Shown here in pieces: positions 1 to 64,000 of a DNA stretch of 64,000 bases. The stretch covers positions 101,830-165,829 of the forward strand of contig CANMVC010000003.1 in the NCBI GenBank assembly GCA_947501325.1, given 5' to 3'. Position 1 is the stretch's first letter. Every line of letters starts with the position of its first letter. The position numbers and the translations under genes were made by a program. The stretch comes from an uncultured Sphingomonadaceae bacterium. GTDB taxonomy: Bacteria; Pseudomonadota; Alphaproteobacteria; Sphingomonadales; Sphingomonadaceae. The notes below the pieces were generated by a model. The model was given only the letters and a program-made list of their open reading frames with translations. It was not told the DNA's origin and did not search any database.

Positions 1-538
1 CCTGTGCCATCGCCGTGCGCCCTTCCCTTTCCAACCGGATCTCGAGCTCGTCTTTCAGACGATGCAGGAAACGGACGTCAGATGCCGCATAGTCACGCTG
101 CGCATCACTAAGCACGGGGCCGCCCCAGTCACTGGACTGTTGCTGTTTGGAGATATCCTGACCCAGAAGTTCCCGCACCAGTTCTTTCAGGCCATGCCGG
201 TCCGTGTAGGTGCGGATCAGTCGTGAAGCGATTTTTGTACAAAAGACCGGCTCAGCCATCACCCCCATATAATATTCTATTGCCGCGAGGTCGAAGCGGG
301 CAAAATGGTAAAGCTTTATCCGATCGGGGTCGGCCAATATCTGCTTCAAAACCGGAGCGCTGTAGTCACTTTCGGGATTGAAGCGAACAAGGTGCTCATC
401 CCCGCCGCCATCTGATATCTGCAACAGGCAAAGTCTGTCACGCAGCGTTTGCAGCCCCATGGTTTCCGTATCAACGGCGACTGGTCCGGCACCCAGTACA
501 CCTTCAGGCAAATCTTCTTCGTGGAAAAATACGGCCAT
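1..538 (-). CDS. rnd: Ribonuclease D (short form), C-terminus beyond window edge
   Basis: Translation from the ATG at 538 reads leftward off the window edge, giving 179 codons with no stop. It begins MAVFFHEEDLPEG and carries the DEDD-family 3'-5' exonuclease signatures: D23-T-E25 (Exo I), an F-A-R-F-D segment (Exo II) and a late D-Y-A-A-S-D stretch (Exo III). RNase D trims the 3' ends of tRNA precursors and other structured RNAs in the cytoplasm. Alphaproteobacterial short forms are about 200 residues and lack HRDC domains, so only about 25 residues should be missing. The start is the first ATG before the conserved exonuclease fold. It is transcribed away from the DUF4870 gene, with 285 bases between them. 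Confidence 0.9.
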   Translation of the reverse strand, partial: MAVFFHEEDLPEGVLGAGPVAVDTETMGLQTLRDRLCLLQISDGGGDEHLVRFNPESDYSAPVLKQILADPDRIKLYHFARFDLAAIEYYMGVMAEPVFCTKIASRLIRTYTDRHGLKELVRELLGQDISKQQQSSDWGGPVLSDAQRDYAASDVRFLHRLKDELEIRLEREGRTAMAQ

Positions 539-823
539 TACGTCTCGCTTTTCTGGATAAGGCTTGGTTGAATCACTTAGCAGTCGCCAATCATCTCAAT
601 TGAGTGGCGTGTAAACACAAATTTTAGGGGCAAATGCACGACAAGCCAGCCAAAGGCCGGTAGCAAGATCGGAATGATCAGCAGCGCCCCTGACATCGGA
701 TTCGAAATTATTTCAAAATTTGCTTCCATTGGCTATAGTATCTGCCGCAGCATCCGCCAAACAGCAAGAATAAGATTGCCGTTCACATAGCGATATATGC
801 GCAGGGATAAAGGGGAAGACAAA

Positions 824-1188
824 ATGACTGATCAATCACCGACGCCAGCTTCGGGCGGTTTCGATATGAATAAAGCCACGATTATCTCGTTGCTATATAT
901 ATAGCAAGTTTTGTCGTGGGCATTACCGGGTTGGTAGGCGTCATTTTGGCTTTTATATGGAAAGACGAAGTTGTTGGCACATGGGAAGAAAGCCATTTGC
1001 AGTTTCATATCATGACCTTTGTAATCGGTTTGATTGGTAGCGTGATCGGTATCATCTTATCCCTTGTCCTGATCGGCATACCATTGCTTATTGCGCTTGC
1101 TATTTGGGTTTTGGTGCGCTCGGTTCTTGCGCTTTTGAAAGCCCAGAGACAGGAACCCATTCCTGACCCCAAGACCTGGCTCTTCTAA
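824..1188 (+). pseudogene. DUF4870-type small membrane protein gene split by a frameshift in a TA repeat
   Basis: An ATG at 824 has a good ribosome-binding site (AGGGGAAG about six bases upstream) and encodes 26 residues ending NKATIISLLYI before TAG at 902-904. The next frame continues directly with ASFVVGITGLVGVILAF and runs to a stop at 1186-1188. Joined, the two parts give a small protein with two or three membrane segments that looks like the DUF4870 family, including the conserved C-terminal LLKAQRQEPIPDPKTWLF-type ending. The break coincides with five TA repeats (894-903); removal of one TA restores the frame. The family call is by recognition. The break may be a real mutation, a phase-variable repeat or a sequencing error. 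The downstream part could otherwise only start from GTG 916, without an evident ribosome-binding site. Confidence 0.7.
890..907. repeat. Perfect 18-base palindrome containing (TA)5
   Basis: The bases 890-907 read TTGC, five TA units, then GCAA, which is identical on both strands. The palindrome lies exactly at the frame break of the DUF4870 gene. A self-pairing TA repeat is a plausible slippage site in replication or in library preparation. Confidence 0.85.
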
Positions 1189-1377
1189 ATAACGCCCTCG
1201 TTCGGTGAACGGGATTGAACGGAAATTAACCTAGTGTGGATTTTTATTCGCATAAGCCTTGGTTTTTCTATATAGTTATGCGGCGCAATATCGGGATTCG
1301 CGTGGGAAAATGATCGTGCCATCGTCCGCTACGACATTTGATTTGATTTATTGGACGAAGTGAAAGACGATTCAAGA

Positions 1378-2058
1378 ATGGGTTTTGACAGAAACCGGCG
1401 TGGCAGAGGCCGGGATAAGCGTGACAGCTTTGGTGATGAAAATTTTGATGGATATCAAGGCGATAGTGCTCCACCAGTAGAGCGATACACACGACCAGAT
1501 ACGGGCTATAGCGGCGGCGGGCAGCGCGGCGGTGGTGGCCCAGGCGGCGGAATGCCGGATCAGGTTGTTGGCGAAAGCACCGGTAAAGTAAAATTCTTCA
1601 ACGCCCAAAAAGGCTTTGGATTCATTGTGCAAGATGCGGGCGGCGAAGATGTATTTGTGCATATCAGCCAAGTTGAGCGCGCTGGCCTGAAAGGTCTCGC
1701 CGAAGGACAAGGCCTGCGTTTTTCTTTGGTAGACCGTGGCGGTAAAGTATCTGCATCTGACATTCAGATTGAAGGCGATCTGATCGAAGTTGCTGAACCA
1801 GCAGCGCGTGAAGAGCGCGGTGGACCACCGACACGGGAACTCACCGGCGAAAAAGCCACGGGTACCGTAAAATTCTTCAACAGCATGAAGGGGTTTGGCT
1901 TTATCCAGCGCGATGATGGCCAACCAGATGCATTCGTTCATATTTCAGCGGTGGAACGCGCCGGGATGAGTGGCTTAGAAGAAGGCGACAAGCTGGAATT
2001 TGAACTGGAAGTTGATCGACGCGGCAAGACCGCTGCCGTGAACCTGGTTTCCAAATAG
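1378..2058 (+). CDS. Cold-shock protein with two cold-shock domains
   Basis: The 226-residue product has a basic and glycine-rich N-terminus (R/G/D-rich to about residue 66) followed by two cold-shock domains. Domain 1 (about 68-132) has GKVKFFN, KGFGFI and VFVHIS; domain 2 (about 162-226) has GTVKFFN, KGFGFI and AFVHIS. These are the RNP1/RNP2 nucleic-acid-binding motifs of the CspA family, which bind single-stranded RNA/DNA in the cytoplasm. Tandem-domain forms are common in alphaproteobacteria. I chose ATG 1378 (MGFDRNRRGRGRDK); an in-frame TTG at 1351 would add nine residues. The RG-rich N-terminus is an extra RNA-binding candidate. A strong terminator follows at 2083. Confidence 0.93.
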   Translation: MGFDRNRRGRGRDKRDSFGDENFDGYQGDSAPPVERYTRPDTGYSGGGQRGGGGPGGGMPDQVVGESTGKVKFFNAQKGFGFIVQDAGGEDVFVHISQVERAGLKGLAEGQGLRFSLVDRGGKVSASDIQIEGDLIEVAEPAAREERGGPPTRELTGEKATGTVKFFNSMKGFGFIQRDDGQPDAFVHISAVERAGMSGLEEGDKLEFELEVDRRGKTAAVNLVSK

Positions 2059-2082
2059 CCGATAATTGAAAATTTTAAAATC

Positions 2083-2109
2083 TAGCGGGCGAAAGTCCGC
2101 TATTTTTTT
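2083..2109 (+). terminator. Rho-independent terminator after the cold-shock gene
   Basis: TAGCGGGC pairs with GTCCGCTA (one G-U pair) around a GAAA tetraloop, followed by seven T. It lies 25 bases after the cold-shock stop codon, in the correct orientation. Confidence 0.9.
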
Positions 2110-2193
2110 GCCTATTTCTGTGATCAAGCAAAAAGCGGGAAGGGCCGATGGATAAAATGTCCACGACCCCTCCTTTGCGTTCCTTGACTGCAT

Positions 2194-2673
2194 TTAAGCG
2201 TTCTGAGAGCTTTCCAGCAAAAACCAGGCTCGCTGCTCTGCCTGATCGGTCCAGTCATCGATCACGCCGTCCGTTGCATTGTCACCTGCCTCGCCGGCGA
2301 GCTCTTTGGCCGCTCGCAAATTGGCCACTAACGTTAAATTATCCTGACGCAACTCGTTGAGCATGTCGTCGGCAGACACTTTCTCAGCATCATTGTCAGC
2401 GATATTTTGCCGTTTGGATATATCACCGATGGACGTTAGCGTTCTCTGGCCATTTTTACGCACCCGTTCCGCAATTGCATCCGTTGTCATCAAAATTTGT
2501 GCCGCCTGCTCGTCAAACATCAAATGATAGTCGCGAAAATGCGGCCCCGAAACATGCCAGTGAAAGTTTTTCGTTTTGAAATAAAGCGCATAACTGTCTG
2601 CCAAAACCGCGTTTAACGAATCTGCCAGCGCTTTTCTTGCATTGTCACCAGTTGTCATATCAATCTCCATCAA
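2194..2673 (-). CDS. dps: Dps-family DNA starvation / ferritin-like protein
   Basis: The 159-residue product contains the Dps signature NFHWHVSGPHF and the inter-subunit ferroxidase ligands at the usual spacing: H38, H50, D54, D65 and E69 (IAER motif). Dps dodecamers oxidise Fe(II) with peroxide, store iron and protect DNA. The length is normal for the family. The N-terminus is ambiguous: the first methionine is at 2673, but MTTGDNARK at 2656 is a close alternative and would be a more usual start. The gene stands alone on the minus strand, converging with the cold-shock gene. No OxyR or Fur site was identified. Confidence 0.93.
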   Translation of the reverse strand: MMEIDMTTGDNARKALADSLNAVLADSYALYFKTKNFHWHVSGPHFRDYHLMFDEQAAQILMTTDAIAERVRKNGQRTLTSIGDISKRQNIADNDAEKVSADDMLNELRQDNLTLVANLRAAKELAGEAGDNATDGVIDDWTDQAEQRAWFLLESSQNA

Positions 2674-2791
2674 TCTTACTTGTCTATGCGATGGATGTAG
2701 AAAGCCTGTTGCCCAAATGCCAACGCAAAACGCGGCTCTCTATGATCGCTTTTGTCGATATTAAATTCGACAATAAATCGATTTCTTAAAT

Positions 2792-3358
2792 CTAGACAAT
2801 TCCCCATGCGCTCAGGGCCATTGCGGCCCCGATCATCAGAAATATAATGCCACCAGAATAGCGGATAGGTTTGATGGGAACGATTTGCGCGAGCTTTTCT
2901 TGCAATATTAGAGCGGGAACACAGGCCAGCATGACGCCGATCCATCCACCGACAGCAGCAAATTCCCATGCGCCCGTCCGTGCTGCCGTCGCGGCCAATA
3001 TGAATTGCCCTTTGTCCCCGAATTGCAGGATGAAAAGGCCGAGAAAAGACGTCCAGAATGGGCCTAATGTCCACTTTTCCAGCAGGTCTACCGGTCTCCG
3101 CCATGCCACCATGCCAATCCCGGCAAGAAGCAAAGAAAGCGCATAGAAGAGCCGCAACGGCTCCTCGCTAATCCACTGGCTCACCACCGAGCCGCTCAGC
3201 GCTGATATCAAGCAATTGAGCAAAGTTGCTAGGCCAAGCCCCCAGATTATCGGCGCGATACGGCCATAACGAATGGCTAGGGCTGCGCACAATATCTGCG
3301 GCCGGTCACCAATTTCCGCTAGGAGTAGAGCAAATAAGGAGGTGAGGAATGCATCCAC
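2792..3358 (-). CDS. TMEM165/GDT1 (UPF0016) family membrane transporter
   Basis: The 188-residue protein has six likely membrane segments arranged as two homologous halves. Each half carries the family motif, but in altered form: E15-I-G-D-R-P in the first half and Q112-F-G-D-K-G in the second, where the family consensus is E-x-G-D-(K/R)-(T/S). Members export or import Mn2+ or Ca2+ (H+-coupled) in bacteria, cyanobacteria, yeast and humans. The altered second motif (Glu to Gln, Thr/Ser to Gly) may change ion choice or coupling. It lies 12 bases after a 111-residue unknown gene in the same direction, so the two are probably co-transcribed. Substrate cannot be told from sequence. Confidence 0.85.
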   Translation of the reverse strand: MDAFLTSLFALLLAEIGDRPQILCAALAIRYGRIAPIIWGLGLATLLNCLISALSGSVVSQWISEEPLRLFYALSLLLAGIGMVAWRRPVDLLEKWTLGPFWTSFLGLFILQFGDKGQFILAATAARTGAWEFAAVGGWIGVMLACVPALILQEKLAQIVPIKPIRYSGGIIFLMIGAAMALSAWGIV

Positions 3359-3370
3359 GGGGGCTCGCCG

Positions 3371-3706
3371 TTACGGCTGCCCGCCCAAACGCAGCGCCAC
3401 GTTGGCCATAAGAGCCTCAAGCATAGCGCCATTAATCGGTCCGCATTTCAAAGCTTCCCGCATGGCGGCAAGATAGGACTCTGCGACCACTATACCGGCA
3501 CCGCTTTGCAAGGCTTGTTGTAGTGCCGATTCAAAGGCACAGCTAAGATCATGCAGGGCGGTCAAATGATGTTGCGCTGCTTTTTGCCGTATCTGATCGA
3601 GGTGCATCAAAAATTGCACAGGGTGCTTTTCCACCAAGGACGACGGCATGCCGTCCAGCAAAGCCAGCATTTCCGCCTGAACGAGTAGATTTTGATCGCG
3701 ATCCAT
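3371..3706 (-). CDS. Uncharacterised 111-residue protein
   Basis: I do not recognise this protein. It starts MDRDQNLLVQAEMLALLDGMP, is predominantly helical by composition (many Leu, Ala, Gln), and has no signal peptide or membrane segment. Two His residues in Q-H-H-L-T and an Ala/Leu-rich C-terminal third are its only notable features. It precedes the TMEM165-like transporter gene by 12 bases on the same strand, suggesting a two-gene operon. The codon pattern looks like its neighbours, supporting a real gene. Confidence 0.65.
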   Translation of the reverse strand: MDRDQNLLVQAEMLALLDGMPSSLVEKHPVQFLMHLDQIRQKAAQHHLTALHDLSCAFESALQQALQSGAGIVVAESYLAAMREALKCGPINGAMLEALMANVALRLGGQP

Positions 3707-3910
3707 AGGGTTACCTCTTTATCGGGCCACTATGCAAAAATATGGTTAAAGGGCAGTAAATGATGGTCCGACAGTTTCGGCCAAGCCATATGGCCGCTTT
3801 TTCTTGACAATCGCCGCTGCTTTCAGCATTAGCGCGCTCAATTGCAGCGGATCGCGCCGGATTTTTTGGCAGTTCGCTTTTTCAGAAAATTGCTTTTTAA
3901 GGAATGCGCC

Positions 3911-4078
3911 ATGGCGAAACCAGCCAATGTAAAAATCAAACTCGTCAGCACCGCGGATACCGGCTTTTTCTACGTAACCCGTAAAAACCCGCGTAATCTC
4001 ACCGAAAAAATGGTGCAGCGCAAATATGATCCCGTCGTGCGCAAGCATGTTGAGTTCAAAGAAGCGAAGATCAAGTAA
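3911..4078 (+). CDS. rpmG: 50S ribosomal protein L33
   Basis: The 55-residue product [20 protein letters not shown] matches bacterial L33 throughout, including the [10 protein letters not shown] and [18 protein letters not shown] segments. It lacks the zinc-binding cysteine pairs, so it is the zinc-independent (C-) form, which is insensitive to zinc limitation. I chose ATG 3911 because the conserved N-terminus begins there; an upstream in-frame start at 3842 would add a non-conserved 23-residue extension. The gene stands between convergently and divergently placed minus-strand genes, so it must have its own promoter. Confidence 0.97.
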
Positions 4079-4116
4079 ACCGCTTTTTGCCGACAATTTG
4101 AAAATCGAGAACGTAT

Positions 4117-4485
4117 TTAGCGTTGCAAAACGCTCTGTACCGATTCGATAAATTTCGCCACCGATATGGGCTTGGAGACATAAGCCTCAGCTCCGGCGCT
4201 CAAAATCCGGTCTTCATCGCCTTTGCCGGCGTAAGCCGTGACAGCCATAATCGGGATGACTTTGAGTTGGGCATCTTTTTTGATCTGTTCAATCAGCTCC
4301 AGACCACTGATATGCGGCAGCTGAATATCCATAATCACCAGATTGGGGACAAAACTCCGCGCCTTGTCTAGAACTTCCCGGCCATCTTTGACCGGCTCTA
4401 CAACAAAACCATGCGCGCGCAGCAGATCGCAGAACAGTTTCAGGTTCAGCTCGTTATCCTCGACTACTAAAACTCTTTTCGCCAC
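4117..4485 (-). CDS. divK: DivK-type single-domain response regulator
   Basis: The 122-residue protein is a lone receiver domain: acidic pair E9-D10, phospho-acceptor D53 in VIMDIQLP, T83 in AVTAYA, and K105 in YVSKPIS. The MDIQLPxISGLE and AYxSKPIS stretches match DivK, which is phosphorylated by polar kinases and controls CtrA through DivL/CckA in Caulobacter. I chose GTG 4485 (VAKRVLVVEDNELN), with a GGAAGGGG ribosome-binding sequence about ten bases upstream; the open frame extends upstream without similarity. It is divergent from the DUF3572 gene, an arrangement that is common in alphaproteobacteria. Confidence 0.88.
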   Translation of the reverse strand: MAKRVLVVEDNELNLKLFCDLLRAHGFVVEPVKDGREVLDKARSFVPNLVIMDIQLPHISGLELIEQIKKDAQLKVIPIMAVTAYAGKGDEDRILSAGAEAYVSKPISVAKFIESVQSVLQR

Positions 4486-4538
4486 TGCGCGACTTGCCCC
4501 TTCCAAACGTCCCGTTAACCCTTTAGGCGAAAGCCCAA

Positions 4539-4826
4539 ATGGACACAAACAGCAATATCTCTGCAGAAACCGAAATATTGGCATTGCAAGCCCTGGGTTG
4601 GGTTTTGCAGGACGAAGACCGCGCCCAGCGATTATTGGCCTTGACCGGGCTAGACCCCAGAGAATTACGGTCGGGTTTGGAAGATCCGGCGATGCTGTCC
4701 TCGCTGTTGGGCTTCCTCGCTAATCATGAGCCCGATCTGGTCGCTTGTGCTGAATCAATCGGTGTTTCTCCCGAAAAACTGGCTGCGGCCGCCCAATATT
4801 TGAATGATCCTGGAGACTTTACATGA
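4539..4826 (+). CDS. DUF3572 family protein
   Basis: The 95-residue protein begins MDTNSNISAETEILALQALG and matches the small helical DUF3572 family, which is found next to divK in many alphaproteobacteria. It has a pattern of D-E-D-R-A-Q-R-L-L-A-L-T-G-L followed by acidic and leucine-rich helices. No catalytic motif is visible and its function is unknown. Its stop overlaps the ATG of the next gene by four bases, so the two are translationally coupled. The frequent linkage to divK suggests, but does not prove, a cell-cycle role. Confidence 0.8.
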   Translation: MDTNSNISAETEILALQALGWVLQDEDRAQRLLALTGLDPRELRSGLEDPAMLSSLLGFLANHEPDLVACAESIGVSPEKLAAAAQYLNDPGDFT

Positions 4827-5497
4827 GCCAAAAGCCGCTTCTCATAAGCGATTGCGACGAGGTGTTGCTACATATGGTTGTCCCGTTTCGCGAATGGCTC
4901 GACACCGACAAGCATATTCACTTTGATCTCGAGTCCGGGGATTTTGTCGACGCGTTGCGCCATAAGCATGACGGTACACTGGTACCCCGTGAAGATGTCT
5001 GGCCGATGCTCAAGGAATTTTTTAACGGTGAAATGCACCGACAAGGCGCAATTGATGGTGCGGTGGATGCGATAAACAAACTGGCAGAGACGGCCGATGT
5101 TGTGATCCTCACCAACCTGCTCGATGACCGCCGCGAAGCACGCGCCGAACAATTGCGCGCAGTGGGAATTGATTTTCCGGTTTATTGCAATCAAGGCGGC
5201 AAGGGCGAGCCGCTGGCGAAAATCGTCGCTGATCACAACCCCAGCGTCACCGTTTTTGTTGATGATCTTGGCTATCAACATGGCAGTGTCGCCAAACATG
5301 CACCCGACGTCTGGCGCCTCCACATGGTTGGCGAGCCCATTCTCGCCAAGCATATAAAGACCAATCCCGCAGCTCATGACCGGATTGATCTTTGGTCCAA
5401 TGCGCTGGGCTGGATTACCGACAAATTTGAATCGGGAAATGCCGCGCCAGCCATCGATTTACCGTCGGAAGAACTTGACCAGTTTGCCAAGACGTGA
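4823..5497 (+). CDS. HAD-superfamily hydrolase with atypical motif I
   Basis: The 224-residue protein has HAD motif I near the N-terminus as S9-D10-C11-D12-E13-V14, motif II around ILTN (T-N), and a motif IV acidic pair in VFVDDLGYQ. The usual D-x-D-G-(T/V) is D-x-D-E-V here, which is seen in a subset of alphaproteobacterial members. HAD enzymes form a phospho-aspartate and usually remove phosphate from small molecules; the substrate is unknown. Its start overlaps the DUF3572 stop (ATGA), indicating an operon with it, and the RidA and GDPD genes follow closely. Confidence 0.8.
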   Translation: MSQKPLLISDCDEVLLHMVVPFREWLDTDKHIHFDLESGDFVDALRHKHDGTLVPREDVWPMLKEFFNGEMHRQGAIDGAVDAINKLAETADVVILTNLLDDRREARAEQLRAVGIDFPVYCNQGGKGEPLAKIVADHNPSVTVFVDDLGYQHGSVAKHAPDVWRLHMVGEPILAKHIKTNPAAHDRIDLWSNALGWITDKFESGNAAPAIDLPSEELDQFAKT

Positions 5498-5510
5498 TTG
5501 ATTCAGCTTC

Positions 5511-5978
5511 ATGACAGATACAATCGAAAAGGCGTTGAACGCCAAAGGCATAGAGCTTCCCAAGGCGGCGGCCCCAGTGGCTTCCTACGTCCCAGCAGTG
5601 GCAGTAAACGGACTGCTCCATATCAGCGGACAGGTTTCCATGGCCGATGGCAAACTGATTACCGGTCGGCTGGGTGATGACATGACGCTGGAAGAAGGAC
5701 AACAAGCGGCCAAAGCCTGTGCCTTGATGATTGCAGCACAAATAAAACTCGCCTTGGGATCGCTTGATCGCGTGGACCGGATCGTCAAGCTTGGCGTTTT
5801 CGTCAACAGTACTGCCGACTATACCGACCATCCGAAAGTCGCCAATGGCTGTTCCGATATGATGGAAGTTATTTTTGGGGCTGCCGGACAACATGCCCGT
5901 GCTGCCGTTGGCGTCGCTTCGCTACCGCTCGGCGTCGCGGTAGAGGTGGACGCTATTGTCGCTATCAAGTCCGCTTGA
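5511..5978 (+). CDS. RidA/YjgF family protein
   Basis: The 155-residue protein belongs to the larger RidA subgroup (about 150 residues), with LLHISGQVSMADGKLITGRLG near the N-terminus and VASLPLGVAVEVDAIVAI at the end. RidA relatives deaminate reactive enamine/imine intermediates; the classical RidA has a conserved Arg near residue 105, and here R129 in HARAAVG is the likely equivalent. It lies 13 bases after the HAD gene and its end overlaps the next gene by 23 bases, so HAD, RidA and GDPD are probably one transcript. Exact substrate is unknown. Confidence 0.85.
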   Translation: MTDTIEKALNAKGIELPKAAAPVASYVPAVAVNGLLHISGQVSMADGKLITGRLGDDMTLEEGQQAAKACALMIAAQIKLALGSLDRVDRIVKLGVFVNSTADYTDHPKVANGCSDMMEVIFGAAGQHARAAVGVASLPLGVAVEVDAIVAIKSA

Positions 5979-6717
5979 TGCGCTACTGGCGCCGGCACCA
6001 GAACCGGCGCGGGTCGCGTTCCTGAAAGGTCAGCCCTATGCGCATCGCGGCCTGCACGGCCATGGCGTTTTGGAAAACAGCCCCGCTGCCTTCGATGCAG
6101 CGATAAAATTGGCTCACGGCATCGAATGTGATGTGCAGGCCGCCGAAGACGGCACCGCTTTTGTTTTTCATGATTTTAAACTGGATCGCCTGACCGGACA
6201 TCAGGGTAAGCTCGCCAATCTGCGCGCTAGTGACATTGACCAGATAGACCTGAAAGACGGACATGGAAAAATTCCGCGGCTGCGTACGATACTGGCGCAA
6301 ATAGCAGGGCAGGTGCCGATATTGATCGAGATTAAATCCAACAATATGCGTGTCGGCCCGCTCTGTCTTTCGGTCCGCAGGGCCTTGGAAGGCTATGCCG
6401 GAAAGGCCGCTATCATGTCGTTCAATCCACTAGTATCCGCATGGTTTCGCAAAAATGCATCCCATATCGTCCGCGGACTGGTCGTGACCGAAGAGGGAAG
6501 CAAAAACCTCAAAGGGCGCATCGCCAGGCATCAGAGCCTGTGGACGGCAAAGCCCGATTTTCTGGCCTATGACGTTCGCGATTTTCCCTCAAGTTTTGCC
6601 GCATCGAACCGCGCTAGAGGATTGCCAGTCGTCACATGGACCGTCCGTACAGCAAGCCAGGAAAAAATTGCCGCGATTCATGCTGATGAACCGGTTTATG
6701 AGATGCCTCAGACCTGA
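5956..6717 (+). CDS. Glycerophosphodiester phosphodiesterase
   Basis: The 253-residue protein has the GDPD-fold active-site motifs in order: A-H-R-G with L-E-N-S, E-x-D-V (IECDVQ), V-F-H-D, and E-I-K (LIEIKSN). These enzymes release glycerol-3-phosphate from deacylated phospholipids, using a divalent metal. No signal peptide is visible, so it is probably cytoplasmic. The only in-frame start before the conserved region is a TTG at 5956, which lies inside the end of the RidA gene (23-base overlap); an ATG at 5978 is in the wrong frame. Translational coupling is therefore likely. Confidence 0.9.
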   Translation: MSLSSPLDALLAPAPEPARVAFLKGQPYAHRGLHGHGVLENSPAAFDAAIKLAHGIECDVQAAEDGTAFVFHDFKLDRLTGHQGKLANLRASDIDQIDLKDGHGKIPRLRTILAQIAGQVPILIEIKSNNMRVGPLCLSVRRALEGYAGKAAIMSFNPLVSAWFRKNASHIVRGLVVTEEGSKNLKGRIARHQSLWTAKPDFLAYDVRDFPSSFAASNRARGLPVVTWTVRTASQEKIAAIHADEPVYEMPQT

Positions 6718-6731
6718 TAGCATCCAGACAC

Positions 6732-7895
6732 ATGCCTGATTCTCCCCCATCACCATCTGATCCAGCAGCCGTTATCGCACGGGTCGCAGACGATATTGCA
6801 AGCCTTCCTGCGGCGGAGTGGGATGCTTGTGCTGGCACTGCCAACCCGTTTGTATCACACGCTTTCCTCTCTGCGATGGAAGAATCGGGCAGCGTCGGAC
6901 CCGGGACGGGATGGAAATCCCTGCCGATCATCATCGAAGATCAAGCGGGGACAATCGCCGCCTGCCTACCGAGCTATCTGAAATCCCACAGCCAGGGCGA
7001 ATATATTTTCGACCAGCAATGGGCCCATGCGTTCGAAAATGCAGGCGGGCAATATTATCCCAAGATCCAGATTGCCTCTCCCTTTTCGCCAGTACCCGGC
7101 CCACGCTTGTTGTTGCGCGAAGAAGCCATGGCCGTTCCGCTATTGCGCGCCGCCGAACAGCTGGCAGCCACTAATGGCATATCATCCGTGCACGCGACTT
7201 TTATCATAGAGAGCCAGCTCGATTTTTTCCGTGATGCGGGATGGATGATCCGTTCTGACAGCCAGTTTCACTGGCGCAACGATGATTATCAGAGTTTCGA
7301 CGATTTTCTCGCTGCCCTATCCTCCCGCAAACGCAAGGCGATCAAAAAAGAGCGCCGAAAAGCACAGGAAGCTGCCGAAATCATCCATCTCACCGGCGAT
7401 GACATCACCGATGAGCATTGGGAGTATTTTTGGGTGTTTTACCAAGATACCGGTGCCCGCAAGTGGGGCACGCCTTATCTGACGCGCGCCGCATTTGATC
7501 TGTTGCACCAGAAAATGGGCGAAAAGCTGTTGCTGATTTTGGCGCTTCAGGACGGTGTGCCGATTGCCGGCGCACTTAACGTGATTGGCGAAGAGACTTT
7601 ATATGGCCGCTATTGGGGTTGCACCCGCGACATACCGTTTCTGCATTTCGAGATTTGCTATTATCAAGCCATTGACGCGGCCATTGCGCGCGGCCTGAAA
7701 TATGTCGAGGCAGGCGCGCAGGGTAGTCACAAATTGGCGCGGGGCTATCAACCTGTGCCAACCTGGTCAGCCCACTATATTGTAGATCCCGGATTTCGAT
7801 CAGCCATAGCTGACTATCTAGACCGTGAGCGGCGGGCGGTGGCCGCTGATATCGAATTTCTGGCCGAAATGGGGCCGTTTAAGAAATCCGATTAG
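6732..7895 (+). CDS. FemAB-like acyltransferase (peptidoglycan-related GNAT fold, PF04339 type)
   Basis: The 387-residue protein matches the family annotated as peptidogalycan biosynthesis/recognition or DUF482. Recognised stretches are ANPFVSHAFLSAMEESG, the YYPKIQIASPFSPVPGPRLL core, SRKRKAIKKERRKA, and ARGLKYVEAGAQGSHKLARGY near the C-terminus. Members are related to FemX/FemAB N-acyltransferases, which add amino acids using aminoacyl-tRNA, but the actual substrate in proteobacteria is not established. It starts 14 bases after the GDPD gene on the same strand and converges with the Sel1 gene. Confidence 0.85.
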   Translation: MPDSPPSPSDPAAVIARVADDIASLPAAEWDACAGTANPFVSHAFLSAMEESGSVGPGTGWKSLPIIIEDQAGTIAACLPSYLKSHSQGEYIFDQQWAHAFENAGGQYYPKIQIASPFSPVPGPRLLLREEAMAVPLLRAAEQLAATNGISSVHATFIIESQLDFFRDAGWMIRSDSQFHWRNDDYQSFDDFLAALSSRKRKAIKKERRKAQEAAEIIHLTGDDITDEHWEYFWVFYQDTGARKWGTPYLTRAAFDLLHQKMGEKLLLILALQDGVPIAGALNVIGEETLYGRYWGCTRDIPFLHFEICYYQAIDAAIARGLKYVEAGAQGSHKLARGYQPVPTWSAHYIVDPGFRSAIADYLDRERRAVAADIEFLAEMGPFKKSD

Positions 7896-7899
7896 CCTT

Positions 7900-8229
7900 T
7901 TAGGCTGCGCGGCGCGTGGTTTCCTGCAACCAGCTGCGCGCTTCGCGCTGTGCCTCAGCAATTTCGCGGGCGGTCATTTCGAGTGAAATTTCTGCGCGAC
8001 ACACCTTGCTTTCATCATGACCGGATAGAGAGGCCAGATTAAACCATTTGTGGGCCTCAATCAGATCGACATCCACACCTTCTGAACCAGTCGAATAAAT
8101 CACGCCCAGATCGAAATAAGCATTGCTGCTGCCTTGTGCCGCTTCTGCGAGCCGGCTTTCTATCAAGAAGGCTGCGCTTTTCATGCTGTTGCCCATAGTC
8201 TTCAAGTCCCTGTTCATGTTGCGCCTCAT
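7900..8229 (-). CDS. Sel1-like repeat protein, small
   Basis: The 109-residue protein contains one clear Sel1 repeat: AAQGSSNAYFDLGVIYSTG, then VDVDLIEAHKWFNLASLSGHDES, the alpha-alpha hairpin type used for protein-protein contact. It has no signal peptide. The N-terminus has several candidate starts (MRRNMNRDLK, MNRDLKTMG, MGNSMKS); the track start at 8229 is kept although MGNSMKS would also fit. It ends four bases from the stop of the FemAB-like gene, so the two converge tightly. A role cannot be assigned. Confidence 0.75.
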   Translation of the reverse strand: MRRNMNRDLKTMGNSMKSAAFLIESRLAEAAQGSSNAYFDLGVIYSTGSEGVDVDLIEAHKWFNLASLSGHDESKVCRAEISLEMTAREIAEAQREARSWLQETTRRAA

Positions 8230-8370
8230 TTGGCGACAGGTGGACTTTCACAGCAATTTCTTAAAAGAATGGTTAACGCGATAAGCAAAAACTTGCGGCA
8301 AAGGTGTCCAGAACGTCAAAAAACCGACATTTTACATGTTTTTGCAAGGTTAACGTATCCCGCGCACAGT

Positions 8371-9210
8371 CTAAGCCACAGCAATATTATCAATCAATCT
8401 GGTGCTGCCAATATGCGCTGCGGCCAAAAGCCGCGCCGGTTTTTCAAAAACCGTCATATTTTCAAGTGTTTCGGCGTTTCGGAGTTCAAAATAATCGACT
8501 TTATGAAAGCCCGATGCGAGCAATTTGCCTTCCGCTTCGGCTAAGATAGCAGCGATATCGTCACCCTTTACAATAGCATCTGCGGCATCGCGCATCGTGT
8601 TGGGTAAGGCCACTGCCTGACCGCGCTGCTCAGGCGTCAAATAAGCGTTGCGAGAAGACAGCGCGACGCCATCTGCATCGCGAACGGTCGGGACACCGAT
8701 AATATCATGGGTGAAATCAAGATCGCGGGCCATGCGCCTTATAACCGCCAGTTGTTGATAGTCCTTCTCGCCAAAAAACGCGGCATCGGGTCGAACCTGG
8801 TTGAACAGCTTCGCCACTACCGTCGCAACCCCGTCAAAATGTCCCGGCCGTGATCCGCCGCAAAGCCCGGTGCTAACCCCGCTCACACTGATGTTCGTTG
8901 CAAAACCATGGGGATAGACCTGATCAACAGTTGGTGCCCAGATCAGGTCAACACCTGCCGCCTCTAACAGCGCCGCATCTGCAGCTTCCTGTCGCGGATA
9001 GGAATCAAGATCTTCGCCTTCCCCAAATTGTGTCGGATTCACGAAAATTGACACAATGACGGCGTCACATTGTGCCCTTGCTGTCTCAACCAATCGCATA
9101 TGACCAGCATGCAGAGCGCCCATTGTCGGCACCAGACCCAGGCTGGATTTCTGCTGCCGCAACTCTTTCAAAGCGTCGCGAAGCGGGTCAATCTGTCTTA
9201 TGATTTTCAT
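8371..9210 (-). CDS. panC: Pantothenate synthetase
   Basis: The 279-residue enzyme condenses pantoate and beta-alanine with ATP to form pantothenate, the coenzyme A precursor. Visible motifs are PTMGALHAGH (HxGH nucleotidyl-transferase signature, H34 and H37), SIFVNPTQFG, FFGEKDYQQ, and LSSRNAYL, the KMSKS-equivalent loop. Length is normal. It is not next to panB. The 140 bases downstream of it, up to the Sel1 gene start, hold no gene. Confidence 0.97.
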   Translation of the reverse strand: MKIIRQIDPLRDALKELRQQKSSLGLVPTMGALHAGHMRLVETARAQCDAVIVSIFVNPTQFGEGEDLDSYPRQEAADAALLEAAGVDLIWAPTVDQVYPHGFATNISVSGVSTGLCGGSRPGHFDGVATVVAKLFNQVRPDAAFFGEKDYQQLAVIRRMARDLDFTHDIIGVPTVRDADGVALSSRNAYLTPEQRGQAVALPNTMRDAADAIVKGDDIAAILAEAEGKLLASGFHKVDYFELRNAETLENMTVFEKPARLLAAAHIGSTRLIDNIAVA

Positions 9211-9374
9211 GGGGCCTCGATTATTCGGTGATTATAAATGCTATATGCATAGCGCATTAGACCAATGCCAGCCATTTGGATTGACCATTGCCATCATAAT
9301 GCGAGACCAGCCAAAACCAAGGACGGTTATCTTAAGCGGTATACGGGCCAATCGACATGCTATTGGGGTTGATG

Positions 9375-10241
9375 CTAACCTTTGGGTGGTCGCGGGATGA
9401 GAAGCGGGACGGACGCGACATAATCCTGATATTCCTTTTCATCGCCCCATTTCTTTTTCGCATGCGCTTCCAGTTTCGGAACGCCGCTGATCCGGATGAT
9501 CAGGAAGGCGACAAATATGGGCGAAATAATTGTCACCCATTGCCAGCCACTCAATACCGGCAGCGACACAACAGTCACGCCGGTCCACAATAGTATTTCC
9601 CCGAAGTAATTGGGGTGCCGGGACCATGCCCATAGACCAGTGGAAATGAAACGCCCTTTATTGGCTGGTACTTTGCGGAATTCCCGTTTTTGCTTGTCTG
9701 CGATAACTTCGATTGCAAAGCCTGCGATCCATAATCCGATGCCGACAAATGCGAATATATCGAGTGGCAACCGCGTGCCGTTGGTGATGATGACCAGCGC
9801 GCTGGCGGCTGTCAGCAAAACCCATATCCCTTGCAAGGTCCACGTCAGAAAGAAACGGGCAGGCGATTTTTTTATCTCGTCAAACCGCTGGTCGCCGCCA
9901 TCATCGCGAATGCGCAAAAACAGGAATGACCCGAGCCGCATGGCCCAGATAACAACCATCAGAGCAATTATACCCGACCGCGCATCCAGCGGCGCAGACA
10001 GGACGCACGCAACGATCATCAGCGATAAGTAAGTGAAGGATCCCGTCAGGTCATAATATTTTTCGGTCTTTGCGGCATTGGCGGGAATGAAAGCCAGCCA
10101 GTTAATCGCAAAAGCCATAATCCCGCATATCAGAAAGACGGGCATCGCGCCGAAAGTTGCGCCTCCCTGACTACCAGCCAGAGAGACCAGTCCGCCAAGG
10201 AGCACGGTAACAACCAGTGCGATGAATAGCTTCGGGCTCAT
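9375..10241 (-). CDS. DUF1295 membrane protein (steroid 5-alpha-reductase / isoprenylcysteine methyltransferase-like)
   Basis: The 288-residue polytopic protein has about seven hydrophobic segments and the family C-terminal signature GLWAWSRHPNYFGEILLW followed by a KEYQDYVASVPLLIP-type ending. The motif resembles the cofactor-binding region of ICMT methyltransferases and 5-alpha-reductases, so it may act on a lipid or isoprenoid, but the reaction is unknown. It starts four bases after the thiolase stop on the same strand and is the last gene of a four-gene leftward cluster that includes a carotenoid-type oxygenase, which hints at a hydrophobic substrate. Confidence 0.85.
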   Translation of the reverse strand: MSPKLFIALVVTVLLGGLVSLAGSQGGATFGAMPVFLICGIMAFAINWLAFIPANAAKTEKYYDLTGSFTYLSLMIVACVLSAPLDARSGIIALMVVIWAMRLGSFLFLRIRDDGGDQRFDEIKKSPARFFLTWTLQGIWVLLTAASALVIITNGTRLPLDIFAFVGIGLWIAGFAIEVIADKQKREFRKVPANKGRFISTGLWAWSRHPNYFGEILLWTGVTVVSLPVLSGWQWVTIISPIFVAFLIIRISGVPKLEAHAKKKWGDEKEYQDYVASVPLLIPRPPKG

Positions 10242-10244
10242 GAT

Positions 10245-11474
10245 TTAGACTCCTACGACGAACGCGCAATTGGTGGTGCCGGAGCCCCCGACGTTGAAGG
10301 TTCCCACTGTTGCAGCACCTTCTACCTGGTAAGTGCCTGCATTTCCAGTGACTTGCTTGGATGCATCCAGCATCATACGAACGCCGGTTGCACCAACAGG
10401 ATGCCCCATTCCGATCAAACCCCCTGACGGGTTGACGGGTAGGCTGCCGTCGAACGTGATGACGCCTTCCTCAATCGCTTTCCAGGCTTCACCGGGTGCG
10501 GTGATGCCGAAATGCTCTATCGCCATATATTCGGTGACCGAGAAACAATCATGGGTTTCGATCGCGTCCAGCTGATCCGGCCCACTGATGCCAGCGCGAC
10601 GATAAGCGTCGGTAATCGCCTTGCGGGTCCATGGCAGGACATAGTCATCATTGGCGCTATCGACCAATTTTGTTTGCATGAGCATCGGCGCTGTCGTGTG
10701 GCCCCATCCCTTGATCTGGGCGAGGCTCTCCAGCGGAACGCCGTGACTATCAGCATATTGCTTCGCACGGGCTTCCGAGGCCAGGAAGACAACAGCCGCG
10801 CCATCGGACACCTGCCCGCAATCCTGCCGCCGCATCCAGCCTTCGATCACCGGATTATATTCATCATCCGCGGTAAAACTCTTGTCCTCAAACTGCCAGT
10901 TGCGGCTTTGTGCATTGGGATTGCGCCGCGCATTGTCAAAATTTGTCTTGGATATTTCCATGAGATGCTCGTGGCGCAAACCATAGCGACGGTCATATTC
11001 TTCGGCGAGATCAGAGAACATGGCGGGCCAGATATATTTGGCATCCTGTCCCTCTTTACCAACGAAGATCGCGGCGCCCAGATTATCCGCGGCTTGCGCA
11101 CCGGATACATTGCGCATCAATTCAACCCCGGCGACACAGGCGAGATCATAGCGCCCGCTTTCGATATCCGTCATCGCGCCCAATATTGCCAGCGAACCAG
11201 AGGCGCAGGCACCTTCGTGGCGGGAGGCGGGCATGCCGGAAAAATCCTTGTGGACATGTCCGAAAAAGCCGCCGAGCATTCCCTGACCGGTAAAGAGTTC
11301 CGCCACAAAATTGCCGACATGGCCGACTTCTATATCTTTCGGCTCCAGTCCCGTTTTTTCGAGCGCTGTGAGCACGGTGGTGGAGAAGAGATCAAATAGA
11401 GTCTGGTCTTCACGCGTCCAGTTTTGAGTAAAATCCGTCTGATGACCGCCCAATATGTAGATATTCTGTGACAC
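10245..11474 (-). CDS. Thiolase-family acetyl-CoA acetyltransferase (SCP-x-like)
   Basis: The 409-residue protein has a thiolase fold with nucleophile C90 in H-E-G-A-C-A-S-G-S, the H-D-C-F motif (IETHDCFSVTEY) and G-M-G-H-P-V-G-A-T-G near the C-terminus. The HDCF motif and the length (about 400) point to the SCP2/SCP-x-like branch, which works on branched or sterol side-chain acyl-CoA, rather than PhaA-type biosynthetic thiolases. It lies 12 bases downstream of the carotenoid-oxygenase stop and four bases before the DUF1295 gene, so the three are one operon. Substrate is inferred only from context. Confidence 0.88.
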   Translation of the reverse strand: MSQNIYILGGHQTDFTQNWTREDQTLFDLFSTTVLTALEKTGLEPKDIEVGHVGNFVAELFTGQGMLGGFFGHVHKDFSGMPASRHEGACASGSLAILGAMTDIESGRYDLACVAGVELMRNVSGAQAADNLGAAIFVGKEGQDAKYIWPAMFSDLAEEYDRRYGLRHEHLMEISKTNFDNARRNPNAQSRNWQFEDKSFTADDEYNPVIEGWMRRQDCGQVSDGAAVVFLASEARAKQYADSHGVPLESLAQIKGWGHTTAPMLMQTKLVDSANDDYVLPWTRKAITDAYRRAGISGPDQLDAIETHDCFSVTEYMAIEHFGITAPGEAWKAIEEGVITFDGSLPVNPSGGLIGMGHPVGATGVRMMLDASKQVTGNAGTYQVEGAATVGTFNVGGSGTTNCAFVVGV

Positions 11475-11485
11475 GCTTGTCCCCT

Positions 11486-13006
11486 TTATTTCAACTCCTC
11501 AGCATCCGCCCAAACCGCATGGGTACCGCTGCAAATGCGATGCGGCAGGATGATTTGGCAAAGCGGTCCTGCTGCAATATTCTTGGCATCCAGTATCACA
11601 CATTCCGAGCGATCCAGATTCATATCGGTAATGAAGCTGATCAGATAGCCATCATCCTCTGATGTCGCATTTTTACGCGCAATGAAAGGGGCCTCTGACC
11701 CATAGCGGCCTTCGCCAAATTCATATTGCTGGGCAGCGCCGGTTTCCAGATCATGCTTGATCATGCCGGTGAAGAGGAAATAGCCGTCCTCGCCGGTCAC
11801 GCTGTAGACGTATCGATGTTTCTTGCCGGCATAAGCGGGGTTGATTGTTCCGAACTCAACAATCTCGTCGTCATATAGCCGTTCTTCCAGCGTTTCACCG
11901 GTGCTGAGGTTAAACCGCCAGCGATGTAGATGGGTTTTCAGAGAATGAAGATCGAGATTGGCGCCCATAGCCTGATATTCACCCGGCAGGGATTGCAGCG
12001 GATCGGGCCGCGGATCTTCCTGAAAATAGCCGTCCATGACAAGCTCTTCGCCGTCTTCATAAGCATTCATGAAGTGCAACACATAAGTGGGTTCGGCTTC
12101 AAACCACTTTATGTCTTCCTGGTTGCCAAAGCGCGGAACAACTGCAAAGCGCGATTTCATCGTCTTGTCAAAGACCGGAATATAGAAACCATTATCCAGC
12201 ATCGCCTGCGGCCAGAACATCGGAAAATCATTCAGGATCGAATAGTTTTTCGAAAAACACATGTCGTGGGGCAGACGTGGAGCGGGCAAGTCCACTGGGA
12301 TATAATGCTTGAGCTTGTTGTCAGCGCCAACGACGCCGTAATGCATGTAAGGCGCGTGGGTCGAATAGTTGAAAAACAGCAATTCGCCGGTGGCAGGGTC
12401 CAGCTTGGGGTGAGCCGATATACCATCAATAGGAGCCCAGCCTTCTATCCCCAAAGTGTCCAGCGTATGCGGGTCGAGCCGATAGCCCTCACCACATTGC
12501 CAAAAGGTCGAGAGGATATTGCCGGCATGAACCACAACATCGGTCGACGAGCTATCCTTGATATGACCATGCGCGCCCCAGCCTTTGCGTTCCGATTTTT
12601 TGGGATTGCCCATACAGCCGATCCAGAGTGACCGATCGGCCTCAGCTTCTGCTTCGAAGGCGCGAGTACGAATGAACCGGTTCTTATATTCCGCTTTGCC
12701 ACCAGACAGGCGCATCATGTGGAGCATGCCGTCACCATCAAAGGGATGATAGCGGCCAATGGCATCATGCACGGGATTTTCGGTATTCCGAATATAAACG
12801 CCATCAATATCCGCTGGAATCTCTCCGATAACGGTCAGATCATCGGCATCATATTCATCAAAATTCGGAGTCCATGCCCCGTTGAGATAGGGATGGCCAT
12901 TCTCGGAAAGGGTCGCTTTTACGCGGTTGACAAGTTGGGGCAAATTGCATGACTCCAATATTGGTATGGTTATAGAAGTTACTGGGCTATCGTGTATGGA
13001 TGCCAT
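11486..13006 (-). CDS. Carotenoid-cleavage/lignostilbene-dioxygenase family oxygenase
   Basis: The 506-residue protein is a seven-bladed-propeller non-haem iron oxygenase. All four iron-binding His can be placed: H199 (GISAHPKLDP), H247 (LPHDMCF), H311 (VLHFMNAYED) and H496 (SGTHAVW, ten residues from the end). YHPFDGDGMLH is the conserved N-terminal loop. Members cleave alkene bonds in carotenoids, apocarotenoids or stilbenes; sphingomonads contain several that cleave lignostilbenes. There is no signal peptide. A paired HxlR-type regulator gene lies 60 bases upstream and a thiolase follows, suggesting a catabolic operon. Which alkene is cleaved is unknown. Confidence 0.92.
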   Translation of the reverse strand: MASIHDSPVTSITIPILESCNLPQLVNRVKATLSENGHPYLNGAWTPNFDEYDADDLTVIGEIPADIDGVYIRNTENPVHDAIGRYHPFDGDGMLHMMRLSGGKAEYKNRFIRTRAFEAEAEADRSLWIGCMGNPKKSERKGWGAHGHIKDSSSTDVVVHAGNILSTFWQCGEGYRLDPHTLDTLGIEGWAPIDGISAHPKLDPATGELLFFNYSTHAPYMHYGVVGADNKLKHYIPVDLPAPRLPHDMCFSKNYSILNDFPMFWPQAMLDNGFYIPVFDKTMKSRFAVVPRFGNQEDIKWFEAEPTYVLHFMNAYEDGEELVMDGYFQEDPRPDPLQSLPGEYQAMGANLDLHSLKTHLHRWRFNLSTGETLEERLYDDEIVEFGTINPAYAGKKHRYVYSVTGEDGYFLFTGMIKHDLETGAAQQYEFGEGRYGSEAPFIARKNATSEDDGYLISFITDMNLDRSECVILDAKNIAAGPLCQIILPHRICSGTHAVWADAEELK

Positions 13007-13065
13007 CGGGTCAAGCGAAAATAGACCCGTTTGATAAGCGCCGCGCTAAGCACTTGTTTGTGAGG

Positions 13066-14010
13066 TTAGTTTTTCAGTCCGGTGATCGTTACAGACTGGG
13101 GATGCGCCGTCTTGTGGCAATGACTGCAGGCAATTTCCGGAATCAGGCGTTTGCCGCACATGGTATGCGTCAACAGGACCGGAGGGCCTTCCGGCGCGCC
13201 ATAATATTTGTCACCCCACAACATCAGCATCATAATGACGGAATAATAGTCGAAGCCTTTTTTCGTCAGAAAATAGTCATTGCGGATCGGATTTTGTTGA
13301 TAGGGAACCAGCTTTAAGACTTCGGATTCCACCAATGCCTTTAGCCGGTCCGACAAAATGGCAGGCGCGGCCCCGGTATCAGCGGCTATGGCATCAAAAC
13401 GGTTTAAACCGGCGAACACCGCGCGCATGATCAAAGCCGACCAGCGATCCCCCAATATCTCCACCGATCCGCGCAACAGAGAGGGCTGATCGGACTGGAA
13501 ACTCACTTGATTGCGCCGGCGACTGTAAGAGGGCGGCATCAGGCCGATGCCCGGGCCTTCAACAAACGAGACTTCATCCAGGCTGAAGCTTTGCTTGCAT
13601 GCGCCGCAAACCGGTACAGGTTTCAGGACAGAACCACAGCTTTCGTGACGCAATTCTAGATTACGGCGGACATCGGCAGTGCCCCACTTGCGTTCCCATA
13701 CATAGAGAGTCAAAACAGTTGGAAAGAGGTCTACCCCTTTTTCGGTCAATCCATATTGGCGATGCGTGGATGACTCTGTATCCGTGTCTTTTCGCAATAT
13801 ACCGGTCTCAATGAGGCGCGTCAGGCGATTGGACAGCAATGCTTTTTGAAGGCCTGTTCGTTGCTTTAACTGGGTGAACCGGGTGGAGCCCATCCAGATG
13901 GATTCCAGTATCAATAAAATCGGGGTGTCCCCCAATATCTCTAGCGCCCGCCAAATCGAACAGGTCTTGATCATCGTAGAATTGACCGAAGGGCTATGGG
14001 AAGAAGACAT
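13066..14010 (-). CDS. Tandem HxlR-type winged-helix regulator
   Basis: The 314-residue protein consists of two HxlR-like winged-helix domains in tandem. Repeat 1 begins CSIWRALEILGDTPILLILE and repeat 2 GSVEILGDRWSALIMRAVFAG, each with a recognition helix (LSNRLTRLIE and LSDRLKALVE) and a wing (YGLTEKG, YFLTKKG). Each repeat ends with the same spacing H-x2-C-x9-C-x2-C (HESC..CGAC and HTMC..CSHC), a possible metal site. Usual HxlR proteins are single-domain dimers of about 110 residues sensing aldehydes or quinones. I chose ATG 14010 (MSSSHSPS). The gene is first in a leftward cluster with the oxygenase, so it probably controls that operon. Confidence 0.88.
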   Translation of the reverse strand: MSSSHSPSVNSTMIKTCSIWRALEILGDTPILLILESIWMGSTRFTQLKQRTGLQKALLSNRLTRLIETGILRKDTDTESSTHRQYGLTEKGVDLFPTVLTLYVWERKWGTADVRRNLELRHESCGSVLKPVPVCGACKQSFSLDEVSFVEGPGIGLMPPSYSRRRNQVSFQSDQPSLLRGSVEILGDRWSALIMRAVFAGLNRFDAIAADTGAAPAILSDRLKALVESEVLKLVPYQQNPIRNDYFLTKKGFDYYSVIMMLMLWGDKYYGAPEGPPVLLTHTMCGKRLIPEIACSHCHKTAHPQSVTITGLKN

Positions 14011-14040
14011 GAAATCCAGATGATAAAGGCAGTAGAACAA

Positions 14041-14410
14041 AAATCCTACAGCCAGTGTGTTGCCTTAGCAACCGCCCTGTTTCGAGCAGAAAAAGGTCCC
14101 TCTCTTACCATAAGTGGTATCAGACAGCTCTCCCATACCTATTGCTTATCCGGCTTTTCGTCCATTATGATCCCCTATAACCAGAATCATTCGAATCGAT
14201 GGGTCGCAAGTTTTTGTCACTGGTACTTTTAATCAAGGGTTGTTTGGGCTAGCAGTCCTGTAGAAGCTGCGGTTCGTTAAATTGGTCTCGGCTTGAAAAT
14301 CGGGTTCTTAACTAGGGATAGGATTGTGCAAACAGAAGCATACCTATCGCAAGGGCAATGAACGGCTATTGCCAGCCTCGCGACGATAGCCGGGTTTCCA
14401 TCGAATAGGG
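14041..14410. other. 370-base intergenic region between the HxlR and mipZ genes
   Basis: This divergent gap must hold promoters for both genes, but no convincing sigma-70 pair was found. A hairpin with seven-base arms (CGGCTAT at 14363-14369 and ATAGCCG at 14386-14392) lies 18 bases before the mipZ start and could be part of its leader. No open frame with recognisable similarity was seen. Confidence 0.5.
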
Positions 14411-15235
14411 GTGCAAAAGCAAGTGGCCAAAAGCAAAGCGCATCATATCGTATTCGCTAATGAAAAAGGCGGCACCGGAAAATCCACCACCGCCGTTCAC
14501 GTTGCCGTTGCGCTTGCCTATCAAGGGCACAAGGTTGCCGTCATCGACCTCGATCCGCGCCAACGGACTTTATATCGCTATCTGGAAAACCGCAGAGCAA
14601 CGATGGACCGGCTCGACATTGAGGTTCCTTTGCCCTTTTTTAGCGTTTTCGAGGATGACAATCTCGCAAGGCTCGAACAGCTTATTGGGCGCATGAGCCA
14701 CGGCGTCGATTATCTGCTCTATGATACGCCCGGTCGCGATGACAAATTTGCGCGTTTCGTCGCCACCCGCGCCAATACGCTCGTCACACCCATTAATGAC
14801 AGCTTTGTAGATTTCGATCTGATCGGGCAAGTCGACCCGGAAACCTTCAAGGTCCGCAAACTCAGCTTTTATGCCGAATTGATCTGGGAGGCGCGCAAAG
14901 CCCGGGCCCAGGCTGATGGCACGTCTATCGACTGGGTGGTGTTGCGCAACCGGACCCAGCATGTCGAGGCGCATAATATGCAGCGCGTTATCTCGGCGCT
15001 TACCGAATTATCACAACGCGTCGGCTTTCGGGTGATCCCGGGGCTCAGTGAACGGGTCATCTATCGTGAACTGTTCCCCGCCGGACTCACCATGTTGGAC
15101 AAACAGCATCTCGGGCGCCTTGCTACCAGCCATATCGCGGCACGCCAGGAATTGCGCGAACTGATCAAGCATCTTGCGCTACCACAGCCAGAGGGCGAGC
15201 GGCCGAGCTTTGGCAAACCCCAATTGGTCGCCTGA
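14411..15235 (+). CDS. mipZ: MipZ, ParA-like division-plane positioning ATPase
   Basis: The 274-residue protein has a deviant Walker A N-E-K-G-G-T-G-K-S-T (residues 17-26), VAVIDLDPRQRT and the switch YLLYDTPGRDD. Further stretches NDSFVDFDL, ERVIYRELFPAGLTMLD and the AARQELRELI end match Caulobacter MipZ rather than ParA. MipZ binds ParB at the origin pole and forms a gradient that inhibits FtsZ, placing division at mid-cell. The first start is GTG 14411; GTG 14423 (VAKSKAHHIVF) is a credible alternative, since AGGGG lies 12 bases before it. The gene is followed four bases later by a J-domain gene. Confidence 0.93.
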   Translation: MQKQVAKSKAHHIVFANEKGGTGKSTTAVHVAVALAYQGHKVAVIDLDPRQRTLYRYLENRRATMDRLDIEVPLPFFSVFEDDNLARLEQLIGRMSHGVDYLLYDTPGRDDKFARFVATRANTLVTPINDSFVDFDLIGQVDPETFKVRKLSFYAELIWEARKARAQADGTSIDWVVLRNRTQHVEAHNMQRVISALTELSQRVGFRVIPGLSERVIYRELFPAGLTMLDKQHLGRLATSHIAARQELRELIKHLALPQPEGERPSFGKPQLVA

Positions 15236-15238
15236 GCT

Positions 15239-15673
15239 ATGACGTTCATGCTGGTCCTCAGTGCTGCCGTTATCGCGGCTTTGTTTCTGTCCGGCCGCGC
15301 CAAGACCATGACCGCCAATGACTGGGTCGCCGTTGCCATAGCTTTGCTTGGCATCAATATGTTGCGCGGCGGAAACTGGGCCATGGGCGGCGCGCTGGTC
15401 ATCGCAGCGGCGGCGTGGCGCGGTTCGAAATTTTTGGGCACTCTTAAATCTCCAAAGTCTGGCGAGCGCCCACCCCGTAATTTCGAACTGGACCGGGCGC
15501 GATCTTTGCTGGATGTTGATGAAGGAGCCGACCGGTCAACCATTAATGCCGCATGGCGCGAACGCCTGACCGAACATCACCCCGACCGCGGCGGCGACGA
15601 GGAAGTAGCACGTCAAATTAACCGGGCCCGTGATATTCTGCTGAAGGAACTGGAGACCATCAATCACCGCTAA
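15239..15673 (+). CDS. Membrane-anchored J-domain protein
   Basis: The 144-residue protein has two hydrophobic segments in its first 60 residues and a C-terminal J domain (about 86-144) with the H-P-D loop (EHHPDRGGDEE). The layout resembles TIM14/DjlC-like proteins, which stimulate the ATPase of DnaK at a membrane. It lies three bases after mipZ, so the two are co-transcribed; this linkage is common in sphingomonads. A target at the cell pole or divisome is possible but not shown. Confidence 0.88.
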   Translation: MTFMLVLSAAVIAALFLSGRAKTMTANDWVAVAIALLGINMLRGGNWAMGGALVIAAAAWRGSKFLGTLKSPKSGERPPRNFELDRARSLLDVDEGADRSTINAAWRERLTEHHPDRGGDEEVARQINRARDILLKELETINHR

Positions 15674-15792
15674 GCCGCCCGTCTGGTGAGACGCGCGCGC
15701 CATTCCGCGTCTAGCTTTTCTAAAGCCTTTATATTATCCGAACACCGTAACATCCCAACGTCAGTTCAACTTCCCCAAAGGAAAAATAGCCC

Positions 15793-17202
15793 ATGAACGC
15801 ACGCACATCCCACCAGTTTGATCCGTCCAGCCTGCGAGAATATGATATTCGCGGGATCATCGGTGAAACGCTGGGCAATGATGATGCCTATGCGATTGGA
15901 CGCGGCTTCGGAACGCTGATCGCACGGGCAGGGGGCACGGCGGTCGCCACGGGCTACGATGGCCGGACCAGCTCGCCAATGCTCGAAGATGCGCTGATTG
16001 AGGGACTGAACGATGCTGGCGCAAACGCTGTTTCGATTGGCATGGGGCCAACCCCTATGCTTTACTATGCCGAATGCGTGCTAGAACAGGTGCAGGGCGG
16101 CATCGAGATAACCGGCAGCCATAATCCCGCCAATTATAATGGCTTCAAAATGGTGTTTCAGGGACGCCCATTTTTCGGAGCGGATATCCAGAAGCTGGGC
16201 GCTATGGCCGCGAGCGGCGATTGGGATACGCCAGCCGATGACGCCGTTGGCAGCATCGAACGCATTGATATCATCGATGAATATGTCGCCCGACTGACCA
16301 GGAACTTTACCGGAAACGCGATGAAAATCGGCTGGGATGCGGGCAATGGCGCGGCGGGACCGGTCATTGAAAAGCTGACCGCAAACCTGCCGGGCGAGCA
16401 TCACCTTCTCTACACAGATGTCGATGGTAGTTTTCCCAATCATCATCCTGATCCCACAGAAGAGAAGAATCTGACCGATCTGAAAGCGCTTGTCGCGGAG
16501 AAAAACCTCGATTTCGGCGTGGCTTTTGATGGTGACGGCGATCGTATTGGCGCGATTGATGGTGAAGGACGGGTGATCTGGGGCGATCAGCTGCTGCAAA
16601 TCTATGCCGAAGACGTCCTGAAATCCGAACCCGGCTCCACGATTATAGCGGACGTGAAGGCATCCCAAGCGCTATATGACCGGATTGCCGAACTTGGCGG
16701 CAAACCACTGATGTGGAAAACCGGGCACAGCCTGATCAAGTCCAAAATGAAGGAAGTTTCTTCGCCGCTGGCCGGCGAAATGAGCGGCCATGTGTTCTTC
16801 AAACATGATTATTATGGTTTTGATGACGCCCCCTATGCCGCCATCCGCCTCATTCAGGCTGCGACCAATATCGGCAAAAGCGTTACCCAGCTGCGCAGCG
16901 ATATGGTCGAGATGATCAACACTCCCGAAATGCGCTTTCAGGTGGACGAGAGCCGTAAATTCACGGTCATCGAGGAAATACTCGAGCGGCTCGCGGCCAG
17001 TGGCGCTGACGTCAACAATACCGACGGCGCGCGGGTAAATACGGACGACGGCTGGTGGTTGCTGCGGGCATCTAACACACAGGATGTCCTGGTCGCGCGG
17101 GCGGAAGCAAAGTCGGAAGACGGGCTAGAGCGGTTAATGGCGCAAATTGATGAGCAGCTGGCGCTTTCCGGCCTGGAGCGCGGAGAGACGGTGGGGCATT
17201 AG
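15793..17202 (+). CDS. Phosphomannomutase / phosphoglucomutase
   Basis: The 469-residue alpha-D-phosphohexomutase has the phospho-serine loop T-G-S109-H-N-P, the metal loop D246-G-D248-G-D250-R, the sugar-specificity loop G-E-M-S-G-H, and a phosphate-binding loop near the end (ASNTQDVLVAR). The dual PMM/PGM type (AlgC-like) interconverts the 1- and 6-phosphates of mannose and glucose, feeding nucleotide-sugar supply for lipopolysaccharide or exopolysaccharide. The start ATG 15793 follows an AAAGGAAAA ribosome-binding sequence. About 120 bases separate it from the J-domain gene, so it may have its own promoter. Confidence 0.95.
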   Translation: MNARTSHQFDPSSLREYDIRGIIGETLGNDDAYAIGRGFGTLIARAGGTAVATGYDGRTSSPMLEDALIEGLNDAGANAVSIGMGPTPMLYYAECVLEQVQGGIEITGSHNPANYNGFKMVFQGRPFFGADIQKLGAMAASGDWDTPADDAVGSIERIDIIDEYVARLTRNFTGNAMKIGWDAGNGAAGPVIEKLTANLPGEHHLLYTDVDGSFPNHHPDPTEEKNLTDLKALVAEKNLDFGVAFDGDGDRIGAIDGEGRVIWGDQLLQIYAEDVLKSEPGSTIIADVKASQALYDRIAELGGKPLMWKTGHSLIKSKMKEVSSPLAGEMSGHVFFKHDYYGFDDAPYAAIRLIQAATNIGKSVTQLRSDMVEMINTPEMRFQVDESRKFTVIEEILERLAASGADVNNTDGARVNTDDGWWLLRASNTQDVLVARAEAKSEDGLERLMAQIDEQLALSGLERGETVGH

Positions 17203-17631
17203 AAGCAGTCAGTCATGTTATGGTTTCGACTCAGCTCGAAGCTAAGTTGAACAGCCCATTTCAGCGGTTGGTAAAAACCGTTCACGGCTTTCGCCGCGAA
17301 TCCGTTGCTCCCGCATCAGTTAGCTCAATCGCGGCATTGACATCTTCAAAGCTTATCCCGTCACGGTGGGAAGCCTGGTTTCCGCCAATGTCCGTGCCTG
17401 TGCCAGAACCCACAATATCCACACCGTTAATTTCAGTTCGAAGGGCGCTCGAACGACGAATTCAAACGCTGGTGACATTTGCGAGAAGCGCGGCAAGGTT
17501 TCGATTGGGTCGAGATCAGACTAATTTGAATATATTACCCATCGCGCCAGATATTGGCCAAGATCAAGGCTTTGCGCTAACAATGGGCGATAACAAGAAA
17601 CATTTAGCCACCCATGGAACAGGATGACGCC
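17203..17631. other. 429-base gap without a convincing gene
   Basis: One plus-strand open frame (17220-17627) fills this gap but has low-complexity Ser/Pro/Arg composition and no recognisable family. On the minus strand a 55-codon stretch (about 17290-17460) reads smoothly (EINGVDIVGSGTGTDIGG) but has no start codon and is preceded by a stop. It could be a decayed gene fragment. I cannot support either as a functional gene. Confidence 0.4.
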
Positions 17632-18039
17632 ATGAACGCCAAGTTACCATCACAAACACAATCGGTTTTTGATGACCTCCCTAAAGCCATGGCCGCGCGG
17701 CTGGCGGCGCTCAGGGCCCTCATCCTGGAAACTGCGGACGATAATCCGGCCATTGGTCCACTCGAAGAAACGCTGAAATGGGGTGAGCCGGCTTTTCTGA
17801 CATCTTCCACCAAATCCGGTACAACCGTCCGCATCAACCGGCACAAGAAAATGGACGATCGTTACGCATTTTACGTCCATTGCCAGACCGATCTGGTCGA
17901 GCGGTACAAACAGCTTTATGGCGATATTCTAAAATTCGATGGCGCTCGCGCGGTGGTATTTGATGTGGATCAGGGCATACCGATCGATGCGGTAAAGCAT
18001 TGTCTTGCTATGGCTTTGACTTATCATATGAAGCCCTGA
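17632..18039 (+). CDS. DUF1801 (YdhG-like) protein
   Basis: The 135-residue protein matches the DUF1801 family in the segments ETLKWGEPAFLT, SGTTVRI and YAFYVHCQTDLVERY. Members are small single-domain proteins of unknown function. ATG 17632 is preceded by AGGA eight bases away; an in-frame ATG at 17614 has no such site. The last 32 bases overlap the end of the convergent AI-2E permease gene. Confidence 0.85.
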   Translation: MNAKLPSQTQSVFDDLPKAMAARLAALRALILETADDNPAIGPLEETLKWGEPAFLTSSTKSGTTVRINRHKKMDDRYAFYVHCQTDLVERYKQLYGDILKFDGARAVVFDVDQGIPIDAVKHCLAMALTYHMKP

Positions 18040-19165
18040 CGCGGGCCTGGCGTTCCCGTTCCGCTTTGTTCATTTCTGCAAAAATGCGCCATACAGCGAT
18101 GAACAGGGCGGCGAGCAACGGCCCGATGACGATGCCGTTGAATCCGAAGAGTTGCAGCCCGCCCAATGTCGAGATCAGCACGACATAATCGGGCATGCGC
18201 GTGTCCCGCCCGACCAATATCGGGCGCACCAGGTTATCAACCATGCTGATGATGAATATACCGGCCAGAATGAGCACCACTCCCTGCCAGACCGCACCGG
18301 TAACCAGTAGATAGATCGCCACTGGTACCCAGACGAAGCCCGTGCCGATGGCCGGGATGAGCGAGAATATCGCCATCGACACAGCCCAGAGCAACGCCCC
18401 GCGAATGTCCAGCGCCCAGAAAATCAAACCGCCCAGCGTGCCTTGCATCAATGCGATAACGAAACTGCCCTTGATCGTTGCGATGATCACCACAAAAAAT
18501 CTGTCGATCAATATCCGGCTCTTGCTCTCTGACAGCGGAACGACATGTTCGATCTGCGCGGCCAGCGCGCGGCCATCACGCAGCAGGAAGAAGGTCAGAT
18601 AGAGCATAACGCCCAAAGCCAGCATGAACCGAAAAGCTCCTTGGCCGACGCTGATCGCTTGCGCGATCAAGAATTCCAGGCTGGCGCCAACCGCCTCTTC
18701 AATCTGCGGTCTTACCGTGTCCAGGTCACCATAGCCCATTTCCGTCAATTGACGTTGCATCCATACCGGCAAGCTATTTTGAAGGGCGACGAACGTGCCA
18801 CCAAAATCAAATTCCCCGGCCTGTATGCTCGCATAGGCACTGGTTGCTTCCTGCATCAAAGCCATGCCGAGCAGAATCGCGGGGACAATGACCAGCAATA
18901 TGACAAGAATCAGCGTCAGAAAGGCCGCCAGATTAATTCGGGGAAATAGCCATTTTGATATTTTCCGGTAAACGGGCTGAAACAATACGGCAACAACGAC
19001 CGCCCAGACGATCGCGCCAAAAAACGGCTCGATCAGCATCGCGAAGGCCAGCGAAATAATCACTAGCAAGGCGAGGACGAACAAACGTTCTATTCCGAAT
19101 TGAGGGCGCGCTGATTCATTCATGGGTTTATGCTCGCACTCGTAAAACAGTTTCTCTTCGGACAC
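18008..19165 (-). CDS. AI-2E family (PF01594) membrane permease
   Basis: The 385-residue protein has about eight membrane segments with the family layout: an N-terminal pair (ALLVIISLAFAMLIEPFFG), a central soluble stretch (residues about 110-190), then a helix bundle with IFSLIPAIGTGFVWVP and a C-terminal LFGFNGIVIGPL motif. Members have been linked to autoinducer-2 export, Na+/H+ exchange or simply unknown transport, so the substrate is open. The track start is GTG 19165; ATG 19123 (MNESARPQFG) is equally reasonable and neither has a strong ribosome-binding site. Confidence 0.88.
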   Translation of the reverse strand: MSEEKLFYECEHKPMNESARPQFGIERLFVLALLVIISLAFAMLIEPFFGAIVWAVVVAVLFQPVYRKISKWLFPRINLAAFLTLILVILLVIVPAILLGMALMQEATSAYASIQAGEFDFGGTFVALQNSLPVWMQRQLTEMGYGDLDTVRPQIEEAVGASLEFLIAQAISVGQGAFRFMLALGVMLYLTFFLLRDGRALAAQIEHVVPLSESKSRILIDRFFVVIIATIKGSFVIALMQGTLGGLIFWALDIRGALLWAVSMAIFSLIPAIGTGFVWVPVAIYLLVTGAVWQGVVLILAGIFIISMVDNLVRPILVGRDTRMPDYVVLISTLGGLQLFGFNGIVIGPLLAALFIAVWRIFAEMNKAERERQARVRASYDKSKP

Positions 19166-19261
19166 AATGAACGTCCGTCGCGCTGGCCGATTCTGTAACC
19201 CTATCCAAAACCAGCAAAAACTGCCAAACTATGAAAAATTTGCGGCAAAACGAGAGGCAGC

Positions 19262-20209
19262 ATGAACAAGATATCCTTCCAGAAAGGTTTGTACGAGACC
19301 GGCAATGGCATATTTGCCTATTTGCAGCCCGATGGCGGCTGGGGCTGGTCCAATGCCGGTCTAATAACCGATGGCGGAGAGTCTTTACTGGTCGACACGT
19401 TATTTGATGCCAGCCTGACCCGAGACATGCTGGCCACTATGGCGGATGCAGCGGGTGTCGGTGCCGATGATATTGGCACCATCGTCAACACACATGCCAA
19501 CGGCGACCATTGTCATGGCAATGGTCTGTGCCAACATGCGGAAGTGATTGCCTCGGACGCCAGCGCGCGGGAAATGGACGAATTGCCTGCGCCCGCCCTG
19601 GCTGCAATCATGGCGCAGGCAAAGGATATGGGGCCGACAGGACAATATCTCATCGACATTTTTGGCAGCTTTGATTTTACCGATGTCGCGGAGAAACATC
19701 CGACCAAGACGTTCAGCGGCGAATATAGTGTACAGGTTGGCGACAAACAGGTTGATCTGATTGAGGTGGGTCCTGCACATACCGCTGGCGACGTGCTGGT
19801 CCATGTTCCGGGTGACAAAACGGTTTTTACCGGTGATATCCTGTTTATCGAAGGCACGCCAATCATGTGGGCAGGGCCAGTGTCGAACTGGATCGCCGCT
19901 TGCGATCATATTATCGACCTTCAACCCGACACCATCGTTCCGGGACACGGGTCCATTACCGATATAGCCGGAGTCCGGCGCGTGCAGGACTATTTGCACT
20001 TTATCGATAGTGAGGCGAGGAAACGTTATGATGGCGGCCTGTCGGTGCGGGAAGCCGCGCATGATATCAATCTGGGAGACTTTTCCAGCTGGGGCGATAG
20101 CGAGCGGATAGCGGTCAATGTATCGACGCTGTATCGGGAATATGCAGGCGATACCTCGCCGCCCGATGTCACCCAATTATTTGGATTGATGGCGGAATTG
20201 AAGCAATAG
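19262..20209 (+). CDS. Metallo-beta-lactamase-fold hydrolase
   Basis: The 315-residue protein has the MBL core: T-H78-A-N80-G-D82-H83-C-H-G, a later H (VGPAHTAGD), D (FTGDILF) and H (VPGHGSIT). In the first motif Asn replaces the second His of H-x-H-x-D-H, a variant seen in several MBL subfamilies and usually changing how zinc is held. The substrate is unknown; related proteins hydrolyse lactones or thioesters. It starts 97 bases from the divergent permease gene and has an A-G-A-G-G ribosome-binding site (AACGAGAGGCAGC) before ATG 19262. Confidence 0.88.
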   Translation: MNKISFQKGLYETGNGIFAYLQPDGGWGWSNAGLITDGGESLLVDTLFDASLTRDMLATMADAAGVGADDIGTIVNTHANGDHCHGNGLCQHAEVIASDASAREMDELPAPALAAIMAQAKDMGPTGQYLIDIFGSFDFTDVAEKHPTKTFSGEYSVQVGDKQVDLIEVGPAHTAGDVLVHVPGDKTVFTGDILFIEGTPIMWAGPVSNWIAACDHIIDLQPDTIVPGHGSITDIAGVRRVQDYLHFIDSEARKRYDGGLSVREAAHDINLGDFSSWGDSERIAVNVSTLYREYAGDTSPPDVTQLFGLMAELKQ

Positions 20210-20238
20210 CTTGAGTTTGCCCGTCAATGCGCATTTAG

Positions 20239-20324
20239 TGTACCTGCGCAGGCAGGTACCCATCTCCAGAGCTTGCGCACAAACGCAGCGGTAGGAGATA
20301 GGCTCCTGCCTGCGCAGGAGCACA
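20239..20324. repeat. Intergenic palindromic (REP/BIME-like) element
   Basis: Two inverted copies of a roughly 30-base unit: left TGTACCTGCGCAGGCAGGTACCC region (20239-20267) and right GGAGATAGGCTCCTGCC region (20294-20324), sharing the core CCTGCGCAGGCAGG and the flank ATCTCC. Units of this sort are widely scattered in sphingomonad genomes. It lies directly upstream of the helicase gene and may supply its AGGAG ribosome-binding sequence (20316-20320). Confidence 0.8.
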
Positions 20325-20384
20325 GTTGTCATTAATAGCATTCCGAAAATCCTGACCGACTGGTTCGCTTCACGCGGTTGGTCT

Positions 20385-22760
20385 GTGCGGCGGCATCAGT
20401 TGGAAATGCTGGAAGCGGCGCGGGCAGGGCGCCATGCTTTACTCACTGCTCCGACCGGCGCAGGCAAGACGCTGGCCGGGTTTCTGCCAACACTGGTCGA
20501 CCTGATCGAGCAGCCTGATTTTGACGGACTGCACACACTTTACATTTCTCCGCTCAAGGCGCTGGCCGTCGATGTCCAACGCAACCTGCTGACGCCGATT
20601 GATGAAATGGGCCTGCCGATCAAGGTCGAAACCCGCAGTGGTGATACGCCTGCCAATCGCAAGGCGCGCCAGCGTGTCAAACCACCGCAAATCCTGCTGA
20701 CCACTCCGGAGTCACTGAACCTGCTGCTCAGTCAGGAAGACTGTTTCACACTGTTTGCGAAACTGAAGCATGTGATCATCGATGAAGTGCATGCCTTTGC
20801 ATCGGGCAAGCGCGGCGATCTGCTGTCTCTCTCGCTTGCAAGGCTGCAGCGGATCGCGCCTCACATGAAACGGTCGGCTTTATCAGCCACGGTCGCGGAG
20901 CCCGATGATTTTCGCGCTTGGCTCGCGCCTTATGGCGATATTGACGTCGTCACCCATGTGCTGGGGGACGAAGGTGCGCCAGCGGATATCGCGATCATGA
21001 TTCCGGAAACACCGGAAGGGGAAAAGATCCGCGTGCCATGGGCAGGCCATGCCGGAGTCTATGCGATCCCGCAGGTGATGGAACAGATTAAAGCTAACAG
21101 GATGACGCTGGTTTTCACCAACACGCGCTTCCTCGCCGAGTTTATCTTCCAGAAGCTCTGGGACATCAACGAAGATACCCTGCCCATCGGCGTGCATCAT
21201 GGCAGCCTGTCGAAAGAGGCCCGCCGCAAAGTCGAAAACGCCATGGCGTCAGGCAAGATGCGCGCGCTCGTCTGCACCGCGTCGCTCGATTTGGGCGTTG
21301 ACTGGGGCGATATTGATTGCGTGATCCAGATGGGCGCGCCCAAGGGCAGCTCGCGGCTGCTCCAGCGTATTGGCCGCGCCAATCACCGGCTGGATGTTTC
21401 CTCCAAAGCCTTGCTGGTGCCGGGCAACCGGTTTGAATATCTCGAAGCGCAAGCCGCACTGGATGCGGTGAACGAAGGCAAGCGCGATGGCGAACCGTTT
21501 CGCCCCGGCGGGCTTGATGTGCTCGCCCAGCATGTCATGACCTGTGCTTGCGCCGCGCCGTTTCAGGAAGATGATTTGCTCGATGAGTTGCAATCCTCTT
21601 TGCCTTATAGCGCGCTCGACAAAGATACGTTCGACCGTGTCCTCGGCTTCACGCGGGACGGCGGCTATTCGCTAAAAGCCTATGACAAGTTCAAGAGGTT
21701 GCGGCGCGATGCCAATGGGGTTTGGCATCTCGTCCATCCCCGCTTTGCGACGCAGCACCGGCTGAACGCAGGGATTATTGTCGATGCCGCGATGATGACG
21801 GTGCGGTTCAAAAATGGTCGCAATCTGGGCAAGGTCGAGGAAAGTTTCGCCGCCATGCTTAGTCCCGGGGACACATTCTTCTTTGCTGGCATGAGCCTGG
21901 AACTGGTCAAGATGGACACGTCCGATATCGTTGTCCGCGCGACCAAGAAGGCAGCGATGATCCCAAGCTATATGGGCGCGCGGCTGCCGCTGACCACCCA
22001 TTTGTCCGACCGGGTGCGCGGATTTCTGACGGATCGGGCTGGATGGGCGCGCTTCCCCGATGATGTCCGAGAATGGCTGGAAATGCAGGATCATCGCTCG
22101 CGCTTACCCGAACCGGGTGAACTGCTCGTCGAGACCTTCCCGCACAAGGGGCTGCACTATATGACAGCCTATAGTTTTGAAGGCTGGAACGCGCATCAAT
22201 CACTCGGCATGTTGCTAACGCGACGGATGGAAACCCGCGGGCTGAAACCGATTGGTTTTGTTGCCAATGATTATGCCCTGGCCTGCTGGAGCGTCGAATC
22301 GATCACCGATCCAGCGCCTTTGTTCAGCGCCGACATATTGGAAGACGAATTTTTCGACTGGATCGAGGGATCCTATCTGCTCAAACGCGCGTTTCGGGAA
22401 GTGGCCGTCATCAGCGGCCTTGTCGACCGGCAGCATCCCGGCAAGCGCAAGACCGGCAAGCAGGTGACGTTCTCGACCGACCTGATTTTCGACGTGCTGC
22501 GCAAATATGAACCGGATCATTTGCTTATGCAGGCTGCTTGGGACGATGCGCGGGCGCGGATGACTGATGTCGCGCGGCTCGGCGATCTTCTCGACCGCGC
22601 GGCTGGATCAATGGTGCATGTCGACCTCGACCGGGTCAGTCCGCTAGCGGTTCCGGTACTGGTCATGATTGGCCGAGAACATGTCGCACAAGGGGCCACA
22701 GACGATGCCTTGCTGATCGAAGCGGAAAGCCTGATCGAAGAAGCCATGCGCGGCGACTAG
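20385..22760 (+). CDS. Ligase-associated DNA damage response DEXH-box helicase (Lhr family)
   Basis: The product from GTG 20385 has 791 residues: Walker A T-A-P-T-G-A-G-K-T (residues 21-29), D-E-V-H box (VIIDEVHAF), S-A-T motif (LSALSATV), FTNTR, QRIGRANH (motif VI), then the Lhr-type C-terminal domain. Lhr-like helicases translocate 3'-5' on single-stranded DNA. This branch is usually encoded with an ATP-dependent DNA ligase, an exonuclease and the nuclease PdeM. Homology seems to continue upstream of 20385 in frame (KILTDWFASRGWS from about 20346), but no ATG/GTG/TTG is available there, so the true start could be a rare codon such as ATT 20331 or 20340. Confidence 0.9.
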   Translation: MRRHQLEMLEAARAGRHALLTAPTGAGKTLAGFLPTLVDLIEQPDFDGLHTLYISPLKALAVDVQRNLLTPIDEMGLPIKVETRSGDTPANRKARQRVKPPQILLTTPESLNLLLSQEDCFTLFAKLKHVIIDEVHAFASGKRGDLLSLSLARLQRIAPHMKRSALSATVAEPDDFRAWLAPYGDIDVVTHVLGDEGAPADIAIMIPETPEGEKIRVPWAGHAGVYAIPQVMEQIKANRMTLVFTNTRFLAEFIFQKLWDINEDTLPIGVHHGSLSKEARRKVENAMASGKMRALVCTASLDLGVDWGDIDCVIQMGAPKGSSRLLQRIGRANHRLDVSSKALLVPGNRFEYLEAQAALDAVNEGKRDGEPFRPGGLDVLAQHVMTCACAAPFQEDDLLDELQSSLPYSALDKDTFDRVLGFTRDGGYSLKAYDKFKRLRRDANGVWHLVHPRFATQHRLNAGIIVDAAMMTVRFKNGRNLGKVEESFAAMLSPGDTFFFAGMSLELVKMDTSDIVVRATKKAAMIPSYMGARLPLTTHLSDRVRGFLTDRAGWARFPDDVREWLEMQDHRSRLPEPGELLVETFPHKGLHYMTAYSFEGWNAHQSLGMLLTRRMETRGLKPIGFVANDYALACWSVESITDPAPLFSADILEDEFFDWIEGSYLLKRAFREVAVISGLVDRQHPGKRKTGKQVTFSTDLIFDVLRKYEPDHLLMQAAWDDARARMTDVARLGDLLDRAAGSMVHVDLDRVSPLAVPVLVMIGREHVAQGATDDALLIEAESLIEEAMRGD

Positions 22761-22820
22761 CAAGGGCTATGCACCTTAAGCCATTTGTCGCCGGTAGAAA
22801 ATTGGAGTATCTATAGACCG

Positions 22821-23804
22821 ATGAGTATGTTTTTCTCCACAAATGTGGCCTTGCCGCTGCTATTTTCCCTGCAGATCGCAGAACCGGCTGCATCGTTGCC
22901 GGAAGCGGTGGCCGCTATTCCCGAAATTGTCGAACCGGAAGCTATATTGGCCGACCGGCTACCCGATCAATTCATTCAGCCCGATGCGGAACAAATTACC
23001 ATTGCCGAAGACCGAATGGCCCGCATGACCGTGCCGGTCAGCATCGAAGGCGACGGCCCTTTTGATTTTATCATCGATACGGCGGCGCAACGCACCATAT
23101 TATCCACTGAAGTGGCTGGCAGCCTGACCCTGGAACTGGAAGACGAAGTCAATATTATTGCATTGGCGGGAAGCACAATAGTGCAAACCGTTTATGTTCC
23201 TGAACTGACATTGGGCAGCCGCAGCTATGGCGGCATCGTCGCGCCAACTTTCCGGTCCACCAATATCGGCGCCGATGGCGTATTGGGTCTCGACAGCCTG
23301 CAAGGGCAACGCATTTTGTTTGATTTTATCGACAGCACAATCTCTGTTGAAGACACGGCCAAAAAGCGCAAAGCCCGCTCCCGCCGCGAAATTGTCGTGA
23401 CCGCCCGGCGGCGGTCGGGGCAGCTCATTTTTACCAATGCCGAAATTTCGGGAATCAAGGTCAGTGTCATCATCGATACTGGCGGTGAGCTGTCGATTGG
23501 CAACAAGGCCCTGCAACGCCGTCTGCGGATGAAACGCTCTGCGTTGCAGCAGATTAATCTGGTCGACGTGACCGGCCGCTCCATAGCCGCCGACTATGGT
23601 GTTGCCAGCGAGCTGCATATCGGCCGCGCGCGCTTTGGGGTCATCCCTATTGCCTTTGCCGACATAGCACCTTTTGCAGCTCTGGAGCTGGAGAAAAAAC
23701 CCGCCATGTTTCTGGGCATGGATGCGCTCCGCAAATTTGACCGAATGGCGATCGATTTTGCCAACCGCAAAATCTATTTCCTGCTTCCCAAAGACGCGTC
23801 ATAA
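22821..23804 (+). CDS. Periplasmic double retropepsin-like aspartyl protease, copy 1
   Basis: From ATG 22821 the 327-residue product has a hydrophobic N-terminus (FFSTNVALPLLFSLQIA) and two retropepsin-like domains. Domain 1 has D86-T-A-A at the catalytic loop instead of D-T-G; domain 2 has D219-T-G-G. Each is followed by an I-L-G-x-D / L-G-M-D stretch typical of the fold. The linker contains R-E-I-V-V-T-A-R-R, which resembles the TonB box of sphingomonad TonB-dependent receptors. Retropepsins work as dimers, so a tandem fusion could form one active site within one chain. The next gene is a close paralogue; the two are a tandem duplication. Substrate unknown. Confidence 0.85.
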   Translation: MSMFFSTNVALPLLFSLQIAEPAASLPEAVAAIPEIVEPEAILADRLPDQFIQPDAEQITIAEDRMARMTVPVSIEGDGPFDFIIDTAAQRTILSTEVAGSLTLELEDEVNIIALAGSTIVQTVYVPELTLGSRSYGGIVAPTFRSTNIGADGVLGLDSLQGQRILFDFIDSTISVEDTAKKRKARSRREIVVTARRRSGQLIFTNAEISGIKVSVIIDTGGELSIGNKALQRRLRMKRSALQQINLVDVTGRSIAADYGVASELHIGRARFGVIPIAFADIAPFAALELEKKPAMFLGMDALRKFDRMAIDFANRKIYFLLPKDAS

Positions 23805-23811
23805 GCTGATT

Positions 23812-23839
23812 TTGGTTACAGACCCGTTGGTGGTATAGT
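23812..23839 (+). promoter_or_regulatory. Possible sigma-70-type promoter for the second protease gene
   Basis: TTGGTT (23812-23817) and TATAGT (23834-23839) are separated by 16 bases, upstream of ATG 23870, which has the ribosome-binding sequence CCGGAG. The -35 element is weak (3 of 6). Confidence 0.3.
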
Positions 23840-23869
23840 AAAACGATATAAATATATCCGGAGAGTAAG

Positions 23870-24844
23870 ATGCCCCTCTTTTCCACAAGCTTGATCCCCG
23901 CAATTGCAGCCTCTGCTCTGGCATTGGCCTATCCGGTCCCGATGGGCCAATCGATCGAGCCCGGCAGTTTAACCAAACCGGACAGTGAAATTGTCGCGAT
24001 AGATGAGGACCGGGCCCGGCGGATGACCGTACCCGTCAGCATTGAAGGCCGCGGGCCGTTTTCCTTTGTCATCGATACCGGCGCAGAACGCACGGTCCTG
24101 TCGCGAAAAATAGCAACCCGTCTGGCTTTGGATGCGGAAGAACCAGCGCAACTTATGAGTATTGCCGGCAGCAGCATGGTCGATATGGTCTACGTCCCCG
24201 AATTGACTTTGGGCTCGAAAAGCTATGACAGCCTGATCGCTCCCGTTCTGCTCGCCCGCCACATCGGTGCAGACGGAATATTGGGCCTCGATGGTCTACA
24301 AGATCAGCGCATATTGTTCGACTTTATCGCCAATCAGATCTCGATCGAAGATACCGCTGAACCGACGGCAATGGCGGCCAACCGGGAAATTGTGGTAACG
24401 GCCAGGCGCAAATCTGGCCAACTCATCTTCACCGAAGCGACCATTTCGGGACTCAAGGTCAACGTCATCGTCGATACGGGGGCTCAGGTTTCCATCGCCA
24501 ATCCCGTATTGCAAAAACGGTTACGGCAGCGTGCCAAAGAGCTGGGCGAAGAAAATAGCCTGATCGCTGTTACCGGGGACACGCTTGGTGTGGAATTTGG
24601 CTGGGCCCGCGATTTTCGGATCGGTCGCGCCCAGTTTGCGCGACTGCCGTTGGCATTTGCCGATGCGCCGCCATTTGAACGGTTGGGCATGGCCAGGAAG
24701 CCGGCGCTTTTATTGGGTATGGATGTCCTGCGTAAATTTGATCAGGTCGCCATCGATTTCAAAAAACGGAAGATTCATTTTCTGCTGCCGAAAAATACAA
24801 GAAATCGTTACGAGCAACCAAAGAATACGCGCATCAGGTCATAA
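23870..24844 (+). CDS. Periplasmic double retropepsin-like aspartyl protease, copy 2
   Basis: The 324-residue protein has an N-terminal signal-like stretch (SLIPAIAASALALAYPVPMG) and two retropepsin domains, both with complete catalytic loops: D69-T-G-A (VIDTGAERTVLS) and D202-T-G-A (VDTGAQVSIAN). It aligns with copy 1 along its whole length, including RMTVPVSIEG, VYVPELTLGS, IGADGILGLD and the linker REIVVTARRKSGQLIF. Copy 2 is therefore the more likely active enzyme. It is separated from copy 1 by 65 bases with its own ribosome-binding site and ends two bases from the convergent GST gene. Substrate unknown. Confidence 0.87.
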   Translation: MPLFSTSLIPAIAASALALAYPVPMGQSIEPGSLTKPDSEIVAIDEDRARRMTVPVSIEGRGPFSFVIDTGAERTVLSRKIATRLALDAEEPAQLMSIAGSSMVDMVYVPELTLGSKSYDSLIAPVLLARHIGADGILGLDGLQDQRILFDFIANQISIEDTAEPTAMAANREIVVTARRKSGQLIFTEATISGLKVNVIVDTGAQVSIANPVLQKRLRQRAKELGEENSLIAVTGDTLGVEFGWARDFRIGRAQFARLPLAFADAPPFERLGMARKPALLLGMDVLRKFDQVAIDFKKRKIHFLLPKNTRNRYEQPKNTRIRS

Positions 24845-24846
24845 TT

Positions 24847-25488
24847 TCAGGAGCCGGCAAATAGCGGTTCCGGATCACCCGTCTTCCACTGCGGATATTT
24901 TTTCATAGCAGTAGAGAAAAGATCTGAATCCAAATGGGTCATCAGCCAATTCTGAACCGCCGGGAGCGATTGCGCGTCAAACCAGTTGCGGTCGTTATTG
25001 GCGAATTGGCGAACAAATGGAAAAATCGCATAGTCCGCCAGACGGGCCTTATTTCCGAGCAATTGACCGTTTGCAGACAAGCGCTCTTCCAGTTTTCTTA
25101 GAAACGCCAGTCCCGCGCTGCGGTGAACGATCGGGTCAACATCGTCATAGCGGGTAGGATATTTGTAACGGTCAAGATTGGACTTAAAATCGCCGTCCGC
25201 CTCCGCGATCAAATCATCGCCCGCCGCTTTATTTTCCAGCCAGCCCTTCGGATCATTGCGCTCCAGCGCCCAGTGCATGATCGCCAGGCTTTCATCGATC
25301 ACCACGCCATCATCCTGCACCAAGACCGGAACGGTCGCCTTGGGTGAAGCCGCAATCATTTCCTCCGGCTTGTCCCGTAACACCACTTCCCGCAAACGCA
25401 CCGGCGTCTTGCTGATCAGCAACGCCATGCGGGCGCGCATGGCATAGGGACAGCGCCGAAAACTATAAAGGATCGGCGCGCTGTTCAT
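24847..25488 (-). CDS. Glutathione S-transferase
   Basis: The 213-residue protein has an N-terminal thioredoxin-fold domain with R-R-C13-P-Y-A (a CPYA active-site motif as in omega/beta-like GSTs), the cis-Pro segment TVPVLVQDD and the glutathione-binding D-E-S-L-A-I, then an all-helical C-terminal domain (LADYAIFPFVRQF). The Cys-type active site suggests thiol-transfer or dehalogenation-like chemistry rather than Tyr/Ser-type conjugation. Its ATG overlaps the stop of trhO by four bases, so it follows trhO in one operon. Confidence 0.9.
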   Translation of the reverse strand: MNSAPILYSFRRCPYAMRARMALLISKTPVRLREVVLRDKPEEMIAASPKATVPVLVQDDGVVIDESLAIMHWALERNDPKGWLENKAAGDDLIAEADGDFKSNLDRYKYPTRYDDVDPIVHRSAGLAFLRKLEERLSANGQLLGNKARLADYAIFPFVRQFANNDRNWFDAQSLPAVQNWLMTHLDSDLFSTAMKKYPQWKTGDPEPLFAGS

Positions 25489-26423
25489 GGGCTGCCGAGA
25501 TGCTGACGGCCTTCCTGTGCCGCCTTTTCCACTTGCCGCTGGCGTTCGCGATAGCGTTCGCGCTGTTCATCCGTACGGCTGTCATAACAATGGGGGCAGG
25601 CTTCTCCGGGCACATATTTTTCTGATGCCCGTTCTGCGGCGTTGAGCGGCATACGACAGGCATGGCACTGGTCATAATCGCTCTGCTTCAAGCCATGACC
25701 GACCGCAACCCGTTGATCGAACAGGAAACAATCGCCGTTCCAGCGGCTATTTTCTTCCGGAACATTCTCAAGATATTTGAGGATCCCGCCTTTCAGATGG
25801 TGGACATCGTCAAAGCCCTGCGCCTTCACATAGGCGGTGGCCTTCTCGCACCGTATTCCACCCGTGCAGAACATCGCGATTTTTGGCTGTTTTTCGGACT
25901 TTTCTTGCAATTTCTTGGCAAAATCGTCGAACCAGGTGGGGAAATCCCGGAACGTCTCGGTATCCGGATTGATCGCGCCTTCGAAACTGCCAATCGCCAC
26001 TTCATAGGCGTTCCGGGTATCAATCACGATCGTGTCGGGATCGGAAACCATGGCGTTCCAGTCAAGCGGATCGACATAATCACCCTTGGCGCGAGCGGCA
26101 TCAATACCCTCGACGCCCATGGTCACGATTTCCTTTTTCACACGCACTTTCATCCGCAAAAACGGCATATTATCGGCGGCCGAATATTTGACTTCCAACC
26201 CGGCAAACTGGGGGAGGCTCCTCAGGTAAGAAATAGCCGCATCTACGCCATCGGATTCCCCGGCAATCGTGCCATTAATCCCTTCAGGCGCGAGCAGGAT
26301 TGTGCCTTTCAGGCCATTATCTTCACAGGCCGCCAGAATCTCCGGCTTCATCGCCGCGGGATCATCCACGACTGCAAAATGATAGAGCGCCGCGACTTTG
26401 TAAGAAATTTCTGATTCCGTCAT
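25485..26423 (-). CDS. trhO: tRNA uridine(34) 5-hydroxylase TrhO (rhodanese domain)
   Basis: The 312-residue product (from ATG 26423, MTESEISYKV) has an N-terminal ferredoxin-like domain, a central rhodanese domain with active-site loop C-T-G-G-I-R-C and a C-terminal Cys-rich region (CHACRMPLN and CPHCYD), the full YceA/TrhO layout. TrhO makes 5-hydroxyuridine at tRNA position 34 using prephenate-independent, oxygen-dependent chemistry. A TTG at 26459 would add 12 residues (MEFAAVRDYMRV). It is the first gene of an operon with GST, divergent from pdeM with about 78 bases between. Confidence 0.93.
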   Translation of the reverse strand: MTESEISYKVAALYHFAVVDDPAAMKPEILAACEDNGLKGTILLAPEGINGTIAGESDGVDAAISYLRSLPQFAGLEVKYSAADNMPFLRMKVRVKKEIVTMGVEGIDAARAKGDYVDPLDWNAMVSDPDTIVIDTRNAYEVAIGSFEGAINPDTETFRDFPTWFDDFAKKLQEKSEKQPKIAMFCTGGIRCEKATAYVKAQGFDDVHHLKGGILKYLENVPEENSRWNGDCFLFDQRVAVGHGLKQSDYDQCHACRMPLNAAERASEKYVPGEACPHCYDSRTDEQRERYRERQRQVEKAAQEGRQHLGSP

Positions 26424-26501
26424 GACGCGCATATAGTCGCGGACCGCGGCAAATTCCAACCCTTCCCGCTTGCATGGGCCAACAGATCATCGCATAGCAG
26501 A

Positions 26502-27239
26502 ATGATGGTTCCCCTTTCGTTCGCCAATCACCAGTTTCATGTTATCGCTCCGGCCGCGCTCTATTGGCCCGCGCAAAAGGCTTTGCTGGTCGCCGACCTG
26601 CATCTGGAAAAAGCCAGCTTTTATGCGCGCCAAGGGCAGATGTTACCCCCCTATGACAGCCGCGCAACACTCGATGAATTGGCGGGTCTGGTCGCGACAA
26701 CAGCAGCAGAAAAAGTCTTTTGCCTGGGCGATAATTATCATGATGTTGGGGGCGAGGCGCGACTGGAAGACCAGGCAGCCCGCTTATTGACGAAGCTGAC
26801 CCAAAATACGCAATGGACCTGGATCAGCGGCAACCATGACCGGGATGTCAGCGGTCTGTGGGGTGGAGACGTCACGGCTGAATGGACAGGGGGTGGGCTT
26901 GCGCTGCGGCACGAGGCCACGGCAAACACCAAATTGCCCGAGATATCCGGTCATTTCCATCCCAAATTACGGGTTCCCGTGCGCGGGCGCCATGTGTCGC
27001 GGCGCTGTTTTGTAAAAGGCGAGACGCACTTGATCATGCCCGCTTTTGGTGCGTTAACCGGTGGGCTGGCCGCCAATCATCCCGCGATTGAACAGGCTGT
27101 TCTGGGCGAGGCCGAGGCCGTCATTGCGCTGAAGGAAAAGCTGCTGCATTTTGATCTCGGCTTTGCCCCGGCCCTGCCGGAAGCGCTGAACCAACCGGAA
27201 CTTCCGTTGCCACTGGCCATTGCCGAATCCCGACGCTAA
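26502..27239 (+). CDS. pdeM: Ligase-associated DNA damage response endonuclease PdeM
   Basis: The 245-residue protein is a calcineurin-like metallophosphoesterase with D-L-H (VADLHLEK), G-D-N (LGDNYHD), G-N-H-D (ISGNHDRD) and S-G-H-F-H-P motifs that bind two metals. PdeM is normally encoded beside the DEXH helicase, a DNA ligase and an exonuclease. Here the helicase lies 3.7 kb upstream and the ligase and exonuclease are not in the window. The first two codons are both ATG (26502, 26505). The next gene, bioF, starts eight bases after its stop on the same strand. Confidence 0.92.
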   Translation: MMVPLSFANHQFHVIAPAALYWPAQKALLVADLHLEKASFYARQGQMLPPYDSRATLDELAGLVATTAAEKVFCLGDNYHDVGGEARLEDQAARLLTKLTQNTQWTWISGNHDRDVSGLWGGDVTAEWTGGGLALRHEATANTKLPEISGHFHPKLRVPVRGRHVSRRCFVKGETHLIMPAFGALTGGLAANHPAIEQAVLGEAEAVIALKEKLLHFDLGFAPALPEALNQPELPLPLAIAESRR

Positions 27240-27247
27240 GCAGCGCC

Positions 27248-28390
27248 ATGTCCCGATTAGAACCGTTTTACAACCAATTGGATGCGCTTGATCAGGCCGG
27301 TCGCAAACGCGCGCTCATTCTTCCGCCGGGTAAGGATTTTTCGTCCAACGATTATCTCGGCCTGGCGCGCAGTCCCTATCTTAGAGAAATAGCCCATGCC
27401 GCGCTCGACAATGGCATGGCGCATGGCGCTGGTGGATCACGGTTATTGGGCGGCAACCATCCCGAGCATGAGGCGCTGGAAGCCTTTGCCGCGATCCATT
27501 ATGGCGCGGATGCCACACTGTTTTTCAGCAGCGGCTATGCGGCCAATCTCGCCTTATTTTCGACTTTGCCGCAGACCGGTGATCTGGTTCTTTATGATGA
27601 ACTGATCCACGCCAGCAGCCATGACGGCATGAAACTGGGTCGCGCCGAAACGCAAAGCTTCCGGCATAACGATCTGAATCATCTGACAGACCGGATAGCG
27701 GCCTACCGACAGGCTCGAGGCTCCGGAACGATATGGATTGCTGTGGAAAGCCTCTACAGCATGGACGGCGACCAGGCCCCGCTCGCGGAGCTTTCCGACA
27801 TTGCCAGTGCCAATGACGCGGTGCTGGTCATTGATGAAGCCCATAGCGTCGGCGTGTTTGGCAAGGGCGGCATTGGCCTGTCCAGCGCGCTTGGTCGGCA
27901 GGACAACATCATCGTCCTGCGGACCTGCGGCAAAGCTTTGGGGGTCGAAGGCGGATTGATCACGATGCCCCATGTCCTGCGCGACTTTTTCATCAACCGC
28001 GCCCGGGCGTTTATCTTCTCGACCGCGCCCAGCCCGCTCACGGCGCATCTGGTGCACAAGGCGATAGAATATATCGCCCAATATCCGGAACTGCAGACCC
28101 GGTTGCATGATCATGTCGGGGTGGCCGAACAACTATTGGGCTCGCTCTGCCCCGCATCCCGATCCGGTAGCCAGATTTTCCCGGTCATATTCGGGGACGA
28201 CAAAGCCGCCGTTCAGATAGCCGCTTCTCTGCAGAAAGCGGGCTTTGATGTTCGCGCGATCCGGCCACCCACTGTGCCATCGGGAACCGCGCGTCTGCGC
28301 CTATCCCTCACTTTAAACGTATCGCGAGGGGATATCGCGGCGTTGGCCGACGCCTTAACCGACGCGCAAAATTTGGAGCATGCGGCATGA
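27248..28390 (+). CDS. bioF: 8-Amino-7-oxononanoate synthase
   Basis: The 380-residue PLP enzyme condenses pimeloyl-ACP/CoA with L-alanine in biotin synthesis. Visible are the substrate loop SSNDYLGLA, the D196-E-A-H199-S motif and the PLP lysine K229 in R-T-C-G-K-A-L-G. Length is normal. It is the first of bioF-bioD-bioA, joined by four-base ATGA overlaps. bioB and bioC are not in the window. Confidence 0.95.
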   Translation: MSRLEPFYNQLDALDQAGRKRALILPPGKDFSSNDYLGLARSPYLREIAHAALDNGMAHGAGGSRLLGGNHPEHEALEAFAAIHYGADATLFFSSGYAANLALFSTLPQTGDLVLYDELIHASSHDGMKLGRAETQSFRHNDLNHLTDRIAAYRQARGSGTIWIAVESLYSMDGDQAPLAELSDIASANDAVLVIDEAHSVGVFGKGGIGLSSALGRQDNIIVLRTCGKALGVEGGLITMPHVLRDFFINRARAFIFSTAPSPLTAHLVHKAIEYIAQYPELQTRLHDHVGVAEQLLGSLCPASRSGSQIFPVIFGDDKAAVQIAASLQKAGFDVRAIRPPTVPSGTARLRLSLTLNVSRGDIAALADALTDAQNLEHAA

Positions 28391-29016
28391 GGCAAAATTT
28401 CGCGATTACCGGAACGGATACCGATATTGGCAAAACCGTCTTTGCCGCTGCTCTGACCGGCGCGCTGGGTGCCCATTATTGGAAGCCGGTGCAGGCAGGA
28501 CTTAATGGCGAAACAGACAGTCAGGCAGTCGCAAGGCTAAGCGGAATGAGTCCTGAAAAAGTCCTTCCGGAAACATTCCGGTTGCACACGCCCGCGTCTC
28601 CGCATTTTGCAGCGGCTCAGGATGGTATCACCATATCTCCACATGATTTGGCTATCCCACCAGTCGATGGGCCGTTGGTAATTGAAGGCGCGGGAGGCGC
28701 ACTGGTGCCGATTAACGACACTCTGCTTTATGCCGATCTGTTTGCGCTATGGAAATCGCCGGTCATCATTGTCGCGTCGACCAAACTCGGCACGATCAAT
28801 CATAGCCTGATGACCATTGAAGCTCTGCGAAGCCGAAGCGTTCCGATCCTGGGCATTGCCTTTATCGGTGAGGCAATAGCGGATAGTCAGGATACGATCT
28901 GTCGCATTGGCGGCGTGAAACAACTTGGTCGCCTGCCCATGATCGATAATCTGTCAGCACAAACCCTTTCAGCCGCTTTTGACTCAAATTTCAATTTGGC
29001 GGATTTCGGCCGATGA
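28387..29016 (+). CDS. bioD: Dethiobiotin synthetase
   Basis: The 209-residue ATP-dependent carboxylase closes the ureido ring of dethiobiotin. The P-loop is G9-T-D-T-D-I-G-K16-T17, followed by the family motif WKPVQAG and the IEGAGGALVP stretch. It overlaps bioF at its start and bioA at its end, both by ATGA, implying translational coupling through the three genes. Confidence 0.95.
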   Translation: MRQNFAITGTDTDIGKTVFAAALTGALGAHYWKPVQAGLNGETDSQAVARLSGMSPEKVLPETFRLHTPASPHFAAAQDGITISPHDLAIPPVDGPLVIEGAGGALVPINDTLLYADLFALWKSPVIIVASTKLGTINHSLMTIEALRSRSVPILGIAFIGEAIADSQDTICRIGGVKQLGRLPMIDNLSAQTLSAAFDSNFNLADFGR

Positions 29017-30272
29017 CCACCAAGATCTGGCATCCGTTTACGCAGCATGGCCTGGGACAACCGATTCCCAAAATTGCGCGAGCCGAAGGCGCAACGCTTT
29101 ACACCAGAGATGGCCGCGCCATTATTGACGCGATCTCCAGCTGGTGGGTGCAGACTCACGGCCATTGCCATCCCAAAATTGTCGCCGCGATACAGCAGCA
29201 AAGCGCCAGGCTCGATCAGATCATCTTTGCCGGATGGACGCATGAACCGGCCCAGCAGCTGGCAAAAGACCTGTCCAATTTCCTGCCCGAAGCGCTCGAT
29301 CATATCTTCTTTTCCGACAGCGGCTCCACGGCGGTCGAAGTCGCGCTGAAAATGGCGCTCGGTTTCTGGCACAACCGGGGTGAGACCCGGCACCGCGTCA
29401 TAGTGATGGACCATAGCTATCATGGCGACACCATCGGCGCGATGTCGATTGGTGCGCGCGGGGTGTTCAACCAGGCCTATGCGCCGCTGCTCTTTAATGT
29501 GGGCTCGATTCCCTTTCCCGAGCAAGAGGCCGAACAGGCCACATTAGATGCGCTGACCGTATTTTGCAGCGACCGCGACAATCCGCCGGCCGCACTGATT
29601 GTCGAACCGCTGATTCTTGGGGCAGGCGGCATGAAAGTCTATTCCCCCGCGATACTCGCCGAGATGCATCGCATCTGCGGCCAGCATGATGTGCTATTTA
29701 TCGCGGACGAAGTCATGACAGGGTGGGGCCGCACCGGAACCGTCTTTGCCTGTGAGCAGGCCGGTATTACACCGGACATCTTATGCATGGCCAAAGGCTT
29801 GACCGGTGGCGTGATCCCGCTAGCGGTCACGGCGGCCAGCGCGCCAATATATGACGCCCATTTTTCTAAAGACCGCGCCAAAATGTTCTTTCACTCGAGC
29901 AGCTTTACGGCCAACCCGATTGCTTGTGCTGCCGCCAATGCCAATTTGCAGATCTGGCGTGATGAACCCGTTCAGCAGCGCATCGATAATATCATTGCGC
30001 GGCACAGGAATTTTGCCCGACAGCTGGGCGAGCATCGCAATATATCCGCCATTCGTCAGTGCGGCACCATATTGGCGTTTGAAATAGATGACACGGGTGG
30101 CAATTACATGTCTGCTCTAGGGCCAGCGCTGCTCGGCTTTTTCGCTGATCATGATGTTCTGTTGCGCCCGCTCGGCAATACAGTTTACATCATGCCGCCT
30201 TATTGTATCACTGACGAGCAACTATCCGCAGTGTATCGCGTTATAGAGGAGGCTATTGGTCATTTTGGATAG
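29013..30272 (+). CDS. bioA: Adenosylmethionine-8-amino-7-oxononanoate aminotransferase
   Basis: The 419-residue class III aminotransferase converts 8-amino-7-oxononanoate to 7,8-diaminononanoate with S-adenosylmethionine as donor. Visible are SSWWVQTHGHCHP near the N-terminus, D-E-V-M-T-G-W-G-R (PLP-binding Asp) and the Schiff-base lysine K261 in C-M-A-K-G-L-T-G-G. The end of the coding sequence is followed by 62 bases before the antiporter gene, so the biotin operon ends here. Confidence 0.96.
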   Translation: MTTKIWHPFTQHGLGQPIPKIARAEGATLYTRDGRAIIDAISSWWVQTHGHCHPKIVAAIQQQSARLDQIIFAGWTHEPAQQLAKDLSNFLPEALDHIFFSDSGSTAVEVALKMALGFWHNRGETRHRVIVMDHSYHGDTIGAMSIGARGVFNQAYAPLLFNVGSIPFPEQEAEQATLDALTVFCSDRDNPPAALIVEPLILGAGGMKVYSPAILAEMHRICGQHDVLFIADEVMTGWGRTGTVFACEQAGITPDILCMAKGLTGGVIPLAVTAASAPIYDAHFSKDRAKMFFHSSSFTANPIACAAANANLQIWRDEPVQQRIDNIIARHRNFARQLGEHRNISAIRQCGTILAFEIDDTGGNYMSALGPALLGFFADHDVLLRPLGNTVYIMPPYCITDEQLSAVYRVIEEAIGHFG

Positions 30273-30334
30273 CAACGCCGCCTTACATCACATGAAATTT
30301 TGCATATCCCGCAAAGAAACGGCATAGATTACAA

Positions 30335-32191
30335 ATGATTATTGTTGATTCGCTGATGGTGAAGATTGCGCTGATTGGCCTTTTGGGCATTGGCGCGCAA
30401 TGGGTCGCCTGGCGTACGGGCCGTCCGGCCATTGCGCTTATGTTGATTGTCGGCATCATCGCCGGCCCGATTTTGGGAATTATCGATCCCGAACGCGACT
30501 TTGGCGCACTGCAGGAACCGATAATCAAACTGGCGGTCGCCGTGATCCTGTTTGAAGGCGGACTCAGCCTCAATTTCCGCGAACTTCGCCAAGCCGGCGG
30601 TGCTGTGTTCATGATGGTGTTCATCGCCGGACCGATAGCATGGGTTCTGGGAACCGGAGCCGCCCATTATGGCGCGGGCTTGTCCTGGGAAATTTCCGCG
30701 CTGCTCGGCGGTATCATGATTGTGACCGGTCCGACGGTCATTGGGCCGATGCTTCGCACCTTGCGCGTACCATCACGCGTGCGCAACGTGCTAAAATGGG
30801 AAGGCATCGTCAATGATCCGATCGGCGCGCTGCTCGCGGTGGGGATTTACGCCTATATTACCTATGAAGGGCCGAACGCCAATATTGCCTCTATCAGCAT
30901 GGATGTGCTGGCCGCCAGTTTCCTCGCTGGCTTAATCGGCGCGGCTTTGGGTTACGCGATCACCTGGCTGTTCCCGCGCGGCCATGTGCCGGAATATCTC
31001 AAAGCACCGTTTTTGCTGATTACCGTCATCGGCGGTTTCGTTGCTGCCGATCTCATCATGCATGAAACCGGATTGATCACTGTCACCGTCATGGGCGTCG
31101 TGATGGCAAACCGGCCAATTTATTCCAGTCAGGCACTGCACCGGTTCAAGGAAGATTTGGCAGTCCTGCTGATCTCCGGCGTCTTCATCATCCTGTCCGC
31201 AACACTGGATTGGGAAACAGTCCAGCAGTTCCGGCCACAATTCGTCATCTTCCTGATCCTCTTGTTGTTCGTCGTCCGGCCGATATCGGTATTGGTCGCG
31301 CTGTTGTTCAGCTCCCTGCCTTGGCGAGAGCGGTTGTTCATAGCCTGGATTGCCCCGCGCGGTATCGTCGCCGTTGCCATTACCGGTCTGTTTGCCATCC
31401 GCCTGGTCGATTACGGCTTACCGGGCGCAGAAGCCCTGGTCCCACTCAGTTTTGCCGTCGTTATCGCGACAATCTTTGCCCATGGCTTTTCCGCCGCTTG
31501 GGTAGCGGAACGTCTCGGCATTGATGAGGGCAAAGGTGAGGGCGTATTGATCGTCGGAGCAACCCGATGGTCGGTGGCGCTCGGCAAGATCCTGAAGTCG
31601 CTCGATATCGATGTGTTGATAGCCGACACCAGCCAGTTTGCGCTGCGCCGCGCGCGACACGAAGATTTGAAAGTCCATCAGGGTGATATTTTAGACGAAG
31701 CCCATAATGATCATGTCGAATTGGGTGAATTTCAGCACATGATTGTGGCGACCGACAATGATAGCCAAAATCAGCTCATTACTGCTGATCTCGGTCCGGA
31801 AATGGGCTTTGATCAAATTAGCCGGCTGTCCAATGACAGCCGTGGTAAAGCCAAAAGCAAGGTCGGCCATGGCCGGATATTATTTGAATCGGGCGCGGAC
31901 TTTAACAGCCTGCTCGACCGCGAGCGGGATGGCTGGCGGTTTAGCAAGACCAATATTACCGAAATTTTCTCTGCCGAAGAATATCGCAAGAATCTCGAAC
32001 AGGGTGAAGAGCCCTTGGCGGTATTGAAGGAAGATCGCCGCCTGCTGTTTTTTGCGACCGACACAAAACCGGTGATCGAAAACGGTGATGTTGTGATCAG
32101 TTTTGTTGCTCCTGATACACCGGAAGAGCGCAAGGCAGACCGCGCTGCCAAAGAGGCCGAGAAAAACGGGGACGCAAAAGGCGAAAGCTAG
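30335..32191 (+). CDS. CPA1-type Na+/H+ antiporter with C-terminal RCK/TrkA-N domain
   Basis: The 618-residue protein has about twelve membrane segments in its first 390 residues (first: VKIALIGLLGIGAQWVAWR) with the conserved unwound-helix region NDPIGALLAVG, then a TrkA-N/RCK-like nucleotide-binding domain (GVLIVGATRWSVALGKILKS, HQGDILDEAHNDHV) from about residue 400. Such proteins exchange Na+ or K+ for H+ and are gated by nucleotide or pH. ND in NDPIGAL is the ion-binding acid. The start ATG 30335 is close to the first membrane helix. It converges with the YggS-type gene (four-base overlap). Confidence 0.9.
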   Translation: MIIVDSLMVKIALIGLLGIGAQWVAWRTGRPAIALMLIVGIIAGPILGIIDPERDFGALQEPIIKLAVAVILFEGGLSLNFRELRQAGGAVFMMVFIAGPIAWVLGTGAAHYGAGLSWEISALLGGIMIVTGPTVIGPMLRTLRVPSRVRNVLKWEGIVNDPIGALLAVGIYAYITYEGPNANIASISMDVLAASFLAGLIGAALGYAITWLFPRGHVPEYLKAPFLLITVIGGFVAADLIMHETGLITVTVMGVVMANRPIYSSQALHRFKEDLAVLLISGVFIILSATLDWETVQQFRPQFVIFLILLLFVVRPISVLVALLFSSLPWRERLFIAWIAPRGIVAVAITGLFAIRLVDYGLPGAEALVPLSFAVVIATIFAHGFSAAWVAERLGIDEGKGEGVLIVGATRWSVALGKILKSLDIDVLIADTSQFALRRARHEDLKVHQGDILDEAHNDHVELGEFQHMIVATDNDSQNQLITADLGPEMGFDQISRLSNDSRGKAKSKVGHGRILFESGADFNSLLDRERDGWRFSKTNITEIFSAEEYRKNLEQGEEPLAVLKEDRRLLFFATDTKPVIENGDVVISFVAPDTPEERKADRAAKEAEKNGDAKGES

Positions 32192-32859
32192 GACCGGGCG
32201 CCAAACAGAGCCGTTCCCACCCGGACATAAGTCGCGCCCAGCTTGATCGCGCTTTCAAAATCGCCGGACATGCCCATGCTGAGACCGGACAATCCATTAT
32301 CTTTGGCCAGCTTGGACAAAAGCGCAAAATATGGGGCAGGGTGGACGGCTGATGGTGGCACGCACATCAGGCCAGCCACTTCTATGTCTGCGGACCGTGC
32401 CGATTCAACAAGACCCGATACATCACCAATGGCACAACCGCCCTTTTGCGGTTCTTCACCAATATTGACCTGGATAAAGCAAGGCACTTGCCGATCGTGC
32501 TTCTCCATTGCCTTGGCCAGCGCCTTGACCAACGATGCCCGATCAAGCGAATGGATCGCATCAAATAGCTGGACCGCGTCTTCGGCCTTATTCGACTGTA
32601 ACTGACCGACCAGATGCACTTCGACTCCGTCATATGCGTCACGCAGATCGGGCCATTTGGCTCCCGCCTCTTGTACGCGGTTTTCACCGAACAGCCGATG
32701 GCCGATATCTAGCAGGGGCCTTATTTCATCCGCCGAACGGGTTTTGGAAATCGCGATCAGGCGCACATCGTCAGCCTTGCGCTGGGCCAGCTTCGCCGCT
32801 TTGGCGATTTTCTCCTGAACCGCGGTCAGGCGCTCGTTACATTCGGTCATCTGCATCAT
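32188..32859 (-). CDS. YggS-family PLP homeostasis protein
   Basis: The 223-residue TIM-barrel protein has the PLP lysine K39 in R-L-I-A-I-S-K-T and the phosphate-binding G-M-S-G-D-F-E-S-A-I motif near the end. It binds pyridoxal phosphate without catalytic activity and buffers vitamin B6 pools. Length matches the family. It is divergent from the ThiE-like gene with 46 bases between, so they may share a regulatory region. Confidence 0.93.
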   Translation of the reverse strand: MMQMTECNERLTAVQEKIAKAAKLAQRKADDVRLIAISKTRSADEIRPLLDIGHRLFGENRVQEAGAKWPDLRDAYDGVEVHLVGQLQSNKAEDAVQLFDAIHSLDRASLVKALAKAMEKHDRQVPCFIQVNIGEEPQKGGCAIGDVSGLVESARSADIEVAGLMCVPPSAVHPAPYFALLSKLAKDNGLSGLSMGMSGDFESAIKLGATYVRVGTALFGARS

Positions 32860-32905
32860 ATATTTCTCAATTGGCTATTGGCCGCCTATATGGCAGGTGA
32901 CCGAC

Positions 32906-33460
32906 ATGCACCACCCCCGCTTATCCGATCTTTATCCGCAAATCTGGCTGATGACAGATCGTCGCAATGATGCCGTGCTGGAAGAGTCGGTAAAAGGGCT
33001 GCCGCGTGGCAGCGGGATTATCTTTCGCCACTATCATCTCAAGGAGGCTGCGCGGCGGAACAGATTTCTATCGATCAAAGCATTGGCAAAACGCAGCGAT
33101 CACATATTGCTGCTTGCCGGATCGCCGCGATTGGCGCGCCAATGGGGTGCGGATGGTGTTCACGGTCGACACTGGAAACGGTATCAAACCGCCGGCCTGC
33201 TCCATAGCGCACCCGTTCATAATCCCAAGGAAATCAGAGCCGCCAATCACAATGGCGCAGACCTGCTAATTCTGTCCCCGGTTTTTGCCACCCGCTCCCA
33301 TCCCGGTCAAAGGCCGGTCAGTCCGCTACAGCTCAAGCGGCTAGTGGCATTATGTAAAAAGCCGGTAATCCTGCTCGGCGGTATGGATGCGCAGCGGTTT
33401 GCGCAAAGGAACCATCTCGGTGCCCATGGATGGGCCGCAATTGACGGGTTGAGCGCCTGA
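32906..33460 (+). CDS. Thiamine phosphate synthase-like (ThiE/TenI superfamily) protein
   Basis: The 184-residue protein resembles ThiE: LMTDRR at the N-terminus, SPVFATRSHPG (pyrophosphate region) and VILLGGMDAQRF. It is shorter than standard ThiE (about 210) and carries a basic, His-rich central part, so it may be the truncated ThiE-like form often annotated in sphingomonads rather than the main enzyme. I chose ATG 32906 because AGGTGA lies five bases upstream; GTG 32897 would add three residues. Thiamine function is a family inference. Confidence 0.75.
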   Translation: MHHPRLSDLYPQIWLMTDRRNDAVLEESVKGLPRGSGIIFRHYHLKEAARRNRFLSIKALAKRSDHILLLAGSPRLARQWGADGVHGRHWKRYQTAGLLHSAPVHNPKEIRAANHNGADLLILSPVFATRSHPGQRPVSPLQLKRLVALCKKPVILLGGMDAQRFAQRNHLGAHGWAAIDGLSA

Positions 33461-33502
33461 AGATTTCATTTTTTTAGAAATGCCTGGTTAGAAAACCCGG
33501 TA

Positions 33503-34237
33503 TTAGAAACGGAATTGTGTTCCCACGTAAACCGCTTGGCTATCTTGCCGCGAGTCTGTCAGCGGCGCCATCCGGTCACGCTCGTTTTTCAATCGAACAC
33601 CAGCGGTCACATCCAGATTGCGCGTCACGGAGTAGCTTCCGCCCAGATCAAGCGAATAATCCTTTTCACTCGCCCTTAGCGCACCGGGTGAGGCGCCTAG
33701 CGGTGTTTTCGCATCGATAGATAGACGCGGATTGAACCGGCTCTTCTTGCCAGAGTCTTTATTATCCGCGTCAATTCCAATACCGATCTCGGAAAGATCA
33801 GGCAGGTTATCACCCAACTTCTTGACCGGAATCGCGAAACTCTTGAGGCCTTTGGCGGTGCCAAGACTGAAAGATGTTTGTGTGATTTTCGTTGGTGTCA
33901 GCACACCTGCACCAGGCGTTGCAGAAAGAATATTCTCGCGAATGGAAATCGCTTTACTGGAAGCGTCCTGCCGAACCACAACTGTAACAGCCCGTTCGCC
34001 GCTAGTATTGCCACCGGCCGGCGTAAATTTAAATTGCGTCTTGCCGCCCAAACTGTTGCGCTTGAAGCTAGCCGCCAACTCAGGATCAGCGCCAGCCGTC
34101 GTAAAAGAACCGATGGTGTTCAAGGATACCGCGCCGCTTTGCTCGGACAAAACACGCGCCAATGCAGGAGTCATGGCAAGGCCAGAAGCTGCGAGTCCCG
34201 CAGCTAACCACCCCAAAAGATTGCCATTTTTCTTCAT
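33503..34237 (-). CDS. Secreted outer-membrane-like protein of unknown function
   Basis: The 244-residue protein has a signal peptide (MKKNGNLLGWLAAGLAASG...ALA, cleavage after about residue 27) and many short Ser/Thr/Gly-rich stretches. The last 40 residues alternate hydrophobic residues and end in FRF, the C-terminal signature of outer-membrane beta-barrels (GTQFRF). The middle has KKLGDNLPDLSEIGIGID. I do not recognise a family. The usual beta-barrel assembly signature and small size suggest a small barrel or surface protein of about 8 strands. It converges with the ThiE-like gene. Confidence 0.7.
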   Translation of the reverse strand: MKKNGNLLGWLAAGLAASGLAMTPALARVLSEQSGAVSLNTIGSFTTAGADPELAASFKRNSLGGKTQFKFTPAGGNTSGERAVTVVVRQDASSKAISIRENILSATPGAGVLTPTKITQTSFSLGTAKGLKSFAIPVKKLGDNLPDLSEIGIGIDADNKDSGKKSRFNPRLSIDAKTPLGASPGALRASEKDYSLDLGGSYSVTRNLDVTAGVRLKNERDRMAPLTDSRQDSQAVYVGTQFRF

Positions 34238-34610
34238 GACGACGTTATTTTCCCCTTGCTGGCCATTAGCTATATCAATTTTTTAACGATAACACGAGTC
34301 AACATGCTGATTCTTTCTGATTTTTTCCATCTAGAGCGAATCTGTTGCAGATCGGTTACGGTTTCATGTTTCACAGTTCCATAATTTACACAGGTAAAGC
34401 TGAACCGAGGATGATCAGTCCGCTCATCATATGCTGGAAGAGTTTCATCTAGGCTTATTCAACTGCTATTCACGCGCGGATTCGCATGAGCGAAATGTTG
34501 CGCTTTGGCTTGCCCCCTGCGGCAAAGCAATTATAGAGAGCGTTGAAATAAGATTTACCGGCACGCGGCGCCTGTTAAACCACGCCATACTGCCCATGAG
34601 GAGCTTGTAC
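34238..34610. other. 373-base intergenic region between two divergent envelope genes
   Basis: This AT-rich gap separates the secreted unknown protein (minus) from the DUF3576 lipoprotein (plus). It must hold both promoters. An open frame reaches back to 34431 in the lipoprotein frame but without a good start. No RNA gene or repeat was recognised. Confidence 0.5.
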
Positions 34611-35075
34611 ATGTCCCGCCTTTCTTTATCCGCCGCGAAAATGCGTCCTTTGGTAATGAGCCTATCGGCTGTGGCATTGGTCACCGGACTTTCCGCTTGT
34701 GGCGGCAAAGAGCGCCCCAAAGCTGATCTGGCCGCATCACAAATCACGACCATTGGCGTAAATAGCTATTTGTGGCGCGCGACACTGGACAGCCTGTCGT
34801 TCATGCCGCTCACACAGACCGACAGCAACGGCGGCGTTATTCTGACTGACTGGTATGTGAACCCCCAAAATCCGTCGGAACGCATGAAACTGAATATCTC
34901 GATCCTCGATCAGGATTTACGAGCCGATGCGCTGCGTGTTGCCGCTTCCCGGCAAGTCCGCAACGGCGGTACATGGGTTGATGCCCCGGTAAAAGCTGCG
35001 ACCACGCAAAAGCTGGAACAGATTATTCTGACCAAAGCGCGCGATTTGCGGCGTGGTGCCCTGACCACAAACTAA
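34611..35075 (+). CDS. DUF3576 lipoprotein
   Basis: The 154-residue protein begins MSRLSLSAAKMRPLVMSLSA and has a lipobox L-S-A-C30, so it is a lipoprotein. The rest matches DUF3576 (SQITTIGVNSYLWRATLDSLSFMPL, GGVILTDWYVNP). I chose ATG 34611, which is preceded by AGGAG with a seven-base spacer; the open frame upstream to 34431 lacks this. It is located directly ahead of leuS, as in many alphaproteobacteria, and may act in the cell envelope. Function unknown. Confidence 0.9.
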   Translation: MSRLSLSAAKMRPLVMSLSAVALVTGLSACGGKERPKADLAASQITTIGVNSYLWRATLDSLSFMPLTQTDSNGGVILTDWYVNPQNPSERMKLNISILDQDLRADALRVAASRQVRNGGTWVDAPVKAATTQKLEQIILTKARDLRRGALTTN

Positions 35076-35122
35076 TCCAATGACGAGCCTGCACAAGCGG
35101 GCCAATTTCTTATAGGACCAGC

Positions 35123-37678
35123 ATGACCGATCAGCGTTTTAACCCTTTATCGGCGGACAAACGCTGGCAAGCCCGCTGGTCGGAATCCGGCGTTTTTGAG
35201 GCGGATGACAGCTCGCCAAAGCCGCGCAGTTTTGTGCTGGAAATGTTTCCCTACCCCTCTGGCCGCATCCATATGGGCCATGTCCGCAATTACACCATGG
35301 GTGATGTGCTTGCCCGGTTCCGGCGGATGCAAGGTTTTGAAGTGCTCCATCCGATGGGCTGGGACGCTTTTGGCATGCCGGCCGAAAATGCGGCAATGGA
35401 GAAAAAGGTCCATCCCGGCGAATGGACCCGCGCCAATATCGCTGGGATGCGTGATCAGATAAAGCGGCTCGGTTTCGCGCTCGACTGGAGCCGGGAAATC
35501 GCAACCTGTGAGCCTGATTATTACGGGCAGGAACAGGCCCTGTTCATTGATATGTTTGAAGGCGGCCTTGTCTATCGCAAGGAATCAGCGGTCAACTGGG
35601 ATCCGGTCGACATGACTGTGCTTGCCAACGAGCAAGTTATCGATGGCAAGGGCTGGCGCTCGGGCGCGCCGGTGGAAAAGCGCAAGCTCAGCCAATGGTT
35701 TTTGAAAATTACCGATTTTGCGGAAGAATTGCTTGCTGGTCTGGATGATCTGAAAGGATGGCCGGAAAAAGTCCGCACGATGCAGGAAAACTGGATCGGC
35801 AAGTCGCAGGGCCTGCAGTTTCATTTTGCGCTAAGCGAAAAGCAGCACGATATCGAAACCATTGAGGTCTTCTCGACCCGCCCGGACACGATTTTTGGCG
35901 CAAGCTTTGTCGCCCTGTCCGCTGATCATCCGCTTGCCCAGCAACTGGCGCAAAATGATGAGATGCTCTCCGCTTTCTGTGAAGAGTGCAAGAAAACCGG
36001 AACGACCGCTGCAGAACTCGAAACGATGGAGAAAAAGGGCTTTGATACCGGCCTGAAAGCAACCCATCCGCTGGACCCATCCTGGGAATTGCCGGTGTTT
36101 GTGGCGAATTTTGTATTGATGGATTATGGAACCGGCGCTGTTTTCGGCGTACCCGCCCATGACCAGCGCGACCTCGACTTTGCCCGCAAATATGCCCTGC
36201 CCGTGACCCGCGTTGTCGCCGCAGAAGGCGAAGAAGACGCGCCGATACACGAGGAATCCTATACGGGACCCGGAAAGCTGGTAAACAGCCACATGCTTGA
36301 CGGCATGGATATCGAAACCGCGCAGCAGACCGTCATCGACAAAGCCGAATCCGAAGGTTGGGGGAAAGCCCAGACAACCTGGCGGCTGCGCGACTGGGGC
36401 GTATCGCGCCAGCGCTATTGGGGCACGCCGATCCCGATCATCCATTGCGATGACTGCGGCCCAGTTCCTGTGCCCAAGGACCAATTGCCGGTCACATTGC
36501 CCGAAGATGTCAGCTTTGATATCCCCGGCAACCCGCTGGAGCGGCATGACACATGGAAGCATGTTGCATGTCCAAAATGCGGCAAGCCTGCGCAGCGGGA
36601 AACCGACACGCTGGATACGTTCACCAATTCCAGCTGGTATTTCCTGCGCTTTGCGAGCCAGCCTGATGACCAGCCATTTGATCCCGAAATCGTCAAGCAA
36701 TGGATGCCGGTATCGCAATATATTGGCGGCATTGAACATGCGATCCTGCATTTGCTTTATGCGCGTTTCTGGACGCGGGCGCTGGCGTCGATCGGCAAGC
36801 TTGATTTTGCCGAGCCTTTTGAAAGCCTGTTCACGCAGGGCATGGTGACGCACGAAACCTATTTCGAAACGGTTCAGAACGCTGAAACCGGGGCCGATCA
36901 AATAGTCTATTACAGCCCTGACGAAGTGGATCACCGCGAAGGCGGCGTGTTCAAATCATCCGGCGGCGCACCGATTCAAATCGGCCGCATTGAAAAAATG
37001 TCGAAGTCGAAGAAAAACGTCGTCGACCCTGATCCCATTGTCGACCAATATGGCGCGGATGCAGTTCGTTTCTTCATGCTGTCCGACAGCCCGCCGGAAC
37101 GCGACCTGCCTTGGTCGGAAGCTGGGATCGAAGGCAGCTGGCGCTTTGTTCAGCGCCTTTGGCGTCTCTATGTTGCCGTGGCCGATCAGCCAAACCCTGC
37201 GGGTGACGACAAAGCCGTCAAACGCAAGCTCCATCAAACCATCGCTGGTGTTGCCGATGATATCGAGGCGCTGTCTTTTAACAAAGCGGTCGCGAAAATC
37301 TTTGAACTGATCAACATGATCGAAAAAGCCGCGCCGTCGGGTGATCGTCATGACGCCATCCGCGCGCTTGCCCGGATTACGGCCCCGATGGTGCCCCATA
37401 TTGCCGAAGAGGCATGGGCGCTGTTCGGGGAAAGCGATTTGGTCGCCAATGCGCCATGGCCGGACGTGGACGAAAGCCTGCTGGTCGAGGATGAAGTCAC
37501 CATCGCCATTCAGGTCCGCGGCAAACTGCGCGACACGATTACCGTGGCGAAGGGCAGCGATAAATCCGTCTTGGAGGACCTTGCACTTGGCTCTGAGAAA
37601 GTGCAGCGTACTATCGATGGAGCAGACATAAAGAAGGTGATCGTCGTGCCCGACCGACTGGTGAACATCGTTATATGA
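35123..37678 (+). CDS. leuS: Leucyl-tRNA synthetase
   Basis: The 851-residue class I synthetase has H50-M-G-H53 (HIGH) and K-M-S-K-S at residues 625-629, a CP1 editing domain (about 220-420) with [11 protein letters not shown], and the C-terminal anticodon domain. Zinc-type C-x2-C pairs occur in the connecting region (HCDDCG and ACPKCG). It attaches leucine to tRNA-Leu in the cytoplasm. The stop TGA overlaps the lptE start, making leuS-lptE-holA a likely transcript. Confidence 0.97.
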
Positions 37679-38190
37679 TATTGATGCGCAAAATCCCTGT
37701 GCTTGCCGCTGCCACATTGCTGCTTGCTGCTTGCGGCCTGCAACCGCTATATTCCGGCGGCACCAACAGCGTGGTTGCGACCCAACTAGGCGATGTCACG
37801 GTCGAACCGATCAAGGGCAAAGCGGGATGGCTGATGCGCAATGCGCTCAATGATCAGCTGTCCACTTTTGAAGGCAGTGATTCCAAATATCGCCTGATCG
37901 TCGAACTGGACGATAAAATTGCCGGCTTTGGTGTGCGCAGCAATGACCGCATCACCCGGGAACGCCGGACCTTGCGTGCGCGTTATCAACTGGTCCGCCT
38001 GTCCGACAGCAAAGTCGTTCTGGATGCAACCGCCGGTTCCGATGCCGGTATTGATGTGGTGTCGTCGGAATATGCCACCGTCGCAGCGGAAGAAACCGCG
38101 CTGGAAAACCTGTCCACGCGCGTGGCCGATCAGATTATCAAACGCCTCTCCCTCTTTGCCCGCGAACAGGCGAGCGACAGCGGGAGCTAG
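37675..38190 (+). CDS. lptE: LPS-assembly lipoprotein LptE
   Basis: The 171-residue protein has a signal sequence with lipobox L-L-A-A-C20 followed by GLQPLYSGG, the typical LptE N-terminus. LptE plugs the LptD barrel and helps place lipopolysaccharide in the outer leaflet. The first ATG (37675) overlaps the leuS stop by four bases; ATG 37684 is an alternative. Position between leuS and holA is the usual arrangement for lptE. Confidence 0.9.
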
Positions 38191-38214
38191 GGGCAGCGGC
38201 ATGAGCATAAAGCC

Positions 38215-39261
38215 GTGAAAGTCAAAGATAATGAAATAGTGCGCCGCTTTCATGCGACACCGGATGCCATTCGCCTAGCCATTCTCTGCGGCCCCAATGC
38301 CACGCGCTGCCAGGCTTTGGCCAATGAACTGGCCGCTCCACTGGTTGAATCGGCGGAACGCGTTGACCTCACCATTGCTGACCTGACCGAAAGCGCCGCC
38401 CGGTTGAACGACGAGGCCACATCCGCCTCTTTGTTCGGAGACAAGAGATTCATCATGGTGCGCCTCAATAGTGGCGAGGCCGTCCGCGCGAGCGCATCGA
38501 TTGAAAATTTGCTGGCAAGTGAGACCCAAGGCGACCCAGTCATCATTGTCGCAGCTGGTATGGCCGACAAAACAGCCTTGGCCAAGAAAATTGCTTCTGC
38601 GCCCGATGCATTGATAGCCACCTGTTATGAAACCTCGCAAGGCGACGCCGTTGCCGCCATCTCCGGCATGGCCCGCGATGAAGGCGTACAAATGTCACGC
38701 GAGCTGGCGGCCGCCATTGCGGCGCTTACTAGCAATGATCTCGTCCTCGCCCGGCTTGAAGTCGAAAAAATCGCGCTTTATCTGGACGCGACACCGGAGA
38801 ATCCACGAGAGGCCGACCCCGAGCTGCTCCATTTGCTGGGTGCAGAAAATGAGGAAGAAGATCTCGGTTTGCTCATCAACGCAGCTATTGGCGGCGATAC
38901 CCGGAAACTGGCCCACGAATTGGCCGCGCTGAGCACAACGGGCTTTAGCGAAGTGGGTCTGGTCCGATTGATGCTGCGGCACCTGACAAAACTGGCGGAA
39001 CTGAGAACGAAGGCCGATCAAGGGTCCAACATTGGCAAGCTGGTCAACCATCCCAGTGTGTTCTGGAAGGATCGCGACAATTATGCGCGGCAGCTCAATA
39101 TCTGGTCTTCGGTTCATATCGGACGGCTGATTGAGAGGATATTAATGCTCGAAATTGCCCTGAAAAGCAGCGGTCAACCGGATCATGTGCTGGTCGAACA
39201 GGAATTGCTGACCATTGCCAGAAAGGCGGCGCACGCGAAAAAAAGCGCGGGCCTTCGTTAG
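38215..39261 (+). CDS. holA: DNA polymerase III subunit delta
   Basis: The 348-residue protein is the clamp-loader delta subunit: AILCGPNATRCQALANELA near the N-terminus, then the AAA+ lid and a C-terminal helical collar domain. The start is GTG 38215; no ATG lies nearer. Delta opens the beta clamp during loading. It follows lptE after 24 bases. In many alphaproteobacteria the holA-lptE-leuS group lies next to parB; here it is on the other side of oriC. Confidence 0.93.
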   Translation: MKVKDNEIVRRFHATPDAIRLAILCGPNATRCQALANELAAPLVESAERVDLTIADLTESAARLNDEATSASLFGDKRFIMVRLNSGEAVRASASIENLLASETQGDPVIIVAAGMADKTALAKKIASAPDALIATCYETSQGDAVAAISGMARDEGVQMSRELAAAIAALTSNDLVLARLEVEKIALYLDATPENPREADPELLHLLGAENEEEDLGLLINAAIGGDTRKLAHELAALSTTGFSEVGLVRLMLRHLTKLAELRTKADQGSNIGKLVNHPSVFWKDRDNYARQLNIWSSVHIGRLIERILMLEIALKSSGQPDHVLVEQELLTIARKAAHAKKSAGLR

Positions 39262-39313
39262 TGTTTGTCCTATCCTAACCTATCCGTTCGTCCTGAGCCT
39301 CGATTAGCCGCGC

Positions 39314-39886
39314 TCACTCATAATCAGCAGTAATGGCGATCCGGCCACGAAATTGGCCGCTGGCATTACCCGTTACGCGAAGCCTGCCGCCAAAGGAGAA
39401 TGTCAGCCTTCCATCGCGGTCCAGTCGCGCTTGTGCCGGTAAATCAGTGTCAAGCTTGACCAGATCAGCGGTCGAGCCGTTAGGCGCACTTAAGGTAATC
39501 CGTTGCGGCAATTGGACGCGCACAAGCCGGCCCGGTTCGCCGGTCAGACGCCCTTCGCCATGAAGCGATAGTCCACCGAGATCGGTTACACCGCCGCTAA
39601 ACCGGCGTTGGCCGGATTCCGGATCGAGTTCCACTTCACCACCGGCCCGGCTCAACAGAGCGAGCCTTGAAAAATCAAGATTGGCGGTGATTTCGATATT
39701 CAGCGGGGTTTCTGTCGGCCCAGAGCCTGCCTGCGAAGAGCCACTGCCGGGCTCCACGGCACATAAACGGCATTGCGCCGCCACGCCATCAGGCTGAACC
39801 ACCATCCAGCCAAGCAGCAGCATCAGAACCGGCAGAACCGTTCTAAATTTCGCGCATATCATCACCACCCGCCGATTTTGGATCAA
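39314..39886 (-). CDS. DUF4402 domain secreted protein
   Basis: The 190-residue protein has a signal peptide (VLPVLMLLLGWMVVQPDGVAAQ) and a beta-rich domain with NIEITANLDFSRLALLSRAGG and a C-terminal GRIAITADYE, matching DUF4402. Members are small secreted or surface proteins related to adhesin-like sandwiches and their function is unknown. MICAKFRTV at 39862 is an alternative start to MIQNRRVVM. It converges with holA, and a remnant CCGTTCGTCCTGAGCC repeat-like stretch lies between. Confidence 0.8.
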   Translation of the reverse strand: MIQNRRVVMICAKFRTVLPVLMLLLGWMVVQPDGVAAQCRLCAVEPGSGSSQAGSGPTETPLNIEITANLDFSRLALLSRAGGEVELDPESGQRRFSGGVTDLGGLSLHGEGRLTGEPGRLVRVQLPQRITLSAPNGSTADLVKLDTDLPAQARLDRDGRLTFSFGGRLRVTGNASGQFRGRIAITADYE

Positions 39887-40223
39887 ATGCCTGAAAAAAT
39901 GGTTAATTTTCTATGATCACTTCCTGAAACGGGCCGATTTCAAACTTTCCTACACCTGTATTCTCGTGCTATTTTCCGTGCCGCTCTTTCTCAGCCCTGC
40001 AGATAATATTGACCGGATGACTTGGCCGAAAATGTCAAATTGGGAGCCGCGGAGGCCTGTGATATGTGTGAACTTTGGAGATGCCGGCGATTTGATCAGA
40101 GCGACGGCTGTCTTCAATCAATCCGTTATAACCCCTTAAAATCTGCCCCAAAGGACTGTGTTCACTTTGTAAACTTCGCTGCGAACGCTTGACGTGCCGA
40201 CCATTTCACCCCATTTCAGCATC
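39887..40223. other. Intergenic region of 337 bases upstream of msrB
   Basis: No gene is supported here; a 40-codon frame from ATG 40018 has no recognisable family. A 13-base motif GTGTGAACTTTGG at 40066-40078 is the exact reverse complement of a motif found in the 46.1 kb intergenic region. Promoters of the DUF4402 (minus) and msrB (plus) genes should lie here. Confidence 0.5.
40066..40078 (-). repeat. CCAAAGTTCACAC motif, minus-strand copy
   Basis: The bases here read GTGTGAACTTTGG; the reverse complement is identical over 13 bases to 46097-46109. An 11-base form AAAGTTCACAC also occurs at 46132-46142. All three are in intergenic sequence. Confidence 0.6.
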
Positions 40224-40622
40224 ATGGAAAAAATCATCTTAAGCGCCGAAGAATGGCGCGAAAAACTCTCTCCCGAACAATATCATGTGTTACGCGAAGC
40301 CGGCACTGAACGGGCTTTTACTGGCAAGCTCAACGCCGAAAAACGCGATGGAGAGTTTTTTTGCGCGGGGTGCGGGACCAAATTATTTGATGCGACAAAA
40401 AAATTCGACAGCGGTTGCGGCTGGCCGAGCTTTACCGAACCGGCCGAATCCGAAGCTGTTACCGAGATCGAAGATAACAGTCATGGTATGCGCCGCATAG
40501 AAGTCCGCTGCACGGGCTGTGACGGGCACTTGGGCCATGTTTTCCCGGATGGTCCCGCCGAAAATGGACTGCGCTATTGCATGAACAGCGCGGCGCTGGA
40601 ATTTGAACCGAAAGACAGTTGA
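40224..40622 (+). CDS. msrB: Peptide-methionine (R)-S-oxide reductase
   Basis: The 132-residue enzyme (from ATG 40224, MEKIILSAEEW) has two zinc-binding C-x2-C pairs (FCAGC and RCTGC), GCGWPSF, and the catalytic cysteine in R-Y-C-M-N-S-A-A-L. It reduces methionine-R-sulfoxide in proteins. A GTG at 40194 would add ten residues without similarity. Length matches cytoplasmic MsrB, with no signal peptide. The second position of RYCxNS is Met, where Val or Ile is usual. Confidence 0.95.
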   Translation: MEKIILSAEEWREKLSPEQYHVLREAGTERAFTGKLNAEKRDGEFFCAGCGTKLFDATKKFDSGCGWPSFTEPAESEAVTEIEDNSHGMRRIEVRCTGCDGHLGHVFPDGPAENGLRYCMNSAALEFEPKDS

Positions 40623-40679
40623 AGATTTCGCTGTCCTACACCGTTCAGCCTGCAGTAAGACGGCAACACGCTAACATAC

Positions 40680-40694
40680 ACGCTTAGTAAGCGT
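40680..40694. promoter_or_regulatory. Palindrome upstream of the PBP1A gene
   Basis: ACGCTTAGTAAGCGT is a perfect 7-base inverted repeat around one central G, 17 bases upstream of the start ATG 40712. A related ACACGCTAAC stretch lies just upstream (40667-40676). It could be an operator or leader hairpin; no regulator is known. Confidence 0.4.
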
Positions 40695-40711
40695 ATCGTG
40701 AATGGGACAAT

Positions 40712-42832
40712 ATGGCGCGGGGCAAAAAACGCAGCAAACAATCAGGACCGGTTCGCACATGGTTTTTCCGGATAGTCAAAGCCGGTTTGGTCGTGAGCCT
40801 TCTCGGGCTGATAGCTCTTATCGTGGCCGTAGCGGTCATCCGATCTTCTCTGCCGGGTTATGAAGACCTGAAATCATCTCCCAACGGCCAAATGATCCGC
40901 GTTCTGGACGTCAGTGGCCGTGAGCTATTCTCCATGGGTCCCAGCTATGGCCAATGGCTCGATTATGGAGATATTCCGCAGGTTATGATTGACGCCATGG
41001 TGGCGGTTGAAGACCGGCGTTATGAAAGTCATCTCGGCGTCGACCCAATCGGCATTGCGCGATCGCTGAAAGTCCGCATGGAACGCGGACGCTGGGCGCA
41101 GGGCGGCTCGACCATCACCCAGCAGTTGGCGCGCAATATCTTCCTCAATAACAGCCGGACCTTTGGCCGTAAGGGCCGTGAGATCATGCTGGCGCTGGCC
41201 ATGGAGAGAAAGTTTTCCAAAGAACAGATTTTGGAGCTCTATCTCAACAAGGTCTATTATGGCGGCGGCGCTTATGGCATTGATGCAGCATCGCGTCGCT
41301 TTTTTGCCCACAGCGCGACCGATCTGAGCCTCGCCGAAGCGGCAATCATCGCCGGATTGGTCAAGGCGCCATCGCGCTATTCGCCGACCGCCGATGCCCA
41401 AGCGGCCATTGACCGCGCGACTGTTGTCCTGCGCGTAATGCAAGATGCCGGCGCCATAACCGCAGCCCAGGCAGCCGAAACCAAGCCAACCGCCGTTGAA
41501 TTGGCCCCCGAGCCACGCCAGAATAGTGTCCGTTATTTTACCGACTGGGCCTTGCCGCAACTGGATCTGCTCATCGATGAAACGGTCGAGCCGATTGAAG
41601 TGTGGACCACTCTGGACCTGGGCATGCAACGTGCGGCGACAAATGCCATACAAACCGGCGTTCCTGCTGGTGTCCAGGGCGCAATGGTTGCAATTGACCG
41701 GGACGGAGCCGTTCGGGCAATGGTTGGTGGAACCGATTATGTTACCTCCAATTATAACCGCGCAACGCAAGCCGTCCGGCAACCCGGATCCGCGTGGAAA
41801 GTTTTTGTCTATATGGCGGCCCTTGAAGCGGGATATTCTCCCAATGACATTGTCACTGACCAGCCTATTCAGATTGGTGACTGGCGGCCGCGTAACAGCG
41901 GCGGAAACTATGCCGGCGATATCAGCTTGCGCAGCGCCTTTGCCTATTCCAAAAATACGGTGGCCGCTGCCATCGGCAATGATATCGGCACCTCGACCGT
42001 CGCCAATATGGCAAGGCGGTTCGGCATCAGCACGCCGATTGATGTGAACCCTTCTATGGTGCTCGGCACGTCTGATGTCCGGCTGCTTGAAATGACGCGC
42101 GCTTTCGCTTCCATCAATGCCAAAGGGGTCGCTATTACGCCCTATGCGATCACGAAAGTGACCACCATAAAGGGCGATGTCCTTTACAAGAGCAAATATG
42201 ATGGCAGCCGCGTGCTTGTCGACCCTTGGGTCGCCGCCGGAATAACCGATCTCATGCAGACGGCGGTAAATACCGGTACTGGTAGAGCGGCCCAGATCGG
42301 ACGTCCGGTGGCTGGCAAAACCGGGACCACAAGCAGCAATAAGGATGGTTGGTTCCTGGGCTTTTCAAGCGGCCTCACCACAGGCGTCTGGATGGGCCGT
42401 GACGACGCCAAAGCCGTCCGCGGACTGCAAGGTGGCCGCGCACCTGCAGCGGCCTTTGCATCCTTCATGAAAGTCGCTGTCGCCAAACGGAAAGTCGAGA
42501 AGTTTGAAACCGAACTGGTGCTGCCTGACTGGCAGCTGGAGCCCGACGAAGAAGACTTATATGGCGCGCCCGAAGACGGGATCTATGTCGACGAAAACGG
42601 CATGCCGATAGAATCCGGCCAGGGCGTGGAATATGATCTGGAAGGCGGTCAGGCAGAAGATGGTCCACCACAACTGGATCAGGGGTGGATTGATTCCGTT
42701 TTAGGTCGAGGCGAACAAAAGCCACCTGAAAAACCGGCCCAACGCGAAAATGCGCCACCCGCTAATGACCCTTCGGAACCGGCCAGACCGAACGCACCTG
42801 TTTCCATTTTGCCAAAGCCGGCTGAAGAATAG
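40712..42832 (+). CDS. Class A penicillin-binding protein (PBP1A family)
   Basis: The 706-residue bifunctional enzyme has one N-terminal membrane helix (about residues 20-45), a transglycosylase domain with catalytic E100 in V-E-D-R-R-Y, GGSTITQQLARN and KEQILELYLN, and a transpeptidase domain with S360-x-x-K363 (GSAWK), S413-K-N and K536-T-G. It polymerises and cross-links peptidoglycan. The C-terminus (about 620-706) is a proline- and acid-rich tail without a domain call. The gene stands alone on the plus strand between msrB and a minus-strand cluster. Confidence 0.95.
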   Translation: MARGKKRSKQSGPVRTWFFRIVKAGLVVSLLGLIALIVAVAVIRSSLPGYEDLKSSPNGQMIRVLDVSGRELFSMGPSYGQWLDYGDIPQVMIDAMVAVEDRRYESHLGVDPIGIARSLKVRMERGRWAQGGSTITQQLARNIFLNNSRTFGRKGREIMLALAMERKFSKEQILELYLNKVYYGGGAYGIDAASRRFFAHSATDLSLAEAAIIAGLVKAPSRYSPTADAQAAIDRATVVLRVMQDAGAITAAQAAETKPTAVELAPEPRQNSVRYFTDWALPQLDLLIDETVEPIEVWTTLDLGMQRAATNAIQTGVPAGVQGAMVAIDRDGAVRAMVGGTDYVTSNYNRATQAVRQPGSAWKVFVYMAALEAGYSPNDIVTDQPIQIGDWRPRNSGGNYAGDISLRSAFAYSKNTVAAAIGNDIGTSTVANMARRFGISTPIDVNPSMVLGTSDVRLLEMTRAFASINAKGVAITPYAITKVTTIKGDVLYKSKYDGSRVLVDPWVAAGITDLMQTAVNTGTGRAAQIGRPVAGKTGTTSSNKDGWFLGFSSGLTTGVWMGRDDAKAVRGLQGGRAPAAAFASFMKVAVAKRKVEKFETELVLPDWQLEPDEEDLYGAPEDGIYVDENGMPIESGQGVEYDLEGGQAEDGPPQLDQGWIDSVLGRGEQKPPEKPAQRENAPPANDPSEPARPNAPVSILPKPAEE

Positions 42833-42853
42833 CTCGAATCCTAGCGCCAATGC

Positions 42854-43603
42854 TTATTTATCATGTGCGGGAGCACCGATGAGATGAAGAGCCGCCCCAT
42901 GCTCCTTGAGCCAGCGGTCCGCAGCGCGGCGCTCTCCTTCGAATATGTCATCGAGCAAGGCGTAGAAAGATGGGCTGTGGTTCATGTGACGCAAATGGGC
43001 GACCTCGTGGGCAACCACGGAACGGCGAACCATCGGGGGAGCCATAACAAGCCGCCAATTTAATCGTATCGCCTTACGGCCGGAACAACTTCCCCAACGT
43101 CGCCGGGCATCACCAACAGACAATGTCGGTATATTGGTATCCGTCTGCTTGCAATAATAGGCCAGATCATCGGCATAAATTGCGCGCGCTTGCTCTTTCA
43201 TCCATTCCATTACGCGGGTTTCCAAGCGTTCTAGAGGACCGCCAACGCGGATTTCATCCTCTACTTTCAAAGGCTTCCGGCTGTAATCAAGCGACCAGCG
43301 AACGAAATGGCTTTGGCCGGCAAAGGCCAATTCAGTACCGTTCACAATCGGAACCGGCGGAGGTGCGTCGGCAAAATGCGCGGCCAGCCAGTCCGATTTG
43401 GATTGGGCAAACCGCAGCGCATGAGCGGTATCGGCATAACGCGGCATGGTTAGTCGAACTTCACCTTTTACAGTGTCCGCCGATACAGCAATCGAACGGG
43501 ATTGGGCCAATTTGCGGACCCGCAGGGGATAGAAGCGCCCTTCCAACTCGATTTCCAGTTCGTCCTGCTCCACGGAAATGGACCGGTGATTAGAGCGGCT
43601 CAT
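42854..43603 (-). CDS. YgjP-family metallopeptidase
   Basis: The 249-residue product (from ATG 43603, MSRSNHRSIS) has the family core RRRWGSCSG, then the zinc motif H199-E200-V-A-H203 and the third ligand H209 in H-M-N-H-S-P-S-F-Y. Members are soluble DUF45/M48-like proteases of unclear substrate. The last gene of a leftward three-gene operon: SCO, YcgN-like, YgjP-like. It overlaps the preceding gene by 14 bases. Length is normal for the family. Confidence 0.88.
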   Translation of the reverse strand: MSRSNHRSISVEQDELEIELEGRFYPLRVRKLAQSRSIAVSADTVKGEVRLTMPRYADTAHALRFAQSKSDWLAAHFADAPPPVPIVNGTELAFAGQSHFVRWSLDYSRKPLKVEDEIRVGGPLERLETRVMEWMKEQARAIYADDLAYYCKQTDTNIPTLSVGDARRRWGSCSGRKAIRLNWRLVMAPPMVRRSVVAHEVAHLRHMNHSPSFYALLDDIFEGERRAADRWLKEHGAALHLIGAPAHDK

Positions 43604-44036
43604 CGAGAATATGCTGTTCAATCGGCCCAGCTTCAACCTCCGTAATAACCTTGCCCCGGATAGAATTTCCGGTCCTGTGAATAGTCTCGCGATCACCGGA
43701 AATCAAATAATGCCAGTCGGGCAGCGCCATATCCCGCGCCCGCATCTTGTAAGCGCAACTGTCCGGGAGCCACGAAAACGTATCAAGCTTGCTACGCGTC
43801 AACCGGACACAATCGGGCACATAATAGCGGCGGCGGCGATAATCACTGCATTGGGCACTTTGCAAGTCCAGCAACTTGCAAGCAATGTTGGTCATGTAGA
43901 TCTGACCATCATCCTCATCTTCCGCTTTGAGCAAGCAACATTTCCCGCAGCCATCGCACAATGCCTCCCATTGCCCGCGGTCCAGCTTATCAAGTGGCTG
44001 TTCCCAAAATGGTGGGTTATCGACTATTTCGTCCAT
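43590..44036 (-). CDS. YcgN-family cysteine-cluster protein (UPF0260)
   Basis: The 148-residue protein carries a CxxCGKCC cluster (C27, C30, C33, C34) and further cysteines at C53, C63, C76 and in PDSCAYK, as in the YkgJ/YcgN family, which are thought to bind a zinc or iron-sulfur centre. Function is not established. The start overlaps the SCO gene by 13 bases and its end overlaps the YgjP gene by 14, so the three form one operon. Confidence 0.9.
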   Translation of the reverse strand: MDEIVDNPPFWEQPLDKLDRGQWEALCDGCGKCCLLKAEDEDDGQIYMTNIACKLLDLQSAQCSDYRRRRYYVPDCVRLTRSKLDTFSWLPDSCAYKMRARDMALPDWHYLISGDRETIHRTGNSIRGKVITEVEAGPIEQHILDEPL

Positions 44037-44626
44037 CGCTTGATTTCATCTGCGACTTGTTGCGGGGTCCCATCAAAGGGGAGCAACGCAATCGGTTCAC
44101 CCTGCGGTCCAAACAAATATCCCTGCCGGCTATGATCCACCAGATACTCACTAAACCCGGGGCTTTCGCGCTTGTTATAGATGATCAGATATTTCTTTGC
44201 GACCGCCGCAATCTCATCAACACTTCCGGTTAGTCCGATGAGTCTCGGATGGAAATTGTCGGTATATTGCTTGAGCTGCTCTGGCCCGTCCCGCTCCGGA
44301 TCGATGGAAATGAAAATCGGCTGAATCTTCTCCGCTAGCGTCGGATCTTCTTTTTCCGCGAGGGTCAGGCCATTCATCAAATTGGCGAGATCGATCGGGC
44401 AAACGTCAGGACAATAGGTAAAGCCAAAATAGATGATCCGGTATTTGCCGTTAAAATCAGTGTCCGAGCTTTTCCCGCCATCCTGATTGGTGAGCGTGAA
44501 ACTGCCACCAATTTTAGCGCCAGCCAGTGGCGCTTCTTCCGCAATATTATCTGAAGAAGCCGGGTTGCAGGCCGACAACAGCGCCATTAGAAGAAGGGTA
44601 GAAAAAGCGGATAGGAATTTGTTCAT
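44024..44626 (-). CDS. SCO1/SenC family copper-chaperone-like lipoprotein
   Basis: From ATG 44626 the 200-residue product has a lipobox L-L-S-A-C20 and a thioredoxin fold with C72-P-D-V-C76 and H164 (LVDHSRQG), the copper-binding set of SCO proteins. SCO proteins deliver or reduce copper for the CuA site of cytochrome oxidase or act in redox defence. A second ATG at 44629 and an upstream ATG at 44641 are alternatives. It is the first gene of the leftward SCO-YcgN-YgjP operon. Confidence 0.9.
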   Translation of the reverse strand: MNKFLSAFSTLLLMALLSACNPASSDNIAEEAPLAGAKIGGSFTLTNQDGGKSSDTDFNGKYRIIYFGFTYCPDVCPIDLANLMNGLTLAEKEDPTLAEKIQPIFISIDPERDGPEQLKQYTDNFHPRLIGLTGSVDEIAAVAKKYLIIYNKRESPGFSEYLVDHSRQGYLFGPQGEPIALLPFDGTPQQVADEIKRWTK

Positions 44627-44692
44627 CATGCGGCCAGACATGGTCTGCTAAGAAACAATATTCAACCGATAATTGACGCAATCTATTGCCGA

Positions 44693-45400
44693 ATGACGAT
44701 TCGGCTGTCGAATCTGGATAGGGCGATTTGTATGCTTTGGGGCAACCATAAAATTTCACGAGCGAAGAACTTTCACACAGGAAAAACCGATATCAAGCGT
44801 TTCTTCCTCAGCCTGCTGATAATGTGCTCCCTGGCCGTACCGAATGCAGCCATGGGACAATTTTCCAGCAGCTATAATTTCCTAAAAGCGGTGAAAGACC
44901 GGGACGGGACAGAAGCGACGAAATTTTTGAACGAACCCGGGACCGTGATCGTCAATACCAGGGATGTTTCCACGGGCGAAACGGCCTTGCACATCGTCGT
45001 TGCCCGTCGCGATGCAACCTGGACCGGCTTTTTGTTGCAAAAGGGTGCCAATCCTAACCTTCGGGACAAACAGGGCAACACGCCGTTAATGCTCGCGACC
45101 CAATTGCGTTTCGTTGAAGGCGCAAGGGTCTTGCTCGCGAAGAATGCCAAGGTTGATCAGACCAATAATCGCGGGGAAACCGCGCTCATCCGCGCCGTGC
45201 AGCTTCGTGATTCGGAAATGACACGGTTGTTGCTGAAAAACGGCGCTGATCCCGACCGTACCGATACTTTGGCCGGACTTTCCGCCCGCGACTATGCAGC
45301 GCGCGATCGCCGCGCATCTGCGATATTGAGCGAAATTGAAAAGGCGGATGCGGAGAAAAAACCGAAATCAGAAGGCCGGTTTTTCGGGCCAGAAGGCTAG
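44693..45400 (+). CDS. Secreted ankyrin-repeat protein
   Basis: The product has about four ankyrin repeats: GETALHIVVARRDATW, GNTPLMLATQLRFVE, GETALIRAVQLRDSE and a degenerate fourth. The start is uncertain: the ORF opens at 44693, and a signal-peptide-like stretch (KRFFLSLLIMCSLAVPNAAMG) is preceded by about 34 residues that look non-coding. ATG 44732 is an internal option. Ankyrin repeats bind proteins; a periplasmic location is plausible. It is divergent from the SCO gene. Confidence 0.8.
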   Translation: MTIRLSNLDRAICMLWGNHKISRAKNFHTGKTDIKRFFLSLLIMCSLAVPNAAMGQFSSSYNFLKAVKDRDGTEATKFLNEPGTVIVNTRDVSTGETALHIVVARRDATWTGFLLQKGANPNLRDKQGNTPLMLATQLRFVEGARVLLAKNAKVDQTNNRGETALIRAVQLRDSEMTRLLLKNGADPDRTDTLAGLSARDYAARDRRASAILSEIEKADAEKKPKSEGRFFGPEG

Positions 45401-45424
45401 GCACCGACCAATTATTCTGTAGAA

Positions 45425-45967
45425 TCAATAAAATTCCCGCGCATCCGGGTCTATCCACCCGTTAACGGCGGACAGCCGCTGCATTGATCGCCGTGCCAAT
45501 CTCATCGTCTCGGCTTTTCGCCGTGCTGGCGCCAGACTATGCGTCGCGGCAGGCCGGATCATTTCCGCCTCATAGGCATCGGCAATGATCAATCCGGCCC
45601 GTTCCGGCAGGAAATCCGGACGACTGAGCGGAGCCATATCCAGATCTCCCGGTACGGCCCAATAGAAGCGGTCACAATAATCCAGATATTCCGTCCATTT
45701 GTCATCGCCCAAAAGATCACCACGCGCGACTTTAATCTCGACGATAACAATCTGCCCCTTGGCATCGACTCCCATCAGGTCAGCACGCCTTTTATTAGGC
45801 AAACTGACCTCGGACAGCAGCATGATGTCATGCCTGAAGAAAAGCCGCGCAACCCCTCTGGCAACCGCAGCTGCGCCGGTGAGAGCGCCGCTACTATCCT
45901 CCGGATTCGAAACACTGGTGGCCAAGGCGGCAAGAGCTGGAGGCGAATCATTTGGTTCTATCATCAT
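45425..45967 (-). CDS. mmcB: MmcB-family DNA repair protein
   Basis: From ATG 45967 the 180-residue product (MMIEPNDSPP) has the PD-(D/E)xK-type core: RRADLMGVD, VIVEIKVARGDLLGDDKW and a terminal IIADAYEAEMI. MmcB is linked to the mitomycin C response in Caulobacter and belongs to a nuclease-like fold. The upstream open frame to 46024 lacks similarity. It is on the minus strand after a 25-base gap to the convergent ankyrin gene. Confidence 0.88.
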   Translation of the reverse strand: MMIEPNDSPPALAALATSVSNPEDSSGALTGAAAVARGVARLFFRHDIMLLSEVSLPNKRRADLMGVDAKGQIVIVEIKVARGDLLGDDKWTEYLDYCDRFYWAVPGDLDMAPLSRPDFLPERAGLIIADAYEAEMIRPAATHSLAPARRKAETMRLARRSMQRLSAVNGWIDPDAREFY

Positions 45968-46096
45968 CAGAGCAGGATAGAACATAAATAGAACAAAATA
46001 AAGATGCTTGTCTTTTTCGGACAAGGTTCGGGGTGAAAGCGCAAGAAGGACAAGGCCGATAAACCAATTGGTGCTTTACGGAGAAGGCGCCTCATT

Positions 46097-46142
46097 CCAA
46101 AGTTCACACGGAAGATGCCCTGCTGCCCGTCAAAGTTCACAC
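46097..46142 (+). repeat. Direct repeats of AAAGTTCACAC
   Basis: CCAAAGTTCACAC (46097-46109) and AAAGTTCACAC (46132-46142) are direct repeats, 33 bases apart start-to-start. A third, inverted copy is at 40066-40078. Spacing of about three helical turns would place two sites on one DNA face. Confidence 0.6.
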
Positions 46143-46302
46143 AAGTCACAGGGCTGTTGCATTGCGGCTTTGGTATTTTTCGGCCCGCCCGATTGCACGC
46201 AAGTCATATTCAACATTGAGAAAGAGCACCGCTACAATTATCACAAAGCCCTGTCTGTAGGAAAGCGGATCTGGCGCTCCAAAAGCCGCGGGCCATGCGC
46301 GC

Positions 46303-46331
46303 AAAATAAAGGCCCCCAATTGGGAGCCTTT
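46303..46331 (-). terminator. Rho-independent terminator after sleB
   Basis: Read on the minus strand, AAAGGCTCCC pairs with GGGGGCCTTT (one G-U pair) around an AATT loop, followed by ATTTT. It starts 24 bases beyond the sleB stop codon. Confidence 0.85.
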
Positions 46332-46354
46332 ATGAAACATTCTGGTAATCGAGA

Positions 46355-47056
46355 TCAGCGATAGAAAATATGATTATCGATCGTCGCCATGCGCTTGAGC
46401 CGCCAGCCGGGTGATACGTAGCGGGCGTGAAAGAACAAAGCGCCTTCGACCGGGCTTTTCCAGCCGTCATTCATGGCGATTTTGGCTATCGCTACAGCAT
46501 TGCGCCAGTGACGGTGTCCCTTGTTAATACGGGGCATTTTGCCACCGCGGATGAACGAAAATTGTTTGCGCTGGTAGACAACGCCGCAAAGGCTATCGGG
46601 AAAACGCGATGACGCGGCCCGTGCCATGACAACCCGCGCAACCGCAAGCTGTCCTGCCAGTGTTTCGCCTTTGGATTCAAAATATACTGTTCCGGCCAGG
46701 CACTGCATTTCTTCGCTCAAATCGCCGGCAACCGACTGCTGTTTGACAAGCTCACGGAGAGAACCGGCGCCGTCATTCGTGAAATCGACCGTTTCGAGAG
46801 CGGCCTGCTCTTCATTGGCAAGCTGGTCAGCTTCGACCACGTCCTGCGGGATGGCAGCCACAACTTCCTGCTGTTCTCCGAAAATGACGGGAGCCGTTTC
46901 ATCGGCGGTTTCCAGCATGGCTGGATCGACGACGATTTCGACTTCGGGTATATCATCATTGGCTTCTAGTGCGAATGATGCATCGGTCACTGCAAGAGCG
47001 GCGACCGCAGAAAATGCAAGCGAAACCACGCTTGCAGCTTTAAAAATTTTGCTCAT
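46355..47056 (-). CDS. Cell-wall hydrolase SleB-type (PF07486)
   Basis: The 233-residue protein has an N-terminal signal (VVSLAFSAVAALAV), a 90-residue acidic low-complexity stretch and a C-terminal hydrolase domain from about residue 118: CLAGTVYFESKGE (catalytic Glu), QFSFIRGGKMPRI and ALFFHARYVSPGW. SleB domains are lytic transglycosylases that cleave glycan strands. The acidic linker (many E, D, A, Q) may act as a spacer. It has its own terminator at 46303. Confidence 0.9.
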   Translation of the reverse strand: MSKIFKAASVVSLAFSAVAALAVTDASFALEANDDIPEVEIVVDPAMLETADETAPVIFGEQQEVVAAIPQDVVEADQLANEEQAALETVDFTNDGAGSLRELVKQQSVAGDLSEEMQCLAGTVYFESKGETLAGQLAVARVVMARAASSRFPDSLCGVVYQRKQFSFIRGGKMPRINKGHRHWRNAVAIAKIAMNDGWKSPVEGALFFHARYVSPGWRLKRMATIDNHIFYR

Positions 47057-47249
47057 AAACCTGTTATTTTATGCGGCGAGTCGAGTGCCAGCCGAAACCA
47101 GCGAAAATAAGCTTAAAAAACCAACCAACAGCTTATCCCTCTTCCCTCCGTCTGCGTGTTTATTCCGCGTCCATGTGGACAATCCCTCGGAACAACCTTC
47201 GCTTCAAAGTTGATCGCGAAATAGGGTGCAGTGCAGCAAAGTCAAGAAA

Positions 47250-47585
47250 TCAGGTCATTTGAGCGATGAGCCGTTCCGCATCCGGGATGTCCAGTTCAAT
47301 TAACCATAAGTCCGGATCAAACCGCGCTCTTCGCGCGAGATATTCTTCTAAATCTTGTTGTTTTTCAGTATCTTGGGGCCATATCACCTGCCAGGTTGAA
47401 GGCCCGTCCAGGCTCGGCATTTTCTCCAGAAGCCGCGGATCTTTACCCTTTTCCAGGCAAATAATGAGAATCGCACCGGCAATCCGGTCGCCCTTGCGCA
47501 GCACCATCGCAAAGCCGCCCTCTTGGTTCACTTTGCGCAACAAGGACTGCACTGTCATCTCGGCAGACAGTCGCGGTTCGATCAT
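47250..47585 (-). CDS. DUF1491 family protein
   Basis: The 111-residue protein begins MIEPRLSAEMTVQSLLRKVN and matches the small DUF1491 family of alphaproteobacteria, with LRKGDRIAGAILIICLEKG and a final LWLIELDIPDAERLI. Function is unknown. It overlaps the upstream thioesterase stop by four bases and lies in a leftward operon that begins at ptsN. Confidence 0.85.
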   Translation of the reverse strand: MIEPRLSAEMTVQSLLRKVNQEGGFAMVLRKGDRIAGAILIICLEKGKDPRLLEKMPSLDGPSTWQVIWPQDTEKQQDLEEYLARRARFDPDLWLIELDIPDAERLIAQMT

Positions 47586-48061
47586 ATATCCTGCTTGTAG
47601 CCGGGGAGCGATGCCAGAGGGATATGGGACCGCATGAATGTCCCGGTGCCGCGTGCAATTTCTTCGCCCTCTTCATCGATTAATCGGGAATCGGCCACAA
47701 ATACACGTCTTTTCCCGCTAACCCAGCGTCCCTCTGCCGTCACCGTGCTCGATTTTAGCGGGCGCGTGAACAGCACGTTGAACGCCGTAGTCAGCAAAAA
47801 CCGGTCGGACACCAAGCTGTTGGCTGCGTAAAAAGCGGCATCGTCGAGCATTTTAAAATAGCTGGTCCCATGCACAGCGCCGGCAGCGTGATAGTGCCGC
47901 TCATCAACCGCGAATGTGATGCGGGCAAAGCCGCGTTCGATAATTTCGAGATCAGACGCAAATAAACTGTTGATCGGCGCTTGCTTATAGAGCCGTTCCA
48001 GAGCGCGAAAATGTTCGTGCGATCCGTCCGCCTGCTGTTCTGATTGCGTATCTGAAGCCAT
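47582..48061 (-). CDS. PaaI-type thioesterase
   Basis: From ATG 48061 the 159-residue product has the hot-dog fold signature: HAAGAVHGTSYFKMLDDAAFYAANSL. Members hydrolyse acyl-CoA or related thioesters; the substrate is unknown. The TTG at 48067 would overlap the ptsN stop; ATG 48061 begins two bases after it. It is followed by DUF1491 with a four-base overlap. Confidence 0.85.
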   Translation of the reverse strand: MASDTQSEQQADGSHEHFRALERLYKQAPINSLFASDLEIIERGFARITFAVDERHYHAAGAVHGTSYFKMLDDAAFYAANSLVSDRFLLTTAFNVLFTRPLKSSTVTAEGRWVSGKRRVFVADSRLIDEEGEEIARGTGTFMRSHIPLASLPGYKQDI

Positions 48062-48063
48062 TA

Positions 48064-48531
48064 TCAAGCCGCTTGCTGATCCTGTTGTCCGGTCAGCAAG
48101 GCGTAAAGCGCATCATCCGAACTGGCACCTCTTAATTTCGAGACAACCGATTCATTGCGCAAAAACCGCGATATTTCGGCGAGCGCCTTCAAATGATCGG
48201 CACTGCCCTGTTCGGGAGACAGCAACCCGAAGACCAGATCAATATCCTCGCCATCATGCGCATCAAATGCGACGGGCTCCGGCAGCCGAATGAAGAGGCC
48301 GACACTATGGTCCAGCTGCTTGATCCGGGCATGCGGTATGGCGACCGAACCGCCAAATCCGGTGGAGCCCAAAGATTCGCGCGCGTTCAAACGGTCCTGC
48401 ACCAGCTGCGCATCAAGACCGTAGCTCTTCGCCGCTTGCTGGGCCAAAGTCGAAAAAATTTTATGTTTGGACAGTGCCGTCTCGCTCGTCATAACCGCGG
48501 CAGAGTCGATATGAACTGACAAATATTCCAT
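48064..48531 (-). CDS. ptsN: Nitrogen PTS enzyme IIA
   Basis: The 155-residue EIIA-Ntr protein has the phosphorylated histidine H67 in S-V-A-I-P-H-A-R-I, plus LSKHKIFSTLAQQAA and DLVFGLLSPEQGS. It senses the nitrogen/carbon state and regulates K+ uptake and stress responses. I chose ATG 48531, preceded by GAGGAAAAC; the longer frame to 48633 lacks similarity. It follows hpf after 150 bases, an order found in many proteobacteria (usually with rpoN, which is not here). Confidence 0.93.
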   Translation of the reverse strand: MEYLSVHIDSAAVMTSETALSKHKIFSTLAQQAAKSYGLDAQLVQDRLNARESLGSTGFGGSVAIPHARIKQLDHSVGLFIRLPEPVAFDAHDGEDIDLVFGLLSPEQGSADHLKALAEISRFLRNESVVSKLRGASSDDALYALLTGQQDQQAA

Positions 48532-48681
48532 GTTTTCCTCAAAAGTCCAGACGCCCGGACCGTTACTATACAAAGCATCATGGCGGGCTATACGCCTCTG
48601 CAGGATGCTGTTGATCACTAATAGCTCTGCCAAAAGATGCCAAATTTTAGCGTTTCGAGTGACTTGGCAGAAATAAAGACG

Positions 48682-49254
48682 CTATTGCTGCGGTTCGACC
48701 CAGCCAATAGTGCCATCTGAGCGGCGATAAACCATATTATGCGATCCAGTTCCAGCATTTTTGAACAATAGCGCGCTGGTATTGCGCAAATCCATCATCA
48801 TCACCGCGTCAGACACGCTGGCTTCCGGGATATCAGTGCTCGTTTCAGCAATAATCGGAGGGGCCTGGGAGTCATTTTCCGTTTCAATCTCTTCATCACC
48901 GGCGTCAAACACCCGATAGGCGGCCTCTTCCTGTTTCGCGGCATATTGTGCCTGAACATGATGATCGTTCAGTCGGCGCATGTACCGGCGTAGCTGCTTT
49001 TCAACCTTGTCCGCGGCTTGTTCAAAAGCCTGATGTGCGTCACCGGCCCGCGCTTCCGATTTCAACATCAAACCCGTCATGATGTGCGCGACAATATCGC
49101 ATTGAAACTGGTTATGCGGCGCCTTGCCAATTGTCGCATGGGTTGAAATCGCCTTCGGGAAATATTTGTCGGCTATCGCATTCATTCGATCATCAATGTG
49201 GGTTTGAAGCGCATCACCAGTATCCACTTGATGTCCTGAAACACGAATTTCCAT
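48682..49254 (-). CDS. hpf: Ribosome hibernation-promoting factor, long form
   Basis: The 190-residue protein has an N-terminal YfiA-like domain (MEIRVSGHQVDTGDALQTHI) and a C-terminal dimerisation domain after an acidic linker: MDLRNTSALLFKNAGTGSHNMVYRR-type sequence to IGWVEPQQ. Long HPF joins two 70S ribosomes into inactive 100S dimers in stationary phase. Length fits the long form. It starts 42 bases after dnaQ ends, in the leftward gene run from oriC. Confidence 0.94.
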   Translation of the reverse strand: MEIRVSGHQVDTGDALQTHIDDRMNAIADKYFPKAISTHATIGKAPHNQFQCDIVAHIMTGLMLKSEARAGDAHQAFEQAADKVEKQLRRYMRRLNDHHVQAQYAAKQEEAAYRVFDAGDEEIETENDSQAPPIIAETSTDIPEASVSDAVMMMDLRNTSALLFKNAGTGSHNMVYRRSDGTIGWVEPQQ

Positions 49255-49296
49255 ATTATTTCTCCATTATGGTTGCGCGGCTATTAGAATTTACGG

Positions 49297-49995
49297 TTAT
49301 AAATCGGCCCAGAGAGGGTCCTTTATTCCCTCCATAAAGGCCGCGTGGCGGGCGAGCTCTTCTGCACTGGCATTATGCGGACGCGGCGCGATAAACTGTC
49401 GACGCAGAGCCGCCTCTTTACCGGACGGTTGGCGCTGATTCTCGGAATCCGATATTTTATCGTCGGCCAGGCCGAGACCAATTTGCCGTCCGCCGGTTAA
49501 CTCTATGTAGAGCTGAGTCAGCAGTTCTGCATCCAGCAAGGCACCGTGTTTTACGCGGTGGCTGCGATCAATACCATAGCGGCTGCACAGCGCATCCAGC
49601 GACAATTTGGCGCCGGGATGTTTGACCTTTGCGATTGCCAGCGTATCCACCATCCGGAACTGGGAAATAGCGTGTTTCCCGCAGAGAACCAGTTCGGCAT
49701 TGAGGAAGTTAAAGTCAAATTGCGCATTATGGGCGACCAGATTGGCGTCACCGAGAAATTCGAGCAGCTCATCTGCGCCATCAGCGAAGAGTTTTTTGTC
49801 CGACAGGAATGTGTCTGACAGACCATGCACCTGTTCTGCTGCCTTGGGCATGGGGCGCTGCGGATTGTAATAGCAGTGAAAGCTATTGCCGGTTTCGATC
49901 CGGTCAATCATTTCAATACAGCCTATTTCAACCATCCGGTCGCCGCTTTGAGGGTCGAATCCGGTGGTTTCAGTGTCGAAAATTATTTCCCGCAT
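49297..49995 (-). CDS. dnaQ: DNA polymerase III subunit epsilon
   Basis: The 232-residue proofreading exonuclease has D7-T-E9 (FDTETTGFD), LVAHNAQFDFNFL (Exo II) and HGALLDAELL (Exo III with catalytic His and Asp), the DEDDh set. It removes mismatches during replication. In Caulobacter dnaQ also lies in the gene run left of oriC (ppsR-like, maf, aroE, coaE, dnaQ). It ends 42 bases before the hpf start. Confidence 0.95.
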   Translation of the reverse strand: MREIIFDTETTGFDPQSGDRMVEIGCIEMIDRIETGNSFHCYYNPQRPMPKAAEQVHGLSDTFLSDKKLFADGADELLEFLGDANLVAHNAQFDFNFLNAELVLCGKHAISQFRMVDTLAIAKVKHPGAKLSLDALCSRYGIDRSHRVKHGALLDAELLTQLYIELTGGRQIGLGLADDKISDSENQRQPSGKEAALRRQFIAPRPHNASAEELARHAAFMEGIKDPLWADL

Positions 49996-50022
49996 AAGAC
50001 CAATATCGGACTCAATTTCAAG

Positions 50023-50622
50023 TTAGGCAAGGGGCGCTTTCAATTTTTCGATAGTATTTTGCACCTGCCGCCGCGTTTCGCCCAAAGGCAGGGATGTATC
50101 AATGACAAAATCGGCGCGTTTGCGCTTTTCTTCATCCGGCATTTGCAGGGACTTTATGGTCTCGAATTTTTCCGCTGTCATCCCGGGGCGGCGCAAGACA
50201 CGATCACGCTGGTCCTGTTCTGTCGCCGACACAACGATGACGTGATCGACGCCGTCGGCTCCGGTTTTTTCGAACAGCAGTGGGATGTCGAAGAGAATCA
50301 TCGGTGCATCTTTATGCGTGTTTAAAAATTCCAGCCGCATGGCACCGACAGCCGGGTGGATCAGCGCTTCCAGCCACTTTAACGCGTCGGAATTCCCCAG
50401 CACCGCGGCGCCGAGCTTTTGACGGTCGACGCCCTGTTCATTGGTGGTTCCGGGAAACAAGGCTTCAATATCCTTGACCAAGGCGCCGCCGGGGCCCTGC
50501 AAGCTATGCACCGCGGCGTCGGCGTCAAAAACGGGCACGCCTGCATCTGCAAACATCTGGGCAACCGTGGATTTTCCCATCCCGATGGAGCCAGTCAAGC
50601 CGATGATCACCGGTCCCGTCAT
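50023..50622 (-). CDS. coaE: Dephospho-CoA kinase
   Basis: The 199-residue kinase has a P-loop G11-S-I-G-M-G-K17-S18, the DADAAVHSL segment and the LRRPGMTAEKFE stretch. It performs the last step of coenzyme A synthesis. Its start ATG overlaps the aroE stop by four bases, and dnaQ starts 27 bases after its stop, so aroE-coaE-dnaQ is one operon running away from oriC. Confidence 0.95.
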   Translation of the reverse strand: MTGPVIIGLTGSIGMGKSTVAQMFADAGVPVFDADAAVHSLQGPGGALVKDIEALFPGTTNEQGVDRQKLGAAVLGNSDALKWLEALIHPAVGAMRLEFLNTHKDAPMILFDIPLLFEKTGADGVDHVIVVSATEQDQRDRVLRRPGMTAEKFETIKSLQMPDEEKRKRADFVIDTSLPLGETRRQVQNTIEKLKAPLA

Positions 50623-51434
50623 GCCAGAAGCAGCTTTCTCAATTCTTCATCATGTTCCAGCGGCGGGGCCTGGCCAAAGAAAATTTCAAAAGCGACGGCT
50701 GCCTGACCGATCAACATTGCCAGACCGTCGATCGTTTCCAGCCCGCGTGCCTTGGCCGCCTTTAACAAGGGGGTTTTGATCGGCACATAGACCAGATCAT
50801 AGACAATCGCGTCCTCGGGCAGATTTGCCAGGTCGATCACCAGATCATCTTGCCCTTTCATCCCGAGCGCGCTGGCATTGACCAGCAACGCAGCCGCCGG
50901 AAGCGCAGACCCATGTTCCAAAGCCTGTCCTTTAAGCCCGAAGCGGGCCAGCAATGCGGACGCCTTGAGCACATTGCGATTAATGATCGTGACAGAACCC
51001 ACATCGATACGGGACAAGGCAAATAACACCGCCTGCGCCGCGCCACCGGCGCCAATGACAATCACATCCTGACCGCTCAACGGCACATCCGCAATCGGCG
51101 CGAAAAATCCGCCAGCATCAGTATTCGTGCCGAAAAGGTCGCCATTTTCGGCCCGTGCAACCGTGTTCATCGCGCCAATGGATGCGCGTACATTTCCGGG
51201 ATCGGACACATGATCCATTATCGCCAATTTATGCGGAATCGTAACGTTACAACCCTGCCAGTCCTGATCCTCGCGGCGCGTGGCGACATAATCGGCCAGC
51301 TCCTCCGGTTTCACGTGGAACATCCGGTAATCAGCCTTGATAGACAGCTTTTCCAGCCAGAATTTATGGATGATCGGCGATTTGCTGTGCGCAATCGGGT
51401 CGCCAATAACCTCCGCATAGGGAATATTCGTCAT
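50619..51434 (-). CDS. aroE: Shikimate dehydrogenase
   Basis: The 271-residue enzyme reduces 3-dehydroshikimate with NADPH. Visible are GDPIAHSKSPIIH, the catalytic C-N-V-T-I-P-H-K, NTDAGGFF, and the nucleotide-binding VIGAGGAAQAVLFAL. Residues 38-43 (MFHVKP) are encoded by a parS-like site (51307-51322), so the DNA here probably has a second function. It overlaps maf by four bases and coaE by four bases. Confidence 0.95.
   Translation of the reverse strand: MTNIPYAEVIGDPIAHSKSPIIHKFWLEKLSIKADYRMFHVKPEELADYVATRREDQDWQGCNVTIPHKLAIMDHVSDPGNVRASIGAMNTVARAENGDLFGTNTDAGGFFAPIADVPLSGQDVIVIGAGGAAQAVLFALSRIDVGSVTIINRNVLKASALLARFGLKGQALEHGSALPAAALLVNASALGMKGQDDLVIDLANLPEDAIVYDLVYVPIKTPLLKAAKARGLETIDGLAMLIGQAAVAFEIFFGQAPPLEHDEELRKLLLA
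51307..51322. other. Candidate parS site inside aroE (asymmetric)
   Basis: GGTTTCACGTGGAACA has the CACGTG core with half-sites GTTTCAC and GTGGAAC. It differs from a hybrid consensus only at the first base (G instead of T). The other three sites in the window are perfect palindromes. It lies about 1.6 kb left of oriC and encodes the MFHVKP segment of aroE. Confidence 0.65.
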
Positions 51435-52048
51435 GACGGCATAACGCCTCTGACCCGCAAATAGTCCAGCAGATGGAGCAATGGTAAGCCCATGATTGTA
51501 AATTGACTCCCTTTAATATCGGAAAAAAGCTGCGCGCCCCGGCCTTCAATCTCGTAGCATCCCACACAATGGCGGATATTGTCCCATTCCGCATCGACAT
51601 AGCTGTCGATAAAAGCATCGCTCAAATTCCGCATGGTCAGCGTCGCTATATCAACATGACGCCAAACCGGTGACCCCTGGTCCGCAATCACCGCCGCGCT
51701 GAAAAGCTTATGCTTCCTGCCGGACAGCAATCGCAAATGAGCCTTGGCATCTTCACGGTCAACCGGCTTGTCGAGCATGGATCCGTCTTCCAGGGCCAGA
51801 ACCTGATCCCCGCCCAGTACCAGCGCCATTCCAATACGCCGAGACAATCGCACCGCTTTCGCTTCAGCCAGCGCGTCAGCCAGATTTCGCGCGGTCACGC
51901 CATCGGCCTGCAGACCTTCTTTTAACGCGTCTTCGTCGACATTGGGCGCGAGCGATTCAATCACGACGCCGGCGGCCTCCAACATCGCCCGCCGCGCCTT
52001 GCTCTTGGAGGCCAGGACGAGCATGGGATCTGGCGAATCATCACGCAT
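51431..52048 (-). CDS. Maf-type nucleotide pyrophosphatase
   Basis: From ATG 52048 the 205-residue product (MRDDSPDPMLVLASKSKARR) has the Maf N-terminal LASKSKARR and catalytic G-G-D-Q-V-L motifs. Maf proteins hydrolyse non-canonical nucleoside triphosphates and inhibit septation when overproduced. The start overlaps the ppsR stop by eight bases; the open frame upstream (to 52123) lies within ppsR and lacks similarity. ATG 52024 is a further option. Confidence 0.9.
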   Translation of the reverse strand: MRDDSPDPMLVLASKSKARRAMLEAAGVVIESLAPNVDEDALKEGLQADGVTARNLADALAEAKAVRLSRRIGMALVLGGDQVLALEDGSMLDKPVDREDAKAHLRLLSGRKHKLFSAAVIADQGSPVWRHVDIATLTMRNLSDAFIDSYVDAEWDNIRHCVGCYEIEGRGAQLFSDIKGSQFTIMGLPLLHLLDYLRVRGVMPS

Positions 52049-52880
52049 CCGCTGCGCCCTTTTCTTTTTCCTTGCTATGCCGCTCATTGTAGAAATTGAT
52101 GATCGCCGCAGCCGATTCCTCAATCGATCGCCGCGTCACATCGATTGTCGGCCAGGCGTTGTCCGCAAACATCCGGCGCGCATATTGAATTTCCGCTTTG
52201 ACCTTCTCTTCATCGACATAGTCGGTTTCCGGTGCCTGATTAAGCGACAATAGCCGGTTCCGCCGCACCTGCACCAAGCGGCTGGCCCCGGCCACCAGTC
52301 CCACAACCAGCGGGTTCTTGAGATGGTAGAGCGCGTCAGGCGGCGGCGATTCCGGCACGATGGGGATGTTGGCGGTCTTGTACCCGCGATTGGCCAAATA
52401 GATGGATGTCGGGGTCTTGGAGGTTCGCGAAACACCGGCCAAAACAATATCCGCCTCTTCCCAGTTTTTCCAACCGATGCCGTCATCATGCGCGATGGTG
52501 AACTGAATCGCCTCGACCCGTTCGAAATAGGCCGCGTCCAATATATGCTGGCGCCCGGGACGCGCTTTTGCTTCCTGTCCGAGCATGTTGGACAGCGCAT
52601 CGGTGACGGTATCGAGCGCCGGCACAACCGGTAGGCCGAGATGGCGACATTCCCGCTCCAGCCGCGCGCGGATATCGCTGTTGACCAATGTGAAAATCAC
52701 AAGGCCGGGATTATCGGCAACTTCAACCAATATCCGGTTCAAATGGGTTTCGGAGCGCACCATCGGCCAGAAATGCTTGATAATTTCAACGCCATCAAAT
52801 TGCGCCAGCGCCGCTTTTGCGATATTCTCCAGCGTCTCGCCGGTGGAGTCCGATAACATATGCAGATGAAGTCTGTTCAT
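52041..52880 (-). CDS. ppsR: Pyruvate, water dikinase regulatory protein (PPSR/DUF299)
   Basis: The 279-residue kinase/phosphorylase begins MNRLHLHMLSDSTGETLENI and has the P-loop A-G-V-S-R-T-S-K-T-P-T. It regulates PEP synthase or pyruvate phosphate dikinase by ADP-dependent phosphorylation. It is the first gene leftward of oriC, exactly as the conserved RP001/CC_0001-type gene in alphaproteobacteria. It has a maf gene overlapping at its end. Confidence 0.92.
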   Translation of the reverse strand: MNRLHLHMLSDSTGETLENIAKAALAQFDGVEIIKHFWPMVRSETHLNRILVEVADNPGLVIFTLVNSDIRARLERECRHLGLPVVPALDTVTDALSNMLGQEAKARPGRQHILDAAYFERVEAIQFTIAHDDGIGWKNWEEADIVLAGVSRTSKTPTSIYLANRGYKTANIPIVPESPPPDALYHLKNPLVVGLVAGASRLVQVRRNRLLSLNQAPETDYVDEEKVKAEIQYARRMFADNAWPTIDVTRRSIEESAAAIINFYNERHSKEKEKGAADA

Positions 52881-53182
52881 GCCCGCAACCCTGTGATTTC
52901 ATTGTGGATAAAGCAAGGGATGAATGCGGGATTTTTAGGCTCCTCTTTTTCATCCCCATCATCCCGATTTCTATCCACAGCCGGTCAAGTTTTGAAACTT
53001 TCATCCACAGATTGTGGATAATGGGGATGAAATTTGGGAATCGGTAAATTTTTCGTTAACAGCCATCTGTCAATCTGTTTGTAATCGCGGTAGACGCTCT
53101 TTAACTCTCTTATCCACGCTCTATCATCACCAACAAGATTCTTTAAATATACTATATTATTATATTGGGTGACCCTTATCCT
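52881..53182. other. Putative chromosomal replication origin oriC
   Basis: The gap between ppsR and hemE holds perfect DnaA boxes on the minus strand at 52903-52911 and 53013-53021 (TGTGGATAA), and one-mismatch boxes at 52971-52979 (CTATCCACA), 53001-53009 (TCATCCACA) and 53110-53118 (TTATCCACG). The 53001 and 53013 boxes form an inverted pair. TTCATCCCCAT (52949-52959) and ATGGGGATGAA (53021-53031) form a long inverted repeat around the central boxes. GANTC sites for a CcrM-like methylase are at 53038-53042 and 53137-53141. The hemE-adjacent location is conserved for alphaproteobacterial origins, and genes on both sides point outward. Confidence 0.85.
53137..53168. other. AT-rich tract, possible DNA-unwinding element
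   Basis: The 32-base stretch from GATTC through TTTAAATATACTATATTATT to the next TATATTG is about 85-90 % A+T. It sits at the hemE side of the DnaA boxes, the usual place for the duplex-unwinding element. Confidence 0.6.
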
Positions 53183-54217
53183 ATGCCTGACGCGACCGAC
53201 TCCCCGAAAATTTTGCTCGAAACCTTGCATGGCAGGAAAACCGCCCAGACTCCCGTCTGGCTGATGCGCCAAGCGGGCCGCTATTTGCCGGAATATCGCG
53301 AATTACGTGCGAAAAAAGGCGGCTTTCTGGAACTTTGCTATGACGCAGAGGCTGCGGCTGAAGTCACGGTGCAACCGATAAAGCGTTTTGGTTTTGACGG
53401 GGCCATCCTGTTTTCCGACATTTTGATCGTGCCGCATGGCATGGGTCAGAAACTCTGGTTTGAGACGGGAGAAGGACCCCGCCTGTCACCAAGACTCGTC
53501 GATGCGGCTTTGTCGTCTCTAGAGGCGGCTCCCGAGCATTTTGAGGCTATTTACGATACGGTGCGCCATGTTGCTGCGCAGCTGGATGACAAAACGACCT
53601 TCATGGGCTTTGCCGGAAGCCCCTGGACCATCGCCACCTATATGACCCATGGGCAAGGCAGCAAGGATCAGTCTGTCACGCGCCGCTATGCCTATCGGGA
53701 CGAAGCGGCTTTTGCAGAGCTGATCAGCGCGATTATCGACAATACCGTGACCTATCTGCTCGGTCAGATTGATGCGGGCGTGGACGCGGTGCAGCTATTT
53801 GACAGCTGGGCAGGGACCCTGTCACCTACGCAATTTGAAAAATGGGTGATTGCGCCCAATACGGAAATCATAGCGCGGGTAAAGGCTGTTCATCCCGATC
53901 TGCCGATTATCGGTTTTCCCAAAGGCGCTGGCGCGAAATTAATTGCCTATGCCAAAGAAACGGGCGCGGATGCCATCGGTCTGGATGAAACGGTCGATCC
54001 GGTCTGGGCGCATGAAAACCTGCCCCTGGACCTCCCGTTGCAAGGCAATCTTGATCCGCTGGCCCTGATTGCCGGCGGAGATGCGCTGGAAAAATCGGTG
54101 CGCCATATTTTGCAAGTCTTTGAGGATCGCCCGCATATTTTCAATCTGGGCCACGGGATTTTGCCCGATACACCCATTGAACATGTCGAAAAGCTGCTTA
54201 CACTTGTCCGGCAATGA
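53183..54217 (+). CDS. hemE: Uroporphyrinogen decarboxylase
   Basis: The 344-residue enzyme (from ATG 53183, MPDATDSPKILLETL) has the substrate-binding R-Q-A-G-R-Y-L-P-E-Y-R motif and FSDILIVP. It removes four carboxyl groups from uroporphyrinogen III in haem synthesis. GTG 53165 would add six residues; ATG 53183 is preferred. Its stop overlaps the hemJ start (ATGA). It is the first gene on the right side of oriC. Confidence 0.96.
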   Translation: MPDATDSPKILLETLHGRKTAQTPVWLMRQAGRYLPEYRELRAKKGGFLELCYDAEAAAEVTVQPIKRFGFDGAILFSDILIVPHGMGQKLWFETGEGPRLSPRLVDAALSSLEAAPEHFEAIYDTVRHVAAQLDDKTTFMGFAGSPWTIATYMTHGQGSKDQSVTRRYAYRDEAAFAELISAIIDNTVTYLLGQIDAGVDAVQLFDSWAGTLSPTQFEKWVIAPNTEIIARVKAVHPDLPIIGFPKGAGAKLIAYAKETGADAIGLDETVDPVWAHENLPLDLPLQGNLDPLALIAGGDALEKSVRHILQVFEDRPHIFNLGHGILPDTPIEHVEKLLTLVRQ

Positions 54218-54657
54218 ATGAATATCTTTCCATGCTCTATCTCTGGCTAAAATCCGCTCATATCATTTTCGTCATCTTCTGGATGGCCGGCCTGTTCATG
54301 ATGCCGCGTTTTTTCGTCTATCATCAGGAATCGGCTGTCGGGTCGGAAGAAGATGGCAAATGGATTGAGCGCGAAGCCAAGTTGCGCAAGATCATTCTCA
54401 ACCCGTCGCTGATCATCGTCTGGGTTTTGGGTTTGGTACTTGCGTATGATATTGGCGCATTCAGCCAGGGCTGGTTTCACGCCAAATTGCTCGTGGTTCT
54501 GCTGCTCTCAGGTTATCATGGCTGGATGATGGGCTACGTAAAAAAGCTAGCGCGCGGTGAGCGGACGATGACAGACAAGAAGCTACGTCTGGTTAATGAA
54601 GTGCCGGGCATTACGGCGGCGATTATCGTGGTTTTGGTGATTGTGAAACCGTTCTAG
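54214..54657 (+). CDS. hemJ: Protoporphyrinogen oxidase HemJ
   Basis: The 147-residue membrane protein has four hydrophobic helices with the conserved H16 (WLKSAHIIFVIFWMAGLF) and K91 (WFHAKLLVVLLLSGYHGW). HemJ oxidises protoporphyrinogen IX, the second-last step of haem synthesis, in many proteobacteria. Linkage to hemE supports the call over a generic CopD-domain annotation. It overlaps hemE by four bases. Confidence 0.9.
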   Translation: MNEYLSMLYLWLKSAHIIFVIFWMAGLFMMPRFFVYHQESAVGSEEDGKWIEREAKLRKIILNPSLIIVWVLGLVLAYDIGAFSQGWFHAKLLVVLLLSGYHGWMMGYVKKLARGERTMTDKKLRLVNEVPGITAAIIVVLVIVKPF

Positions 54658-54707
54658 TCAGGTGTCTTCGTTTTGGTTTCAGCTTTTGTTGACAGCGATA
54701 CGGCAAA

Positions 54708-54745
54708 GGCGTAATTGAACGCCAAAGCCCGTCCGGGCTATCTTT
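54708..54745 (+). promoter_or_regulatory. Tandem hairpins in the hemJ-rho gap
   Basis: GGCGT/ACGCC (54708-54723, loop AATTGA) is followed by AGCCC/GGGCT (54726-54739, loop GTCC) and then ATCTTT. They could be a weak terminator for hemJ or part of an attenuator for rho, which is often autoregulated. TTGACA at 54689-54694 is a possible -35 element but no good -10 follows. Confidence 0.4.
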
Positions 54746-54823
54746 CATGTGAAAATTTGACGGCGCATATGCTGCACACATGCAAAAACAAAATAACTTC
54801 CTAATATTTTTGGATAAACCTCC

Positions 54824-56080
54824 ATGCATTTAAAAGAATTAAAAGAAAAATCGCCCGCCGGTCTCGTCTCCATGGCGGAAGAACTGGGCGTCGAAAGCGC
54901 ATCTACCCTGCGCAAACAGGACCTGATGTTCGCGATTCTGAAAGAACTCGCGGATCAGGACGAACTGATCATGGGCCTCGGCACAATTGAAGTGCTGCCC
55001 GACGGTTTCGGCTTTTTGCGCTCGCCGGAAGCCAATTATCTCGCTGGTCCTGATGATATTTATGTTTCGCCAAACCAGGTTCGGAAATTCGGCCTGCGCA
55101 CCGGTGATACGGTCGAAGGCGAAATTCGGGCGCCGCGGGATGGCGAGCGTTATTTTGCGCTGACCAAGCTGACAGCGATCAACTTTGACGAGCCAGATGC
55201 GGTGCGTCACCGGGTCAATTTTGACAATCTCACCCCGCTTTATCCGGATGAGAAGCTGACACTCGACAGTCTCGACCCGACGGTCAAAGACAAGTCCGCC
55301 CGCGTCATCGATATTATTTCGCCGCAAGGTAAAGGCCAGCGTGCCCTGATCGTGGCGCCGCCGCGGACCGGTAAAACCGTGCTGCTGCAAAATATCGCCA
55401 AGGCGATTACCGACAACCATCCGGAAATCTATCTGCTCGTTCTGCTGATCGATGAACGGCCGGAAGAGGTGACCGATATGCAGCGCTCCGTGAAGGGCGA
55501 AGTGATCAGCTCCACCTTTGACGAACCGGCCACGCGCCACGTGCAAGTTGCTGAAATGGTTATTGAAAAAGCCAAACGCCTGGTCGAGCACAAGCATGAT
55601 GTTGTCATTCTTCTCGACTCTATCACGCGTCTGGGTCGCGCCTATAATACGGTCGTGCCAAGCTCCGGCAAGGTGCTGACCGGTGGTGTGGATGCCAATG
55701 CCCTGCAACGTCCGAAACGCTTTTTCGGTGCCGCGCGTAATATTGAGGAAGGCGGCTCGCTTTCCATCATCGCAACCGCGCTGATCGACACTGGTAGTCG
55801 GATGGACGAGGTTATCTTTGAAGAATTTAAAGGCACGGGTAACTCGGAAATCGTGCTGGATCGCAAAGTTGCCGACAAACGGATATTCCCGGCGCTGGAT
55901 GTGGGTAAATCCGGTACGCGTAAGGAAGAATTGCTGGTCGAGGATGACAAGCTCAAGAAAATGTGGGTGCTGCGCCGTATCCTCATGCAAATGGGCACGA
56001 TCGACGCGATGGAGTTCCTGCTCGACAAGATGAAAGACAGCAAAGCCAACGATGATTTCTTCGACAGCATGAATCAGTAA
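54824..56080 (+). CDS. rho: Transcription termination factor Rho
   Basis: The 418-residue RNA-dependent helicase begins [21 protein letters not shown] and has the RNA-binding OSB fold, Walker A P-P-R-T-G-K-T (about residues 179-185), [14 protein letters not shown]-loop [11 protein letters not shown] and the R-loop. It terminates unneeded transcripts. In alphaproteobacteria rho is a regular neighbour of hemE. Position and full length are normal. Confidence 0.97.
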
Positions 56081-56117
56081 GAGCTCACGCTGAGCGCATC
56101 GGGGATTGGGGCCAGTA

Positions 56118-56414
56118 ATGATTATGGAGCAGGCCTTGTTGCAGGTCAAAGCGGGTCAGTCCGACCAGTTTTTCGCAGCAATGCAAAAAGCAAAGCCACT
56201 TATTGCAGCTCAGCCTGGCTTTCAGTCGATAGAAGTTCGTCCGTTGGTAGATGGTCCCAACCAATATCTGTTGTTGGTCGGATGGGACTCGGTCGAATCT
56301 CATCGTGATGGTTTTCGCAAATCTCCGGAATATTCCCGATGGCGTGCCTTGCTTCATGAATTCTATGACCCTATGCCGTCCGTAACTTATTTTGGACCTT
56401 CGATTTTTTCATGA
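56118..56414 (+). CDS. Antibiotic biosynthesis monooxygenase-type (ABM) protein
   Basis: From ATG 56118 (MIMEQALLQVK) the 98-residue protein has the ferredoxin-like ABM fold, with QPGFQSIEVRPLVDGPNQYLLL and VGWDSVESHRDGFRKSPEY as recognised stretches. Members act as small oxygenases or haem-degrading proteins; the substrate is unknown. The track start TTG 56106 gives four more residues. It overlaps the TerC gene by four bases (ATGA). Confidence 0.85.
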   Translation: MIMEQALLQVKAGQSDQFFAAMQKAKPLIAAQPGFQSIEVRPLVDGPNQYLLLVGWDSVESHRDGFRKSPEYSRWRALLHEFYDPMPSVTYFGPSIFS

Positions 56415-57139
56415 TTGACCTTCTTTCGATTTTGTCCGCCGCAGCGCCGGCCGGGCTTGGTAGCCTTTCAGAAATGTGGGCGGCCATCGTTCATGATTTT
56501 TCGAATATCGGAAGTCCCGAGGCGTTAGCCGCTTTCGGGCAAGTCATTCTGATTGATCTGGTATTTGCCGCCGATAACGCGATTGTTGTCGGCGCGCTTG
56601 CAGGCGGTTTGCCAGCGGATCAGCGCCGGAAGGTGATCCTGATCGGTATTGGCGCGGCCTTGGTGCTGCGCATCCTTTTCGCGCTGATTGTCGTGCAACT
56701 GTTGCAGATTGTCGGGCTGGTTCTTGCTGGCGGCCTATTGTTGCTATGGGTGGCGTGGAATTTCTATCGGGAAATCTTCCACACAGGCGAGTCTTCCGGT
56801 TCTCCGGAGATCCAGGGCGACGAACATAGCGGTGTAAAGTCGACAAAAACCTTCTGGGGCGCTGTTTGGGCGGTCACTGCGGCTGATGTATCGATGAGCC
56901 TGGACAATGTCCTGGGCGTCGCTGGCGCTGCACGCGAGCATCCGGGCATATTGATTGTGGGACTGCTGCTGTCTGTCGCGCTCATGGGTCTCGCAGCCAA
57001 TGTGATCGCGAAATATATCGAACGCTACAAGTGGATCGCCTATATCGGGCTGGCTGTGATCGTCTATGTGGCCGGGAAAATGATCTATACCGGTTGGGTT
57101 GGGGATGCGCAGACGATCGGTTTAACGACGCTGTTTTAA
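56411..57139 (+). CDS. TerC-family integral membrane protein (YjbE-like)
   Basis: The 242-residue protein has seven hydrophobic segments with the acidic signature D-L-V-F-A-A-D-N-A and D-V-S-M-S-L-D-N-V of the TerC family. These proteins are linked to metal (Mn2+, tellurite) export or metalation of secreted enzymes. Translationally coupled to the ABM gene by a four-base overlap. The call as YjbE-like rather than Alx-like is by length and the missing soluble CBS domains. Confidence 0.85.
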   Translation: MIDLLSILSAAAPAGLGSLSEMWAAIVHDFSNIGSPEALAAFGQVILIDLVFAADNAIVVGALAGGLPADQRRKVILIGIGAALVLRILFALIVVQLLQIVGLVLAGGLLLLWVAWNFYREIFHTGESSGSPEIQGDEHSGVKSTKTFWGAVWAVTAADVSMSLDNVLGVAGAAREHPGILIVGLLLSVALMGLAANVIAKYIERYKWIAYIGLAVIVYVAGKMIYTGWVGDAQTIGLTTLF

Positions 57140-57537
57140 TCCTTCATTGTCTCCAGCATCTTACCCATTTCGTCCCAGACCTTGTTGATCGCCTTTAACG
57201 GGCGAACCATGACCTTGAAATCCTGAATCTTGCCGTCGTCATTCCAGCTGATGATATCGACACCATTGACCTGAATATCATCCAGTTGCAGTTCAAATTC
57301 CAGCATCGCCATATTGGCATCATCATCGACAATTTCACGGACATATTTGAAGCTGTCATTTCCAAGGACATTATCCGCCGCCAATAGATAGGCCATGACA
57401 ATGGGTTTGCCCGCCTGCGGCGTGTGCACGACAGGGGAGTGGAAGACCGCATCATCGGCAAGTTGCTCGCTGAGCGCGGCTTCGCTCTTGTCAGCCATGC
57501 GGGCGTGCCAGGCTTTCAGATTATCGCGTGCGCTCAT
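57136..57537 (-). CDS. NTF2/SnoaL-like protein
   Basis: The 133-residue protein has the cone-like NTF2 fold pattern: LKAWHARMADKSEAAL, DDAVFHSPVVHTPQAGKP and DIQVNGVDIISWNDDGKIQDFKVMVRP. Members are small-molecule-binding or isomerase-like proteins with no fixed function. It overlaps the dienelactone hydrolase gene by four bases in a leftward two-gene operon and converges with the TerC gene. Confidence 0.87.
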   Translation of the reverse strand: MSARDNLKAWHARMADKSEAALSEQLADDAVFHSPVVHTPQAGKPIVMAYLLAADNVLGNDSFKYVREIVDDDANMAMLEFELQLDDIQVNGVDIISWNDDGKIQDFKVMVRPLKAINKVWDEMGKMLETMKD

Positions 57538-58232
57538 CCCAAATGCGCCTTGAAAAATTCAGCTGTCCGGCTGTCGGCCAATGTTGCTGCTGCCTCGTCC
57601 CGGCGAGCCCCAAATTCAGCGGCAAACCCATGATCCAGTCCCTCATAGTCATGCAGCGTCACCTTCGGATGGTCGTCCAGCCCTTCATGCATCGCGGCCT
57701 GGGCATCGGCGGGTACGAAGCCATCGGCAGTGGGGATATGCAGCATGACCTCATGCGCGATCGCATTTTTCTCGCCCAGCAGGCCATCGATACCCACACC
57801 ATAATAGCCAACAGAGGCATTAATATCGGTTCTGGCCGCTGTCATGAAGGCCAGCCTGCCGCCGAGACAATAACCGACGCAGCCGACTTTGCCGCCGTTT
57901 ACGGCATCACGCGCAAAATGAATCGCCGCTTCAATGTCCCTGATACCCTGATCCTGATCAAATTTGCCCATGAGATCGAGCGCGACCTGAAATTCTTCCT
58001 GAACATCAGCATCAAGATCAGTGCCTTCGTTGATCCGCCAGAACAGATCTGGCGCAACAGCGAGATATCCGGCCTTGGCCCAATGATCGCATTTCGTCTT
58101 GATTCCCTTGTTCACACCAAAAATTTCCTGAATCACGATGATTGCCGCTTTGGCTTCACCGTCTGGCTTGGCGACATAGCATGGAAATTCTGCGTCTCCG
58201 CTCAGCGTTTTAATCGGTTTCATTTCACCCAT
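57534..58232 (-). CDS. Dienelactone hydrolase-family protein
   Basis: The 232-residue alpha/beta-hydrolase has the nucleophile Cys in G-Y-C-L-G-G, an acid (VPADAQ region) and the catalytic His in G-L-D-H-G-F. The Cys nucleophile is typical of dienelactone hydrolases, which open lactones in aromatic degradation, but most paralogues have unknown substrates. It is the first gene of the operon with NTF2-like protein, divergent from DUF6489. Confidence 0.9.
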   Translation of the reverse strand: MGEMKPIKTLSGDAEFPCYVAKPDGEAKAAIIVIQEIFGVNKGIKTKCDHWAKAGYLAVAPDLFWRINEGTDLDADVQEEFQVALDLMGKFDQDQGIRDIEAAIHFARDAVNGGKVGCVGYCLGGRLAFMTAARTDINASVGYYGVGIDGLLGEKNAIAHEVMLHIPTADGFVPADAQAAMHEGLDDHPKVTLHDYEGLDHGFAAEFGARRDEAAATLADSRTAEFFKAHLG

Positions 58233-58366
58233 TTTCTTGCGCTCCTTTGATCATGACTTGATTATTGGTGCACATTATCCCCATATCCTGTTGTGGCAAG
58301 GTGGAACATCATCTGTTGCGGTGAGGGGGGAACTTCGCTTCAACAACATTATAAGAGGAAGCCAAT

Positions 58367-58630
58367 ATGAAAGTAACCGTAGAGCTGGATTGCACACCGG
58401 AAGAAGCGCGCCGCATGATGGGCCTGCCGGATGTCGCAAAACTCAACGAAACTTATGTAAAAGAATTGTCCAAATTCCTTCAGGGCGCCAGTTCGGTAGA
58501 GCAGTTGCAGAATTTCACCAAGATTATCGCCCCCATGGGTGAGGCCGGTATCAAGATGTTCTCTTCCTTTGTGAGCGGGGCAATGGGTGCCGGTAACGGA
58601 AAATCCTCCTCGACCAAGAAAAAAGATTAG
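58367..58630 (+). CDS. DUF6489 family protein
   Basis: The 87-residue protein begins MKVTVELDCTPEEARRMMGLPDV and ends in a Lys/Ser-rich tail (SSSTKKKD). It matches DUF6489, found mainly in alphaproteobacteria. No signal peptide or membrane segment. Function is unknown. The ribosome-binding sequence AAGAGGAAG precedes ATG 58367. It lies 19 bases before mnmE. Confidence 0.85.
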   Translation: MKVTVELDCTPEEARRMMGLPDVAKLNETYVKELSKFLQGASSVEQLQNFTKIIAPMGEAGIKMFSSFVSGAMGAGNGKSSSTKKKD

Positions 58631-58648
58631 ATATCAAATATTTAACCT

Positions 58649-59944
58649 ATGTCCGCGGCTGACACTATCTTTGCATTGTCCAGTGGGCAACCACCGGCGG
58701 CCATCGGTATCATCAGGGTCAGCGGTCCGAAAGCATCGGATGCTTTGCGTGTTCTGAGCGGCGCTGTGCCGGATGAGAGACGCGCCAGTCTGGCGAATCT
58801 GACCGACCCGGCCAGTGGCGAACTGCTCGATACGGCTCTCATATTATGGTTCCCGGGACCAAATAGCGCGAGTGGTGAAGATCTCGCCGAGATTCATTGC
58901 CACGGCGGCCGGGCTGTCGTTCGTGCGCTGGAAACCGCACTTGAAAATATGGACGGACTGCGCCGAGCGGAGGCTGGGGAATTTACCCGCCGGGCTTTTA
59001 CCCATGGCCGCATGGATTTGGCGGAAGCAGAAGGCCTATCCGATCTGCTTTTTGCGGAGACCGAGCTGCAACGCCGTTCGGCGATTAAGGCAGCGGGTGG
59101 AGCGCTTTCGCGAAAAGTGGAAGATTGGCAAAATACCATCTTGCGCCTGTCCGCGATGGTCGAGGCAGAGCTCGATTTTTCCGATGAGGATGATGTGACG
59201 CCCGCGCAATTGTCGGTTGTCCAATCGGCGGCCGATGAACTGGCGACTGAAATGAAAAACATGCTGGATCGCCCGCGCGCAGAAAAGTTGCGCGAAGGGG
59301 TTCGGGTTGTTTTGGGTGGTCCGCCCAACAGCGGCAAATCAACTTTGCTCAATGCACTGGTTGAGCGAGAGGCGGCGATTGTATCCGCTATCGCCGGAAC
59401 GACACGGGATGTGATTGAGGTGCCCATCGCGATTAAAGGCATCCCATTTCTGTTTATCGACACGGCGGGAGTCCGGGAGGAAGGCGCGGAAGAAATCGAG
59501 CGCATCGGAATTGATCGCGCGCGCCAGCAATTTGATCTGGCAGATCTGATCCTGTGGCTCGGTCCAGAGGGGGAGGGCCCGCGAAACGCCAATCTGGTTG
59601 AAATAGCATCACGCCAGGATCATCCGGAATATATGCCCAAATCGCCGGATGTGCTTTCCGTATCTCCGCTGGCCGGCGCAGGAATGAATGCGCTTGTCGC
59701 GCTGCTTGTGGATCGCGCGAAAGACATTGTTCCGCGCGGAGACGAGATCAGCGTAAACAAACGTCAGGCAGATCATCTGACCGAAGCGCAAGCGAGTCTC
59801 CATCAGATAGCCGACGTGCAGGACTATCTGATTATCGCGGAGCTATTGCGGCTGGCCCGTGCCGCGCTTGATGCGTTGACGGGCAGGGCGAGTACCGAGG
59901 ACATGCTCGACAGCCTGTTCGGAAAGTTCTGTATTGGGAAATAG
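58649..59944 (+). CDS. mnmE: tRNA modification GTPase MnmE
   Basis: The 431-residue protein has an N-terminal formyl-folate-binding domain ([11 protein letters not shown]), a G domain with P-loop [16 protein letters not shown] and DTAGVRE, and the C-terminal F-C-I-G-K. With MnmG it forms cmnm5U34 in tRNAs. The G4 guanine-specificity NKxD motif is not evident; at its place the chain reads E-I-A-S-R-Q-D. Degenerate G4 is common in this order. A parS-like palindrome begins two bases after the stop. Confidence 0.95.
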
Positions 59945-59945
59945 A

Positions 59946-59963
59946 CTGTTCCACGTGGAACAG
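59946..59963. other. parS: parS site in the mnmE-mnmG gap
   Basis: CTGTTCCACGTGGAACAG is a perfect 18-base palindrome and contains the ParB-box core TGTTCCACGTGGAACA. It is the only one of the sites outside coding sequence, just after mnmE. Confidence 0.85.
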
Positions 59964-60033
59964 TTGCAACATCTCCGGATTTGCAAGGCGAGATCATTTT
60001 GACCTGAAACCCAGCTTCCGCTATGGGCGCAGC

Positions 60034-61899
60034 ATGAATCGTGATTTTGATCTTATTGTCGTCGGTGGCGGGCATGCGGGCTGTGAAGCGGCGGCGGTCG
60101 CTGCACGCATGGGCGTGCGCACAGCGCTGGTGAGTTTTACCAAAGACAGCATAGGCGCGATGTCCTGCAATCCGGCCATTGGCGGCCTGGGAAAAGGGCA
60201 TCTGGTGCGCGAGGTCGATGCCTTTGATGGATTGATCGGGCGGGCGGCGGATGCAGCCGCCATCCATTACCGCATGCTCAATCTGTCCAAGGGCGCCGCA
60301 GTGCAAGGCCCGAGAGTCCAGGCAGATCGTAAGCTTTATAAAGCCGCCATCCATCGCATGCTGGACGCGCAGGACAATCTGACCATTATCGAAGGTGAAG
60401 TCGCATCGCTGATATTTGATGGACAGACGGTGAGCGGCATTAACCTGGCAGACGAAAGTCAGATCACAGCGTCCGCCGTTATATTGGCGACGGGAACATT
60501 TCTAAACGGCAAGCTGTTCCGCGGCGAAGAAACTGTCGATGGCGGACGGACCGGAGAGGCCAGTGCAGTGTCGCTTGGCCAGCAGATTCGCGATGCCGAC
60601 CTTCCGATCGCGCGCCTGAAAACCGGAACGCCGCCGCGGATCGATGGACGTACAATAGACTGGGCCGCACTTCCCGAGCAGCCTTCCGACGATGACAACT
60701 GGACCATGTCACCGCTTTCGACGCGGCGGGACGTGCCCCAGATTTTCTGTGCCGTCAGCCGGACCAGCGTAGCGACCCATGATATTATTCGTGACAATCT
60801 CGATCGGTCGCCCTTGTTCAGCGGTGCGATCGATGCGCAGGGCCCGCGCTATTGCCCATCGATAGAAGACAAAATTCACCGCTTTGCAGACCGGGACTCC
60901 CATCAGGTGTTTCTGGAGCCAGAGGGGCTTGATACCAATCTGGTCTATCCCAATGGCATCAGCACGTCTCTGCCCGCCGATGTACAGGAGGCGTTCCTCC
61001 GGACCATGGACGGGCTTTCCCAAGCCGAAATCATCGTACCCGGCTATGCGGTGGAATATGACCATATCGATCCGCGGGCTTTGGACAGGTCGCTAAAAGT
61101 CCGTGATCTGGAAGGGCTTTATTGCGCTGGCCAGATCAATGGCACCACGGGATATGAGGAAGCGGCGGCACAGGGCCTGATCGCCGGTATTGGCGCGGCT
61201 TGCGCGATACAGGGCAAGGATGCACCGAAGCTTGATCGCGGTACCAGCTATATGGCTGTGATGATTGACGATCTGGTGTTGCAGGGGGTGACCGAACCGT
61301 ATCGGATGCTCACCGCGCGTGCCGAATATCGCCTGCGTCTAAGGGCTGACAATGCAACCTCAAGGCTTAGTCCGGTGGCAGCATCATTGGGTTGCCTGGG
61401 TGAAGAGCGACAGCGCTGGTTTGAAGCACGGGAAATCCAGCGCCATGCGCTTATGGAGGAGTTGGAGGCCGTCCACAGCTGTGAGGCAATTGCCGATCAG
61501 GACATTGAGGTCCGCCGGGACGGCACCAAACAGTCGCTGTTTGACTGGCTGCGTTTTCCCAATATCTCGATAGCGTCGCTGGGAGGACTGGGGATTTCTG
61601 TTGCTGACACAGACTCTGCGTTGCTGGCTGAAGTCGAGGAGGACGCGCGCTACGCGCCTTATCTCCAGCGGCAGGAATCGGAGCTTAAAGACTTGAGAGC
61701 GAATGAGCAGATCCGCTTGGGCGATGATCTTGACTATGCCGCAATCGCTGGACTGTCGAATGAAATGGTCGAGCGTTTAAAAGGGGCACGGCCGGAAACA
61801 CTCGCGGCTGCTTCCCGGGTTCGCGGGATTACACCAGCGGCATTGGCCGCAATCCTCGTCCATGCGCGTCGCCGCGAAGCCAAGACTCTGGCGGCATGA
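60034..61899 (+). CDS. mnmG: tRNA modification enzyme MnmG (GidA)
   Basis: The 621-residue flavoprotein begins [20 protein letters not shown], with the Rossmann FAD motif [10 protein letters not shown] and [21 protein letters not shown]. It works with MnmE on wobble uridine of tRNA using FAD and methylene-tetrahydrofolate. Conserved cysteines occur in MSCNPAIGG. The C-terminal helical domain ([13 protein letters not shown]) is complete. The end overlaps the longest rsmG frame but not its preferred start. Confidence 0.97.
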
Positions 61900-61906
61900 T
61901 TCGGGT

Positions 61907-62524
61907 ATGACAGAACAAGAGGCGCAGGACTGGCTGCGCGAAAAATTCGATGTTTCACGTGAAACATGGGAGCGGCTGGAGCAATTTCTCGCCCTTCTTT
62001 CTGAAGAAATGCAGCATCAGAATCTGATCTCCAAATCAAGCGCCGACCATGTCTGGGCCCGACATGTTGTCGATAGCGCGCAATTATTGCTACATGCGCC
62101 AAAAGGGCAGGGCCGCAAAATCTGGATGGATCTGGGGACCGGCGCCGGCTTCCCCGGGATCATTATCGCAATATTGAGTGACTATGACGTGCAGATGGTG
62201 GAGTCGCGATCTCGCCGGATAGCCTTTCTGGAATCTGTCGTAACAAAGCTGGATCTGATCGAAAAAGCCTTGGTATTGGGCGACCGTTTGGAGAAGGTTG
62301 AAAGCCATCCTGTGGACGTCATTAGTGCAAGAGCTTTTGCGCCATTGCAAAAACTGTTGTCACTTTCACACCGGTTTTCCACAGAAAAAACGGTTTGGCT
62401 CTTACCTAAAGGCAAAAATGCGGTAAGGGAGTTAAAAGGCCTATCGCCAAAACGGCAAAAAATGTTCCACGTGGAACAAAGTTTGACCGACCCGGAAGCG
62501 GGAATATTGGTGGGAATAGGCTGA
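61907..62524 (+). CDS. rsmG: 16S rRNA (guanine-527-N7)-methyltransferase
   Basis: From ATG 61907 the 205-residue enzyme (MTEQEAQDWLREKFDVSRETW) has the SAM-binding D-L-G-T-G-A-G-F-P-G-I motif and VISARAFAPLQKLL. It methylates G527 of 16S rRNA. The coding sequence contains two parS palindromes: residues FDVSRET at 61950 and MFHVEQ at 62463 are read from them. An upstream ATG at 61862 lies within mnmG and gives a non-conserved extension. Confidence 0.95.
   Translation: MTEQEAQDWLREKFDVSRETWERLEQFLALLSEEMQHQNLISKSSADHVWARHVVDSAQLLLHAPKGQGRKIWMDLGTGAGFPGIIIAILSDYDVQMVESRSRRIAFLESVVTKLDLIEKALVLGDRLEKVESHPVDVISARAFAPLQKLLSLSHRFSTEKTVWLLPKGKNAVRELKGLSPKRQKMFHVEQSLTDPEAGILVGIG
61950..61967. other. 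parS: parS site within the 5' part of rsmG
   Basis: ATGTTTCACGTGAAACAT is a perfect 18-base palindrome and contains the classic parS core TGTTTCACGTGAAACA. It encodes part of the FDVSRETW sequence, which is conserved in RsmG of many bacteria. Confidence 0.9.
62463..62478. other. parS: parS site within the 3' part of rsmG
   Basis: TGTTCCACGTGGAACA is a perfect 16-base palindrome, same core as the site at 59946. It encodes MFHVEQ close to the RsmG C-terminus, 104 bases upstream of the parA start. Confidence 0.9.
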
Positions 62525-62566
62525 AAACGTTTATTTATATCAGCTTAGCGAAGGGTTCTGCGTAAA

Positions 62567-63349
62567 ATGGTCCGGATAGCGATAGCAAATCAAAAAGGCG
62601 GCGTCGGTAAAACGACCACAGCCATTAATATGGCGACGGCTCTTGCTGCAAGCGGCTGGAAAGTATTGTTGATCGATCTCGATCCGCAAGGGAACGCATC
62701 CACCGGGCTTGGTTTGAATCAGGCAGAACGCACGCATAGCAGCTATGACCTGCTGATTTCGGACACCCCCCTGGCTGAATGCGTTATCAGTACCCGTGTG
62801 CCTGGCCTTGATATCGTACCGGCTGTCGTTGATCTTTCCGGCGCGGAAGTGGAACTGGTCGAGTTTGAAGAGCGCACCCATCGGCTGAAAAAAGCCTTGG
62901 ATGCAGGTGACGACGGACAGTGGGACATCTGTTTGATCGATTGCCCGCCATCGCTTGGATTGTTGACACTCAATGCGATGGTCGCTGTAGAATCGCTTCT
63001 GGTGCCGCTGCAGTGCGAGTTTTTTGCGCTCGAAGGTCTCAGCCAGCTGTTGCAGACGGTGGAACGCATCAGAGCGCGTTTCAATCGGGCCTTGTCCGTT
63101 ATGGGTGTGGTGCTCACCATGTATGATCGCCGGAACAAGTTGACCGAGCAGGTGTCCGACGATGTTCGCGCCTGTCTGGGAAATGTCGTATTTGATACAG
63201 TAATTCCCAGAAACGTGCGGCTTTCAGAAGCACCAAGTCACGGTTTACCCGCCCTGATTTACGATCATCGATGCAGTGGGTCAGAGGCTTATATCAATTT
63301 GGCGCGGGAATTAATCTCTCGGCTGCCAGAACGGAAGGTTGCTGCATGA
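62567..63349 (+). CDS. parA: Chromosome-partitioning ATPase ParA
   Basis: The 260-residue protein has the deviant Walker A K-G-G-V-G-K-T-T (residues 10-17), VLLIDLDPQGN, and DICLIDCPPSLG (Walker B). It forms an ATP-dependent gradient on the nucleoid that moves ParB-bound origins to the poles. Start ATG 62567 follows an AAGGG-type stretch. Its stop overlaps the parB start. Two parS sites lie in rsmG just upstream. Confidence 0.96.
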   Translation: MVRIAIANQKGGVGKTTTAINMATALAASGWKVLLIDLDPQGNASTGLGLNQAERTHSSYDLLISDTPLAECVISTRVPGLDIVPAVVDLSGAEVELVEFEERTHRLKKALDAGDDGQWDICLIDCPPSLGLLTLNAMVAVESLLVPLQCEFFALEGLSQLLQTVERIRARFNRALSVMGVVLTMYDRRNKLTEQVSDDVRACLGNVVFDTVIPRNVRLSEAPSHGLPALIYDHRCSGSEAYINLARELISRLPERKVAA

Positions 63350-64000
63350 TGGCCAAAGAAGAGGAAGCTCCATTGCCGAAAAAGGCTGCCATAAAAAAGG
63401 CCACCGGCCTGGGCCGCGGCTTAAATTCTCTATTCGGCGAAATTCAGCGGGAAGAACCCCTCATCCAGGCAACGGAAGCGGACGCAGAAGAAGGAGGCGC
63501 GGATGCCCGCACGGAAGGGCTGCGGTCCATAGCTATATCGGATATCCGCCCCAATCCAGATCAACCGCGGCAGACTTTTGATAATGAAGCGCTTGATGAG
63601 CTTGCCGACAGCATGAAGTTGCGCGGTGTCATTCAGCCAATTGTCGTTCGGCCCCATGGCAAGAACTTCCAGATCGTCGCCGGTGAACGTCGTTGGCGCG
63701 CTGCCCAGCGGGCCCGTTTGCATCGGGTTCCGGCGATTGTTCGCAGCCTCAATGATGCGGAAACATTAGAAATTGCAATCGTTGAAAATGTTCAGCGGCG
63801 CGATCTGAATGCCGTTGAAGAGGCTGAGGCCTATGTGAAGTTGAAAGATGACTTTGGGCATAGCCAGGCGAAATTGGCGGAACTTGTGGGTAAGTCCCGC
63901 AGTCACATCGCTAACCTGATGCGATTGCTCGAGCTGCCTGAATCGGTTCGGACGCTCGTTGCGGAAGAAAAGCTGACCATGGGGCACGCCCGGGCGCTTA
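63346..64000 (+). CDS. parB: Chromosome-partitioning protein ParB, C-terminus beyond window edge
   Basis: The open frame runs from ATG 63346 (ATG 63349 is also possible) off the window end; 218 codons are visible. It starts with a basic stretch ending TGLGRGLNSLFGE, then the CTPase/ParB domain from about residue 65 (ISDIRPNPDQPRQTF, GERRWRAAQRA, IVENVQRRDLNAVEEA) and the helix-turn-helix (LAELVGKSRSHIANLMRLLELP). ParB binds parS, loads as a CTP-dependent clamp and recruits MipZ. About 80 C-terminal residues are missing. Confidence 0.95.
   Translation, partial: MMAKEEEAPLPKKAAIKKATGLGRGLNSLFGEIQREEPLIQATEADAEEGGADARTEGLRSIAISDIRPNPDQPRQTFDNEALDELADSMKLRGVIQPIVVRPHGKNFQIVAGERRWRAAQRARLHRVPAIVRSLNDAETLEIAIVENVQRRDLNAVEEAEAYVKLKDDFGHSQAKLAELVGKSRSHIANLMRLLELPESVRTLVAEEKLTMGHARAL

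Follow-up and report, generated by a model that had tools for sequence, protein, structure and literature searches.

The 302-base gap between a ppsR-type gene and hemE (positions 52881-53182 of the window, i.e., of the whole 64-kb stretch of DNA that we analysed) is, judging by its sequence, almost certainly the chromosomal origin of replication (oriC) of this bacterium, a sphingomonad related to Sphingorhabdus and Parasphingorhabdus. The observations behind this reading are the sequence parts of the gap, their conservation in relatives, a minimum of cumulative GC skew, a cluster of parS sites and the gene order. The two border genes diverge from the gap: the ppsR-type kinase/pyrophosphorylase gene (PF03618, Pfam E 9.8e-93), which we take to be the COG1806 gene, lies to the left at 52041-52880 on the minus strand, while hemE, encoding uroporphyrinogen decarboxylase (PF01208, Pfam E 8.1e-114), lies to the right at 53183-54214 on the plus strand. 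As hemE starts at 53183, the boundaries of the gap are exactly 52881 and 53182, and the placement of the feature between ppsR and hemE by the first-pass annotation was upheld by both profile matches. Further to the right, profiles matched rho, mnmE, mnmG and rsmG, which are followed by a parA-like gene (62567-63349, plus strand) and a parB-like gene leaving the window, both named from the translations of their reading frames. The genome is a 3.58-Mb draft of 18 contigs; the contig carrying the window has 207,388 bases, and dnaA sits on a separate contig (G000:C1:982139).

Two perfect and three one-mismatch DnaA boxes had been annotated in the 302 bases (60% A+T over the entire gap), and all were found: box A (perfect, 52903-52911, minus strand), box D (one mismatch, 52971-52979, plus strand), box E (one mismatch, 53001-53009, plus strand), box F (perfect, 53013-53021, minus strand) and box H (one mismatch, 53110-53118, plus strand), the last adjoining the likely unwinding region. 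Sites with at most one mismatch numbered 23 in the window versus 9.9 expected from the shuffled window; scaled from the shuffles, ~0.05 such boxes are expected per 302 bases, versus five in the gap. The perfect box TTATCCACA has 25 copies in the draft genome, among which only the pair in the gap is less than 1 kb apart. Boxes E and F form the left and right halves of an inverted pair, head to head and three bases apart (ATCCACA-3-TGTGGAT; 53001 on the plus and 53013 on the minus strand), just as annotated. This pair, ATCCACANNNTGTGGAT, is present once in the draft genome, at the gap. Its exact form was found in 14 of 296 genomes of the order (own genome included), at one place in each, and in 12 of these 14 it lies between ppsR and hemE, the two cases outside the gap being loci L086 and L087; with so few exact carriers, the perfect pair was rejected as a general sphingomonad signature.

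Conservation was assessed in relatives. Gap-like DNA was present in 29 of the 60 genomes searched, namely in 29 of 32 from the genus (own genome included) and in none of 28 outside it. From 73 hemE loci, 68 ppsR-hemE gaps (50 distinct) were obtained, as L042 (gap longer than 700 bases) and L043-L046 (without ppsR) yielded none; 11 family gaps were added via the inverted pair and the distant L036-L040 were left out, so that the family alignment comprised 56 gaps (30 from the genus and 26 from other Sphingomonadaceae). Gap length is 300-302 bases in 28 of the 30 genus gaps and 272-371 bases in the 26 others. Allowing one mismatch and two bases of play, slot D was occupied in 23/30 genus gaps, 13/26 others and 9 of the 15 others not selected by the inverted pair, and slot A in 15/30, 20/26 and 13/15 respectively (with up to two mismatches, in 30/30 and 22/26). 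The values for slot E (16/30 and 17/26) and slot F (30/30 and 22/26) are inflated outside the genus, since 11 of the 26 gaps had been chosen for carrying the E/F pair, and among the 15 gaps that were not fetched in this way they were 10 and 11 respectively. Under the same rules, 489 control positions averaged 0.08 occupied gaps out of 26, with a maximum of five; thus the alignment with other sphingomonads that the first-pass annotation had proposed as a check showed slots A, D, E and F to be kept far above the controls. The other slots fared differently: box H was kept with up to two mismatches in 25/30 genus gaps and 3/26 others (with at most one mismatch, in only 2/30 genus gaps), being poorly conserved outside the genus, and slot C (52927-52935, minus strand), decayed in the window with five mismatches, holds a box with at most one mismatch in 11/30 genus gaps and 4/26 others.

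The annotated 11-base inverted repeat was also recovered, with arms at 52949-52959 (plus strand) and 53021-53031 (minus strand). Read by its letters, it consists of a pair of weak DnaA-like sites facing opposite ways, TCATCCCCA in the left arm and 53022-53030 in the right, each with two mismatches. Both are poorly retained at up to two mismatches (left arm, 9/30 genus gaps and 2/26 others; right arm, 9/30 and 11/26), which leaves their role uncertain. The symmetric layout that had been claimed for the boxes held in part: symmetry is limited to the inverted pair at the centre and to the two weak sites of the repeat. Immediately after box A, 11 bases that are not a DnaA box (AGCAAGGGATG, 52912-52922) hardly vary within the genus and are conserved in part across the family, and possibly make a further protein contact.

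A skew minimum at the gap had been predicted, and the cumulative GC skew of the 207-kb contig reached its minimum at 53254, inside hemE and 72 bases past the gap; the same contig also shows later falls in cumulative skew. In G031, a genus relative with a one-contig genome of 3.78 Mb whose gap is 94% identical to that in the window, the minimum over 275 contiguous kb was at 2263816, 96 bases to the hemE side of the homologous gap (2263912-2264211). Skew around this chromosome was followed in twenty sampled blocks: six blocks from 1.14 to 2.09 Mb were all negative and 11 of 12 from 2.225 Mb round to 0.57 Mb were positive, while those at 0.76 Mb (negative) and 0.95 Mb (positive) disagreed in sign; close to the origin, block 2225001 just to its left was positive, against expectation, and block 2285001 just to its right was near zero. 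This coarse sampling broadly agrees with the placement of the origin. A search of the whole draft genome with what we take to be the parS consensus (up to two mismatches) returned four sites, all within 11.2 kb around the gap: at 51307-51322 (two mismatches, inside an aroE-type gene), 59947-59962 (two mismatches, just after mnmE), 61951-61966 (perfect, inside rsmG) and 62463-62478 (two mismatches, inside rsmG). The reversed pattern, used as control, gave counts of 2 and 2 versus 4 and 4. The sites flank the origin on both sides, and three of the four lie inside coding genes (aroE-type once, rsmG twice).

Could the gap merely hold divergent promoters for ppsR and hemE, along with DnaA-regulated boxes, and the origin lie elsewhere? 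Both genes do diverge from it, and at the loci of relatives such as L023 a TTGGCA, with TAAACC 17 bases further on, is readable as a weak hemE promoter. Yet skew minima in two genomes, the parS cluster around the gap, the conserved gap length and box spacing and a genome without any other close pair of perfect boxes all speak against a promoter-only role, which we regard as very improbable. An origin at dnaA, a common arrangement outside alphaproteobacteria, was considered as well; here, no perfect box lies within 100 kb of dnaA, the nearest ones on its contig being over 100 kb away, and we rejected this location as scarcely credible.

The gap also carries candidate cell-cycle sites. Both GANTC sites that had been annotated were found, at 53038 and 53137. 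The first (53038-53042), a CcrM-type methylation site, has counterparts in 30/30 genus gaps (29 GAATC, 1 GACTC) and 16/26 other family gaps (5 GAATC, 11 GACTC), i.e., in 46/56 overall, and in 7/15 of the unselected others; judged by this alignment, it is fixed within the genus, whereas across the family it is frequent but falls short of fixation. In 15/30 genus gaps, window included, the second is matched by a site at gap position 255-272. GcrA is encoded in the own genome, as is a RAMA-domain (CcrM-type) protein, which among 14 control genomes was found only in Caulobacter. The gap in the window holds no strict CtrA site (TTAA-N7-TTAA); it has a loose CtrA-type site, TTAA-N7-TTTA, at 53045-53059 (minus strand), to which a strict site at gap position 166 in 8/30 genus gaps corresponds. 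Since the origin of E. ruminantium was predicted without CtrA sites (PMC1914354), the absence of a strict site does not by itself exclude a gap from the hemE-type origins. The IHF pattern WATCAN5WTR has a single match, at 52886 (minus strand), a candidate IHF site.

The best-kept element outside the genus is CTGTTTGTAA at 53075-53084 (plus strand; consensus CTGTTKGYAA or CTGTTKGYAT). Its 9-mer CTGTTGGCA, which begins at 53075 and reads CTGTTTGTA in the window, has the highest conservation of any 9-mer across the 26 gaps from other family members (0.98, versus 0.91 for the best DnaA-box stretch) and likewise across the 15 unselected ones (0.99 versus 0.93). CTGTTKGYAA/T occurs exactly at -125 to -80 from hemE in 29/30 genus gaps and 23/31 other family gaps, while in five of these 31 the best match has 3 to 5 mismatches; together with a downstream TWAMC, it has one copy in the own genome. 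Several identities were tried for it: i) as a class-wide element it was rejected, for at least two mismatches were present between -125 and -80 in all 23 order gaps (L190 being kept in this count) and all 31 class gaps outside the family; ii) as an IHF site it was rejected as the main reading, TCAA being lost in L026, L030, L031 and L035 while CTGTTGGCAA is retained; iii) as a sigma-70 -35 box it is weak, the genus having TTTGTA at that spot. The element may be part of a promoter or a site for an origin factor, and it points to a further origin- or promoter-binding factor in sphingomonads.

Next to hemE, box H is followed after a 6-base spacer by four C-first triplets, CAT CAC CAA CAA (53125-53136, plus strand; 3'-GTA GTG GTT GTT-5' on the bottom strand), a box-plus-triplets arrangement seen in seven of eight genus representatives, window included, and then by an AT-rich tract, the likely unwinding element (53137-53166), whose 90% A+T bears out the AT-rich end annotated beside hemE. 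The spacer falls within the 16-base criterion of the basal unwinding system. A layout of box, C-first triplets and AT-rich DNA recurs in many gaps of the class. It was counted as a box (up to two mismatches) followed within 16 bases by at least three C[ACT][ACT] triplets, a pattern that itself fixes C first and bars G, in four sets, drawn from the genus (8 of its 30 gaps), the rest of the family (26 gaps), other families of the order (22 gaps) and the class (31 gaps). The order set derived from 30 loci, eight of which were removed: three lacked ppsR, four belonged to the same family and L190 repeated L191. For the class set, 87 of 115 genomes had a hemE match; among the 47 best scorers after the own genome, upstream DNA was taken from 40, the remaining seven having been passed over manually, and L133 (same family) and eight loci lacking ppsR were then removed.

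In the forward versus the reverse direction, the arrangement was found in 7 versus 0 genus gaps, 4 versus 9 other family gaps, 15 versus 3 order gaps and 23 versus 3 class gaps, while shuffles gave 0.3, 0.5, 0.8 and 1.3 respectively. Requiring at least four triplets, the forward/reverse counts became 7/0, 2/0, 11/0 and 15/1. Matches located more than 270 bases from hemE, remote from the AT-rich end, made up 3 of 23 in the class and 1 of 15 in the order. The middle base of the triplets on the top strand is adenine, i.e., thymine on the reading strand, in all 28 triplets of the seven genus gaps; elsewhere it varies (A 11, T 3 and C 3 in the family; A 29, T 22 and C 16 in the order; A 34, T 28 and C 48 in the class). 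An autocorrelation test that is independent of the choice of pattern was applied to the hemE-proximal 100 bases: in the 53 gaps outside the family, cytosine had z of 9.3, 6.9 and 10.6 at lags 3, 6 and 9, versus -0.3, 0.3 and 2.7 in the upstream control, and at lag 3 the other bases reached 6.5 (adenine), 3.9 (guanine) and 2.4 (thymine). The 26 family gaps gave 5.5 for cytosine and 6.2 for guanine at lag 3. For the genus (eight gaps), the lag-3 value of cytosine was 5.7 in the upstream control versus 3.2 near hemE, and with its control itself periodic a period of three cannot be claimed from the genus alone.

Two other features of this strip were tried and rejected. The first was a periodic signal of strict trios (read as NTN along the top strand), whose longest runs exceeded shuffles in the 26 family gaps but in none of the other three sets; at least three NTN after a box occurred in 5/8 genus, 8/26 family, 13/22 order and 9/31 class gaps versus 1.5, 2.1, 5.4 and 3.3 in shuffles. 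A hairpin across the AT-rich tract was likewise set aside, as the best inverted repeat exceeded shuffles by little (6.68 versus 6.11 in shuffles, sd 0.12, in the 53 gaps outside the family; 6.21 versus 5.92, sd 0.13, in the 26 family gaps; 6.06 versus 5.98, sd 0.21, in the eight genus gaps). At L185, L184 and L187, which belong to other members of the order, the AT-rich tract is seemingly flanked by mirrored triplets (CTA on the left, TAG on the right), as if trios were on both strands.

These parts suggest how the origin might work. We infer that replication starts at the gap, where the strong boxes (A, D, E, F) would be bound by DnaA, as would probably the weaker sites between them, with the head-to-head pair E/F as the centre of the array. 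From box H at 53110, a DnaA filament would extend along the C-first triplets, on their bottom strand, and in this direction open the AT-rich tract at 53137-53166. The GANTC site and the CtrA-type slot, located between the array and the unwinding region, could tie firing to the cell cycle through methylation or CtrA.

As to the mechanism alone, a rival with a probability somewhat short of even holds that the triplets belong to the hemE promoter or leader, or are the low-complexity edge of the AT-tract, and that unwinding is E. coli-like, the T-rich single strand being held by the box array. The orientation in the 26 other family gaps, where the reverse arrangement outnumbers the forward one, counts against the triplet reading and so for this rival. 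It is also favoured by three kinds of control: G-first runs exceed shuffles, more weakly, in three of the four sets; NAN runs on the top strand do so for the genus and the order, and almost do so for the class; and the upstream control of the genus is periodic for cytosine. What opposes it is the cytosine period of three near hemE in the 53 gaps outside the family compared with the upstream control, the frequency of box plus triplets in the order and class sets relative to shuffles, and the near-exclusive forward orientation of runs of at least four triplets in every set. Its remaining support comes from the trio rule itself. At least three NAN trios near a box were reported in 1755 of 2070 origins surveyed (PMC8287927), whereas at least three consecutive 3'-NAN-5' trios were absent from the window, the longest run being two at every box with up to two mismatches; by the published rule of at least three, the window is thus a non-member.

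The loading of DnaA onto the triplets can be set against the reading pocket of the protein. The DnaA of B. subtilis moves on from boxes to triplets of the form 3'-GAT-5', the guanine being held by Arg202 and Glu228 and the middle adenine by Asn187, and a middle thymine slows strand separation and makes colonies grow more slowly than cytosine does (PMC10721633). We took chain 8btg_A as B. subtilis DnaA on the strength of its residues at 187, 190, 193, 202 and 228 (N, I, I, R and E). Aligned to it, the DnaA of the own genome has Ile231 at Asn187, Lys246 at Arg202 and Glu272 at Glu228 (positions counted by hand). DnaA was also read in 30 other alphaproteobacteria, hand-picked from the class and order sets plus three genus members. 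These proteins carry, where B. subtilis has Asn187, Tyr in 17 cases, Phe in seven, Ile in four, Leu in one and Asn in one, and the guanine-reading positions are Lys and Glu in 30/30. The one DnaA with Asn belongs to L206 (G032), where two of the three triplets (CTT CTT CAA) show the canonical adenine as the middle base of the reading strand. Relaxation of the middle base in the triplets would match the loss of Asn187 (29/30) with Lys and Glu kept (30/30); on the other hand, class DnaAs with Tyr also use CTA triplets, so that pocket and triplet are not coupled genome by genome. We offer only as a speculative and rather unlikely proposal that alphaproteobacterial origins are a variant of basal unwinding in which DnaA would read just the first base (the 3'-guanine), code and pocket having drifted together. 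The trio model implies one code for bacteria; alphaproteobacteria seem to retain its guanine and relax its middle adenine, and with nearly all DnaAs examined lacking the adenine-reading residue, specificity in origin opening becomes a question of two partners.

Compared with the basal unwinding system of B. subtilis (PMC8287927, PMC10721633), the strip beside hemE is alike in its order of a box, a short spacer, a period-three strip and then AT-rich DNA, and in having guanine first on the 3'-to-5' strand. Unlike the B. subtilis trios, its middle base is thymine and not adenine, in the four triplets of the window as in the 28 of the genus, and the DnaA of the genome has isoleucine in place of Asn187. 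The putative unwinding stretch looks slightly unlike that of the textbook origin.

As a whole, the origin is of a known kind. The rule that hemE and COG1806 border the origin stems from Caulobacter and Rickettsia, according to PMC1914354, and the match to a hemE-adjacent alphaproteobacterial origin proposed for the window agrees with its gene order, box array and parS cluster and with the published predictions for the family: oriC has been placed by hemE in Sphingopyxis granuli and is predicted there (DoriC) for most Sphingomonadaceae (PMC4741004). The gap has what marks hemE-type oriCs, i.e., the hemE/COG1806 location, a box cluster above chance, a skew minimum, an AT-rich region and parS/parAB nearby. 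With Caulobacter Cori, Rickettsia and the Wolbachia predictions it shares the neighbour hemE, with the first two also COG1806, and with hemE-type origins in general several DnaA boxes, an AT-rich region and a candidate IHF-type match; parS is close by as in Caulobacter, where it is about 8 kb away (PMC1914354, PMC6399470). Unlike Cori, which exceeds 400 bases and has five CtrA sites, the gap is shorter (302 bases) and without a strict CtrA site (PMC1914354, PMC6399470). For S. granuli TFA and other Sphingomonadaceae, the hemE location, gene cluster, boxes and a putative unwinding element had already been reported (PMC4741004), while CTGTTKGYAA, GANTC and the triplets go unmentioned in the excerpted text of that paper and may be visible in its supplementary alignment. 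Such an origin is nothing unusual within its class and is in line with the published predictions, to which the present analysis adds the weak-site repeat, the conservation of GANTC, CTGTTKGYAA and a hemE-side strip with a weak box, triplets and an AT-rich tract; it is this strip, together with the DnaA pocket, that deserves a second look.
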